Assembly (NCBI GenBank): GCA_963669155.1
Contig: OZ022581.1
Coordinates: 25,054,003 to 25,118,002, forward strand
DNA from: Arbacia lixula
Taxonomy: Eukaryota; Echinodermata; Echinoidea; Arbacioida; Arbaciidae
Length of the DNA: 64,000 bases
Direction of reading: 5' to 3'
Part shown: in pieces, positions 1-64,000 of the stretch
Position numbering within the stretch: position 1 is the first letter of the stretch
Layout of the letters: every line of letters begins with the position of its first letter
Position numbers and translations under genes: made by a program
Notes under the pieces: generated by a model
The model's database searches: none
What the model saw: the letters and a program-made list of their open reading frames with translations, nothing else
Told to the model about the DNA's origin: nothing

Positions 1-230
1 TATACGAAACCATGACGACACATGTTTTCCTGTGTTCCTGCCCTATTCTGTCTTTTGCTTTCCTTCTTTGAATAAGTTATTTTACTTTCTTTCGCACCGG
101 TTAGTGCTCGTAGATATTTTTTTTGTATCAAAGTAAGGACATATCAGACAAGCCCATATTGCGCTGAATTTTTGTATATTTTGTCCTTTTATTGTGCATA
201 TATTTTAGAGAAAATTAGTGTAAAGAACAA

Positions 231-339
231 GGGCCATATTCATGAAACCTTACTAATCATAGTTAGTTGCTAAAGCGCATTTAGGTACATGCAATTTTAG
301 TAATTGACTAGGGTAGAAAGCTTCCATGAATATGGCCCC
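231..339. mobile_element. Short MITE, GGGCCATATTCATG termini
   Basis: The ends are inverted copies: GGGCCATATTCATGAA on the left and TTCATGAATATGGCCC on the right, about 109 bp apart. The interior has no coding capacity. This is the usual form of a non-autonomous DNA transposon. I did not find another copy in the window. Confidence 0.65.
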
Positions 340-640
340 AGAAGGATAGAAGGATGACGAGGAAGAGACTAAGACAAGAAGGAAGACAATTGGGATAGGA
401 GTCGGAAGGACAGATTAAGATGAGAAGGAAGAACAGAAGGATAGTGGGAGGAGGAAGAGTGTAAGATGAAAAGGAAGAACATGAGCAAAAGAGGAGGAAG
501 GAGAGTGTTATATAACAAGGAAGAACAAGATGTTATGGGGAGAAAGAGAATAAGATGAGAAGGAAGACATGGGGATAGGAGGAGGAGGAGAAGGAAACGA
601 GAAAGATGAGAAGAAAAAACAGGATAGGCGGAGGAGGAAG
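340..640 (+). repeat. Purine-rich degenerate repeat
   Basis: The top strand is almost entirely A and G. It is built of diverged units containing GATAGGAG, AAGATGAGAAGGAAGAAC and similar words, spaced about 60 bp apart. It begins directly at the end of the MITE at 231-339. No coding potential is seen. Confidence 0.6.
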
Positions 641-2159
641 TACAATGTATATGAATTCATCGTTCTCTTCCACTCTTTACTCATATTTCTTCTTCGTCCA
701 TTTCTTTAACCCCTCCTCTCAAAAAGTATACTGTCTTTATGGATGGTGAGATTTAACAGTAACGTTGGCCTACTATTCATATAAAAGCATACACAACTCT
801 GTAGCTTGTCCCTTGCGCAAGGCTTTCTTTTCATAATTCATACAAAATGACGGTAGAGTCATCCGTGTATAGGCCTTATTTTTAACGTATTCTATCCTTT
901 TGATAAGGAATGTCCCTGAAATAAACATTGATTTGACTTAGTATAAGTAAGTGATGTTGAAAATAACTCTGCCAGTGCAATCGGGTCTGCAGGTACTATA
1001 ATAAACTTTATTTTGAAGGAAGTTTTTACTGTATTTTCTTCTAAACGATTCCGCTAGGCGCGTATTCGGCCACTTTTATCAATACCCATAATGTAGATAG
1101 TTGACATAATATTATAGGTTTATTGATACATTTAGAGAATATTTTATTATTTTCATTGGCCTGAATTGCTGTATTAAGACCTCCCCCTCTACGTCAAAGA
1201 CATTTCATTGAAAGAGATTATTGTAAATTATTCTTCTATTCTATTTTTTACAGATGAACACTTCTTTAAAACAAATACTAATGTCATAAAAAAAATATTG
1301 GCAATAGGTAATTACGACACCAAAAAATAACACACCATTATGAAAATCGTATAGATTTATTAGCCTGACATTAATATCGGCCTTGTATGTTATGTACTCT
1401 ACCTACATATTTGAATTTCACGAACAACCCATTACTAGTAACATGTCAATCATGACAGGCCTATATGGGTAAGGGGGAGGGGGGGGGGGGTGGTGGTGCC
1501 CACGCAACCCCTTAAACGATTGGCAAGGTTGGATATGACGGGAGAAAGAGGGCACCCCAAAGGCTATCAGTTGAGGCAACGGTGTGAATATCCTTAAAGG
1601 TGATACTTATAGGAAATAAAATCAAATAGTTTATTTTATAATTGAATGGGCTATTAAAACAATTTATGCAGCTAACATGCCATGAAAGTGTTCAGTTTTG
1701 TGTTTTATGAAAATCAAATTTCATTAAATTGACTCTCTCCTGACCTACGAAATCTCCTAAGGGAAAGCTTTGTGTGTACGTCACAACCGGGATATGCTTC
1801 ACGCAGCTATAGAGACTAACTGCAATCTACACACAAATGTTCACAATGGCCATTGTGTATCACACCTGTTAATCCACGAGCAACTGCCATCGCAGTTTCA
1901 TTTATAATGCATGATGCTTCTGGCGGAAAAGAAGCTGCGGATTGGCATGTGCGATGCACAATAACGCTTCCCGTTTCTTACGTCAAACCTATAGAGGCCG
2001 TTTCGGATGACAGTAGGGCAAATCTGTCCCAGAGAATAGGACGTTTGCAGTTTCACCCTAATTTCGCTTTTTCGGAAGGGATATATTGTTTGAATGTCAT
2101 CCAGGCTCATAGTATGACTTATAAGCTTTCTTTAGATGAATATCTTCATATTTAAGGAT
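641..2159. other. Non-coding, AT-rich interval
   Basis: I see no supported gene here. The interval has a G run near 1475-1491. Short open frames at 1853-2155 show no recognisable motif or splice context. Confidence 0.5.
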
Positions 2160-2854
2160 TTTCTATGAATATCACCTTTAAGGACGGTGATGGATGAATG
2201 AACTCCTATTTCTTCCAGCGTGGCAAGGTTGACTGCATATGTGGCATGTGTGGGACGCTGCCAAAGCATTCGGGACATCAAGCCAGGGGATGTTGAATGT
2301 CTTGAGGTTCTGCCTAGCATCCTTCAAATCAGACTGGAGTCGGAAAGTATGCTCGTAATATCGCTCAGCAGTACGAGCACATTTCTAAGCGTCACTCAGC
2401 TGCAGGTCAAAGTTGATTGGCCATTTCCTGAGTCGATCTTCGACAACGGATGTGAAGAGCTCATATAGGCAACTCTGGAGAGCGATGGACCGAAATTTGC
2501 CATGACCTGAATGTCACCCTTTTTGTAGATGAGGATGGTGGTAGCTTCCTTCCATTTGGATGGGATTTGACTCTCGAGGAGGAACCTATTGAAGATGGGA
2601 GACAAAACTCTGCAAGCCCAGTTAACTTTCCTTAAATAGCGATATCCAAATGTGTCTTCACTAGGTGCTGAGTTGCTCATTCTACCAACTCGGAGCGAAA
2701 TTTCTTTAGTTTTCAGTTGGTCGTTGCTAAGTCCAGCATCGCCGGAGTTGGGGAAGAAATTCTTGATGTTCTCGTGAACAGGATCTCCGTTAACATCCCT
2801 CTTAGAAAAAAAAAACCGCAGAGACATCTGGATGGATAAGTGGTTAAAGATCAT
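2160..2854 (-). pseudogene. LINE reverse transcriptase relic
   Basis: On the minus strand the translation shows fragments typical of the front of a non-LTR reverse transcriptase domain: a stretch like PSKWKEATTILIYKKGD followed by ANF (the 'KKGD...NFRPI' segment). After a frame change, a downstream stretch from about 2460 to 2210 contains LQSDLKDARQNLKTF and WLDVPNALAASH, the position where LINE enzymes have the conserved 'WLDL.NAFGS.PH' block. Several frame changes and no intact YADD box show that it is dead. It is a 5' fragment of the RT domain only, and I cannot assign a clade with confidence. Confidence 0.7.
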
Positions 2855-3110
2855 TAGCCACGGGAGATTTAAAATACAATTCTATGGTCGAGCCAGGATG
2901 GTCCTTTTCCATTGATTGAGCAATCTGATTGGGCTACTGTAGGTCACGTGCGTGTTTATGCAGCACTAATGATACAAAAGATATAACATCTTCATGAGCG
3001 ACCTCGTAGTTGTCTAATACTTGTATACCAACTTTATTCCAACTAGGCCTAAGTGAAGAATTTCCGCTAGATTTTATTTTTACATATGCCATCTTTACTT
3101 AGGCTTATCA

Positions 3111-3556
3111 TTAAAGGTACAGTCCACTCTGAAGTAAGTTGGTTTTAATAAAAGTAAAAACATAAAAGAAACATGTAAGTGAAGGTTTGATTTTATGACG
3201 TCACCTGCGAGATTCTCTCCCATGTGGTGTTTTTATTGAAAATGTCCACTTCCTCAAAAAGATATCAATGATTTTACTTGCGCATTTGATATATCATTAG
3301 ACACACGTTTTTACATACACACCTCTATGAAAACGATTTATTCCTCCATTAAAAAACAGAACAAAAGCAATTTCTGGAATCTCATGATCAAACAGCATAT
3401 GGGAGAGCATCTCGCACGTGACATCACTAACGTAAAACATAACTTTCTTATCCTTTGGAGGATTTTCGTCAAACCTTCTCTAATCATGTTTCTTTCATAT
3501 TTTCTGCTGTTCTTATAAAAAAAAATACTTGAAATCAGGGTGGACTTTCCATCTAA
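3111..3556. mobile_element. TTAA-flanked long-TIR MITE, copy A
   Basis: The left end TTAAAGGTACAGTCCAC and the right end GTGGACTTTCCATCTAA are imperfect inverted repeats. The inverted similarity continues inward for about 75 bp (shared words GAAACATG and GAAGGTTTG). The same family is at 18242-18732, 22436-22932, as a 5' fragment at 17117 and as a 3' fragment at 41033-41128. TTAA at the ends points to piggyBac- or Kolobok-type mobilisation. Confidence 0.75.
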
Positions 3557-4277
3557 TAGCAAAAAAATACTGTACAATTACACGATATACAGTATAGATA
3601 TTGTGAAATTGATCCTTCGTGAAAGTTTTGGCATGACTATTAAGTTTGAAAATAGGTTTTTGTATAGGCATGCACTTCGATCAAATAACGCTATATAGAA
3701 TTATTTGTTATATCACGTGTAGTTGTCGTACAAACCTTATTGCATTTTGTCAGATCAAATTGTCTAAATCCTCTGTATTACGATTTGTTTTTATTTGGAC
3801 TGGTCTTTCCTCGCCTGCTGTCTGCTGTCATGGAATATCTCCAAAATATTGATTTGAATGGTAGTTTATTGGCACAATTACCTTATACATTGATTTTGTG
3901 ATTTAATGTGGACACTTCTTGTGGTCTACTTACCTTCATTGCTACAGTACAAGACGAATCCATTGTGCCATAAAACCAAAACAATGGCGCTGGCCAGCAT
4001 CGCTTCGTCACAATAAGTGATATCGATACCAGATCGATATCGTACCGTTTTAAGTTATGGGGATAATATGTCAAGGTCGATATATCGCTATATATATATA
4101 GCGCATGCTTACGTGCATAACGATATATGGCCGGTGTTTGCGAAAGTTTGGTATCTGAAAGTTTGGGGTAAAATCTGAGTTTTTCTCCTACAATCTTGAG
4201 GAAGTCTCTATTTAGGATACTTGCCAAGATACCATACCGATTCGAGACATCTTCAATCGACTATTAGATTGGCAATC
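3557..4277. other. Non-coding interval upstream of orphan gene start
   Basis: No gene is supported. Around 4020-4130 there are clustered palindromic CGATATCG/ATATATCG/TATATATA words. They may lie in the promoter region of the gene starting at 4278, but no defined motif can be assigned. Confidence 0.4.
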
Positions 4278-5216
4278 ATGGTGAAGGCTTTTGTTTTCTA
4301 CCTGTTCCTGTCAGTGATTTTTGGCAACGGTGTTGATTTGTCCCTTGGGAAAGTTGAGCATGGAACCATCGACGATGACAAAGAGGTGAGTTTACCAAAT
4401 TAGACAGGAATGACCGTCTCATTATTAGTACTTGATTTACTTTTCCTGACATACACACCCCGTTTTTTTTATTGCATTCAAAGGAGCCAGATGCAAATTC
4501 AGCGGATCCAACGGTATAAATACTATAACTAGCAGTCGGATCGGTCTAAAATACTGAGTTAGGTCTAAAGTGCACAATACCCACACTATCCGCCTTCTCT
4601 CCAAATATTTACTAACCAAGCTGCTAATGTAACCTATGCATGGGTAACCTATTACTAAAAAACTAAATCACAATGTCTGTCTTAAATTACAAGCTGACCA
4701 AGATTATAACGTTCACATCTACTTTAGATGGATTGTGCAATTAGCGTATTTCAGATGGTCAATTACTTGAGCCTATAAACTTAGTCTGTACAAGTAGCCT
4801 AGACTCTAGTCTAGACTAGACCAAACTAGATTCTACAAAACGAAGACATTTTCTAGATCTAACTGAAAAACAATTTTGACTTGACTCCTAGATCTAATAT
4901 AATTTAATAAAGATTAACTGCAAATGAATGTAGGCCCTACGACTACGTGAATTTCAAAATAGAACTGGGCCCCGGGTATTTTTATAAATCGGAATGAATT
5001 GAACCAGTGTTTTACGACAAAGATCTGATTTTTACTAAAGTAGGTCTACTTTAAAGGGAAAGAACAAAGTCATATCCCCAACCTAAATTTGTACTAACTC
5101 TTCAACTTTCAAAGTCGCATTTGTAAATGTCTTTTCAGAAATTCATGTTCCTGGACACCTTCGTTTTCGGAACTGGACATGCAAACCTTCTGACCTACGA
5201 GATCCGTCTACTTGCT
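4278..5216 (+). CDS. Two 5' coding exons of a secreted or membrane protein
   Basis: Exon 1 (4278-4385) starts at an ATG followed by a signal peptide (MVKAFVFYLFLSVIFGNG) and ends at a GTGAGT donor in phase 0. Exon 2 (5139-5216) follows a CTTTTCAG acceptor, is also phase 0 (78 bp) and ends at GTAAGA. Together they give 62 residues: signal peptide, then a segment with KFMFLDTFVFGTGHANLL. The pattern 'G..(6)..F.FL..F.F' resembles the start of the GPR180/TMEM145 (intimal-thickness-receptor-like) luminal domain; that assignment is a guess from memory of the family. I could not find the downstream exons, and the next plus-strand sequence is a transposon relic. It is either a gene with distant exons or a truncated copy. 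Start choice: the upstream in-frame ATG at about 4221 would put a polar stretch before the hydrophobic core, so 4278 is preferred. Confidence 0.45.
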
Positions 5217-5339
5217 GTAAGAAGATTTTTTTTGCTTTATATATACACATCTTGTTTACTTCTATTTGCATTTAACATGTTACTTGTTAGAGTTAAGGTG
5301 GATGATGTGACACCCATGAATGTGAGAGTTGTGAGAGCA

Positions 5340-5880
5340 AAAATTTTTGGAAAAAAAAGGCGGGGGGGGGGTATGCATACTTAGCATTAGCCCCCATTTC
5401 ATGCTTTTTATTCCCCCCCCCCCTGCGCCTGAGGTTACTCAACATAAGCGGGAAGTAGACCGATCTATGAATTAAATTACAAATAATGGTGGATTGAGGG
5501 GGGCAAGGCCTCCACCTACAGGGAGTGGGTGGGGGGGGGGGGGGGATGATCCAGGAATTTCATTTTTTTTAACGATTGCAAGGGCTTGCTCTGATAGAGA
5601 GGGAGGTGGCTATTGTGGGGGAGGATCATGATTAAGGCATTTTATTATTCATTCATTTTTGTTTAGTTTGTTTAATTATTTGTTTCATTAGTTTTTTTTT
5701 TAATATTTATTTATTCATCATTATTATTATCATTATTTATTTATTTTTTTTCTTGGGGGGGGGGGGGCAGCTACTTACTGGCTGAATTTGCAAGAACTGT
5801 CACGATTGCGGGAGCTTGCTTTGGTAGGAAGGGAAGGCGGCTATATTGTGGGGAGGCCAGGTGGCTTACAAAAAAAAAAA
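5340..5880. repeat. G-run-rich, internally duplicated non-coding stretch
   Basis: Several long G or C homopolymers occur (near 5355, 5415, 5530, 5757). Two diverged copies of a segment with ACGATTGC..GG.GCTTGCT and GGCTAT..TGTGGGGAGG lie at about 5525-5630 and 5757-5860. No coding signal is seen. Confidence 0.5.
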
Positions 5881-5933
5881 AGGTCAGAGGTAAAAACATA
5901 GATTAAGGCACCAATTCCCATCCCCTAAAGCCT

Positions 5934-6060
5934 CAGTCACATATTAACTTTACGTTGACTTGCATCCACCGACTCCTTAGTTACACGATTGCATACATTG
6001 GTATCCACCATGAACATTCGCAAGTGGACGCAACGCGTGAGATAAAGTAATATGTGACTG
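5934..6060. mobile_element. 127-bp MITE, CAGTCACATATTA termini
   Basis: The left end CAGTCACATATTA and the right end TAATATGTGACTG are inverted repeats. Subterminal GCATCCAC / GTGGACGC words extend the symmetry. It is non-coding and lies just upstream of the decayed repeat protein at 6080-7500. Confidence 0.65.
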
Positions 6061-6079
6061 GGTTATAATGTTTTTCTCT

Positions 6080-7500
6080 TTTCAATATCAAAGAACTAGG
6101 TTCTACAAGTACTACTTGGCTGACTAATGGTCAGGTACTGGAGCAGCTTCAAGCCAGGACTCTAGCTGATACAGCAAAGATATCTCAAGAGTTTGTTTCC
6201 TGACAATGATGCCTCACTCAGTAGTTTTGAAAAACCAATCGGGAGAATCAAATCTACCAGAAAAGCATTACTGAAAAACAGCGGAAGGGGCTTTGTAACT
6301 GAAACACTTAACAGCTTCTTGGTTAGGGAATTTTCTCCCCCTAAGTGTATGCCTAACTTAAAGAAGCCCATGACATCACGAATTTGGCCAGCACACTCTG
6401 TCTGTGCATTCGAAGCAGGGGCGAAAAAAGTTGCTGGAGAGAGAGTCGAAGGATCTGACCTCAAAGGATGCTGCCCTTGGCTTCAAAGGAAGCTTCCTTG
6501 GAGACGGAAGAAGCAATTAGAAATGAGAAGCTCAGAAGAGCAGCCAAAAGATCAAGAGATCGTGAAGTTTTTCAGAGGAAGAAGAATAAGAAGCTAGAAA
6601 AGGAGATAAACCATGATCGATGTGAAGATGAAATCTGCGAACTTGAAGAAGAAGTCGAGGCCCTTAAAGAAGAACTTTCTGAATTGAGAGAGAGAGCAAT
6701 ATAGATCTGGAAAGGAAAGTTCAGACGATGGAACAGAAGGAGGACATCATCAAGACCTACGATCATGGGAACCGCAGCTTCAACACACCAATGACCAAGT
6801 GCGTGTACAATCTCATTGACAACCATGTTAGTGTAGCCAAAGTTTCCGGAGTAATTAAATCTATGATTCACCATCTAACAGGTAAAGAGTGCTCAAGGTT
6901 ACCATCAAAGACAACAGTTGAAAACATGAGTATCCAAAGGCTCTGTGTGGCACAGGATCAACTGTCACCCGAGCTATCAAGTGAGCGGGACACGACATTT
7001 GGACAGTGATGAGACTTCCAAGTTTGGCGAGAAAGTCATGGGTTACCATGCATCAACCTCGGATGACAGGTTCTACGTTGTAGGTCTGCGAGACATCGCC
7101 ACAAAATCTGCTGACATGCTGAAGACCTTCAAAGAACTTCTGCAAGACATCGATGATGCATGCGATCACGCCAGTCCTGGAGGAAAAAAGATCCTGAGCA
7201 ACATCAGAAATACGATGTCTGATAGAGCGGCGACAGAACTCAAGTGGCACGAGCTCCTCAGGAACTACAGGTTCGATGTTCTTTCGACCATCATTGAGAA
7301 CTGGGAGGCCATGAGTGAGGATGAAAGAGAGCCGCTATAAAACATCACCTCCTTCTTCTGCGGCCTCCATAGCCTGGTGCAATATGCAGAGACTTGTGAG
7401 AAGGCTCTTGACAGCGTCGAGAAGGAGTTGACCGAGGGCAAAGGTGGAAGTGCCAAGCTTAAAGGGTTGGCTTTTCAGTCGTGCGGTCTGCCACATAACA
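6080..7500 (+). pseudogene. Decayed repeat-encoded protein of unknown function
   Basis: Successive plus-strand open segments (6193-6597, 6468-6704, 6728-7009, 6945-7340 and about 7341-7490) read as one protein broken by frameshifts and one stop (about 7338). The middle has a basic, heptad-like coiled coil (RDREVFQRKKNKKLEKE, then CELEEEVEALKEELSEL). The C-terminal part contains SRHLDS-like/DETSKFGEKVMGYH, KKILSNIRNTMSDRAATE, ENWEAMSEDE and, after the stop, FFCGLHSLVQYAE. I recall multicopy uncharacterised proteins of marine invertebrates with the order 'T.KFG.K / MSDR / FFCGLH' and suspect a transposable-element origin, but I cannot name the family or its activity. No terminal repeats were located around it. 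Confidence 0.55.
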
Positions 7501-9752
7501 AACCTTAAAATAACTTTTCATACTAGTTTAATCAAGTAATACAATACCAATCGGTAGACGTGAAATGCCTCATTGATGGCGATTATTTGAATAAAACCCG
7601 TTAAAAATCTAAATATATGACTATATTTTTCGCTTTGGAGTTCACTTTGTGTGTGTTACGATGTGGAGTCTGTTGTGTGTAAGTTGATATTGTATTACGG
7701 ATTGAATGCGTTTGTGAACAGGTCATGTAGTTTGCGAAGGATGTGCGTTATGTGTGCCTTTGATACCTCTGTACTTATACAAATGTTGCACAGGTTTGAG
7801 TGGGTCGGTACGAATTGTGTGGACAAGGTCATTTTTGCAGTGTACTCGACCATGCACAATTCTACTGAACCACGAAATATTATTTGCTTTATAGATGAGC
7901 AAGACCACAAAATATCCCCTAAAGATATACAAACATTACCGAGGTAAAAGTTATCGGACAAAATCTACTGATGCACGGCAATAAATTGCCACTCATTTGG
8001 CAAGGAAATTTATTTTATAAAACTTTTTTGGGTGTAGTTATATCTCCTAAATAAGCAAAGCACTGAGATCCGAAATTGTCATAATTTCTGTTATTATGTA
8101 AATTAGAATGCATAGAAGAAAAATGTACTGAAGTAGGAGAAATCGTATGGGACTCTTAAACCTATTCTATACAAGATTTAAAATGTGAATTAGTAAAGTA
8201 AAGGGAGTGTGTGATGTATATGATGTGCATTCCTTATACCAATGATTGCGTAGGACCCAAGATTATCATCTCACTGATGATCCGTAGAGGTGCAAAACAA
8301 ATAAGAAGAAACTCATGCTTCAAATCCCCTTAAACCGGTATTTTAATCATTTCCTCATATCATTTTAAATGATCATCAAGACAATGTATACATAATATCA
8401 ATAATGTAGAAAGTATATTCTCATTATAAACCCTTCGCCAGAAGCTTAAAACTATATGCATAGGTTATATTACAAATAAAAATCTGCGATGTAGTTATAC
8501 GGTAAGGTGTACACTAAAAATATAATGTTTTCATAACAATATCAACAGAGCACATGGTTGTGTTCTTGATGGTCATAATACTTTTTCGTCGAAATCTTTC
8601 CCATTTTTATATCAAGCACACAAACGAGTGAGTCGCTGAAGAGTGAAACAAATCTGAGAAGTGATTAACACCTCCAATGTTTTGATAATAATAATGATAA
8701 TAATAATATTAATAATAATCCATTTTTATCCAGCGCAATTTTACATTTAAGTCTCAGTGCGCATAAAAGATAAATAGAGAGCGAGAGAGAGAAAAAAAAA
8801 CATATTTAAGTAAAGATTAAGTATAATCATTACATGTAGTATATTATAGTATAGTATAGTATAGTATTGCATAGTATATATTTTGCATACACACTAAAGG
8901 GATATTTTCGAGAAACTCATTTGGGAAGTTTGTAAGAGAGGACGGGCTGAAGTCGTGTGAGGTACGCCCATCAATTTTGATCTGTCGACGAACGCGCAGA
9001 CTAAGTGACGTCGCATGAATTACAGTTATGAAAGTCAGCGCGTTGGTTTTGAAAAGAGAACAGTGAAAATATTTGTTTCTTTATTATCAAAAAGAATCAA
9101 ACAATGTGATTTTCAATCACTAAATATCGACGAAGATCATAGCACAGACAAAAAAAAAAAAATCACTATGATAAACTACTTAATAGAACAAACAATTTTG
9201 TTTATGCCAAAGTTGGGATTGCATTTAAATGCGGGTAATACAAAGCCGTGAAGGTAGAGAAACCTTGAAAGGCAGATCGTTGACTTTGATTATAAAAGAA
9301 AACACGCAATACGATTTTAATTGTCAAACAAATTAAAATACATGATCGTTTATCACAAAGTCGACAAACATATTAGCTGATACAGATAATAAGCTAACAA
9401 ACCCATAACCATTATGTCAAGGCCATGTTAAAAATTGTGATTGCATCATATTCATGCGGACGGAAAGGGATATTTTACACCATTTTTCTTCGTCACATTT
9501 TTCGCGGGAAGTTCAAGTAAATTGCCACGCACATGCAAGCTTTCATTTTGCAAAAATACATCGTGAATTTTGTCTTCGAAGTGAAGTCGTCCCACAGTGC
9601 ACCGCGCTGCGGGATGTCCGCATCCGATCTCGTACACTATACACTAGACCGGAAGCAAATGACTGCAATTAAAAATGTGACTCCGCAGTACATCATATTT
9701 TATATTATGCGGTACTGAGAATGAAGAAAAAATACGTGCAGTTATTCGTGTT
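7501..9752. other. Non-coding interval with small repeats
   Basis: No gene is supported. It contains a (TAA)n patch at 8686-8717 followed by a SINE- or LINE-tail-like stretch (ATCCAGCGCAATTTTAC), and a short (AGTAT)n run at 8848-8870. Short open frames at 7651-7947 and 9015-9251 lack splice or domain support. On the minus strand, AATAAA near 9076 could serve the gene ending at 9753. Confidence 0.4.
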
Positions 9753-12083
9753 TCATTTTTCTTTTCCCGGCGCAATTTTCTTCTTGTTTGTGACTGGCTG
9801 CCTGCTTCCCGCCAATCCAGGCTTCTTTTTAACCGAGTTTGCCTTGGCGGGTTTCTGAGTGGTCGGTTTGGTCTTGGGTGGGGCGTTATCTGACGGGCGA
9901 GAGATGGGCGGGAGGCGGACGCCGACCTTGGAGTTTCTTGAGGCGGGTTTCTTGGGAGGATCTTTCTGTTGCTTGCCGTCGGCATAGTCTTTAGAGAAGG
10001 GTTCCGTCCCGGTCTCTGTAATAGCAAGCAAAACAGGCATTGATGTATCATTTGATGACCACAAAATAAAACATTGCTTTCTCACACAATGGGAGGGAAA
10101 AAGTGTAAATCTGCGTTAAATTTATGTGTATATGGGTATGTCGTCCTGGCTAGGCTCCATAGAAAACGGACCGAACATTGTTTGGGGGAATATACAATGT
10201 TTTTTTGTGGTTTCTTGTCAAAAAATTGCAATTTTGGTGTCAAAGTCCAATTTTTGGCGGTCATTTTGGATTTAGCCAAGTTGCGGAAAATGCTCAAGGT
10301 TACGCGAGTGGCATCACACCGATTTGGAATCAGCACCCTCGAAACAACAACAACAAAAAAAAAACATTGTATATATCCCAAAACAAGGTGATGTGACTTC
10401 TAGCCTGGACTAGTGTTAGAATGTATTTGTGAGTTTCCTCCTTCATATCTTGCACTGACACACACGCACACGCATATGCAATATCATTTTCTTTATCAGA
10501 ATCGACTACATTAAAGTGATAATCATGATAACAAGTAGGACCAGCCAATACATACCTGCTTGTAACGGCATAAAATCGATTTTTTTTTCCGCGTGATATT
10601 AGTGATTCCCAATGCGCCAGTAAACGTATATTCATAGTTTACCAGAATGTCGCTTAATGTTAAATTTGTAGTAGATTATAGAGTAAATGAAAACTACAAG
10701 GTTTCCACAGATTACATGCTTCCTATTTCTACTATGACTCAATGGGGTTAGCAATTCCAAATAACGCATGCGATGGGTAGACTAAAAAACTATCCACACG
10801 ATAATCTCTTCGTTCATTCAATTAAGCAAGACAATAGTACTATAACAATGTAAATTGTATTGACAGTTTTGCCAACTGTTATTACATAAGAGCTCTACAA
10901 TGATACATGCTGATGGTAATGAATGGATACATTGTATGATAACATGTAGGAATGGCATGTGATGATGTGTAAACCTTTAGGCCTACATGTATTATCAAGG
11001 GTAAATGCACTTGTTTAACTGTATAGAAATAAATGAATGAATAAATGAGCCAAGCTCATTTGCATTGCAATGTTGAGAGCAAAATAATTGTATATAGATT
11101 AAAGGATAACAAACTTTTGGAGATATGTTGCTATCAAAACAGATCGATCAGCCAATATACCATAAGGCCTCGTAGAGACGGTCACAAAAGGCTATTCTAA
11201 AATATCAATAATTCGCGTTATTTTGAAGTTTGACAAGCATTTGCTTCCATGTCTCTCAAATATAAGGTAATGGTGGATAGATGTGGTATCTGGCAACAAA
11301 TAATACACTCTGGTATTTAAAGAAGTTAAAGAAGTTATACAGGGATGAATTGGTTAAATGATTACTCTACCTAAAGTGATAAACTAACTGGATACACAAT
11401 TCTGAAAGTCTTCGATCTACATACGATGTGTTTCGGGTTTAACGTTTCGATTGACGGGGCAAGCCTGTGGGGGTGAAAAACATGATGCAAAATAAATTTT
11501 AACGACGGAGTAGTTCCCGATTAAGTTTGTCCTTGTTTCACTCACAATATAAATCAATATACGGAGTTGCCCACACCCATACAACATGAATCACAATCGT
11601 TATTCCCAAAAATATGATATAAAGCACAGACCTTTCTTGTAACGGAAGATAATAGATTTATATTGAATTCAAATTCTTAAGAAATGATTTTATATAAAAA
11701 AAAATACATAACCACGTGAACCTTCCTCAATGGTTATATTGTATTTTTTTTTTATACAGGACCCAATGAAAGGTCAACTTTTATATCGAATGTACTACAT
11801 TGGTTAAACAAGTAGAAATCAATCAATAAATAGCGCCTTCTGTACATTATGTGGCCTCATTTGCTCGCATGCATTATGTTACAGTATATTACAATTATGA
11901 CAATAGCTACCTCCGTTGTTAAGAATAGACTGGACATGGTTAAACGCATATTACTTTTCTTTCTGGACTTAATGTAGTACGTTCTTGATAAAAAGAGCAG
12001 TATAAGAATTTGATAATAGGAAGAACAAACCTGCGTCTTTCTCCCTCTCTTCGTCAGAGGCAACGCTTCTCTTTGTAGCTTTT
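9753..12083 (-). CDS. Two in-phase 3' exons: basic cytoplasmic tail
   Basis: The minus-strand exon 12083-12031 (53 bp, acceptor CTCTCTTGCAG, donor GTTTGT) reads ATKRSVASDEEREKDA. It joins in phase to a terminal exon 10015-9753 (acceptor GCTATTACAG), which encodes 87 residues rich in Lys, Pro and Arg (TGTEPFSKDYADGKQQKD at its start, KKKIAPGKEK at its end) and stops at 9755-9753. The first exon needs two carried bases. Exon 13 of the CAP gene just upstream gives exactly that if it is cut at 12765, before a GTAGAT donor that removes its stop codon. I therefore infer an alternative or main 3' end adding about 105 cytoplasmic residues after the membrane helix (748 residues in total). The donor is weak, so these exons could instead belong to another transcript. 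No enzymatic domain is visible. Confidence 0.5.
10185..10378. mobile_element. MITE-like inverted-repeat element
   Basis: GGAATATACAATGTTTTTTT at the left and AAAAAAACATTGTATATATCC at the right are inverted copies about 190 bp apart with no coding interior. It lies in the intron between 12031 and 10015 of the inferred tail exons. Confidence 0.5.
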
Positions 12084-12536
12084 CTGCAAGAGAGTGAGGA
12101 AGAAAATGGGAATTTATACGATAAGTGAACATACATCTGTTTATTTCCGTTCGTGCATCAGCAAATTAACAAGTTTTCATACGGAACAATATATCATTAA
12201 TTGGAATACCTCGAGAGAATATCCTCAAAAACTACAAACATTATGGTGTCACCGAAAGTTGTATTATTTCATAAATCATATCAATATTCTCTTTCCATGG
12301 CCATTTCAAAGAGCAACATTTGTCGTATGTTTCTCGTATGTAAATAGTACAAATGGCTTTCTTGTCAGTGGTAGCTAAGATAAACAAATGTATAACATAT
12401 CTTTAGTCTCTCCACTGCAAGAATTAGGATGTTAAATGTAACACTATGGTGTCGTATACCGGTAGTGATATCAACATTACTTTAACACCCTTGGGATGTA
12501 AGCTCAGACTCCGACAAAGACTAGTGTCCATACTAC

Positions 12537-12680
12537 ATTAATGGGGAAGTCGTCCCATAATGCACCGCACAGCGACATCGGGCCTTTTTTTTTTTTTTTA
12601 TTGCAGTCATGTCCGTTTCCAGTCTCACACACTAATACATTAGACCGGAAACAGAAACAAAATCCGAATATGGCTGCACG
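12537..12680. repeat. Dispersed repeat shared with 9580-9670
   Basis: The words GAAGTCGTCCCA.A.TGCACCGC and CACTA.ACA.TAGACCGGAA occur here and in the same order at 9580-9670, so the two places share a diverged repeat of about 95 bp. One copy lies after each of the two alternative 3' ends of the CAP gene. A T run at 12585-12600 gives AATAAA on the minus strand. Confidence 0.45.
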
Positions 12681-12760
12681 TTCCATCATTGGACGACTCT
12701 CCGTATGCGGTATGAGGTATTGCCATTCTATTGATCGAAAAAGCGTGAATGTGTGTTTAT

Positions 12761-15131
12761 CTACCCCTTGAACAACATCACAAGCACTCCGATGACGATG
12801 ACTGCTACGACTAGCAACACAATGACGACGATGATAGCGATGGCCCAGGCGGCGAGGCCTCCGTTGCTCCCCTCAGCGACCTCAATCTCACCCTTCTCCA
12901 CCGCACCCAAGGTCACGTTGAGCTCGTCTTCGATCTCAGCTACGTTCTCGCTCACTGCCTGGTAGAGGGCGTCCTGATCGAGGAAGCTGTCTGCATTGCA
13001 GTCATGTCCAAAATTTAGAACAATAATCACATACATCATAGCAAAACGGATTAAATATGGAGCTTTTAATTAAATGCATTTATTCCCACAATTATATTTT
13101 ACATCATTATAGAGAAGATTTCAAAAAGGGTGGAAAGGGAGGAAAAGATGGAAAAAGATTAGAAATTAAGTTTATGTTAAATTGATAAGCTATGTCAAGT
13201 TTTGGATCATTTTTTTTCTTTCATAGGCAAATTTGTTAATAATTCTCCAAGCAAAACATTTAAACATACTTATATGATTATCATGAATAATTGTACGTAA
13301 AAGGTCGTAATAACAATTCAAATCATGGCAGGAGAAAAGAGTACGAAATATTAAAAAAAGCTGTCTATTTGTTTAAAAACTGCAGAAACCTATCATGTTT
13401 GGAATAAATGTTTCATATAGTGTTTGTATTATTCGGTCAACTGCAACCGTCGTGGACGTATGTTCAATTGTTTTGTTCTGATTCAAACACTTAATTAAAT
13501 TTCACAGTACTCATATTGAGAAATCAGGCAACTCAAATAGTCATAGTAACAAAAATTATGATACTAACTGTTGATTAATTTGTTAAATCTCACAACCATC
13601 TTTATTCATGTTATTATCAGTTGATGTTAGAGCCTTCGCCGCTACGAAATAGTGAAAGTACTCTCAAAGAAATTCAAGGAAAGCAATATCTTAGCTAACC
13701 CAGTTGGCATTCTGGAAATAGAATTAAGTCCAAAAAAGTGCCAATATGCCAACCACAACTATATGGATCGAAGGGGACTTAAGTCAGAACTCAAGCTGCT
13801 CGTTTTCACAATATCACCCCTGAATTTATGCCTGATAGATTCGGAAAAGAGAGAGCAGCTAGGATGTGTGAGTCACCTGAGGCGGACGTATCCCTCTGTC
13901 GCCTGACTCCTGGGTATGAGTGCTCTGACAACCCCCCTTCGAGACCCCCCTCCGCTCCCCTCCTCCTCCTGGAAGCGGCGTTAGCCTCCGAGCCAGACGA
14001 GCACAGCTCCGTGGGTTCGGGCGGGCTCACTAGCAACATCACGCGGAACGCGTCAAAAGAAAGCCCTGTTTCTACTCGGGGAAACCCGTCAGCTACGGCT
14101 ACGTGTGATTCGTCAACGTAGGAGAGAGCAAGGTTTCTGCGGGTGAAAAAAACATTTCTTGTTTACTCCATAAGTGGATCACGTATCCTGAAAGAATACA
14201 ACCACATGGTGTTACCAGACGTTTTACTGTTTTACTAAATAGTATTTACTGATATTTATACTCTCAGAAACATTTTTCAATTTCCGTTCTAAACAAAAAC
14301 AAAAAATGATAAAAATGATTAAAGTAAACGATTGACACATCGCGTTGCGTTCAAAATAAATCGGATAAATCTTTGCAGGAATTTGCAATCGGATGAAAGA
14401 GAGAGAGAGAGAGAGAGAGAGAGGAAGAGACAGTGATAAAGAAGGGAGAGAGAGAAAGAGAGGGAGAGAGAGAAAGAGAGGGAGAGAGAGAGAGAGAGAG
14501 AGAGGGAGAGGAGACAGTGATAAAGAAGGGAGAGAAAGAAAGAGAGGGAGAGAAAGAAAAAGAAAGATATGCAGAGAGAGAGGGAGAGAGAGAAAGAGAG
14601 AAAGAGAGAGAGAGAGAAAAAGAAAGAGAGAGAGATACAGAGACAGAGAGAGAAAAAAAGAAGGAAGAGATAGAGAAAGGGAGAGAAAGGGTAAACTTAC
14701 GAGGTTTTCGAGCCTACATTCGGGCAGCAAGTACCAAAGTTCACGTTGCACCATGACGTCACAATCCGGCCGATGATGCGGAGCAGAAAGTCTTCGAGGT
14801 CGGGCCACTGCGGACGAAACAACCAGCAAGCATTGACAGATTGTCAAGCCCGAAGTGATGACGTTTTGACGTGAGAACAGTGTTAAAAATGTAATAACTT
14901 CTCCTTCACCCACCCCCACCAACACCCAACCCAGCGCGTTCCATGAAGCACATATTATCAAACACATTTTAGGATTTTGAAACATTATTTTTTTAACAGA
15001 TTAAAAGGTCGCAGTCCTGAGGCTTACAGTAATGACCACTTTCAAGGAAAAGTTTGTGCATATAGGTAGCTTTTTAAGACATGGAAAGAAGGTATTGAGT
15101 ATTGGGGTGGGTGGAAGGTGGTTGGATGGGG

Positions 15132-15169
<38 letters not shown>

Positions 15170-18100
15170 AATAGGCGGGGTGGTGACATGGGTGTGTGTG
15201 TGTGGGGGGGGGGGGCTGACATGGGTGTGCGTGTGTGTGTGTGTGTGTTTGTGGGGGGGGGGGGGGGTGACAACAGTCTATTGGTTCATTGGCACTCACC
15301 CGATTAATACTTGTGTAAATCAGAACGATGACGCCATAGCGGACTTGTGACTTCGTCTCTGCAAGGAACCATCGCAAATTGCACACTCATTATGCATAAT
15401 CTCATTCATATTTATTTTTATCGAACAAACATCTCATACATACATCATTATCGTCAACGTGATTCCATTCTACACGCCAAACAGAACAGAAACAATGATG
15501 AACCCGAATTAGATATTACATGTATTTGTTTGTTTTGTTTAACTAAATATTGTCCCAGGTGATTTAACTTAAATAGTACATGTAATAAAGGTAAACTAAC
15601 TGCATGGGCGGCAAAAATCAGGCATCTGATTTTGTGACAACATCCTTTCTTTTTGTCTACAGAATCACAGTGGGTGATTTCAATCACTTTATTTCAATGT
15701 CAGATTAACGAGACATCGGAATAACGGACCCTCTGAATTACGAACCTTCCGAACAAAAAGCTTTAACCATTTCTACCTAAAGGCAATAGAAAGATATAAC
15801 CGCTCACAATATAATTTAACAAAGGGAAGTCCTAACTGTCTTTGCCTTTATCGACGGATCTCTTAGATTAATGCTCGTGCATGTAACGATTCATACAGTC
15901 AAACTCATCGGCGCATGTTGGCGCTATAATAGTTGTAGGGTTCGTGAGACGAATGAAGAGATGATTGGAACTACAAATATGCCCTCAACGTTAATATACA
16001 GTACAGGTGAAAAGACAACAGTCTAACCACTGATAGTGGGGAGATCAGTGAGTCTAACTCACGTTCACACTGCTCGCCCTGGTAGTCGTTGCCACACTTG
16101 CACTCGCACGCCTCAGTCACGGTCCCATCATTCTCACACGTGAGCTCACAGGGCTCTTCAGTGGTCACCACCTGCCTCTCCGTTGTCGTTGTTGTTGTCG
16201 TCGTCGGTGCTTGGGTTGTGTCGACGTCGCCGCCACCGCCACCGCCTCCTTCCGTCGCTTGTGGCGTAAGCTGGGAGGTAGTGGCGGGGGCATCAGTATT
16301 TGCCGATGGATCTATACATTGATAAACATGCATGGATGTTAACCGCATGTTTCGGTCATATATACGTCACATGATGTCCACACGGGATTTTTTTTCAAAA
16401 CTAGAATTAGATATAGGCTTTCAACATTTTGTAACAGGGAGAAATTAATGTTGTTTTGCTGCTAAGGGTAGCTCTTTTATTTGTTTAATGCAATCTCATA
16501 TTTACGTGTGATCGTTAACAAAAGAAATTTATAATGTTGACGAAAAGAACGGGCGTAATTTCAAAACACTCGACGGGCCACTTTTTTTTTTTTTTAATGA
16601 AAACTATTAACTTGTACAACTGATGTTTCTACTACATTCCATATCTATTTACCATTATTATTGTACTCTTAATGCCTGTTTGATATGCCGTTTGTAGGCT
16701 GCATGGGGTGAATCACGAGGGGTCGGCATCTCTCACCCGTTTACCAGTAAAGGATTTCTGTCCACGCCACCGGGTTTTCACCCATACTCTTATTTGAAAA
16801 TGAAGTGGAGTCTTCAACATGTTTAGACGCGACCTCCAGTTAACATCCTATCCGAGCGACTTATATTTATTAGAGCTAGAGATGCTCCACAAATAGTAAT
16901 GTCGATTACTGTTTGTTATAGCTATGACTTACCGCAAGTCTCTCCCGGATTAGCTGCATCTGAATAGACACAGAATAAAATAAGAAACACAGAAACAACA
17001 CAGTTGTTAAAGGAACTATTCTTGTTATTGAATTTATGCGATGCCTACCACCCTCTCCTCTCTCTCTCTCTCTCTCTCTTAGTCCATCACAACAAACTGA
17101 ATATTCAGGTAAACATTTAAAGGGAAAGTCCATCCTGAAATTAAGGTTGGCTTTAATAGAAGCAGAAACATGAAAGAAACATAAAGGATACAGGAAAAAG
17201 GATAAGAAATATATGATTTGCTTATGTGTGAAAATTCATACCACCCCACTTAAGCAAGGTTTCCATAGAGATTGCCATAGGCCACCATCAATGGTAAGTT
17301 TTATGCAACAGGTCCCAGATAACTACGAGCCAAAACCTACGGCTTCCATTCTCTTGCTTATTCATGACTCCTTAGCAGGACAGATGTTCAGTCTTTCTCT
17401 GCTCATTTTCCGATCAATCAATCGATCGATCATTCTTATTACCACGTAGAGTACCAGTAGACAAGATGGTAACTTACTACACAAACCGCACATGAGCGGG
17501 CAGCCGTCGAGCACGTATGTCCGGTCCTCCGTGCACCATGATACGGGCCAGCCCGGGCTGGCACCGCAGTACTGGTGGGTGTCCTCGCAAACAGCTGCAG
17601 AAAAAAAGAGCACACATGAATTTTAGATCGATAATGTCAGCCAGATCATCGATAGCAATAGTTTTAATGGCGATCGTTGTAATGGTTGTAGCTATATAAG
17701 CGTTGGGCATCGTTGTAACAGTAGTAATACCAGAATGTGAACTAGTAGTAATGGCAAAAATAGTACCAGAAGTAGCAGTAATTAAATTACATGTATATCT
17801 AGTAATGTAGAAGTAGTAATTGTAGCAGCAGTAGAAGCAGTAGCAGTAGAAGAAGTAGTAGTATCGATAGCATTTGTTTAGACAGTAGGATCACCTGTCT
17901 ATAAAGAACACATCATTTCCATTGAGAAGTCCTTCTTTATAACTTTTACTGCAATACCTTGAGAGGCAAGTTGGAATGTTTGTAATACGGTGCACTCCAC
18001 AGCAAAGATAATTACCGATACTGCTTTTTCGAAACAATACAAGAAGAATACCGTGGTGTCACAATATTTCGCAAGCTTCTTCAAGATTGATCTAGTCTCT

Positions 18101-21100
18101 TTTTAGGTTCAGAAGGGACATTTTACAGGTTTGATTACTCAATGGTATTACTTGTAGCAATAATTTTAAAGCAGTTCTCATGGTCATTAGAACGTTTTAC
18201 TGCGTTCGACTGACAACCACTCACATTAAAGGAAAAACTTCTTAAAGGGATAGTTCACCATAAAATTATTTTGGTTTCAATAAAAGGAGACACATTAAGG
18301 ACATATATAAGTTTTGAATCGGTCAAAGGAAAAGAAAGTTATTTGATTTTAAGGTTTTGATTTTATGACGTCACGTGCTAAGTGCTCACCCATATGTGGA
18401 GTATCTTTTTTTTTTCTCGAAAAAGCCAATTTTCTCAAAAGAATGTCTATCATTTCATCTGCGCGTTTAATATATTATTAGATACATATTTTCGCACACA
18501 TATCGCTATGAAAAGAATGTATTCCTTCATCAAAGAACAGAAAAAATACAATTTATGGAAAAAGAAGTACACAACATTCGGGAGAACACCTCGCACGCGA
18601 TGTTTCAAAATCAAAACTGTAAAATCGAATAGTTTTCTTTTCCTTTGACCGTCAAATCTTCACTTATATGTTTCGTTCATGTGTTTTCTTTGATTGAAAT
18701 CAAACTAATTTCAGCGTGAACTATCTCTTTAAAGGCAAAGCTTCTTAATCTTCTTTAGTGGCTTCAAGGCTGTTTGACATTTTTTTCAAATAAAAACTTT
18801 ATACATATCCTCCTACAGCATGGACATTACGATTAAATGTACACGTGATGGAAACATAATGTTTGATGAACAAGGTGCAATATACGATGAAAAAGGAAAG
18901 AGTATAGATTTTATAATATAAATTGGACATGCCTTCCTCTATCGAGAAAAAAAACTTATCTTTCTGCTATCGTTTCTTCTATTTGATACTAATATCTTAA
19001 TTTATTTTGAACGGACATTACAGATATTTTTAATCTATACTACGTCAATCATATTCCGATCAAGACAAATTTAGGCTCACTCTCCTCTTGCTCCCAAACC
19101 AGAAGACATTGATCAGTGTACTGCATGTCAATCATGGGATTGTACCGTTTAGATGCAACGTAACCAACCAGGACCCTGTTGCATAAAACTTACCATTAAT
19201 GGTAACTCTGCCATTAATGGTAACTACCATGGTAACACCGCTTGACAGCCAATCAAATTCAAGGTTGCCATAGAGATTACCATTGGTGGCAGAGCTACCA
19301 TCAATGGTAAGTTTTATGCAACAGGGCCCTGGACGAACAACCTATTCTGATTCGTGTACCTTGTGTGCAGTACATATTGAAACAGTTGCTCGTTTATTTT
19401 GGGAATGCCCCTTATCTCGTAGATTCTTGGATGATTTTGAAAAAAAAATACCCTTAAAAGTCAATCTAAATCAACTAGATTCTGTCATTTGAAATGAAAT
19501 TCAGATATCAGTATAAAACAGAAAGAACAATAAACATGCAGCACAATAAGTTTACGTTATGTTTTGATGAAGGGAGACATGTTCGACTTATTTAAAATCG
19601 ACACTATTTCCTTTTTTTTTATTTCTATTATGTGTTGTTCATCAAACATATTATGTATACATGTAGACATTTATTTATAATGTTTATGATGTGAGAAAAG
19701 ACAATAAAGTTTTTATTGGAAAAAAAAGGTTCTATCTTGTTTACTGGATTTCTCTTGTTAGATGATTACCCTGCAGTTGTTATTAGATCGATCCATTGGT
19801 TGGATCGACATACCGGTATCGTTTCTTATACCAACTAACTGACCACCATTCCATGTTTGTGGTACAGCAATTTGCAGGCTGATTTTTGTGGGATTATTTC
19901 GATCAACAGCACAATCTGCATTTTGCTGGGGAAGAATATATTCGTTGATTGAAGCTGCAACGTACTTACTCGTCCTGTCTTTTAGAAAATTCATAAATGG
20001 ATCCATAGATGCATATTCCATTAATAAGACAGATGGATAGAATGTGATTAGATGGATATATGGATAGATAGATAGATGGATTCATAGACGCACGAGTGAA
20101 TGAGCGCGAGACGAATACTCACTGGAGCAGTCTGATCCATAGTGGCCATCTCGACACGTGCATGTACAGTCTTCATTCTTTGTTCCGCAGTTCTCACATA
20201 CAGCTCTGCAATCTGGGCAAGAGGAAGGAAATGTCCTATTTTTTCTTTTCCATTTCAGGCAAATCCACATCATTTTATGTATTTACTTTCGTTTTATATA
20301 ATTTCATGCAGTTTCATTCTATGTTATTCTACAGCATTTCAATTTCATTCAATTTTCTTCGAGAGGATGTCGCTCTTTCAATATTTCGGAGCAGCGACAT
20401 TTTTCATCAACTCACATTTCTTCCATTTTCTTTCATGACATCATTCGTTGACGACAATTTAGCAGTCGATTTCTGTGGAAACACACTTCCACATTCTTTA
20501 AATACATTTCAATTTAGTGCACACCTCATCCCATTTTGATCAATGCGTCTTTGACTCATTTTCAATTTGCTCATTATTTGATATTGTAATTAAATGTTTT
20601 TGAAAACTTCAAAAATACGAAGTTTATAATAACTGAATGAATAAATAACTGGCAAGAAGATTGTTAACAATCATCTTTTGAAGGCTTTTTTTTAAACAAC
20701 TCTTGGGTTTAGATTGACCCATTGACGGCGATGGTAATAGATATAACGATCACACACTCTTGGTGGCCTCTTGGCGGCTTGTATTAAGACTCTTCTGAAG
20801 GCACCGTGGACCGGCTGCCCAGACATGACCTATATATATATATATATCGAACAGCTTTTGGTTTAAAACACAATCATACGTACCACATGCCTCGCTGTGA
20901 TCAGAACACAGTCCTGCAAAAAAAAAAAAAAGAATTATAGGGATTATACGTTATAATGGCGACCAGTTTGTTCTTGACAAAGATTTTATTTTCATTGTCT
21001 GTGTGGTCATTTAGTCCGATGTTAACCAATGGCCACCGTAAACGACACGAGTTTGCCATTATTCTGCAGTCGTTATGGCCTACCACTTTCACAATTCCCA

Positions 21101-21891
21101 TGAGTGTGTCTTGCGATTCAGCCAGTTGCAGAGTCGAACGACTGGTCGGATTGTGTCGTATGCGGTGATATGAAAGAGGTATATATCGTATACATAACAA
21201 ATGCAAATTATAATCAGATAACACAAATTTACCAAGATAGAACTACTCCCAAAATGAGAGCGTGTCAGAATTTGTTTGATGGAAGTGACATGAAAATATC
21301 CATAATATTTATGGTAAGGGATGGTAAGAGCAGAAGTAATCAATTCCTCACTAGTGAATCAAAGCAACATATTAGTTTATCCAGGCCAGGAAAAATCGTG
21401 AAAGAAACCCTTGCACATTAACTCCGACCCCCCACGACCTGTACCCCCCTCCCCCCTCAACGACGTCCGCCCGACCCCACCCACAACACATTCATATTCC
21501 ACATATCCACCCATTGCACGCCACCCAACCTGGGACTGTATACGGCACATGGGCTAGACCATGGGCTAACTAGATTAAATACTCACTGCATTTATTATCG
21601 TAACACTCTCCAACGCCCGACGCACACTGCGTGCAGCTACTGCCTGTTGAGTAGGGACGAACGCCATTGTAGTTACCTCTGGCGAAGACAATGAGAAAAT
21701 TTAATTATTCCGAAAGAAGTGAACAATGCTGTGTGTCTTCATCATTTAGGTAGGATTCAAATACTACACCACTAAAAGACGCGACATTATGTTTGTAGAG
21801 TTATCAAATATACTTACAGGAAGAAAAAGAAAGAGAAAGAGAGAGAGAGAGAAAGAGAGAGAGAGAGGGGGTGGGGCGGAAAGATTATGTA

Positions 21892-21962
<71 letters not shown>

Positions 21963-22166
21963 GACGGAAAAAATGTATGAGCAAAATTAGAGAGATAGAA
22001 AGCTAAATGAACTAAGAGATAGAGACAGAGTAATATAAAGAGATAACGAGAGAAAGAAGGCGGGAGAAGTAGGTAGACAGAGAGAGAGAGAGAGCGAGAG
22101 CGAGAAAGAAGGAAGGATTGGGAAGGGGGAGAGATAGACAGAAAGAGAAACGTGTGTAGAGGTGTG

Positions 22167-22205
<39 letters not shown>

Positions 22206-22221
22206 GAGAGAGCGAGAGAGA

Positions 22222-22280
<59 letters not shown>

Positions 22281-25200
22281 ACACTCACGCAGGTCCGTAG
22301 TTGCAGGTGATGATGTAGGAGTTGGTCCAGCCATTGGACACCGTTGAGCACAGCGTCCGGCCACACCCTACGGCGTACGAGTTGTGCCACACAACCTGAC
22401 AATAAACCACACTACATTTGATTATACTCGAGATGGAAGGGATTAGTTCACCCTGAAGATATGCTGGTTTCAATCAAATTAGAAACATGAAAGAAACATA
22501 ATATGGGAAGGTTTGACGAAAATCCGTCAGAGGACAAGAAAGTTATGATCTTTTGAAATTTCAATTTTGTGACGTCCCAGGCGAAGAGCTCTCTCATAAT
22601 GTTGTGTGTAGCATAATTTCATAAACTGCTCTTTGATTTTGACAATGGAGTGATTTGTTTTCATACAGATATTTATGTAAAAATGTATTTGTAATGATGA
22701 ATCAAATGGCACAGGTAAAAGGATGCACCTTTTTGAGAAAATGTACATTCAAAAAAAATATACACAACATAATAATGGGAGAGCACCTCGCACGTGACGT
22801 CACAAAATCAAAACTGTAAAAGATCATAACTTTCTTATCCTTTGGCGGATTTTCATCCCTTCACTGATATGATTCTTTCGTGTGTCTGCTCTAATTGGAA
22901 CCAACTTAATTTCAGGGTAAACTATCCCTTTAACCATGGGATTTGTGCGTATTACTTGTGAATAAAATCACAGGTGGAACATGATTGACAGTGGTGTCAA
23001 TCATGTTCCACCTGTGATTTTATTCACAGATGATCCGCTCAGACGTAAGACTCTACGAGTGACTGAATTGCAGGACCCGGTCATTGGGTTTGTGGGTAAA
23101 AGTGACGTCGTCACGTGCACTGCTTTGTGCAATTGCAGGTCCTTATATACGACTACATAATCGTGGACTTAAGCTTTCACAAAATGTAGCACTACGCATG
23201 TCAGATCGATGGCATCTTGTAATACAGTCAGATACGGGTACCATACTCTTTTTTAAGAGGTAAGCACATTTCCCTTGCATAACAATATATAGTTTTACTA
23301 TAAAACATTGATATCATATTCATATACACTTATTACTAACACAAGCCTTTGTATTGATCTCGATTTTTCTAAATTGCGTGATCAAATTTATGTATCTCTT
23401 ACAATGAAACACATGAATAGGACCAACACAAAAATCATCGTGGCTGTATCTGTCTCTACTACGACATGTAGAATCAAATTATAATAGAGACAACCGAGAT
23501 GCCAACGGCCCACACATAATTATAATCATAATTATATCCTTGCGGTCGAATTGTTTAACCCAATCACAGCCGTGTGTTCCCAAAAGATTAGTCAGCCGAA
23601 AAATCCTCCGGAATAGGAAATTCAATAATCATTGTTCCATCTCAAACAAATAAATTCAGGGGCTCGTAACACAAAGGACTACATAAGTGATCGCATGATT
23701 GATAGACTAATTGTATGATTGATCTATCGATCGTAGTTATATCACAGAGGACCATTGATTAATATCAATTTTGACGTGCAATAATATATATGGCAAATGT
23801 CTTCTTTTCATTGAAACTTTTATTTAACCAACCTACACATGAAGACCACTTTAGTGGCTTCCTTGAATGATCTTTATACATGTATACAGGTGTCACTGTA
23901 TTGCAATTGTGGAGGATTAAGTCTGGGACTAAAGACGAGCTGGCGTACCTGAGTATAGTGACCACACACGTCCGAACAGCCATGCGAGTCGTAGTCGTAG
24001 TACTGGTCCTCGTTGAACCAAGCCTGCGTCGCCCCGACCCCGTCGTCGATGTTGGTCCCGAGCCAGAGGTTCTGACCAACCGAGGAGAACGGTGAGATGT
24101 TCTCGGGGTTGCCGTGCTCCCACAAACACTCGTCCGACCACCCCTGTGCCATGGTCGCAAGGTCGTCGTCCCAACTCTGACCAGGGGAGAAAATAAAACG
24201 TCAGGAAAACTGTGTTGCTAAAGAATATCTTCTCCCACTTAAAAAGCGTCATTATCGTGGTTGTGTTTTGAATGTGATTATCGTGCGTGATAGAGATTGT
24301 GAAAGAACATATGCTAACCCTGCCATGTTCAAGCGCAATGGAAGAGTATGGTGTGAGAAAAACGACGCTGCGCGTTGCAAAGAAAGCTGGTTGCTACGTC
24401 ATCTACTTTCCATTGTACAAAACATCATCATGATTACTTGCTGTATATAGTGGGTGAGAAAGTTGTAAAGAGCATAATATTTAGTCCTGTAATGTTCAAG
24501 TGATCTCTGTTACATCTTTTACCAAAAGAAAGTTGATTGCTGAAGCATTATATTTTCGCCATAGTATTTTCACCACAGAGACGTCATTATCGTGCGTGTG
24601 TTGAACGTGCTTAATAGGGGGGATTTTGAAAGAACATACCGTCATATTGATCCCGTATTTTTTAAGCGATCTCAAATATTTTCTTCGGTTGCTACAGCAT
24701 CTGAATGCCACTAAAGAGATATAATCACGATTTAGGCCTATGGTGTATCAACATGATTTTTAAAACACTGTATGACATTTATCTGTCAAGCATTTAATGA
24801 TTTAAGATCTTAAGTTATAGTCTCGTCATGGTACTGGAGCTCGACTTATTTATTCCAAGAAGCTGTTCATGATAAAGCCAAGGGCACTGCTCGACTTATT
24901 TATTCCAAGAAGCTGTTCATGATAAAGCCAAGGGCACTATCAGTCCATATACATTCAATGCACTGCTTTCATGATTTGTTGTTTTGTTAATTTGAATTGT
25001 GCTATTCAAAGAAAGAGATATATAATCAGGGAGAAAGGACAGAAGGAGTGTGCCATGGAGAGAGAGAGAGAGGGGGGGGGGGGGGAGAGGAAAATTACAT
25101 ATTTAGTTTATATATGTAAAGAGACAGAGACAAAGACAGAGAGACAATGGAGAGATTTAGAAAGCTTCTTTGAAATAGAGACGATAGCATGTTATTTTAA

Positions 25201-28200
25201 TCCGGTATGTTTTAAGACATTTGTATTCCTTTTTGTCAAAGCTACAAATCGATTTGCGCAAAACAATACGTAATGAAAGTTTAAATCTCACTTTAATACT
25301 GTAACATTCAAGCAAGCTTATGGTCATGCTTGAAAAAGACCATTCACATTGTGCCTTAGATCATTCACGCGATACACGACTTGATTTATTGATCCATTCG
25401 AAGAATCTGTCATATGGGTGCTAACTAAATCCCTCTTTACCTTTAGTCCATTAACCTTCGATTGGTGACATTCTTTACAAGACATATTCCGTAACGAGGC
25501 CCGACAATCGATTATTCGAGATTGTTGACGAAGTAAAGTAGGTTTGGGCAATAACTATGTTTACGACATCCAGTCGTAACCATGTCAACAAATTGGTACA
25601 TCCGATGTAAAAACAACATACAAATTTCCCTCTTTATAATAACGTATGAGTAAAAAAGTATGCATCATCGTCCCCCCTTTGTGTTCTTCTTCTTTTTCTT
25701 TCTCATCTTCTCCTTCTCTTTCGTCTTCTTCATCGTCATAATCTTAAAATTTCTATTCTTTGCTTCATCGATTTTTTTCTTCGTCTACTCCATTGTTCTC
25801 TATTTCTTCATCTGCATTATCATCCCCTTCTTCTTCTTCTTCTTCTTCTTCTTCTTCTTTTTCTCCTTCTTCTTCTTCTTCTTCTTCTTCTTCTTCTTCT
25901 TCTTCTTCTTCTTCTTCTTCTCCCCATATATCATGTTTCTCATATAATCATAAATGTTCTTTCTGTGGTTCTTTCCCTTTCTCATTGCTCATGTAGTTCG
26001 TATAATTCTATAATTTTCACAGCTCGCATAATATACATACACGATGTGAAAAGCATACATGAAATAAATGTCGAAATGACACAATAGATTGACACTTGCA
26101 TAACCCTACATAGTCATAGTCAAACATAGCCCTACTTAGTGTCGCCTTCAGTTTGAAAGCGTAGTCCTTCAGTTTTCAGACGGATTCCGATCAATAACGG
26201 AATCACAAACCTGACCAGACATACCAACAGATTATGCATGACCAAACAATCCATTAGATTGCATACCATAGTTGTACTAGAATGCAGATACTTGTGTCAT
26301 CTGCTCTTTCGCACATCACAACTAGGCACTGACATATGACATTAGGAGTTTGCCTTACCAAAGGAATCAAATTCTTAGAGTGTACATTTTTTTTCTTCTC
26401 CATACACGGCAAGATCCATGGGGAAAATGTGTTATCAATCTTAATCCATTAATATCATTAAACCAGGGTAGGCCATTCATTGTTTGAAAACTGTCCTACC
26501 AGGGTGGCTTGCTTTTTACATTTCTTGACATTCTAAACAATATTTTGAATGCTCCATAAACACAAAAAATGACATGTAAAATTGACAAGCATACAAATAA
26601 GAGCACGGTTTGGGAGCTTCTCCATCCAGGGTGCTCAACCTTCAATGACTTGCTGTTTTTCCTGGAATTCTGTTACTATCATGAGCCGTACGATAGACTA
26701 GTTGACATGGACTTGTGTGGACCTCAAACCCATTATCTCGTGTTCAAAGACGAATACACGTTACCACTGCGCTGCTTTCAGGAGCTTGGAGTCAGAGAAG
26801 TGAACGAGACACGGAGACAGTGGTGTCACTTTTATAAATCATCGTCTGAGTTGACCGAGACACAGAGACAGTGGTGTCACTTTTAGAAATCATCGTCTGA
26901 GGTGACCGAGACACATGCAGAGACAGTGGTGTCACTTTTAGAAATCATCGTCTCAGTTGACCGAGACACAGAGACAGTGGTGTCACTTTTAGAAATCATC
27001 GTCTCAGTTGACCGAGACACAGAGACAGTGGTGTCACTTTTAGAAATCATTGTCTCAGTTGACCGAGATACAGAGACAGTGGTGTCACTTTTAGAAATCA
27101 TCGTCTCAGTTGACCGAGATACAGAGACAGTGGTGTCACTTTTAGAAATCATCGTCTGGGGTGACCGAGACACAGAGACAGTGGTGTCACTTTTAGAAAT
27201 CATCGTCTGAGTTGACCGAGACACAGAGACAGTGGTATCACTTTTAGAAATAATCATCTGAGTTGACCGAGACACAGAGACAGTGGTGTCACTTTTAGAA
27301 ATCATCGTCTCAGTTGACCGAGACACAGAGACAGTGGTATCACTTTTAGAAATCATCGTCTGAGGTGACCGAGATACAGAGACAGTGGTGTCACTTTTAG
27401 ATCATCGTCTGAGGTGACCGAGACACAGAGACAGTGGTGTCACTTTTAGAAATCATCGTCTCAGTTGACCGAGATACAGAGACAGTGGTGTCACTTTTAG
27501 AAATCATCGTCTGGGGTGACCGAGACACAGAGACAGTGGTGTCACTTTTAGAAATCATCGTCTGAGTTGACCGAGACACAGAGACAGTGGTGTCACTTTT
27601 ATAAATCATCGTCTGAGTTGACCGAGACACAGAGACAGTGGTGTCACTTTTAGAAATCATCGTCTGAGGTGACCGAGACACATGCAGAGACAGTGGTGTC
27701 ACTTTTAGAAATCATCGTCTCAGTTGACCGAGACACAGAGACAGTGGTGTCACTTTTAGAAATCATCGTCTCAGTTGACCGAGACACAGAGACAGTGGTG
27801 TCACTTTTAGAAATCATCGTCTCAGTTGACCGAGACACAGAGACAGTGGTGTCACTTTTAGAAATCATTGTCTCAGTTGACCGAGATACAGAGACAGTGG
27901 TGTCACTTTTAGAAATCATCGTCTCAGTTGACCGAGATACAGAGACAGTGGTGTCACTTTTAGAAATCATCGTCTGGGGTGACCGAGACACAGAGACAGT
28001 GGTGTCACTTTTAGAAATCATCGTCTGAGTTGACCGAGACACAGAGACAGTGGTGTCACTTTTATAAATCATCGTCTGAGTTGACCGAGACACAGAGACA
28101 GTGGTGTCACTTTTAGAAATCATCGTCTGAGGTGACCGAGACACATGCAGAGACAGTGGTGTCACTTTTAGAAATCATCGTCTCAGTTGACCGAGACACA

Positions 28201-29452
28201 GAGACAGTGGTGTCACTTTTAGAAATCATCGTCTCAGTTGACCGAGACACAGAGACAGTGGTGTCACTTTTAGAAATCATCGTCTCAGTTGACCGAGACA
28301 CAGAGACAGTGGTGTCACTTTTAGAAATCATTGTCTCAGTTGACCGAGATACAGAGACAGTGGTGTCACTTTTAGAAATCATCGTCTCAGTTGACCGAGA
28401 TACAGAGACAGTGGTGTCACTTTTAGAAATCATCGTCTGGGGTGACCGAGACACAGAGACAGTGGTGTCACTTTTAGAAATCATCGTCTGAGTTGACCGA
28501 GACACAGAGACAGTGGTATCACTTTTAGAAATAATCATCTGAGTTGACCGAGACACAGAGACAGTGGTGTCACTTTTAGAAATCATCGTCTCAGTTGACC
28601 GAGACACAGAGACAGTGGTATCACTTTTAGAAATAATCATCTGAGGTGACCGAGATACAGAGACAGTGGTGTCACTTTTAGAAATCATCGTCTGAGGTGA
28701 CCGAGACACAGAGACGGTGGTGTCACTTTTAGATCATCGTCTGAGGTGACCGAGACACAGAGACAGTGATGTCATTTTTAGAAATCATCGTCTGAGCAGT
28801 ATACCCCAACAATAACGGGCATGATATCGCAGTCATAGCTTCATGAGCATTGTTAGGAAAAGAGAAAAACTATCATTGGTTAAGACCATACCTACATTCA
28901 TAATCGTACTGTCCCCATCAGCACGCGATGTCTCTTTCGTCTTTACAGTATCTCCGCCCTCTCCTGTCCCATACACAGAAAACCCTTTTGCTAACATTTA
29001 AATGATATTGATCATACATGATTCTAAGTTTGTTAAATTGTATTTATGAAATTCCGAATGAAATCATATATAAGTAGATAAATGCTAAAGAAAATCGCAG
29101 AAACAATTCGTACCATGAACTCCATGTTAGATGCTTCCGGTGAAACCTGTCCTCTTAGCAGGTTGTGTCGGTCGAGGATTCCTTGAATCTCAGACGCAGA
29201 AAACGATGTCGATCTCTTCTGTCGTGATCGTCCGTAGTTGTCGTCATGGTTGCCATGTTCCCCTAGCTTCTTCCCTCTAGCGAAGGTCCGCGAGTCGAAG
29301 CCCTTGAAAAGGGCGTCACTCGCGTTTGCTGAGAAAAAAAGCGGCGCTCCAACAATAAATCTTCCATTTTGGGGTTCACCGTGGTTCAGAGCAGTTGCCT
29401 TCTCAACTACCAGACCAAAGACGAATAGAATAAATCCGTGAACTGTTTTCAT
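12761..29452 (-). CDS. CAP/SCP-EGF-ShKT-SEA-like type I membrane protein
   Basis: Thirteen minus-strand coding exons join with perfect phase: 29452-29114, 24176-23949, 22395-22289, 21678-21587, 20913-20884, 20212-20123, 17594-17478, 16959-16933, 16311-16063, 15358-15300, 14807-14701, 14136-13877, 12990-12761 (1935 bp, 644 residues), all with GT-AG introns. Order: signal peptide (1-22); furin-type RQKR at 77-80; CAP domain about 85-230 with RHNLLRG, the PEASNM helix, CLWEHGNPENI, CGHYTQVVWHN and YIITCNYGPAGNY; Cys-rich hinge with CTQCASGVGEC (about 240-265); EGF-like (266-296); six-Cys ShKT domain (298-333, CEDTHQYC...CPLMCGLC); Gly/Thr-rich stalk (363-391); EGF-like (398-426); a SEA-like module (about 427-610, YGVIVLIYTS, TSWCNVNFGTCC, SFLDQDALYQAV); transmembrane helix 616-641; tail LFKG. 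It is probably a cell-surface or shed CAP protein related in layout to GLIPR1/PI16/CRISP types; the ligand is unknown. The first ATG with a clean signal peptide was taken as start. Confidence 0.87.
13000..13876. other. Intron 12 of the CAP gene
   Basis: This is AT-rich intronic sequence between exon 13 (ends 12990) and exon 12 (13877). I see no repeat of note and no extra exon. Confidence 0.5.
14390..14696 (+). repeat. (GA)n tract abutting a 5' splice site
   Basis: About 300 bp of GAGA with GGGAGAGAGAAAGAGA and CAGTGATAAAGAAGG sub-units. The unit GACAGTGATAAAGAAGGGAGAGA occurs twice (about 14429 and 14513). In the sense strand of the CAP gene this is a polypyrimidine tract beginning a few bases after the exon 11 donor at 14700. 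The long open frames seen through it on both strands are artefacts of the dinucleotide repeat. Confidence 0.9.
15130..15267 (+). repeat. (GT)n and G-run microsatellite
   Basis: Three GTGTGT arrays are separated by G runs of 9 to 15 bases (for example near 15206 and 15253). It lies in intron 10 of the CAP gene, about 30 bp beyond the exon 10 donor. Purity is high, so length is likely polymorphic. Confidence 0.9.
17117..17325. mobile_element. Two truncated MITEs side by side
   Basis: TTAAAGGGAAAGTCCATCCTG at 17117 is the left end of the TTAA-flanked family (as at 3111 and 18242) and fades out by about 17200. From about 17253, AAGGTTTCCATAGAGATTGCC through ATGCAACAGGTCCC is the right half of the family found complete at 19168-19332. 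Both lie in the intron between exons 7 and 8 of the CAP gene. A (CT)n run of about 28 bases at 17054-17081 is adjacent. Confidence 0.6.
17700..18241. other. Intronic sequence with AGTAGTA-rich patch
   Basis: Between about 17710 and 17870 the sequence is a degenerate trinucleotide run (GTAGTA, GCAGTA, GAAGTA). The rest is plain intron of the CAP gene. No exon was recognised. Confidence 0.45.
18242..18732. mobile_element. TTAA-flanked long-TIR MITE, copy B
   Basis: TTAAAGGGATAGTTCACC at the left and GTGAACTATCTCTTTAA at the right are inverted, each end closing on TTAA. The inner similarity to copies A and C includes CATGAAAGAAAC-like words and a central TTTATGACGTCACGTG. It sits in the intron between exons 6 and 7 of the CAP gene. 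At 491 bp it is non-autonomous. Confidence 0.8.
19168..19332. mobile_element. 165-bp MITE, CCAGGRCCCTGTTGCAT termini
   Basis: The left end CCAGGACCCTGTTGCATAAA and the right end TTTATGCAACAGGGCCCTGG are inverted. Both continue inward through ACTTACCATTAATGGTAA-type sequence. Other copies are at 38014-38157 (complete but diverged) and 17253-17325 (right half). This copy is inserted just before a LINE 3' fragment. Confidence 0.8.
19333..19735 (+). pseudogene. LINE 3' end with Cys-His motif
   Basis: The plus-strand translation reads SCTLCAVHIETVARLFWECP then LSRRFLDDF, the C-terminal Cys-x2-Cys...His/Cys motif that follows the reverse transcriptase in several LINE clades ('C..C....E...HLFW.CP'). 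It ends about 19493. The downstream AATAAAGTTTTTATTGG and A run at 19705-19728 look like the element's 3' tail. Only the 3' end is present. It lies in an intron of the CAP gene, on the opposite strand to that gene. Confidence 0.65.
21830..22279 (+). repeat. (GA)n / (GT)n tract abutting a 5' splice site
   Basis: About 450 bp dominated by GAGA with embedded GTGTGT islands at about 21893 and 22224. On the CAP gene's sense strand it starts nine bases inside intron 3, directly after the exon 3 donor (GTGAGTGTGG). Long open frames on both strands here are repeat artefacts. Confidence 0.9.
22436..22932. mobile_element. TTAA-flanked long-TIR MITE, copy C
   Basis: GATTAGTTCACCCTGAAGAT at the left is inverted relative to TTCAGGGTAAACTATCCCTTTAA at the right. 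CATGAAAGAAACAT and GAAGGTTTGACGAAAATCCGTC follow. It has the same family structure as 3111-3556 and 18242-18732; the left TTAA has mutated. It lies in intron 2 of the CAP gene, 41 bp from exon 3. Confidence 0.78.
22958..23027. repeat. Perfect 33-bp-arm hairpin
   Basis: Positions 22958-22990 are the exact reverse complement of 22995-23027, separated by the four bases GTGG. The arm starts GTGAATAAAATCACAGG. It lies 25 bp outside MITE copy C, in intron 2 of the CAP gene. It could be a tiny foldback element, a recent inverted duplication or a double-stranded RNA source; nothing proves transcription as a hairpin. Confidence 0.9.
23040..23948. other. Remainder of CAP intron 2
   Basis: No further exon or recognisable element is seen. 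A palindromic GTGACGTCGTCACGTG patch lies at about 23101-23118. Confidence 0.4.
24838..24938. repeat. Exact 50-bp tandem duplication
   Basis: The 50-base unit starting GCTCGACTTATTTATTCC occurs at about 24839 and again at 24889, identical by eye and directly adjacent. It lies in intron 1 of the CAP gene. Confidence 0.9.
25060..25150 (+). repeat. GA and G-run microsatellite
   Basis: GAGAGAGA with a run of about 13 G at 25072-25085, then AGAGACAGAGACAAAG. It is intron 1 of the CAP gene. The surrounding 24.2-25.6 kb is otherwise plain intron. Confidence 0.8.
25678..25921 (+). repeat. (TTC)n microsatellite
   Basis: It is degenerate at first, then a nearly pure CTT array from about 25828 to 25920. 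The overlapping Phe- or Ser-homopolymer open frames are not genes. It is intron 1 of the CAP gene; 25.9-26.8 kb beyond it holds no recognisable feature. Confidence 0.9.
26796..28797. repeat. 51-bp minisatellite, about 39 units, with higher-order blocks
   Basis: The unit GTTGACCGAGACACAGAGAC + AGTGGTGTCACTTTTAGAAA + TCATCGTCTCA (51 bp) repeats for about 2 kb. Variants include GGTGACC, ATACAG and WG-type GTCTGGGG. A marker variant ACACATGCAGAGACAG occurs at about 26910, 27681 and 28144; the last two are 463 bp apart and their blocks are the same by eye, so whole blocks were duplicated. Because 51 is a multiple of three, frames stay open on both strands; these are not proteins. It lies in intron 1 of the CAP gene. 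Confidence 0.93.
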
Positions 29453-30099
29453 GCTGGCGTATTTGCTTTAACAAACAGTAAAACGTATATGCCAGGAACA
29501 ATCAGGAACACACGGATTCGTTATCATTACGTTCGATAGCTTAATTATCACACTTGGAAGGTTTGACCAAGATATTTTGGAAACAAATCAAATCAAACAT
29601 TCCATAGCTATTTCTGAAGTAAAGTCAACTCTAAACCGCTGTAACGACCAGTGCTGTTAATCTCCCAGCCGCTTCTGGTCGTCGTTCTAAAGCAATGACA
29701 GCAAACACTGTCGCTTGTACTCGACGTTTTAATAGCCGCTGTTTACAGATGTGCCGACCCCAGCTATTGAACCCACGGACCCAGACACAGTCAAGAGTTG
29801 GTCCTTGAGTTCTTGAGGTGATCTAAAGAACGTCACTCTCTCTATTCAAACTATCCTATTGTTCAAGATACAACTCCTTCTTCATGCTCATTAACAATAA
29901 GAGAGTCTACACGGAACATCCACGGATAAACTATTACGTAACGATTCGATCCAGTGACACGCTACAAAGCAGGACGATTCACTTGAATACGCACGTGTCT
30001 TTTTCTTTTGGAGAGAGAGAAGCCAGATCAACTTTTCAAGGAGGAATATTGGCATATTCAGTAATTCCTAATTCCATGTAATGAGGCGTTATCACTATC
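29453..30099. other. Upstream region of the CAP gene
   Basis: This is the 5' flank and probable promoter/5' UTR of the minus-strand CAP gene. I see no clear TATA box at a canonical distance and no coding sequence. Open frames such as 29884-30081 have no support. Confidence 0.35.
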
Positions 30100-30660
30100 A
30101 CCATTGGTGCCACGATTCAAATCGTGGTCTTAATCGTATTGGATCGTAATAAAGTGCGACACCTGCAAGGCAAACACCATACTCTGTTGAGATGTGCTGC
30201 GATCTGTAGAGTCCAACGAAGTCCTTGGTCAGTCGGCATGTATATATTCGTCGCGGTTCAATCGTAGCTCAAATCTTGAACACTCTCGACCCTTATCGTG
30301 AAAGTACATCGCAATCACAACCGTATACTCTCACAACAGAGCGCATCGGTTCGTGATGAACGTATCGGAAGATATCCGAACGTATCTGTACGTACCCGAT
30401 TGTCCTAAATCGGGGACCCCGATTGTGATGATCGTGTCACATTGAGACCCAATCGTGGACTCAATCGGGACAATCCTATCGGAACGTATATGATCGTATC
30501 TGAACGGGAGACCAGATCGTGTCACCTGAAACTTACCAATCGCGATCATATCGTAACCAAGCGCACCAAATCGTACCAGAACGTATCGACTCGCTCAACC
30601 TCGTATCTAAACCTGACATTTCAGAGAAGTTCCACGATCAGCTCAAAAATGCCAATCGAA
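30100..30660. repeat. ATCGT/CGAT-word-rich segment
   Basis: AATCGTG, GATCGTA, TATCGGAACGTAT, ATCGGGAC and similar words recur every 10-20 bases in both orientations, giving a locally CpG-rich patch in AT-rich DNA. Local palindromes occur (GTATCGGAAGATATCCGAACGTAT near 30361). It is probably a degenerate satellite or foldback element; no coding content was recognised. Confidence 0.45.
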
Positions 30661-30770
30661 GCGTTTGCATCGGATCGCACGACAGTGTGAACCTCACATA
30701 AGACACAACATAGAATCATGGAGGTGTTAGGAAGGAGAAGAAACTCGCGCATAATACATTCAAACATCTG

Positions 30771-31282
30771 TATGGGTTCTAAAGCGTGCTCATGAATGTC
30801 AAAAGCATTCCATAATCATGACAATGCTTCGATGTTTCATGTTTAGCTGTTATCAACTTGAACATTTCTTTAAATGCCCATTTTGTCTGTGTTTTCAAAC
30901 TATAAGGAAGTTAAAGGCATATTATGACAGATCCTTTACTCTGCTTTTGTTTCAAAATGTAATGAGGAATCAATATTTGTATTACTTACAAAATTGACAA
31001 ATTTCTTCACTTTCCGATATCTTGTGTATGGGTTCTAAAGCGTGCTCATGAATGTCAAAAGCATTCCATAATCATGACAATGCTTCGATGTTTCATGTTT
31101 AGCTGTTATCAACTTGAACATTTCTTTAAATGCCCATTTTGTCTGTGTTTTCAAACTATAAGGAAGTTAAAGGCATATTATGACAGATCCTTTACTCTGC
31201 TTTTGTTTCAAAATGTAATGAGGAATCAATATTTGTATTACTTACAAAATTGACAAATTTCTTCACTTTCCGATATCTTGTG
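30771..31282. repeat. 256-bp tandem duplication
   Basis: The segment from TATGGGTTCTAAAGCGTGCT to CGATATCTTGTG occurs twice with period 256 (30771 and 31027), with no difference that I can see. Identity over the full length implies a very recent event or an assembly join of two alleles. Confidence 0.92.
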
Positions 31283-31464
31283 CATTTGTGGGATTCAAAC
31301 ATTCTCAAAATGATATATTAAGCTGTGTATTATCATTAACCGTGTTTGTGTGAGTTTGCGTGCAGCGGAGATATTTTACTTGAAAAACTTGTTTATCTGT
31401 GTTTGCTGATACCGGTTATGTGCATGGAAGTATTAATGCATTTAACAGAACTGGACAAGCAAAA

Positions 31465-31950
31465 TGTACAGAGAACTTTTAACGGATGTGAAAATACCAC
31501 TTGCAATAAGGAGAAGGATATTTGACCAGTGCATTTTAAGAACATTGACGTATGGGGCAGAAACCTGGTCAACAACTTAAGAAATGGAACATTAATTGAG
31601 AACAACACAAAGAGCTATGGAAAGAACAATGATTAATTTAACATTACTAGACAAAGTGAAGCACACTGACATAAGGGAGAAAACGAAGGTCAAAGATATT
31701 ATAGTAAAAATTAAAGAGATGAAAAGGACATGGGCTGAAAACTTAAATAGAATACAAGACAACAGATGGACCGAGAAACTCACAGAGTGGCAACCAAGAA
31801 CAGGCAAGCGAAGGAGGGGTAGACAAAAGAGAAGGTGAAGAGACGAAATATCATCATACAGAAACACAGCAACATGGAACAGAATGACAGCAAAAAAATC
31901 TCTCTGAGAAGCCGTTGCCACACAATCATGTTCATAATTGTTAAAACGCC
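31465..31950 (+). pseudogene. LINE reverse transcriptase C-terminal relic
   Basis: The translation contains MYRELLTDVKIPLAIRRRIFD, TYGAETWSTT, then after stops RAMERTMINLTLLDKVKH, KVKDIIVKIKEM and WQPRTGKRRRGR. This is the region after the palm domain in RTE/CR1-like LINE proteins ('YGAE.W..T', 'R..ERA..G....D..RN..IR', 'WRPR..KR..GRP..RW'). The same block is better preserved at 33125-33634 on the other strand. Stops at the T*EMEH*L point and after QKRR show decay. A GAAA-type simple tail follows at about 32010. Confidence 0.75.
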
Positions 31951-32050
31951 CGAGCACCACCTGTTGAGAACACATAACTTTTCAGAGGCATGGCACATGG
32001 GTTCAAAGAAAGAAAGAAAGAAAGAGGCATCAAATCCTTCCATTACACAT

Positions 32051-33097
32051 CCCTGATAGAATCAAGTAAATGTAGACATATTTATTAAAGAAATACCCCA
32101 ATACAAGTGAAGAGAACAGGCTATTGATATAGATACAGATACAGTATGTTTCTAAGATCATCAAAAGCCACAAGGGTTATGTCGGATAATCCCTGTTAGA
32201 ATAACAATTGTTGGATTAAGAGAAGAGAGAGAGATAGAGAGAGATAGAGAGCGAGAGAGAGAGCATTTTGAAGAGTGACATTTTTGCCTTTAAAATTTGC
32301 CCACTCATGCATGACTAATTGGATTAATGTGATTTTCACGCAGAAGTTAGTCAATAAGTTAAAGAACAATCCTGTCAAATAATTTTGACAAATCTTCATC
32401 TTCGATAAAAAAGTGATGCTATTTTGCTTAGTGGGGGAATTACTTTTTTGTTGTGTTTATGTTGGGATATGGCACAGTGGAATTCCCTATACATATGAGT
32501 AAGTTGAAATGGGCCCGTATGTATAACGCGCTTGTCTCTTGGGAAATGAATACAATTCGTGTTCATCCAAGGTCATCCGCTTCCCCTTCCATACGAAACA
32601 CCCTCTTACGCAACTGGCCTTCAGATTTATCTAGGAAGCATTCGAGGGAAGACACATAGATCTGCACATCACTCTGGCGGAACGTTTCCATTTAAAGTAT
32701 CCTTGTCGGGTGGGTTGAACGCAAGACGTCTTGCTTGTAAGTCCACGTAGACCGAACTGATATTGCATTTTTTTTACTATCCCGCAGGGCTATACATATA
32801 TAGACAGCAGCTCTCAAGCTACAAGGTACGTAAAGCTCGCTAATACTAATCATTATATCCGAATTAATCAGAATAATCATTGATGTTGTTAGTAATATAA
32901 GGTACATTCTATTCCACACTACATCATCGTTAAATTATAAACACCATTTCCCAGACCAAACATGCACAATTTACGTAGACTACATGTCAACAAGACATCC
33001 GACAGGACAACATATATGTTATTTTCACTTTTCCCATTGCACATGCTCCAAATTAAAATACACTTGCCAAATACTAATATACATGTCATTCACATGA
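32051..33097. other. Non-coding interval with MITE fragment
   Basis: Positions about 32270-32390 (CATTTTTGCCTTTAAAATTTGCCC..., GTGATTTTCACGCAGAAGTTAGTC) match the right end of the element at 36265-36854. A (GAGATA)n patch is at 32223-32262. Otherwise nothing is recognised. Confidence 0.5.
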
Positions 33098-33634
33098 TGA
33101 GGCTATCTCTATCTATCTCTATCTCTAGCCTATTTCTCTCCAGTGCTGAAGGAAGGCCTCCTCATCATTTTTCCATTTTGATCTATCTTGTGCCGTTCGC
33201 TTCCATGTCATACTACCATATTCTCTAATATCGTCAATCCACCTCCTACTTTGCCTGCCTCTTCTTCTGGTTTTAGCCCTAGGGGCCCAGATGGTTAGTT
33301 TATAAGTCCATCTATCATCTTTCCTCCTGGCCAGATGACCAGCCCACCTCCATTTCTTTGATTTAATTTCCTGTACTATGTCCCGTACTTTAGTTTTCTT
33401 TCTCAAATCCTGGTTTCTAACTTTGTCCCTCTTTGTAACACCAATCATAATTCTTTCCATAGCCCTTTCGGTTACTCTAAGTTTTCCATCCAGTATCCTA
33501 GTTATGGTCCATGTTTCTGCTCCATAAGAGAGCACAGGTATGATGCATTGGTTGAAAATCTGTTTCTTGAGAGAAAGAGGGAGCTTCTCATCACGAAAGA
33601 TAAAGTTGAGCTTGCCAAATTTTGGCCAAGCCAA
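33098..33634 (-). pseudogene. LINE reverse transcriptase C-terminal fragment with simple tail
   Basis: An uninterrupted minus-strand frame of 169 codons carries KFGKLNFIFRDEKLPLSLKK, SYGAETWTITRILDGKLRV, RAMERIMIGVTKRDKVRN, WRWAGHLARRKDDRW, GRQSRRWIDDIREY and WKNDEEAFLQHWREIG. This is the C-terminal part of an RTE-like LINE polyprotein, after the catalytic palm, probably 5'-truncated on insertion. It ends at a stop followed by a (TAGA)n-type tail (33098-33127 on this strand), the kind of microsatellite 3' end common in RTE elements. It is well preserved, so it is younger than the copy at 31465. Confidence 0.85.
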
Positions 33635-33639
33635 CTGAT

Positions 33640-35505
33640 GATGAGGCTACCCTTGTATTAATACTTCATAGAGTACCAGACAGTATATTATCACGAGAGG
33701 GTCTTTGGTGTTACTGTGCCTGGTAATGTAATCTTTATAATACATACTTGTCCGGTTAGTGCTTAAAATGGGATTTGATTTCTTCAAACTGTAAAGAATT
33801 GTACGTTCGATTTCTGCTGCAAGTACATTTGGATAAAAGATGTTATCTCAGAGTCTCATTATTTGCCTTGACCATTGCCATTCATAACTTTGTTTTCATG
33901 ATCTTAGGAATATGTTTAGGCTATTCCATTAAACATGATTAAAGGAAACTTCACTCCAAACGAAATTTCTTTATCACATTTTCGGGAGCAGAATTTCATA
34001 CAAAGATGATCAAATTTGTCTTGCTGAGTAGCTGGCTAGGAAGTTTTGGAAGGCACCAAAATACCGTCGTCTTCTTTAAGTGAGTGAGTGCGGCCATGTT
34101 GAAGTTTTTTTTTTTTTTTGTGGGGGGGGGGGGGGAGGCTGGACCCCCTAAGAAGATTTGAAGAAGCAGCTCGGAAGAATAGACGCGCTGTCGTGGGCCC
34201 AGCCAGCTTATCGGCAAGCAGTACATTCCTGCAATTTGGCACAAAGCTTTCATTTGTAGGGCTTTGGACCTTCCGTTCGAATGAGTGAACTGAGCTGGGT
34301 AGTTTTCTGAAGTTGTTTATCACAATTTTTCGTTAGATTTTGAGGTGCGATTTTTCAGGTCAATAAATTCTAAGAGTTTGGACAATCTCTATCGACTAGC
34401 GTCGCCACGCTGTTCGCTGCTCATTTCAGGATTTATTTATAAGATGGAAATCGCTCTTAAGAAAGAAAATGTTTATTTTCTACCTAAAAATATTGTTTAC
34501 TTATACAATTTTTTTAACCAATATTTGTTTGTAATGAACAATCGCATTTTGGTTATTCATTTAAAACAAAACTGGAACATCGCCGATCAATGATCGAGCA
34601 ACTGCGCGTGCGGGGGCGGAAACGTCATAATATCACGAGAAGTTCGAGACAACATTGGTGACACAGAACAAGTAAGCTTTAATATAGCTGAGAACATCGC
34701 GATTTTTACCTCTGTCAGACATTTTGGTGGGTTTTATAAAGGTCATTAAGAAGGATGAAAGTTCATCCATCAGCATATTGCTTCATTATTTGGGGTGAGA
34801 TTTCCTTTACAAGACTTGACCAAATTACCACTCATGATCGATTTCAATGCATTCTCAAATTTACATTTTGGGCCATATTTTTTTCCTTCATCCGATTAGC
34901 AATTTCATTCTGAATCATAACTGATGATTTAATGCATTGGTAAAAAAGTCGGAATTTTGGCCCACCTTTCATAATCATGATACCAGGAATTAAAAATACA
35001 GGTATGCAGGAGGAAAATGCAAGGCATATGCTGTAAGAGTTGGTCAGAGACTATCACAAATGCAGTAGGAAAATAATTGTAAACTGATACTCATTAATGA
35101 TGATTATGTTTTACACAATACATTCATTAGCAGTGTCCCCATGCCTGGGCCAAAACCATCCACACTGAATCAAAAACACTCTACTAACTTGCAACAATGT
35201 AACAATTAAGAGATATGCATCTACAATTAAAGATGGCCGGTCCCTTTTACAAACATCTACAAACTCCATGAAAGTTTGCACATGATAAGTTAGTACGTAC
35301 CTTTGGGATACCAACTGTGAAATTTTAAGTTTAGAGGTATTATACTTCCCGTAGAATAAATGAAAATCTAATTAGTTTTCACTGAGATTTGACTATTTTC
35401 GAATATTACGCTTTGTCGATTCCAGGGAAAGGTTTTATGGCCACTCTCTCTCAAATGATGCCAAAGTCAGGGAACAATCAGAATTAGGTCTACAAAAGGG
35501 ACGGG
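33640..35505. other. Non-coding interval
   Basis: T and G runs lie at 34107-34136. A GC-richer patch at about 34590-34672 ends in ACAGAACAA|GTAAGC, a possible non-coding first exon for the methyltransferase gene downstream, but unproven. No coding region is supported. Confidence 0.35.
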
Positions 35506-35509
35506 CAAT

Positions 35510-35933
35510 CCATTTCTTTCATAAAAATATTTAAATAAAAGAGTTGCCAAAGCTGTTGTTTATGTATAATTTCTCACATTTATATACTTTCTCCCATACG
35601 TGTACTGCATCAAAGTAATAGCTTTGATCCAGCTGAGGCATGGCGGCTTGTCATTGTTCAAAACCCACCTGCACCCAACAAAGGAAATTATATTTGGTAT
35701 AGTGTCGAGAATTTGTCAATCTGACGGTCAATCGGATCAGGGTCTCTTTAGCCACTAACCCGTCTCTGTGGTCTAGTGGTAAAGGCACCGGCGTTCAAAG
35801 CTGGGGGCCCGGGTTCGATTCCCGGCAGAGACATTTTTTCGGCATCACCAATTTTTCCAAAGGGTAGATAGCTCTGGGGAACCTTGATTTAAGCTACGCC
35901 TAACATTATTCTCTTCATCCATTTCTTTCACAA
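35510..35933 (+). repeat. tRNA-bearing repeat unit, copy 1
   Basis: One unit of about 412 bp runs from CATTTCTTTCATAAAAATATTT to the next CATTTCTTTCACAATATATATG. It contains GAGTTGCCAAAGCTGTTG, then GATCCAGCTGAGGCATGGCG, then the tRNA-like gene at 35762-35833, then GATAGCTCTGGGGAACCTTG. Two more units are in tandem at 60.7-61.4 kb and an inverted fragment is at 44215. A (TA)n run follows at 35934-35981. Confidence 0.85.
35762..35833 (+). tRNA. tRNA-like gene, anticodon UCA (copy 1)
   Basis: A 72-nt cloverleaf can be drawn: acceptor GTCTCTG/CAGAGAC fully paired with discriminator A; three-base-pair D stem GTC/GGC; anticodon stem CCGGC/GCTGG with loop GTTCAAA, so T33 and anticodon TCA; variable loop GGGC; T stem CCGGG/CCCGG with loop TTCGATT. 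The A box TGGTCTAGTGG and B box GGTTCGATTCC match Pol III consensus, and TTTTTT follows at once as terminator. UCA would read UGA, but the 4-nt variable loop excludes selenocysteine tRNA. It may be a tRNA pseudogene or a suppressor-type tRNA. Confidence 0.75.
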
Positions 35934-35935
35934 TA

Positions 35936-35981
<46 letters not shown>
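35934..35981. repeat. (TA)n microsatellite
   Basis: A TATATA array directly bounding the tRNA-bearing repeat. Similar arrays bound the other copies (44332, 60679, 61457), suggesting it belongs to the unit or its target. Confidence 0.85.
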
Positions 35982-35986
<5 letters not shown>

Positions 35987-36264
35987 GGAAAATAAGGGTA
36001 TGGAAAACAAATAAAAGACTTTCACTTTTGTACACATCGTATTTCTTTTCCGAATCAACGAACGTCTACAACGTTCTTATCAGAATATGGTCGATTGTAG
36101 TCTATTGTATTAGACCCGTCCTGCTTTAGCAAAATTCATGCATCGTGGGACTGGTAGCTGTGCGTCCCCACAATAAACACAACAAAAAAAGTAAGCCCCC
36201 CCCCCCCCCCTAAGCAAAATAGCATAACTTTTCATCGAAGAGGTTTTGAGGAACATAACTTAGC

Positions 36265-36854
36265 AGGATTGTACCTTCACTTATTGACTATTCCGTGTGA
36301 AAATCACAGTAATCCACTCAATCATGCACGAATAAGCACACATTAAAGGCAAAATTGTCAATTTTCAAAAGTGACAAGGGTAATTTTGGGATTCTGTCAT
36401 ATAAATTTTTAATGAATTCCATTTCTGGTGCATGAATTATGTCTTTTCATTGTTTATCATCCATCTCTCGACGCACTAACACCTATCCAGACACTTAACC
36501 CATTGGTCTGGTTGAGTGAGCACATTTAAAAAAAATATTCATCCCTTTTGAGTTTGGAAACTTTTAAAAACCCTTTATTTTGTGAAAAAAATAGAACTCT
36601 GGATATTTTGACAAAGATGTAACATGAATTGTTATGTGAACATAAGAAGTCATTTTCGTGTCATAGTTGAGTGAATACACTTTAAAAATCGCACAAGAAA
36701 TACCAAAATGTACTGTTAAAACGGCATGAACTTGTGAACTTGTGACTTTCGAAAATTGACAATTTTGCCTTTAATGTGTGCTCACTCATGCATGATTGAG
36801 TGGATTAATGTGATTTTCACACGGAAGTTAGTCAATAAGTGACGGTACAATCCT
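36265..36854. mobile_element. 590-bp MITE with about 110-bp TIRs
   Basis: The left AGGATTGTACCTTCACTTATTG and the right CAATAAGTGACGGTACAATCCT are inverted. The symmetry runs inward through GTGTGAAAATCACA, CCACTCAATCATGCA, CACACATTAAAGGCAAAATTG to AATTTTC.AAAGT.AC. No coding capacity is seen. It ends about 135 bp before the first coding exon of HNMT-like gene A. A right-end fragment of the same family is at about 32270-32390. Confidence 0.85.
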
Positions 36855-36989
36855 ACGGTCTAGTCTGTAAACACTGGTTCAATTACATACAAGTTCCTAT
36901 GGAGGCATTCAAATTGAGTTGTCATACCAGGCAAATGGTCTGTAGTCTTTGTGGAGATGTTTGATTGTACCAGTATTTCAATTCCTCAG

Positions 36990-39900
36990 ATTACAATGGA
37001 AGATCATTTCGGGGACTGGAAGGGAACCATTGGGAAGCTAACACCTTTACATAAGGACCATGACCGGTATACAAAGGTGTTTATAGACGGGTTCAACGGG
37101 ATAGTACACAGAGATGCCACCGCACTTCCACGTGACGTCTTCCAGACATTTGACGTCATAGTGAAGCCGCTGCTGATGGAGACGCACAGCGCGAATGATG
37201 ACATCAATGTGCTGGGGGTCGGTGTTGGTGAAGGTAAGCGACCTTATCTTATTTGTCCTTTATAAATTGTTTCACGTTCGTTCTTGTTAAATTGATGTTT
37301 AGATCAAATCCAATGTAAGTCGTGTACCATGTCATCCTCAAAGGGAATATACTCTTCGGGCGGAACATTTTGAGGATTTGCGATTGAATCACTAATTACT
37401 CCAAATGTGGATCATTTGAGGGAAAATCACTATTACCAGCAAATTGACAATGAATTTCAGACCATTGGTAAGAAGATTGATCATGAACGCCCTTTTGAAG
37501 GCTTTTTGTCTTCCCACTTCCCACAGTATATTCCCTTTAATATGTATGTACGTGTCTTCTTGCCTTGTTTTCATGTCAGGTGAGTTTGAGACTCATTTCG
37601 TGAAGAGTTTGTCGTCATACTTCTCCTCCACTCATCTGGTTGCCGTGGACCCTAATCCGCTGATGATCCGTGCCCTCAAGAACACCATCAGTACAAGTCC
37701 ACTCAACTTCAAATCGTTCGAAGGGTCGCTTTCACGGTTCTGCGCTGAGAGCCCCCTAGCTGCTACCAAGTATCAGCTGATATCTGCCATGAATTCCCTG
37801 TATTACACTGGTGACCTGGAGACAGCTTTTGATCAACTCACCTCTATGCTGAGTGAGCGCGGCAGACTCCTCGTCGCTATACATTCTGGTACGTACAATC
37901 AACATTGGAATGATGACGTCAGCCCATAGACTACTTGTCAAATGGTGAGGGACATCTGCGCGTTCTTAATCATTTGTAATGGAGAGATCCCACTTGCTCT
38001 TCATTCCTGACAGCAGGGCCCTGTTGCATGAAACTTACCACGGATGGTAACTTTGCTTCCAATGGCAACTGCTATGGAAATCTTGAATATGATTGGCTGT
38101 CGAGTGGTGTTACCAGGGAAGTGACCATTAATATTAAATTTTATTCAACGGGGTCCAGATGACTATGGAAGCAGGAGACGTCAAGAACACGGAGTTACGT
38201 CGTGTGGCAATTCCAATTACTACACGACGTAATTCCCAATTACTGCCCAACGATTTAAAGACACAACCTTAAAAAATTAGTCTCGCTACATCAAATAATT
38301 AACAGCCAGTCGGCAGCCAGTCGGATGTTCAAATCCAAAATGCGTGAGACATGACGACGTTGTGAACGATCCAAACCAGCCAATCATAGTCCACGATAAT
38401 AACGAAATGCCACCGGCGATTCAAGGGTCGCGGACTATGTTTGGCTGGTTAGGATCACTCACAACTTCGTCATATCTCATCCATTTTGGATTTGAACATG
38501 GTGGATATTTTGCTGGATCCTGACCCTTCTACAAGGAGAGGTTGAAAAGAAAAATGGTATGCTCACGAAGTACAATAGATTTCGACCTCCAACATACAGT
38601 TGAAAAATAAAGTGTACAAAAATATGGTTTATTCATGGAGATATCGCAGTTTGAAAGGGAGACCTTTTTCGCGGTTCGAGAGGTCAAGTGAAGGTCACGA
38701 CTACCGAGCTGAAAATAAAATCGCGTGTTTTCTGCTGCCTGCGGACGAATATCGGTTGCGAAGTCCGTATGATTTCTGAAAATTCGCGTCACTTTGAAGA
38801 CGAATAGCACAAAAGTTTTATTTTTGAGCCCAAACAATATTGTAATCAAAATCTCGGCTTGGAGTATTGGCTTTTTAGAGCCGTAACTGTCGTTGCCGTA
38901 CAATCCATAGAAGGGTCAGGATCCAGCAAGGTCTGAGAGCTTACGTATTCAAAAAAAAATGAGGCCTGTTTTTGAAAGCAAATAACATAAAAACTCCTTT
39001 GCAGATTTCGAAAAAAAAGGAAAATATTTATTAAGAAACATATAATCTCAATCCCTGTCTAAAAAAACCTGATCAGTATGCCTACAGAAGACACCAGCAA
39101 AAGATATCGCGAGCATGTCGAATTCCTTCAAAATCTAGGTGCAGCAAAATCTGCGCGTGAGATTTCGCGAGACGAAAAATAAAACGCTCATGATTTCTAT
39201 AGAACGAGCGAGCGCTGCCGATTGAATGTTAAGGTCGTGTTGGAATTGGAATTGCCACACGACCTAAATGATTTCGTCGTGTAGAAATTCGAATTGCCAC
39301 ACGATCTAAATATTTACGTCGTGTGGCAATTATTTGCCACACTACGTAATTCCGATTTACCACAGTACGTAATTCTGAATTACGTTTATGAACGCGAATA
39401 AGAAACAATCTGATTGGTTGATTTAACGTCATGACGTTAAATCAACCAATTAGATTGTTTCTTATTCGCGTTCATAAACGGAGATAAGGTCCAGACTCTA
39501 TAATATCTTAGAATGTTCCCAAGGCCTCATTGGCCCTGGGTCTGGATAGATTGTTGTCTAGGTTCTAGCCGCGTTTTGTCAGCCCTGAATTCGTGTACAC
39601 TTCGCGTGACGGAACTCAGCTCAACGATCGAATTCGGGGCTGACAAAATGCGGCTAGAACCTAGACTACCCTCTCCAGAACCAGGGCCAGTGAGGAACTG
39701 GGGGAATTCCAAGGGATTCCAGAGTCTGGCCCTTATCACCGTTTTGTGACCGCGAATAATGAACGATCTGATTGGTTGATTTAACGTCATGACGTTAAAT
39801 CGTTGAGCAGTAATTCGGAATTACGTAGTGTAGTAAATAGTTGCCACACGACGTAAATAGTCAGGTCGTGTGGCAATTCCAAATACTACAAGACGTAATT

Positions 39901-40944
39901 ATTTAGGTCATGTAATAATTCGAATTACTACACGACCTTAATTATTTGATGTAGCGACAATAATATCTTAAGGTCGTGTAGCAATTGGAATTGCCACACG
40001 ACCTAAATAATAACGTCGTGTGGCAATTGGAATTACCACACGACGTAATAATTTGGGTCGTGTTTTTGACGGTTCCTGCTTCCATAGATGTCGTTGTTGT
40101 ATGGTGCGAAGCCTGTTGATCGAGTGGTCTTACGGAGTCTAAGTGTGTCAGTGAGGAGCAGCATAGCACTTTGCTACTAGACAGCGGCCCGTGTTCAGAA
40201 CAGATGTTTAACGCAAGCCGTGTACTAAGCCGAGGTATAAATCTGTAGCTAGGGGTGGTGTAGTCTTCAGCTGTGACTAGCAAAATCACTCAGTACGCGA
40301 CCGCGTACTAAACCTATACGTACTTAGACCTCTGTTCGGTCAACTGGCATCTGACCTTAGTACCAATGGTGAGGTCTCTTAATCAGCCTTCTATAAGCAC
40401 ATGTTGCTGTCTGGATTCGGTAATTTCGTCCACTCTTCATTCATTACCTGTGTACAAATTTATACGAAATGATAATGTTTATTTTTTTTTGTAAGAGAAG
40501 AAGATGCAATGGATAATTTTGATTACAATTCCATACCCTATGCGCTTATACACGCTTCACTAAAGCATTATATTCTCCATCTCATCAACAGCAGACTGCT
40601 TCTTCAGAAGAACTTTTGTACGCTTTCCTTTCCTCAATCGAGAAGTCGATGAGGCTGTGTGTTCTGACGACGTACGCGCCGTGGCTCAGAAGAAAGGTTA
40701 TGACGTCAAATCTTTCAAGACGACTATCAGCATCGACGTCACATCCATGTTCGACGACGAGTCCGATCTTGGAGACTGGTTGACGGATTTTTACACGCAG
40801 ACCGCTCACTTCCGGCGAGGCGCGTCGCCCGAGCTCCTGGCAGCCATGAAGGAGTTTTGGCGGTCGATAGCCTTCGAGGAAACAGATGGGTCGCTCCGGG
40901 CGAGCGGTGATGAGGAGCTGCTCATCATTTCTAAGCGCAAATAG
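36990..40944 (+). CDS. HNMT-like SAM-dependent methyltransferase, gene A
   Basis: Three coding exons, 36990-37233 (ATG at 36996), 37580-37888 and 40592-40944, join in phase with GT-AG introns and give 299 residues; human histamine N-methyltransferase has 292. The order matches HNMT: N-terminal HKDHDRYTKVFIDGF (HNMT-type 'HGKY..SF'), glycine motif INVLGVGVGEGEF at the exon 1/2 joint (SAM motif I), VAVDPNPLMI with the ribose-binding acid, LISAMNSLYYTGD (post-motif strand, HNMT 'IQMLYYVKD'), GRLLVAI, and a C-terminal ..LLIISKRK strand. The acceptor TTCAATTCCTCAG at 36989 implies an upstream untranslated exon. By eye alignment the HNMT histamine contacts E28, Q143 and N283 are H, N and D here, so the methyl acceptor may not be histamine. 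Probably cytosolic. Gene B is its inverted neighbour. Confidence 0.87.
38014..38157. mobile_element. MITE, CAGGGCCCTGTTGCAT termini, copy 2
   Basis: CAGGGCCCTGTTGCATGAAACTTACC at the left and an inverted, more diverged ATTCAACGGGGTCC at the right; the interior matches 19168-19332 (TGGCTGTCGAGTGGTGTTACC). It lies in intron 2 of HNMT-like gene A, immediately before the foldback element. Confidence 0.72.
38164..40086. mobile_element. 1.9-kb foldback element made of nested hairpins
   Basis: The outer ends TATGGAAGCAGGA..CGTCAA and TTGACGGTTCCTGCTTCCATA are inverted. Inside are several hairpins: 38325-38499 (arms about 75), 38512-38928 (GCTGGATCCTGACCCTTCTA arms), 39384-39479 (96-nt palindrome) and about 39488-39745 (arms with GGTTCTAGCCGC). 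The word ACACGACGTAA/ACACGACCTAA recurs in both orientations, often around GGAATTGCCACACGAC. No protein-coding frame is recognisable. It occupies most of intron 2 of HNMT-like gene A. Confidence 0.8.
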
Positions 40945-41032
40945 AGGCACTTTATAAAGCTGTACCGTGTATTTCGTTGCATCAAGTTATAGTCACATGA
41001 AAGGAGATGAAAGCTTTGATCCTAGTATTTTG

Positions 41033-41128
41033 ACGGAGTTTCATCAAACATTCACCAATGTGTTTCTTTCATGGCTCGTCTTTTATTGAAACCAACTTAA
41101 TTGTAGTGTGAACTATCCTTCTAAGCTC
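41033..41128. mobile_element. 3' fragment of the TTAA-flanked MITE family
   Basis: CATTCACCAATGTGTTTCTTTCATG through TATTGAAACCAACTTAATTGTAGTGTGAACTATCC matches the right end of the family at 18242-18732 and 22436-22932. It lies about 90 bp past the stop of gene A, after the 3' flank shared with gene B. Confidence 0.65.
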
Positions 41129-41129
41129 T

Positions 41130-42015
41130 TAGTTTACAGTTTGAATATAATATCTAGTTTGTGATGTGATAGAAAATGGTTGAGCCAACAGCAATTAATA
41201 TAAAATGCTTTAGGGAAATCACATATGTAAAAAGCTAATGAGAAGAGGGTCTTATATAGATCCCTGGGCAATGCCGCATTGAACAGTTTTGAGTGAGGAA
41301 CTTTGGCCTCGATACAAATTGTTTACGTCGTGACAAGTACCCTTTAAATAAACCCAGTGTTATAAATCTTACTAACTCCGTGGTGTGTTTGTTTATTCAA
41401 TAGTAGGCCTATATTGTGGTAAATACCGAATGTTCTCGAAGAGTCTAAAAAGATACATAAGGTATGTAAGTGAGAGCGACTTTGTTACGTTGTTAGTGAG
41501 ATTGAGGACGTTACATCTGAATAGATGGAGAACCTATGTCGAGCTTTACGTTATATTTCATTCTGTAAAGGTACGGTCACGTGGAAGGGGATTGGTTGTC
41601 AAGGCGACCAAGTTCTTCCCACGAAGGTAAAGCTCAGATAGAGACCTATTGTTTACGTTGCGTTACATTACATTACGTTGCGTATTGGATGCAAAACCTA
41701 CCTCAGGATATCATATCCATTCAGTGACAAATGTGTGAAAAATTAGAATGACAAACTTGTACATGGGATCTTGAAAAGTCAGAATTCGTGATCATCGTTG
41801 TTTGGTGGAAACACAGCGGTTATGAGGTAAATGATGGTATACATGAATGGAATCATAAATGTGATTGTCACTGATTGATGATGCAGTGTATCCTATGTCA
41901 TGTACGCATTTACTGATGAGGAATGGCTTAGGCGAAAGGATGGAGTAGGCAAGCCCCTGCCAGCAAAACACACACAGAAAAACACACTACAAACCTATAC
42001 CTCATCGCATTCCTT
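41130..42015. other. Non-coding interval
   Basis: No gene is supported. A short AACGT/TTACATTACGTTGCG-type repeat lies at about 41655-41685. Confidence 0.4.
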
Positions 42016-42019
42016 TCAC

Positions 42020-42025
42020 ACACAC

Positions 42026-42062
<37 letters not shown>

Positions 42063-42121
42063 CACACACACACACACACACACATTCACACACACATACA
42101 CACACACACACACACACACTT
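42020..42121 (+). repeat. (CA)n microsatellite
   Basis: About 100 bp of ACAC with single-base interruptions. An (AT)n array of about 26 bases follows farther on at 42446-42472. Confidence 0.92.
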
Positions 42122-42443
42122 ACACATACAACAGTCATTCTCGTGGTCTTGATGAATTGAGTACCACGTTGTTACATACACTGTACATAATATTTCTTTG
42201 TCGACTGGTGTATTCTCATTACCCATAAAACTGATCTGTACAGGGTTATACCTGTTCATAAGAAAGATGAGTATTTCTAAACTATAGACCAATCTGAATA
42301 TAACCTTGTTTTTCGAAAATACTCGAGCGAATTGTGAACACTAGGCTGTATACATGAGCGGAAATCGCTCTTCGAAGGTGGGGGAGGGAGGGCATATTTT
42401 TGTTTGAACTTTAATAATCTAATTTGCTTTTTTACAGTGTTTG

Positions 42444-42474
<31 letters not shown>

Positions 42475-42499
42475 CTATATATTTATAAATGATATTGAT

Positions 42500-44060
42500 A
42501 CATATGTATATTACCGTCCAATAGCAAACTTTAAACTCTTTGCTAAGATTCTAGAGAAGATGGCAGCACATCAGCTACAAGAATATCTAGGTAAATCTGA
42601 CCTACATGCAAAGTTTCAGTCAGGAGACAGGTCATTTCATAGTGTTGAGACTGCTCTCTTCAGAGTTACAAATGACATTCTGTTGTCACTTGATAGGGCG
42701 AGGAGGTTATGCTTTCTTGCTTGATTTGTCCGCAGCTTTTGATACCATTGATCACGATACTTTGCTTAGACGCCTATCACTGAGATTTGGAATATGTGGT
42801 GAAGCGCTTAATTGGATGCAGTCGTCAGGACGTACTCATAATGTAGTCATTGGAAATGATCGGTCTTCAGGGGGGCATTTCATCAAAGGACTTGTCGGAC
42901 GTTTTATCCGACAAACTGTTATAAGCTACTGAAATGCTTGCATCTTATTGGCCGAGAGCAAACTTGTCGGATAAAATATCCGACAAGTCCTTTGATGAAA
43001 TGCCCCCCAGGACATGTACTCACCAAAGGGGTACCGCAAGGATTTGTATTGGGTCCAGTCCTGTTTACATTATATACCTCTCCTCTAGAATCTTTGATTG
43101 GCAAACATAACATTGTCAAGATGTTTTATGCTGATGACACTCAGTTGTATATTACATTCAAACAGTCAAGACTTGAAAATGTTTCTTCTCAGATAGCAAA
43201 CTGTGTTCAAGCAATCAAAGAATGTCTCACCAAACCTGTCTTAAGTTAAATTGCAGTAGGACATAGTTCCTTCATGTTTCATCCCAGTTTAAAAATACGA
43301 GTCAAGTCGGAAAGCAAATTGAAGCTCCAAAAACATGTAGAAATCATGGGGTAATCTTCGACAATAAGCTTACTTTGGACAATTTCATCACACAAAAATA
43401 TCGTTCAACTTCGTTTGCACTCGTGATTTTATTCGTGATTTTATTGATAGAAGTACAAGTGAACGTTTGGTTCACGCATTTCTTATGTGTCATTTTGACT
43501 TCTGCAATAGTCTCCTTTTTTAATTACCACTTCGCCAAATTCAAAGACTACAAACTATCCAAAATGCAGCAGCACGACTTGTTACACGTACGAGGAAACA
43601 TGTTTCATTATCCCCTTTCTTATGTGATTTGCATACCAGTCCAGTCTCGCACTAAGTTCAAGATATTGTTACCAGCCTATGAATGTTTTCATGGATTAGC
43701 TCCTGCTTATCTAAAAGACTTCCTCACCGTATACAAACCAACACGAAATCTTCGATCATGTAAAAAGAATTTGTTGTTGTTCCTCCTATACCTACGAGGA
43801 CATTATGGTGAACGCTCATTTGCCCATGTTGCTCCAGTTTTCGGGAATAGCCTCCCTGACACTCTTAGAAATATCAACTCCATAGATAAGTTTAAGTCTG
43901 CCCTTAAAACACACTTATTCCAAATGTCAAAATAATTTTAAGGAACTCAGTAACATAATTTCTCTTTTTCTTTGCTCCTTCAAGCGCATTGAGATTTTCT
44001 TATGTCTATGTGTTATGCGCTATATAAAAATGTTATTTATGTTTATATTTATATTTTAAA
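42500..44060 (+). pseudogene. CR1/L2-like LINE reverse transcriptase, interrupted
   Basis: Plus-strand segments in order: RPIANFKLFAKILEKMAAHQL (finger region), [15 protein letters not shown], then after a frameshift near 42700 [20 protein letters not shown] (palm motif A, '[11 protein letters not shown]'), GVPQGFVLGPVLFTLYTSPL (motif B), FYADDTQLYITF (motif C, catalytic ADD), and after further changes KILLPAYECFHGLAPAYL and FGNSLPDTLRNINS..FKSALKTHLF (C-terminal block). The 3' end GCGCTATATAAAAATG is typical of CR1/L2-type tails. Catalytic residues are conserved, but the frame is broken by at least one shift, by a stop about 43248 and by a 137-bp MITE at 42871-43007. It is 5'-truncated, with no endonuclease part. 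Confidence 0.85.
42871..43007. mobile_element. 137-bp MITE inserted in the LINE RT frame
   Basis: GGGGGCATTTCATCAAAGGA at the left and the exact inverted TCCTTTGATGAAATGCCCCC at the right; the TIRs run about 45 bp with two mismatches (ending TTTTATCCGACAA). It is flanked by CAG at 42868-42870 and 43008-43010, a putative 3-bp target duplication. Omitting the element and one CAG leaves the RT reading frame continuous on both sides, which fixes the boundaries. Confidence 0.9.
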
Positions 44061-44214
44061 TTACCGCGGAACTTTCGAATAGACTTTAAAACTATATGGC
44101 TATTTATGTATTTTTTTACTTATTTATTTTTGTTTGCTTTTGGTGTGTGTGTGTTGGGGTGTGTATTCTTGTTGTTATATATGTATAAATGTAAGAAATT
44201 ATACATATACAGCA

Positions 44215-44347
44215 GCTTTGGCAACTCTTTTATTTAAATATTTTGTGAAAGAAATAGATGAAGAGAACAATGGTAGGCGTATCTTAAATCAAGGCTCCCC
44301 AGAGCTATCTACCCTTTGGAAAAATTGGTGATATATATATATATATA
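44215..44347 (-). repeat. Inverted fragment of the tRNA-bearing repeat
   Basis: GCAGCTTTGGCAACTCTTTT, AAATATTTTGTGAAAGAAAT and CCAGAGCTATCTACCC are the reverse complement of the tail-to-head junction of the unit described at 35510 and 61032. The tRNA part is absent. It ends at an (AT)n run. A fragment across the junction shows that the ancestor was tandem. Confidence 0.8.
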
Positions 44348-44779
44348 TTGTTCATATATACATGCGTGGGTATCGTAATCACGCGTGTAGTAAGTTGGGT
44401 TTGATATGTGGTATTATCCATGATTTCTTTCGTTTACTTAATTTATATTGCACTTCAGAATAGGGGGAAGAGGGGGACAAATATATGTATAGGGCAAGGA
44501 GATTTCTCAGTGAACATTACAGCTTTACCACGTTTTAGTTGTTTATCTCTATGAATCATTTTGTGTATGTGTTTTTTAATGATCCCTCAGATGCACTATT
44601 TAAATGATGTCTATTGTTTGAAGTTGATAATGAATATTAAATCTTGTCTTATTGTAACTTCAGATTAGTATTTCATATTGGCCTTATTTTTGTCTATCAT
44701 TCAAAACCACGAAGCCTTGACAGTTTATTATTATTATATAAATATAAATATATATAGATTGGGATGACCAAATGAATGC

Positions 44780-45225
44780 AGATATTTTAAAGTTGGGGGA
44801 GAGGACACCATATCAATCTTTACAAAACTGTTCAACAAGATCATGCAAATGGAACAAGTACCTACCTAGTGGAACGAATCGAAAGTTATCATACTGTTCA
44901 AGAAAGGGGACATGAAGGACATAAAAAAAACTACAGGCCCATTAGTCTGTTGCCTCATATATACAAAATCTTCACACGAATTCTTCTTGCTAGGGTAGAG
45001 AAACAGCTTGATGAAAATCAACCACAGGAACAAGCTGGATTTCGTACAGGATATAGAACATCAGATCATCTCCCACCTTAAGCCAGATAATCGAGAAGGC
45101 AAAAGAATACCGTTTTGACATCTGTCTTGGCTTCGTTGATTACGAGAAGGCATTTGACAGCCTGGACCATCAGTCATTATTCAATGCCTTAGAAAGCAGG
45201 TCACAGATGGAAAGTAAATCCGCCT
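44780..45225 (+). pseudogene. LINE reverse transcriptase N-terminal fragment
   Basis: Frames read FTKLFNKIMQMEQVPT, KVIILFKKGDMKD, NYRPISLLPHIYKIFTRILL, QEQAGFRTGYRTSDHL and, after one shift, FVDYEKAFDSLDHQSLFNAL. These are the 'KKGD...NYRPISLL..YK..', 'E.QAGFR.G.ST.D' and palm motif A ('DYEKAFDS.') blocks of an RTE-like enzyme. It is truncated before the catalytic YADD box. It could be the missing 5' part of the family represented at 31465 and 33098. Confidence 0.8.
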
Positions 45226-45229
45226 AATT

Positions 45230-48200
45230 TAGAAGTACATCAAGATTATGACCAGTGTTATGTGGCATATATGCATTAATTAGCAGTGTACTTATAAGCC
45301 AAGTCATGCTTATGAAAGTATGTCTAGTTAATTTATAGGCCAGACTGGATATTTCAATGAGATATAGATAGAGCAATCCCCTCGTTATTCTTGAAGGAAT
45401 AATATGTATCTTTTATTGATGATAGAATGCACAACTATTTTCTCCTTTTTGATTAATGACTTTTTGTGTAATTAAAACTACAGACATATTTTCAACTGTA
45501 CGTGCAAGCCTACATTGTGTTTTGCCGTGATTGAGTGATTTGGAAGTGTGTACATTATAATATGCACACGACTGACTCAATGTATTTAAATCATAATTTG
45601 TCCATTATTGCACACTTTTCTGTCTCACCTGTTCTTATGTTGTAATTTTACTTTCTTGTACATATTCAGTCTGGATAGATTTCCAATTTGTCTTTCCTTT
45701 CCTTCACTTTCATCTCCCGTAGTAATAATTGACACATTAAGCTGAAGTCAGAGAGGGATAGTGTATGTGTGTGTGTGTGTGTGTGTGTTTCGTGCTGTAC
45801 ATGTGCGTGTGTAACATGATATAGACTCAATCTTTAAAGTATCATTTAATGATTCATGATTCTCTCTTGGATGCTGGGGTGTTTGAAGGGTGTGCGCGCG
45901 TATGTGTTTGAGAGAGAGGGGTATGGGGGCGGGGGGGGGGGGGAGGTAGGATGTGAGAGAACATTAGAATGCATGGACGAGAAAGTGAGTGCGTGCTTGT
46001 GAGAGCAAGTTATTTATTCGTAAGATATGGAAAGAGAATGAGAGAGTGGGTGTGAATAAATGATAAAGAAAGTACATCAATGTGTCTGTTGAAGGGAGTC
46101 AGATAGGGCGGGGGGGGGGGGGGGGGTTGTTAACAAACGGGCATGAATGGTGTGAAGATCGCTGGAGATACCCCCCCCCCCCCCCCGTCAGTACAGTAGT
46201 TTGCCCGCCACCCCGACGCATATCGGATAGGGTAGATACCGCGATGAATTTTACATAAAATTGATTACGCATGCGCAATTGTAATTTTCGCTGGTACCGG
46301 CTGACTGCTAATGAGGCACGTTGTGTCAATGCACAGGAAAAATTGTGAGGAGCTTCCTGCAATTTCGGGCACACTATTTGAGCCCCATACCGGTTTCAGG
46401 CGCCATCTTGGGCTGGGCTGGGCTGGGGGGGGGGGGGGGGGGGCTTGATTGATCATTCGCTAAGCGAATTGACAATAGGAGTGCCAGGAAAGACGGACAA
46501 TGGAACACTGGTATGAATAGGCCTCTGGGGCGTGTTTCTCGACACGATGATAACTCTAACCTCAACTCTAAATGCTGGAACTGCTCAGAGCCTGTCGCAG
46601 CTTTTGTTCTCTGTCGGACGATTATTGACAACAATAGTGACTTATGGAATTAGGACTGTGAAAAGTGAACAAATTTGCATTACACGTTCTATGATAACAT
46701 TTCTGCTGCATTTTGTCAGTATTCGTTAAGCATTAAATCAGCTGTAGCGGGGAAAGGGGTTTGCTGAGTATCATTCGAGCATTCCGTAGATCAGAGGGCT
46801 AGTCTAAGTAATCCAACATTTTAACACTGTTAAATGTTGAAAATTGTGTTCGCTTATTTATTTTTGAATGATTAAGTCTTCGTTTGATTGAGATATTTGC
46901 ATCAGTTGTGAATGTCAGTACATGCATGTGATAACCCCTTTCTTCAATATTCAGATATTTATTTAAAGAATGGCATGTTTGCGTAGACTATCATTAACAT
47001 GGTATCTTTCAACACGAAAAGAAAATCGATGAATTTATTTAGCAGAAGAAAATGGGAGATTGATAGCACAACAATCTTTGTGAAAATGACGAGTTATATA
47101 TTAAGTCATAGACTTGTCAATGTTTTAAACATTATTTCGCCCCATATTTAACACAATTATAATATTTTTAACCTGATATTTTATTAATTATTGCGGAGTT
47201 TCGTGAGAAAGGCTATCAATTTTTCTGAAAATTCTGATCCGGTATCGATACACAAGATGTCACTGATATCCAACTTAGCATTCGTTTCGAGAAACGGTAT
47301 AGCATCACTAACTCTTACCTGAAACACGGCAAGTGGAATCTGGACGTGTCCTGCGAAACTCCTTGCAGCTCACCATTTCCCGAATGAGAACAGACCGGTA
47401 CAGACAATCTCCGATCCCCCACTTTATCCGCTTGATAAATTCAAATGACTTGCTCAATACTTTTACATTACGCTAATACTAGTTATCAATCAAACAATGT
47501 TGGCAGCTCTGTGGAGCCCATTGATATGGACGTTTCATTGCAAAACGATGTTTCGATATTTGTATTGATATTGACATTAGATAGATTAGAATATTGAATA
47601 CATCCACCTGCTACAGATAATTATAATATCATTGCTCAATTATCTATTTAGTTCAAGAAATAATGACTCACTCAATGTACATGTCCTTCACACTAATCAA
47701 ATATGTACAATGCATTGGCTAAACAGGTTTGCAATGTTATGATTGTGTAAATAGAGCAGAACTCCTTGATACTGAAGTACTAATAATTTTGGTCGTAGTT
47801 TTTATGTTGTCTAGAAGTTAGTGGTTTTGATGATAAAAGCATACATTCAATATTATCCATAATGTCAAAATATGATGTGCTATTACATATTTTCCTATTT
47901 TCTAACGTACATTTTCGAGGCACTATTACGTGATAGGTATTGGATGTTCACGCAAAGTACTTTATTCTTCATCTTTATTGCATAAATCATGATTTATTTA
48001 ATAGAAGGTGACTGATGTCACGTTTCCTGCCTTCCAATGAATAATCTTAGAGTATGTATTTCAGTATACGTACTTTAATAGTCTTATTTTTTTGTTTTGT
48101 TTTTCGTAGTTATTACCTGTTGTGTACATTTATACAATTCAATTGTTTGAAATGTTTGTATAACTTGTATAACTTTGTATAATCTCAATGGTATAAGTAT

Positions 48201-49560
48201 CAGGGCTTTCGTATTCAGAATGTATGTTTTATCAATACACCAAAATTAAATTGGGTTAATTTGCTCACTGACGATCCCGAAGCCAACTATACAACACAGT
48301 ACAACAATATATTGGAGATATCAGGATAACATAAATAAATACACTTAAGCTTATTAAAGATAATGAAACCGTTGAATACGAAAGTGATCGGTAGCGAGCT
48401 TTACTTTCTTCTTCTTCCTCCGTTGAAGAACAGTTCTCTTGACAGAATATTTGCGTACTTTGTGTGGTACTTATAACTGTGCTATGTTCTGTGTTGGCTA
48501 TGTGGAAATGCTGTGATCCTGGATTGATTCTTCGAACAGGTAGTGGTTGAATTAAACAGCTCCCTCCGCCTTTAAAGTACTCTGGGCGCTGTGTGACCCC
48601 TTCCAACAACGCTTACTGCAAGATGCGTCACCAATAAAGGTTAAATAGCATTGTAACGTTGTAACGATCCCGCGCATACCGCATGCCCTAATACACGCAG
48701 TGGCGAGCACGGAAAACACCGATTTTTCTGCGCGGCATAGTTCTTTCTCTTTTCTTTCCAAATCTTTTATTGTTTGGATTTATCTTGAACACAGCATCAT
48801 GCTCCATTTCTGTTTAAATCTAATCCGATTTGATCTCTCAAGAGTTGTTGTTTGTTAGTCACTGCTATATTTCCGATAGTGCAAGTTTTTTTTTTCCAAG
48901 GGTTGTGGACAATTCACTTTCAAATAACATTCTCTGTGCTAATTTTCACTAGCTTTCTTTTCACTCTCTCGAAAAGTGGAATTCCTCGCCCCCTCTTACA
49001 GTTATGTAATACCACTTTAGAACACAATCGTCACTCCTCATGACACAAATATTCATGACATTCAGACTCTTCAAATTTAATCTGTCGAACATTCCATATG
49101 GCGTCCTCATCATGCCCACGTGCAACCCCCTGTCCCTATCATATTGATAATATTATGATATGTGCAAGAAAACAGCCACTATGGTTGCAGTGTTTAGTAA
49201 ATTTCAATTTCTGATTAATCAACAGAATTCAAAATAGATATTTGAGTGTCCTTTTTTTCTTTTTTTAATCATTATGTAATGGAATTCCACTGAAATGTCG
49301 AAGCTTGAACATCTCCAAAAATATAGAAAGATCGATTACCGAAACCTTTCATGAACGGGACTTGAACACGCAACTGGTTACTGCACACTTTGACAATGGC
49401 AATTCCATACATCTATATCGCAAATCTAAAATGATCTAAACGAGAATTATTTTGAAACCCTAAGAATCAAGCCCGAAACAAAATGTTTACCGAAAATTAT
49501 AACTAAGTGACAGGTATAACAGTTGAATGAAGTATGTCATCTACACACAAAATACTAGGA
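45230..49560. other. Intergenic region between the two HNMT-like genes
   Basis: No gene is supported. It contains (GT)n at 45763-45788, G or C runs at 45931, 46109, 46171 and 46426, and AT-rich sequence. Minus-strand sequence 47420-47324 ends in a good GTAAGA donor, and an open frame at 48609-48265 has a hydrophobic segment; neither has further support. Confidence 0.4.
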
Positions 49561-49635
49561 TCAAAGCTTTCATCTCCTTTCATGTGACCAAAACTTGATG
49601 CAACGAAATACACGGTACAGCTTTATAAAGTGCCT

Positions 49636-52600
49636 CTATTTGCGCTTAGAAATGATAAGCAGCTCCTCATCACCGCTCGCCCGGAGCGACCCATCTGTTT
49701 CCTCGAAGGCTATCGACCGCCAAAACTCCTTCATGGCTGCCAGGAGCTCGGGCGGCGCGCCACGCCGGAAGTGTGCGGTCTGCGTGTAAAAATCCGTCAA
49801 CCAGTCTCCAAGATCGGACTCGTCGTCGAACATGGATGTGACGTCGATGCTGATAGTCGTCTTGAAAGATTTCACGTCATAACCTTTCTTCTGAGCCACG
49901 GTGCGTACGTGATCAGAAGACAGCGACTGGTCGACTTCTCGAATGAGGAAAGGAAAGCGTTTGAAAAATCTTCTGAAGAAGTTATCAGCTGTTGATAAAG
50001 TGGAGAAGAGATAATGCTGCACAGTAGGAGCTCGTATATTTTGTATCGAGGGTTCCTATGCTCTTACACACACATTGAAACATCTGTTTTATGAAGATTT
50101 GTAGGCAGGTAATTATCAAACAAGGATAGCACCATGTGCTTTAGAAAAAAACTGAGAAAGAGGATATGTGTTGGGATTTGTACTAAGCGTTAAACAAAAC
50201 TTTTGACACTTCCGAAAAAAAATAGAATAGGTTACAACTCAAATGAGCCTGAAACCTACACACTCAATCAATGGATATAAAATAATTAACATTAGACAAT
50301 GTGATATTTTATCAATCAAATATCTGTTGAAATAAGCAGTTGATTTTTTGATGAGTTTTTCACTTTGGGACTTTTTGATCATTGGATCACTTTTGGACTC
50401 ATTTGGATCTAAATCTACGTCAAAACAAGACAATGGCTATTAAGCATCACTTTATGTTAACCAGCAACTTTTCTGCCAGAAACATCATGCATTACTAATG
50501 ACACTGTATCACACATGTCAGTCCTCTCCAAACTGCCTTTACTAAGTAATTAATAGTTCGTGTTGATTGTACCTACCAGTTCCCATGACGACGAGGAGTC
50601 TACCGTGCTCACTCAGCATGGAGGTGAGTTGATCAAAAGCTGTCTCCAGGTCACCAGTGTAGTACAGGGAATGCACGGCAGATATCAGCTGATACTTGGT
50701 AGCAGCAAGGGGGCTCTCAGCGCAGAACCGTGAAAGCGACCCTTCAAACGCTTTGAAGTTGAGTGGAAGTGTACTGATGTTGATCTTAAGGGCTTGGATC
50801 ATCAGCGGACTAGGATCCACGGCAACCAGACAAGTGGAGAAGTATGACGACAATCTTTTCATTAAGAGAATCTCAACGTCACCTGAAGAATAAATAATAA
50901 GCATAACTATAACTACCAGAAGAAGAAGAACGAGGGGTTACAAACTACTTTGATTCTTGTGAAAAAATAAAAAAGAAGAAAATGTCCTTTCATAAGAAAT
51001 CAAGATATCAGTAAAAAATGAAGAAAAAAAAAGTAGTCTAGAAATGTAACTCGATAAATTCATTATTCTCTCGATAGAGGGAGACATGGGTTGTTTCCCC
51101 ATGATTCTGATCACAAAGGGAAGAGAGAGAAAAGAAAGTACGAACGGGAGACGGGCTGAGAATAATGGGGAAAATGAGAGACAAACTGATAATGGAAAAA
51201 TAAAATGTAGATAACTCGCATATAGCCAGGGAGCAAACCCCGATTTGGGGGTCCACCTGACATGGGCGGTTGTAAAATGACGTTGGGTATCAATGTGTTC
51301 AGGAGACTAGTCTGCACATTTTCATTTTGGACTACCTTTGCAATATGCTGCTGGAAAGAAATGGCAGCCATTTTTCAAAATGGCCGCCGTTGAAATGTAG
51401 TATTGACCACTATTTAAGATAACATTTCCTATTTTTTTAGATGGTAGCACATTTGCTGGGCTTTGTGGTGATTCTCATAACAATTCAAGGCAAGAAATGT
51501 TTTTTTTTTACAATTTTCCCCAAAGATTTTAATTTTATGGTCATACACATTCCTTCATATTTCGGAAAATTTATTGATTAACGAAATGAAAACTGTTCTG
51601 ATATCTGTCTTATACGATGTGCAAAAATCAACTTAAGTGTCTAGCTTAAAGGGACATACAGCTGAGCTTCTGTGGCGCGATGTCGTTTATAGAGGGCGCT
51701 GCATTCGCTGGAGTGTGGCCAAGCTCGGTTAATATTCGGGAATCTCCGTATAACTTTGGCAAACAAGCACTCAATTGCAGTGATACGAGTGACTTTACAT
51801 GTGATAGGTGCTCATTTTGTGTATATGCACCATAGCGTGTCAAAGGCTGTTGCTAGTACTAGTAGCACACACGCGCGAGATCGCTACTAATACAGATTTG
51901 TAGCTCTTGAGGGTGGTGCAGTGCTGGCACTGGGCATGCTGGGGTGGGGATGATAAGACCGCCGAACACCGTCGATCGCAGCGCCCTCTATAAACGATAT
52001 CGCGCCACAAAAGCTCAGCTGTATGTCCCTTTAATATGGAGTTATAATAATCTAAAGTCAGTAACTTGATATCAGTGAAAGGTGCTTTTTGAACATATTT
52101 TTTCCTCTGCCATATGTTTCACACGCAAAACTGAATATTGGTTATGTATGTCGCTTGTGTCCACTATGTGCCTCTTGCGTACATATTTTCTCCCATATTA
52201 CAATTTGTCACTTGTCTTCATCATCATGCGGATGGTCCTTCCTAATGGAGATTTAGGCATACGCAATCCTGACGCAGGTGAAAACCTTCAAATGAGGAAC
52301 CCGCCTTATATACTGGTTGTATTTTTAATTTATGTTTTCATGCCTCACTTTTTTTTCACTGAGTCCTGAAATGAGCTATATCGCTTTAAAATAATAGTAG
52401 AGTGACATGTTGCACTGTTTTTCACATCCACTTTGATCTACCTAATGACCGCCATTTTCCAAAATGACCACCGCGAGTGACTACCTTTGGCAAAGAATTT
52501 CAAAACGAAGAGTTGAAATTCATGTGGGTTTTAATCTAATTCTATGGACGGACATTCTCTGTAACAGCTGACCCTCATGCTGACGGCTGGTTTCGTCTTT

Positions 52601-54365
52601 ATCGGTTTACATTGTAACTATTCTGATTCAGTATTATGTCTTTCTTTTCTTCGTTTCTTTAGCAAGAATACTTTCAGAAATATGACGAAATTAGTATTTC
52701 ATAAAAATCCTTTTTTTTTTGGAAAATATTGTTAAAATTCAAATCCATAGCCACAAATTTTAATGATAATCACCTCAAAGCCTCCAACATACGGCACCAC
52801 CATCTTGTTTAAAATGTCATCCACTTTAAAATGATACCTCATATGATGTGAGAAAAAGTGATGTTTTTTACCATTTTCCCCCAAACGTTTGAATTTCTGT
52901 ATAAATTTAGGATGATATGTCAAAATATGTGTTTTATATGATGTGCAAGAATGAAGAACAGTACTAATTTTGATACATAGTTATGGTTCTCCAAAGTTCA
53001 AAACATTGAACCAGAATAGTACCAATGTAAGTTGATGAAGACAAAACCAGCTTTCGGTATCAATGTCAGCTGCTATGGAGAATGTCAAGTTATTTCATGG
53101 ATCACTTTTAATAATTTCCTGGATTATTTAACCACTATCATGACTATAATCGGTTTAACGCCACATAAATTGCAACTCAGGGAGATATGGTCTAAAGTAG
53201 TCAATCGTGGCGGCCATTTTGGAAATTGGCAGATATTTGGTAGGTCTTAATGGATGTCAAAGTCAGTGCAACATGTCACTCTATTTTTTATAAAGCGATA
53301 TAGCGCATTTCAGGATTCAGTAATTATTAGTAGGCATAAAGCATACATTTAAAATACAACCTGTGTTTAAGGCGGGTTCCTCACTTGGAGATTTTCACCT
53401 GCGTCAGGCTTGAAAACCCATAAATCAACATTAGGAACACACATCTCTTTACCAAACATTAGCATGATGATGAAGACAAGAAACAAACTGTAATTTGGGA
53501 GAAAATGTGGACACAAGCGGCCTCATGCATAATGGACACGAGGAACAGACATACTCGATATACGGGTTTGCGTGTTCAACCTATGGCAGAGGAACAGAAA
53601 TGTACAAAAAGCGGCTTTGACTAACATCAAGGTTTGGATTTTAGATTGCTACAACTTCATATCAAGTTAAGCGCTCTAACTGACTTTTGCACATCGTATA
53701 GGACAGATTCTTGGATAGTTCTCTGAAAACTTTCATCTCATTAATGTATACATTTTCGGAAATATGAAAGAATGTGTATTACCATGAAATTAAAATCTTT
53801 GGTAAATATGATAAAAATTCGCATTCTTTAACCTCGAATTGTCATGAGAGTCACCACAAAGCCCAGCAGATGTGGTACCATCTTGTAGGATATGTTATCC
53901 ACTTTAATATGATACCTCATTTCATGTGGGAAAATGTTCCATTCAAATTTTATCTGAAATAGGGGCCTAGTGGTCAATACTACATGTACACGGCGGCCAT
54001 TTTTAAAAATGACTGCCATTTCTTTCCAGCAGCATATTGCAAAAGTAGTCCACCGAGAAAATGTGCAGACTGGTCTCCCGAACAGTCCATGTCAGGTAAA
54101 CCTGTCTCGCCCCCTGGGTAGTACCTTCACCAACACCGATCCCCAGCACATTGATGACATCATCCGCGCTGTGCGTCTCCATCAGCAGAGGCTTAATTGT
54201 GACGTCAAATATCTGGCTGACATCATGCAGAAGGGTGGTGTCTCTGTGCTTTTTCACCTTGTACCCGTCTAGATAGGCCTTTTGATATCGGTCTTGGTCT
54301 TTATGTAACGGTGTTAGCTTACCAATGGCTGCCTTCCACTCCATGGCATGATCTGCCATTGCAAT
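49636..54365 (-). CDS. HNMT-like SAM-dependent methyltransferase, gene B
   Basis: Minus-strand coding exons 54365-54125 (ATG at 54359), 50882-50577 and 49988-49636 join in the same phases as gene A and give 297 residues. Motifs: LTPLHKDQDRYQKAYLDGY, INVLGIGVGEGDVE (SAM motif I across the joint), LVAVDPSPLMIQALK, LISAVHSLYYTGDLE, GRLLVVMGTG, and a C-terminal exon almost residue-for-residue equal to gene A (ISIDVTSMFDDESDLGDWL, LLIISKRK). Position 143 of HNMT (Gln) aligns with His here and Asn in gene A. The acceptor TTTCAATTTCCCAG before ATTGCAATG matches the same position in gene A, implying a 5' untranslated exon. Intron 1 holds a large inverted repeat. No frameshift or stop is seen, so it is likely functional. 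Confidence 0.87.
50000..50570. other. Intron 2 of HNMT-like gene B
   Basis: This is a short intron of about 590 bp, against 2.7 kb in gene A; it lacks the foldback element. Nothing else is recognised. Confidence 0.5.
51262..54095. repeat. 2.8-kb imperfect inverted repeat in gene B intron 1
   Basis: The left arm begins CTGACATGGGC...GTCTGCACATTTTC, GCAATATGCTGCTGGAAAGA, AATGGCCGCC; the right arm ends with the inverse (near 53990-54095). Pairs of matching blocks continue inward, e.g. TGGAGATTT.GGC../GTGAAAA near 52250 and 53400, and AAACCAGC...TTACATTG near 52590 and 53050. Arms are diverged. The left arm is lengthened by the MITE at 51646-52034. Centre at about 52800. Confidence 0.75.
51646..52034. 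mobile_element. TTAA-flanked MITE, AGGGACATACAGCTGAGC termini
   Basis: TTAAAGGGACATACAGCTGA at the left, inverted TCAGCTGTATGTCCCTTTAA at the right; TIRs run about 57 bp through GGCGCGAT.TCGTTTATAGAG and GGCGCTGC. TTAA on both sides is the duplicated target. The matching place in the right arm of the inverted repeat (53667-53670) has a single TTAA and no element. Confidence 0.9.
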
Positions 54366-54369
54366 CTGG

Positions 54370-55440
54370 GAAATTGAAACAATAGTACAGTTTACAAAAA
54401 AATGTTTTTTTTTTATATGTATACCGTCTTTAAAGTGATAAATTTTTCTGCAGATGTGCTGACAATAATTTTGTTTTCTATGTGCCAAGTGTGTACTTTT
54501 CACACGTTATAGACACAAACCCAATAGTGCAGCATTTGGTGTGGCACAATCGTCTTTCCCTTGGTCTGGCAGTCTGACAGTTTGACTTCTGTTTAATGAT
54601 TGCTATAAAGCAGTGTCGATCAGGACAAAACATGCATTGCTTTGGACGTGTCGCTGGTCTCTGGTCCTGCCAATAGCGTGTTTGTCTTCTCACCGGCACT
54701 GCTTGGATGTCGCTGGGCTCTGGTTTTGCTGGTTGATTGTTGTCTGCTCATCCGCATACCGTGCTCTGGGACAATTTTGCCAAAACCAACAAAACAACAC
54801 AACAAGGTGGAAAACTTGTTTTTCTAAAAATGGAGGAAATTACTTGTCCCAACGCCAACTTGAACTCAAACTCATAGACCAACTGGTGATGACATCAATC
54901 ATGTCAACCTTCTGACCGTTTACGAGCTCCTTCAATAATTGCCAAGGAAGACTCGCACATCGCTGATGAAGATGACATCAACAACGACAACGATAATGAT
55001 TACTACGATGTGTAAGCATTAAGGAAAATGAGCTTTTGTCCAAATTCTCATCCTATATATCTTTCTTTTTTATCCTATCACGTCACCTACCTTTATATTC
55101 TTGAATTTGGCAATAAACAATTTCGCTATTATACATTTGTGAAGTGGAATTACTGAAATAAATGATATGTTAATGTTATACATGCATAATAATGTATCAT
55201 GATACGGTACGTGCTTGAACACTGTTTCTTGTGTACTACATACCAATTTGCTTTGAATAAATACTCGACTTGCCTACATATTCTTGAGTTTCGCAATATG
55301 CAATTATGCTTTAATGTTACGTTAGAATTGGACTGGGATGTTACTAAATGTTTTATAGATCTTAAACCTTGTACATTCGTGTTTGTTATTAGAAAGGCTT
55401 GTACATTTAGATTTTAAATTTGAGTTTGCTCAATATTTTG
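54370..55440. other. Upstream region of HNMT-like gene B
   Basis: No coding exon is recognised. A diverged short duplication (GTCGCTGG.CTCTGGT) occurs at about 54645 and 54710. The 5' untranslated exon implied by the acceptor at 54366 should lie in this direction. Confidence 0.4.
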
Positions 55441-55442
55441 AA

Positions 55443-55660
55443 ATGTTTACCATGAACTGTTTGATATATGCACCATGTGATATAGTGATTATGTTTACCG
55501 TGTACTATTTTGATATGTTCACCGTGAACGTTCGTGATAATGTTTACCATGTACTATTTTGATATGTTCACCATGTACGTTCGTGATTATGTTGACCATG
55601 TACTATTTTGATATGTTCACCATGTACGTTCGTGATTATGTTTACCATGTACTATTTTGA
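55443..55660 (+). repeat. Tandem repeat of about 50 bp
   Basis: Units such as ATGTTTACCATGTACTATTT + TGATATGTTCACCATGTACG + TTCGTGATT recur about four times with small changes. It is non-coding. A CTCCGCCGACAT(ATG)-type short repeat follows at 55866-56095. Confidence 0.85.
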
Positions 55661-55865
55661 TGTACATCTATAATCTGCCAATGCCCCTATGAAAGCAGGT
55701 GCATTACTGACGAGGCCACCCTGAATGAATAAAACTGGAATAAATAGGTCTATGTTTAACTCTTGCATACCCTTGGTATGAAAATGTGCAATAAGCCAAT
55801 AGGGTTTACACGGCTTTTTAATGTAAAGGTTAAAACATAACAGTCAAGGTCAAGTTTCAATACTG

Positions 55866-56095
55866 GTGACCCGGCATATGCTCAGCCGACATGCTTCGAA
55901 CATTGCGACAATTGTTCTGCGACAATTGCTCCGCGACAATTGCTGTGGCGACATGCTCTGCCTACAATTGCTCCTAAAAATACCAACATATGCTCCGCCT
56001 ACAATTGTTAAAAAAAAACCCCGACATACATATGCCCTGCCGACCATTGCTCCGCCGACATATGCTCCGCTAGCATATGCTCCGCCGACATTTTC
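55866..56095 (+). repeat. GACA-ATTGCTCCG / CCGACATATGCTC short-unit repeat
   Basis: The words GCGACAATTG(CT), CTCCGCCGACATATG and CTACAATTG recur with a spacing of 12-20 bases. A short-period degenerate array, with no coding support. Confidence 0.6.
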
Positions 56096-56745
56096 CCATT
56101 GGTATTCTGAATATACGGCGACAAAGAGTGACAATTGGCAAAGGAAAACCCGTATGGGGTCGTTCATTTAGCCTCTATCTAGAAAACTCGATAATTTTGA
56201 CTAGTAGGGTGTATTCTAAAATAATACGCTCGATTTTTCTTTTTTTTGTACACCGTCTGCCATATAGTCCGGGAGCATGTCCACAGAAAAAAAGTCCCGT
56301 GGGATTTTTTGTATGAAAGCAAACCACCTATCCAGATGTCTCAAGGACACCCCAATGAACAATAAAAAACATGTTGGCAATCTTGTAACCCTGGCAGAAG
56401 ATAGTTATTGAGGGTGAAATGAAAATGACTAAAATGTGCTTAATTTTACCAATTTTTTAGGGGTAGATTAGTGTTGGTATATAGGGTGCTTCAAAAAACA
56501 ATATTTTTATGAGGTAATAACCAATTCTGTGTTGAATTAACAGCAGGCAAATAATGTTAACCATAGAATAAAACTTTATTTGGTTGAAATCGGTTCAGAA
56601 ACGGCTGAAATATCCTAAATATATTTTTCATGATATTTGTGGCAAACCAACTTTTATTTGATTTTTTAAAGAAAATGTTTTGAAATCTTACGCGTGACTG
56701 AAGCTGAACGTGTAACGCTAAAGAGAAGGAGATGCTGCAGTCCAG

Positions 56746-59700
56746 TTGACGATTGATATTAAAACCACCATTACAAACAGTGAGGAGGACATGAACACCG
56801 TGTACAGAGCAGCTAACATTCTCAGAAAAGCCATCAGCAAAGCAGAGGAATGGACGTTTGAAGGCTCTTTCACAGGCGTGACAAGCAAACATGTACCCAA
56901 AAAGCTGTACTGCTGTTTTCGGTGGGTGATTCGAGGGCCACACACTACTCTGTCCACAGATACGAAGTCATTGCAGGTGAACAAACATTCCATCAGTCTA
57001 GCCCAAGGCACAGTGAACATGTTACGGTCCAGGTACCAAGTCAGCAACAGGAAGTCACAGTCCCTCAGGAAGATGTGCGAAATGCCACACAGCTTGCAGT
57101 TGGAGCGTCAACATTCTGAATGGGTTTGGAATGTCTGTGGGATATACACGACTCCTGCGGATGGAAGGGCAAGTTGCGACTTCTGTCCTACAACGAATGA
57201 AGGCCAACGATAGTGTCTACATAGCCCCGGACATTGTAAAGGGAAGACACATATATTTCGCAGTAGACAAAGTGGACTTTGCGGAAGACTCTCACGATGG
57301 AAAGCGCACCCTGCATGGGACAGCAATGGCCATTTACCAAAGATGCCAGCAAGACGATGGGACACCTCGACTAGAACTGCCTCGCCAAGATCTGAAAGAC
57401 TCCGCAAAGGATCTTATGAGCTGGGCAACGCCCAAGCTGCTGGAGTGCCCAAAGCCATCTCTCAAACCACAAAGCCCTGTCTATGCCTCCTTTAGTCTTA
57501 AAAAGGATCCTCTACAACCTTTAGATGATTCCCTTCCAGATGTCGCCTGGCTGATGGGTCGGACCCTGGTTAGGTCCCATCAGCAGACGGTCAGAGAAGA
57601 GACAGTCCTACTTCCAGACAAACACGAAACTGTCACTCAAGGAAATAATGATGTCCCAACATGGTCAGCATACCACTCAATGACTGCCAGTGAGGTACTA
57701 CCAACCACACGAGTAGGCACACCGCCCCTGATTGCTGCACCTGCAGCTATATACAAACTGGCAAAGCAGCTGCAGATGACCCTCAATGACATGGAAGACT
57801 TAGTACTGCGGCCAGGGGAACTTCACATCGTGATGGCACAGCTCCGCTGCATTGGCACCTACATCGAGAACAGCGGGATAGATTTCTGTTGGACGGAAGC
57901 CGATTTGTATGGACCAACCACAGTGAGGCAAATCCTTGAAGGAAAACATGTCAGAAGAGCAATATAGAAGCACATGTGGTCCCACTACAGACGCTGTTCT
58001 ATCTGTACCAGACTGCGTTTCTTCAGGACCACCCAAATCTGCAAGGAATTCTCACAGAAGCAGCACAAGCTCTTGCTCGGTCATGTAGAGATGGCAGCTG
58101 TGAAGACATACAGGAAGCGCACTCTGTTATAGTTCAGACAATCCAGGCATGCGGTGTGACAGAGAAGATGGCTCAGTTTGATGCTGCAAATGAAAATAAA
58201 CCCCTGCTAGTGGAGATGCTTATGTTTATCAGGTCCGTCAGAGTCGGAGACTGGAACCTACACATCCGGTCAATAGAGAACTTCACCAAGCACTTCTTCG
58301 TCCTGGACAAGCAGAACCATGCTCGCTTGATGCCACTGTATCTGGCTGACATGGAACTCCTAAGACGTTCAGACCCTGATATCTATCAGGAATTCATGGA
58401 GGGAAACTGGGTGGTGAACAAGAATGGGAATGTGGCATTCTGTGCTGTAGGGGCAGGCCACGCACTTGAACACATCGACCGCTCCATGAAGGTAGCTGGG
58501 GGACTTGTGGGTATAACCCAGAATGCCTACGCTCGTTCCAAGTTCTTCTTAATCTCACCAGAACTGACCAGACTTGCCGACGATGCCTGTGACATTGCTG
58601 GATTCGCATCGCCTGCTCAGACGCGTCATCATCACCCTCTCTGCTGCAGTTGCAGCTGCAGCAAGACATGTCTACCGATTGTCTCCTCCAGGTTTATGCT
58701 GGGTCTGGACTTCGACACCAACAACATGCGGGTGAACAGCCTGCGATCTTCTTTGACCTCCACTACCTTGTCTCCAGAATCGCTCACATCCACTATTGGA
58801 AGATTCACAAACCCATTTGAAGACGAAAGCGGTGACCTGTTCAACCCGGTGACAAAGGCAGTCGTGCCAGAGAAGGTCAAGAGTGATCTGTGCGCGGAAA
58901 GCATCATTGGCCAGAAGTTGTTTGAGGAATTCGTCACCGACCGCATCAGTTCAGCAGACGTCAATGTATGGGACAAAATGAAGAAGAGGAATTAGCTTCA
59001 GACATGGAAAACATCGGGGAAACGCGTGAACGTCAACACTGGAGACAAGGTAGTGGAGCTCAAAGAAGATCGCAGACTTTTCACCAGCATGTTGTTGGTG
59101 TCGAAGTCCAGACCCAGCATAAACCTGGAGGAGACGATCGGTAGACATGAGTTGTAAGTAGTGCCAAGGTCAATGTTTGCCGCTGATGGTACAATGCTAC
59201 ACTGCCACCCGAAGAGCAGCCTGATGGCCATCCTTGAGAAGCTCCAAAAAAAATGTCACTGATGCAGAAGGTCCACTTCCTGACAATGGCACAGAACCTG
59301 GAAACAGACCTGCAGCGATGAAAGTGGCCGTTGTCGATGTCATGGCAGATGTTCAGGCCCTACACAAGTCAGATAACATCACATATTGTAACCAGCTGGA
59401 TGACCAGTTCACCGACTGTATCCTTGAGAAATACAGTGATGCCTATGAACTCCATCTGGTCTTTAATCGATATGATGTTCCTACCGCTCTGAAGAGTATC
59501 ACACGTGACAGAAGGCTGTTGGGGTCAGCCAGTCATCGCCTACCACATAACAGATGCTACAAACATAGCAAAGGTTCTACTGAAACGACTCTTGTCTCAT
59601 GTGAAATCAAAGGTGGAGCTCATTGGCTATCTTGCAGTGAAAATGTTGATGAAGGCGCATGCCGAACAGAAACAGGTGGTGGTCGCATGGGGCACACAGT

Positions 59701-60625
59701 GTCGAGCTAAGCACAAAAATATCAGCCATTTTGAAAGTCAGCAGGAAGAAGCAGACACAAAACTTATCCTGCATGCTGATGACGCAACTGCTAGTGGGGC
59801 TTCCATCATCAACATTCACTCGCCTGACACCGATGTCTTCGTTCTTGCAATCCGGCGGAATCCAAAGTTATGCAGCAACACTAACTTTGTAACTGGAGTA
59901 GGTGCGAAGCGACGAGTCATCCCCTGGGACCAATCTACGAAGCCATGGGACCAACAAAGGCTGCTGCTTTGCCAGGATTGCATGCCTTTAGTGAAGCTGG
60001 CAAAACAGGGGGCTTTGCTGGCAAGGGCAAACTTGCATTCTGGAAGATCTTCCGTGACACAGGGGATGATAGCAACGAGATATCTGCTCTGAGAAGTCTA
60101 GGAACCATGCCAAGGCCGAGTGATGCCATATATGATGGTCTCAAAGAGTTCCTCTGCAAGGTCTACGTCCCAGAGAGCAAAAGTACCAAGGTAGAAAAGC
60201 TGAGATGGTGGCTCTTCACAAAGAAACAGACCGAGTCAGAGAGGTTGCCACCTACACAAGAGGCACTGCGACAAGCAATCTTGAGGGCACACTACCAAGC
60301 AATCGTGTGGGACAATGACACTGTTCTAAACCCAGAGGTACCATCTCCACAGGACTACGGCTGGAGCTTTGAAGACGATGCTTGGGTTCCTGTGATGACT
60401 AAGCAACAGCCTGCACCAAACGCGGTCATTCAGCTGGTGAAGTGCGGAAATACAAGGTCAAAATGTGACAATGCTAGGTGCTCCTGTTGCAAGGCAGGAT
60501 TAAACTGCACAGAATTATGTGCCTGTGATCTCGGTGAGGGGTGTGACAATCCTGAGGTGTCATTTCATGATGAAGAGGATGACGACTCTGGGGATGACGA
60601 GGACGATGTTGAAAACTTGATTTAA
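56746..60625 (+). pseudogene. Element-encoded protein with XPG/FEN-like and CXC-like regions
   Basis: One protein in pieces across frames: 56746-57118, 57131-57967, 57976-59150, 59234-59520, 59520-59940, 59945-60625. N-terminal: VYRAANILRKAI, WVIRGPHTTL. Then YFAVDKVDFAEDSHDGKRT, VEMLMFIRSVRVGDW, LYLADMELLRRSDPDIYQEF, ALEHIDRSMKVAGGLVG. C-terminal: RYDVPTALKS, ESQQEEADTKLILHADDA (59740-59785), HSPDTDVFVLA (59817-59849), LPGLHAFSEAGKTGGFAGKG (59973-60029), LPPTQEALRQAILRAHYQA, and a Cys cluster CGNTRSKC..CSCCKAGLNC (60442-60530) with an acidic end. EAD plus DTD plus a 'G..GKGK' helix-turn resembles the XPG I-region and its helix-hairpin; the Cys cluster resembles tesmin CXC. I recall this as an abundant unnamed family of marine animals. 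At least five frameshifts or stops and a 111-bp internal inversion make it non-functional. Confidence 0.75.
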
Positions 60626-60679
60626 ATCATGTGCTAGCTGATTAAAGTGTGACATTTGTGTACCAATCCATCTAAAGAC

Positions 60680-60710
<31 letters not shown>

Positions 60711-60873
60711 CGTGTACTGCATCAAAGTACTAGCTTTGATCCAGCTGAGGCATGGCGGCTTGTCATTGTTCAAAACCCACCTGCACCCAACAAAGGAAAT
60801 TATAATTGGTATAGTGTCGAGAATTTGTCAATCTGACGGTCAATCGTGTCAGGGTCGCCTTAGCCACTAACCC

Positions 60874-60945
60874 GTCTATGTGGTCTAGTGGTTAAGGCAC
60901 CGGCGTTCAAAGCTGGGGGCCCGGGTTCGATTCCCGGCAGAGACA
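60874..60945 (+). tRNA. tRNA-like gene, anticodon UCA (copy 2)
   Basis: Same 72-nt cloverleaf as 35762-35833, with D loop AGTGGTTAAGG and intact A and B boxes. The acceptor 5' strand is GTCTATG, giving one A/G mismatch against CAGAGAC at the fifth pair. TTTTTT terminator follows. Anticodon TCA is retained. Confidence 0.65.
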
Positions 60946-61286
60946 TTTTTTCGACATTACCAATTTTCCCAAAGGGTAGATAGCTCTGGGGAACCTTGAT
61001 TTAAGCTACGCCTACCATTGTTCTCTTCATCCATTTCTTTCACAAAATATTTAAATAAAAGAGTTGCCAAAGCTGTTGTATATGTATAATTTCTCACATT
61101 GATATACTTTCTCCCATACGTGTACTGCATCAAAGCAAAGTACTAGCTTTGATCCAGCTGAGGCATGGCGGCTTGTCATTGTTCAAAACCCACCTGCACC
61201 CAACAAAGGAAATTATAATTGGTATAGTGTCGAGAATTTGTCAATCTGACGGTCAATCGTGTCAGGGTCGCCTTAGCCACTAACCC

Positions 61287-61358
61287 GTCTATGTGGTCTA
61301 GTGGTTAAGGCACCGGCGTTCAAAGCTGGGGGCCCGGGTTCGATTCCCGGCAGAGACA
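61287..61358 (+). tRNA. tRNA-like gene, anticodon UCA (copy 3)
   Basis: Identical by eye to copy 2, including the single acceptor mismatch and the TTTTTT terminator. It lies 413 bp downstream of copy 2 in the tandem repeat. Confidence 0.65.
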
Positions 61359-61455
61359 TTTTTTCGACATTACCAATTTTCCCAAAGGGTAGATAGCTCT
61401 GGGGAACCTTGATTTAAGCTACGCCTACCATTGTTCTCTTCATCCATTTCTTTCA

Positions 61456-61498
<43 letters not shown>

Positions 61499-62118
61499 TA
61501 CAAACATAATGTTTTGTTTACCCAGTTAACTGGTACTGTACTTGTCGACTTCTCCATTTCATACCAGTTAATGGACATGCATAATCTGTATTGCTTGTTT
61601 ATTATATCTAAAAAGGTTCTGTCATTCCATCAAGGAGTCTGCCAAGTGAAATTGTTCTTTAGAACAAATTTAGAACACGTATCAGACAGTTTAACAAATG
61701 TGTTAGGATTTCATGATATTTTCCCAAATTATTAACGAAAAATTATTCCGTCACCTTTACTGTAAATGTTATATTCATGGATATCTCGGCTGTTTCTGAA
61801 CCGATTTCAACTAAATAAGGTTTGTGCTATGCTTTACATATTATGCTTGCTGATAATTATATACTGAGTTGACATCACCTCACAAAAATATTGTTTTTTG
61901 AAGCGTTCTCTATACAAGCATTGACCTACCCCTAAAAAAAGAGGTTATTCCAAGTACAATTTTGTTGTGTTCTTTTCATCCTTAATAATTATTATCTGCC
62001 AGGGTTACAAGAGTGCCAACATGTTTTTTATTGTTCATTGGGGTGCCCTTGAGACATCTGGATGGGTGGTTTGCTTTCATACAAAAAATCCCACAGGGAT
62101 GTTCATGCTCCTGGACTA

Positions 62119-62555
62119 ATAGAAGTGTACTTAACATAAGACGCTTAATCCAAAGTAAAACAAAAATGATGATACTTTTTTTTGTTACTACTTAATTACA
62201 TGCCTAACATGCCTATCTATTTTCTACCTCTATATATAGTAATATAAGTAGAATTTATGAAATAGCTAATTAAAGCCATAAGAACTCGTTGATGATTATC
62301 ATATTTCAATCTTAGTTACGTTATAATTTTCATTTTTCCAGGGCTCTTTTTGACATTTCTGCTGGGTCAAATTTTCTTGATTTAGGACCATGTTGAAATA
62401 TCTTAAAGACCCAGACTGGACCCACGACTGAAATTGACAAATCATATACCAATTGAAAGCTTATAATTTCCTAAACACAGCAATGAAAGTTTTATGCATT
62501 TTCATTGCTTACCAGCTGAGTATTTTGCTGAAGAAAGACTCAAATTAACGGTTTT
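62119..62555. other. Flank beyond the transposon
   Basis: Non-coding AT-rich sequence. GACCCAGACTGGACCCACG at about 62408 is partly mirrored by TCTGGTCTGGGTC at 62934. Nothing else is seen. Confidence 0.35.
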
Positions 62556-62559
62556 CGAC

Positions 62560-62910
62560 AAAAGGTCTCGAGGTAAATGTGTGCTAGACACTTTTTTGCA
62601 TGTGTTGCCATGCTAACAGCATATAATTGCAATTGCAATAAATCCTCAGTTTTTGACCAATTCTCATGAAAATTTGGCACACACATTGGTCTTGAGGTAA
62701 AGATGTGCAAGACATGTTCATTGTATGTATCTGAAATCATGTTGCCATGGTAACAACATACTATATGCCGACAATTGGGTAAAAACCTTGCCTTTCAAAA
62801 TCCCGTAACACTTTTCAACCAAGTCTTATGAAATTTGGTACAAACATTGGTCTTGGGGTAAAGATACATGTACATGCAATCAATCACCTCCAGTGATAAT
62901 TCTAGTTCCT
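62560..62910 (+). repeat. Imperfect tandem repeat of about 130 bp
   Basis: The words ATGAAAATTTGGCACACACA + TTGGTCTTGAGGTAAAGATGTG recur, diverged, at about 62565, 62667 and 62829, each followed by a GTTGCCATG.TAAC.ACATA-type stretch where preserved. Non-coding. Confidence 0.6.
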
Positions 62911-64000
62911 ATTTGTCAATATCACTTTTAGCTCTGGTCTGGGTCTTGAAGCTCATCTGTGGATAAAAGGAACCATAATAATCCATACCTTGATGTAAAC
63001 CTGTTAGCACATATATCAAGGGTAACTTGTATATGGCTCCTGTGTTTATTCACAAGGCATTGCATTTAATCTAGTAACATGTACACAGACATTGTATTGA
63101 AACTTATTTGTGGTTTATAACACAAAAATCACATCCTTAGTGCAGATATAAGAGTAGGTAATGAGAAGACACCCTTCAAAGTGAACATGATATTTTGACT
63201 TCAGTCACCCTCTGAAAATATCTTAAAGGAATTTAACGACCTCGTATATTGTGCCAAAGAAAAAAAAAAAACTGCATGCATATTTTTTTTTACATGTACA
63301 ATGTTATGCTTCTGAAAATGTCAATGCGTGTAATATGGATTTTGTACTTTGTACTTTGTATTTTGTTTCAAGCTACAGCATACATATAACGTTCAATCGT
63401 TATCACTTAAATTGAGCTTCACAAGGAATTGTTACATGTCATGAAACCCCTTCTCCATGACCAACATGATACTTTTTTTATTGTCGTATCTATTCCAAGG
63501 TAGAATACTTGTATGTGAATTATGATGGTACTATTGTCTTGTCTTCTTGATGTCTTACTTTGAGGTGGAAGTTGTATTCATGTTATATTTTTAAAAGTTG
63601 TTTCATATATGTATATACTCATATTCTTGTTTACTTTACCAAGTTAAGTTTACGTAGTATGTAGTCTGCTCATTTTTTGTTACTTGATATCATATATCTT
63701 TCAAGAACTTGTGTGTGGAAATGAGTTTCAACTGCAAACTACAATTTACCACTCACACACCCCAAATCATATTATCTACTAAAATACCAACTTTCAAGAA
63801 CCGAGACCAGTAGATGATGTTTGAAGGTTTGAATGGTGGTATGATCAATTACGAGAGAGGTTTACGGTACACCATGTGTAAAGTCCTGGAAGGACCGAGA
63901 TGAGAAAAAGTGGATAGAATTGGAGGTGAATTGGAAAGGCGAGAAAGTGGAGATTTGAAAGTAGAGTATTCTTTCGAAATGAGTGTAGTCCTGAAGAGGA
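62911..64000. other. Non-coding right edge
   Basis: AT-rich sequence with A and T runs (63260, 63470) and a short TTTGTACTTTGTACTTTGTA repeat at 63340-63362. No coding exon was recognised. Confidence 0.4.

What the first reader, a model, noticed from the sequence alone, without database searches (positions are those of the whole stretch)
56262..62118. TIR-bounded element carrying an XPG/FEN-like nuclease gene with a CXC tail
Seen: inverted ends of about 350 bp enclose a single degraded gene. Its C-terminal half contains EEADTKLILHADDA, then HSPDTDVFVLA, then LPGLHAF..TGGFAGKGK, then a Cys-rich block. Known: XPG/FEN enzymes have an 'EAEA' acidic pair, a 'T.DSD' strand and a helix-hairpin-helix with a G.G.K loop; tesmin-type CXC domains bind DNA. 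Inference: this unnamed but widespread protein family may be the transposase of a DNA transposon that uses a structure-specific, PIN-fold nuclease instead of a DDE or HUH enzyme. I do not recall a named superfamily of this kind.
Basis: partly seen in the sequence, partly recalled or inferred. Interest (0 to 1): 0.78.

Follow-up and report, generated by a model that had tools for sequence, protein, structure and literature searches.

The report
Degraded Academ-type DNA transposon
This is a dead copy of a cut-and-paste jumping gene whose protein joins a standard transposase to a DNA-repair-type flap nuclease, a kind that appears already known under the name Academ rather than a new kind of jumping gene.

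Summary
The element spans 56265-62118, with imperfect ~350-bp terminal inverted repeats (82% alike over 330 bp) and a 3-bp target duplication ATA. Fourteen further copies (89-99% identical over the left-end probe) were found in the same 607-Mb genome. Of 12 copies with both ends readable, 11 have exact 3-bp duplications (mean 1.5 after random re-pairing). No copy read has a full-length frame.

The window copy probably moved in trans: seven of ten aligned copies, at distinct sites, share a 99-bp deletion of the second catalytic Asp.

Unresolved: what the flap nuclease does in transposition. Open lead: three diverged, intact, apparently single-copy relatives that may be host genes.

The parts
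56265..62118 (+). whole element, 5854 bp, TAGTCCGG...CCTGGACTA
   Evidence: ends and length by comparison with other genomic copies
56262..56264 (.). left target-site duplication ATA
62119..62121 (.). right target-site duplication ATA
56265..56623 (.). left terminal inverted repeat
   Evidence: 82% over 330 bp to the right repeat; left and right repeats are 79-84% alike, in the same register, in each of the 12 copies measured
61770..62118 (.). right terminal inverted repeat
56791..57054 (+). remaining N-terminal coding part before the DDE region; the Cys/His-rich start seen in relatives is missing here (inferred deletion)
   Evidence: frames; a 1313-bp gap relative to L023 is shared with eight other copies
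57119..57958 (+). first part of the DDE transposase region, with the first catalytic Asp (FAVDKVDF; DN.D in relatives); the 33 residues with the second Asp are missing here
57961..58992 (+). second part of the DDE region: helical insertion and the catalytic Glu (GHALEHIDRS), plus linker
   Evidence: fold of the relatives' region
58667..58777 (-). inverted duplicate of 59039-59149 inside the gene
   Evidence: 95% over 111 bp
59039..59149 (+). linker stretch (DKVVELKEDRRLF.SMLLVSKSRPSINLEE), in frame-1 continuity with its neighbours, so taken as the native arm
59318..59520 (+). FEN/XPG nuclease, N part (VVDVMA; VFNRYD, where 9 of the 10 A1 rows covering the column keep D)
59523..59925 (+). FEN/XPG nuclease, central part (EEADT, SPDTDV)
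   Evidence: relatives
59927..60385 (+). FEN/XPG nuclease, C part (LPGLHAFSEAGKTGGFAGKGK; GCD or EAD in relatives, EAG here)
60443..60550 (+). CXC-like Cys-rich tail, followed by an acidic C-terminus
   Evidence: Pfam TCR/MSL2-CXC below cut-off; relatives E 5e-4 and 5e-3, also below cut-off
60708..61470 (+). tandem repeat, two units 98% alike, each with a tRNA-like sequence; present inside this copy but also elsewhere in the window, so not a part of the gene

Best explanation
This is a dead, non-autonomous copy of an Academ-type (AcademX-like) cut-and-paste DNA transposon. Its ancestral protein had, in order: an N-terminal Cys/His region, an RNase H-fold DDE transposase with a large helical insertion like that of the P element, a FEN/EXO1-type 5' nuclease, and a CXC-like tail. 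Most likely the DDE domain binds the inverted ends, cuts them and joins them to target DNA with a 3-bp stagger. The flap nuclease probably trims strands or flaps at the excised ends or at the gapped integration product, and the CXC tail and N-terminal region bind DNA. Shown here: the ends, the 3-bp duplications, the conserved residues, the two predicted folds (of a relative) and the shared deletions. Inferred: the division of labour between the two catalytic domains, and mobilisation of this copy in trans by a protein made elsewhere.
Confidence: 0.83

Rival explanations
1. The flap-type nuclease is itself the transposase, with no DDE chemistry.
For: Its acidic residues are highly conserved and its fold is confident, more so than that of the DDE region.
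Against: A D-D-E triad is conserved in every row that covers it, and that region models as a DDE transposase with the P element first. A fixed short duplication is typical of staggered DDE insertion (recalled).
Confidence: 0.05
2. It belongs to another DDE superfamily, named or unnamed, that acquired a FEN-type nuclease independently of Academ.
For: No Academ reference could be compared. The best fold match is the P element.
Against: Nuclease, DDE, 3-bp duplication and length (5.9 kb; mean 5565 bp for curated bivalve Academ, PMC10294476 passage) all fit AcademX as described.
Confidence: 0.1
3. The gene is a captured host gene or passenger carried by an unrelated TIR element.
For: Two intact relatives, L054 and L055, show no clear TIRs within 1.0-1.9 kb of flank.
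Against: In the 12 copies with both ends in hand, gene and TIRs coincide, including the much less degraded L023. The protein itself contains a transposase-like region.
Confidence: 0.02

Closest known systems
Academ superfamily, AcademX lineage (Repbase; Kojima 2020, seen only through a passage in PMC10045372)
   Same: Eukaryotic DNA transposon with a DDE transposase, an encoded nuclease, 3-bp target duplications and a length of about 5-6 kb.
   Different: No difference found. Direct sequence comparison was not possible.
AcademH lineage
   Same: Same superfamily, DDE transposase.
   Different: AcademH makes 9-10 bp duplications and encodes a helicase. Here the duplications are 3 bp, and Pfam listed no helicase in P0002, P0003 or P0001.
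P-element transposase (PDB 6pe2)
   Different: 8% identity; the P element has no flap nuclease domain and makes 8-bp duplications (both recalled).
EXO1/FEN1/XPG 5' nucleases
   Same: Fold and acidic motifs.
   Different: Fused downstream of a transposase; about 10-16% identity over the aligned parts; in some relatives the first Asp is Glu (3 of 9 rows).
Pfam DUF6589 (PF20231)
   Same: Matches the DDE region in 5 of 11 members of A2, best E 1.7e-13.
   Different: Listed in Pfam as of unknown function. The result suggests that it is a piece of this type of transposase.

Membership tests
Academ / AcademX | terminal inverted repeats bounding the gene | tested here: met
Academ / AcademX | 3 or 4 bp target-site duplication (PMC10045372) | tested here: met
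   11 of 12 evaluable copies exact at 3 bp, 0 of 12 at 4 bp or more
Academ / AcademX | encodes a nuclease (recalled as an XPG domain) | tested here: met
   FEN/EXO1 fold in a relative's model, EXO1 profile hits, same motifs in the window
Academ / AcademX | DDD/E transposase (PMC9587614 passage) | tested here: met
   conserved D-D-E and a DDE-transposase fold at moderate confidence; the window copy itself lacks the second Asp
Academ / AcademX | sequence homology to reference Academ transposases | not testable with these tools
   no Repbase or eukaryotic protein collection is held
AcademH | 9-10 bp target duplications | tested here: not met
   0 of 12 copies with a match of 4-10 bp
AcademH | encoded helicase | tested here: not met
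   Pfam scan of P0002, P0003 and P0001 with the limit at E 10 listed no helicase family; the other relatives were not scanned whole
FEN/XPG/EXO1 5' nuclease superfamily | PIN-like fold with conserved acidic residues | tested here: met
   residue positions inside the model were not inspected in space
FEN/XPG/EXO1 5' nuclease superfamily | Pfam XPG_N/XPG_I match at the gathering score | tested here: not met
   no XPG model listed
Tesmin/TSO1-type CXC domain | Pfam TCR match at the gathering score | tested here: not met
   best 20.8 bits against a cut-off of 23.5, E 5e-4 (P0003); in the window piece 7.3 bits and in the joined read-through 11.3 bits

The most novel reading that the evidence does not exclude
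Three diverged, intact and apparently single-copy relatives (L054, L055, L061; 56-62% identical in protein, synonymous differences saturated at 0.81-0.84, non-synonymous 0.25-0.30) have kept both the DDE and the flap-nuclease regions, and no clear inverted repeats were found beside the two whose flanks were fetched. They may be host genes derived from Academ transposons: a RAG1-like domestication in which a transposase and a structure-specific nuclease are fused in one protein.
Probability: 0.25. Interest if true: 0.65.

Novelty: new member of a known kind. Interest (0 to 1): 0.36.

Why it matters
It turns a motif-level guess into a domain map: one transposon protein with a P-element-like DDE domain and an EXO1/FEN1-like nuclease. 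That makes the role of a flap nuclease in DNA transposition directly testable, and it gives Pfam DUF6589 a likely identity. It does not add a new transposon class.

Tried and rejected
Sequence-only routes failed at first. Pfam, NCBIfam and PDB searches of single window pieces and of a joined read-through gave no XPG or DDE hit. PDB hmmsearch with the DDE profile gave only two weak unrelated chains. Viral, phage and plasmid collections gave no relative, each tested with one piece or pattern at a time (viral; phages, DDE-side piece; plasmids, nuclease-side piece); one viral pattern hit, L001, has no related frame. 'Transposase without DDE' was rejected. AcademH was rejected on duplication length and absence of a helicase. 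The ends of the family with 1818-codon frames (L056) could not be defined: none of the 25 inverted repeats listed (of 66) in 8 kb spans the frame over more than 33 bp, and the copy-boundary search did not complete. Foldseek against the PDB was not accepted, so only VIA-align re-scoring of Foldseek's list was used. Paper searches for Academ together with XPG found none, so the word XPG for Academ is recalled; a search for DUF6589 found only an unrelated paper.

Full report
Observation. The window ends in a 5854-bp element at 56265-62118 bounded by TAGTCCGGGAGC and GCTCCTGGACTA, with inverted repeats alike at 82% over 330 bp. It is flanked by ATA on both sides. The single + strand gene is split over all three frames.

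Copies. The window lies in a 607-Mb assembly of 590 contigs. A 739-base probe from the left end gave 42 matches (40 of 47 candidates scored, so a lower bound). Besides the window itself, 14 places match most of the probe at 89-99% identity, one of them in two parts; the rest are right-hand repeats or shorter, more diverged stretches, which I did not follow. I fetched all 14. With the window that makes 15 copies. Twelve have both ends readable: one had its left end replaced, one its right end outside the stretch fetched, and one its right part reading N. Of the 12, 11 have identical 3-bp flanks and none has identical flanks of 4 to 10 bp. Re-pairing left and right flanks at random gives a mean of 1.49 and a maximum of 8 in 20,000 trials. 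The exception, L010, differs in one base (TAA/AAA). Left and right repeats are 79-84% alike in each of the 12 copies and in the same register, so their inequality is more likely a property of the family than decay.

Degradation and movement in trans. No copy read has a full-length frame; the longest open stretch free of N is 813 codons, in L019 downstream of the gene stretch and not shown to belong to it; the longest that carries the gene's motifs is 665 codons, in L023. Ten copies were aligned (five of 15 left out). To the window, L010, L011, L012, L014 and L015 are 98.1-98.8% identical, L016 95.9%, L021 94.2%, L020 93.7% and L023 91.9%. Seven of the ten share the same 99-bp deletion, which in L023 codes for the stretch ending in SLDLG, the second putative catalytic Asp. 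Nine of ten share a 1313-bp gap relative to L023 in the 5' part; whether each is a loss or a gain in L023 was not tested, but relatives have coding sequence there. Since these copies sit at sites with different flanks, the simplest reading is that already-defective copies were moved by protein made elsewhere. This is inference.

Intact relatives. Protein searches of the same genome found diverged relatives with long open frames: L054 (1513 codons), L055 (1555), L061 (1508), L060 (49%, one stop), L057 (29%, one stop), and more distant ones with frames of 1589-1818 codons as reported by the search, including seven hits of near-equal score with 1818-codon frames on seven contigs. They gave two alignments, A1 (nuclease region, 11 rows) and A2 (DDE region, 11 rows).

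Tail. The Cys-rich tail resembles tesmin-type CXC domains but stays below Pfam's cut-off in the window and in P0002 and P0003 (best 20.8 of 23.5 bits).

What it is. A passage in PMC10045372 (find) states that AcademX makes 3 or 4 bp and AcademH 9 or 10 bp duplications and ties this to the nuclease and helicase they encode. A passage in PMC9587614 lists Academ among the superfamilies with a DDD/E transposase. Passages in PMC10294476 give a mean length of 5565 bp for curated bivalve Academ elements. All tested features fit AcademX; the long duplications of AcademH are absent, and no helicase was found in the relatives scanned. Kojima 2020 is not held, and no reference sequence was at hand. That the nuclease of Academ is called XPG is recalled.

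Mechanism. Most likely the DDE domain does the cutting and joining and the flap nuclease processes strands or flaps left at the ends or at the target gap. No step of the chemistry was shown.

Open lead. L054, L055 and L061 are intact, 56-62% identical to each other, with synonymous differences saturated (0.81-0.84) and non-synonymous differences 0.25-0.30. One search listed no near-identical copy of L054, but it scored only 31 of 160 candidates. No clear inverted repeats were found in the 1.0-1.9 kb flanks of L054 and L055; L061 was fetched without flanks. They may be host genes or the last intact copies of separate families; this was not decided.

Noticed in passing
60708-61057, 61116-61470, 35508-35970, 44184-44332: A repeat of about 350 bp or more with a tRNA-like sequence (Rfam tRNA, 56-61 bits; ARAGORN calls anticodon TCA, SeC, under the bacterial code) occurs twice in tandem inside the element and again at 35.5 kb; a part without the tRNA-like piece lies at 44.2 kb.
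   Followed up: partly
L054, L055, L061 (G000 contigs 8, 9, 15): Three intact, diverged, apparently single-copy genes of the same architecture; no clear inverted repeats found beside L054 and L055.
   Followed up: partly
L056 1-8000 (G000 contig 6): Family with 1818-codon open frames: seven near-equal hits on seven contigs, with repetitive stretches on both sides of the frame in L056; may be a recently active autonomous family.
   Followed up: partly
26801-28796: Minisatellite of 39 copies of a 51-bp unit, open in frames on both strands over up to 206 codons.
   Followed up: no
40564-40986 and 49588-50055: Two closely similar ORF pairs in opposite orientation, looking like duplicated methyltransferase-like genes (resemblance recalled; ORFs).
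   Followed up: no
33125-33646 (-) and 42338-43935 (+): Fragments that look like reverse transcriptase of non-LTR retrotransposons (YADD motif in the second; resemblance recalled; ORFs).
   Followed up: no
A2 DDE region: Pfam DUF6589 (unknown function) matches the DDE region of 5 of 11 members (best E 1.7e-13), so it is probably a transposase core.
   Followed up: partly
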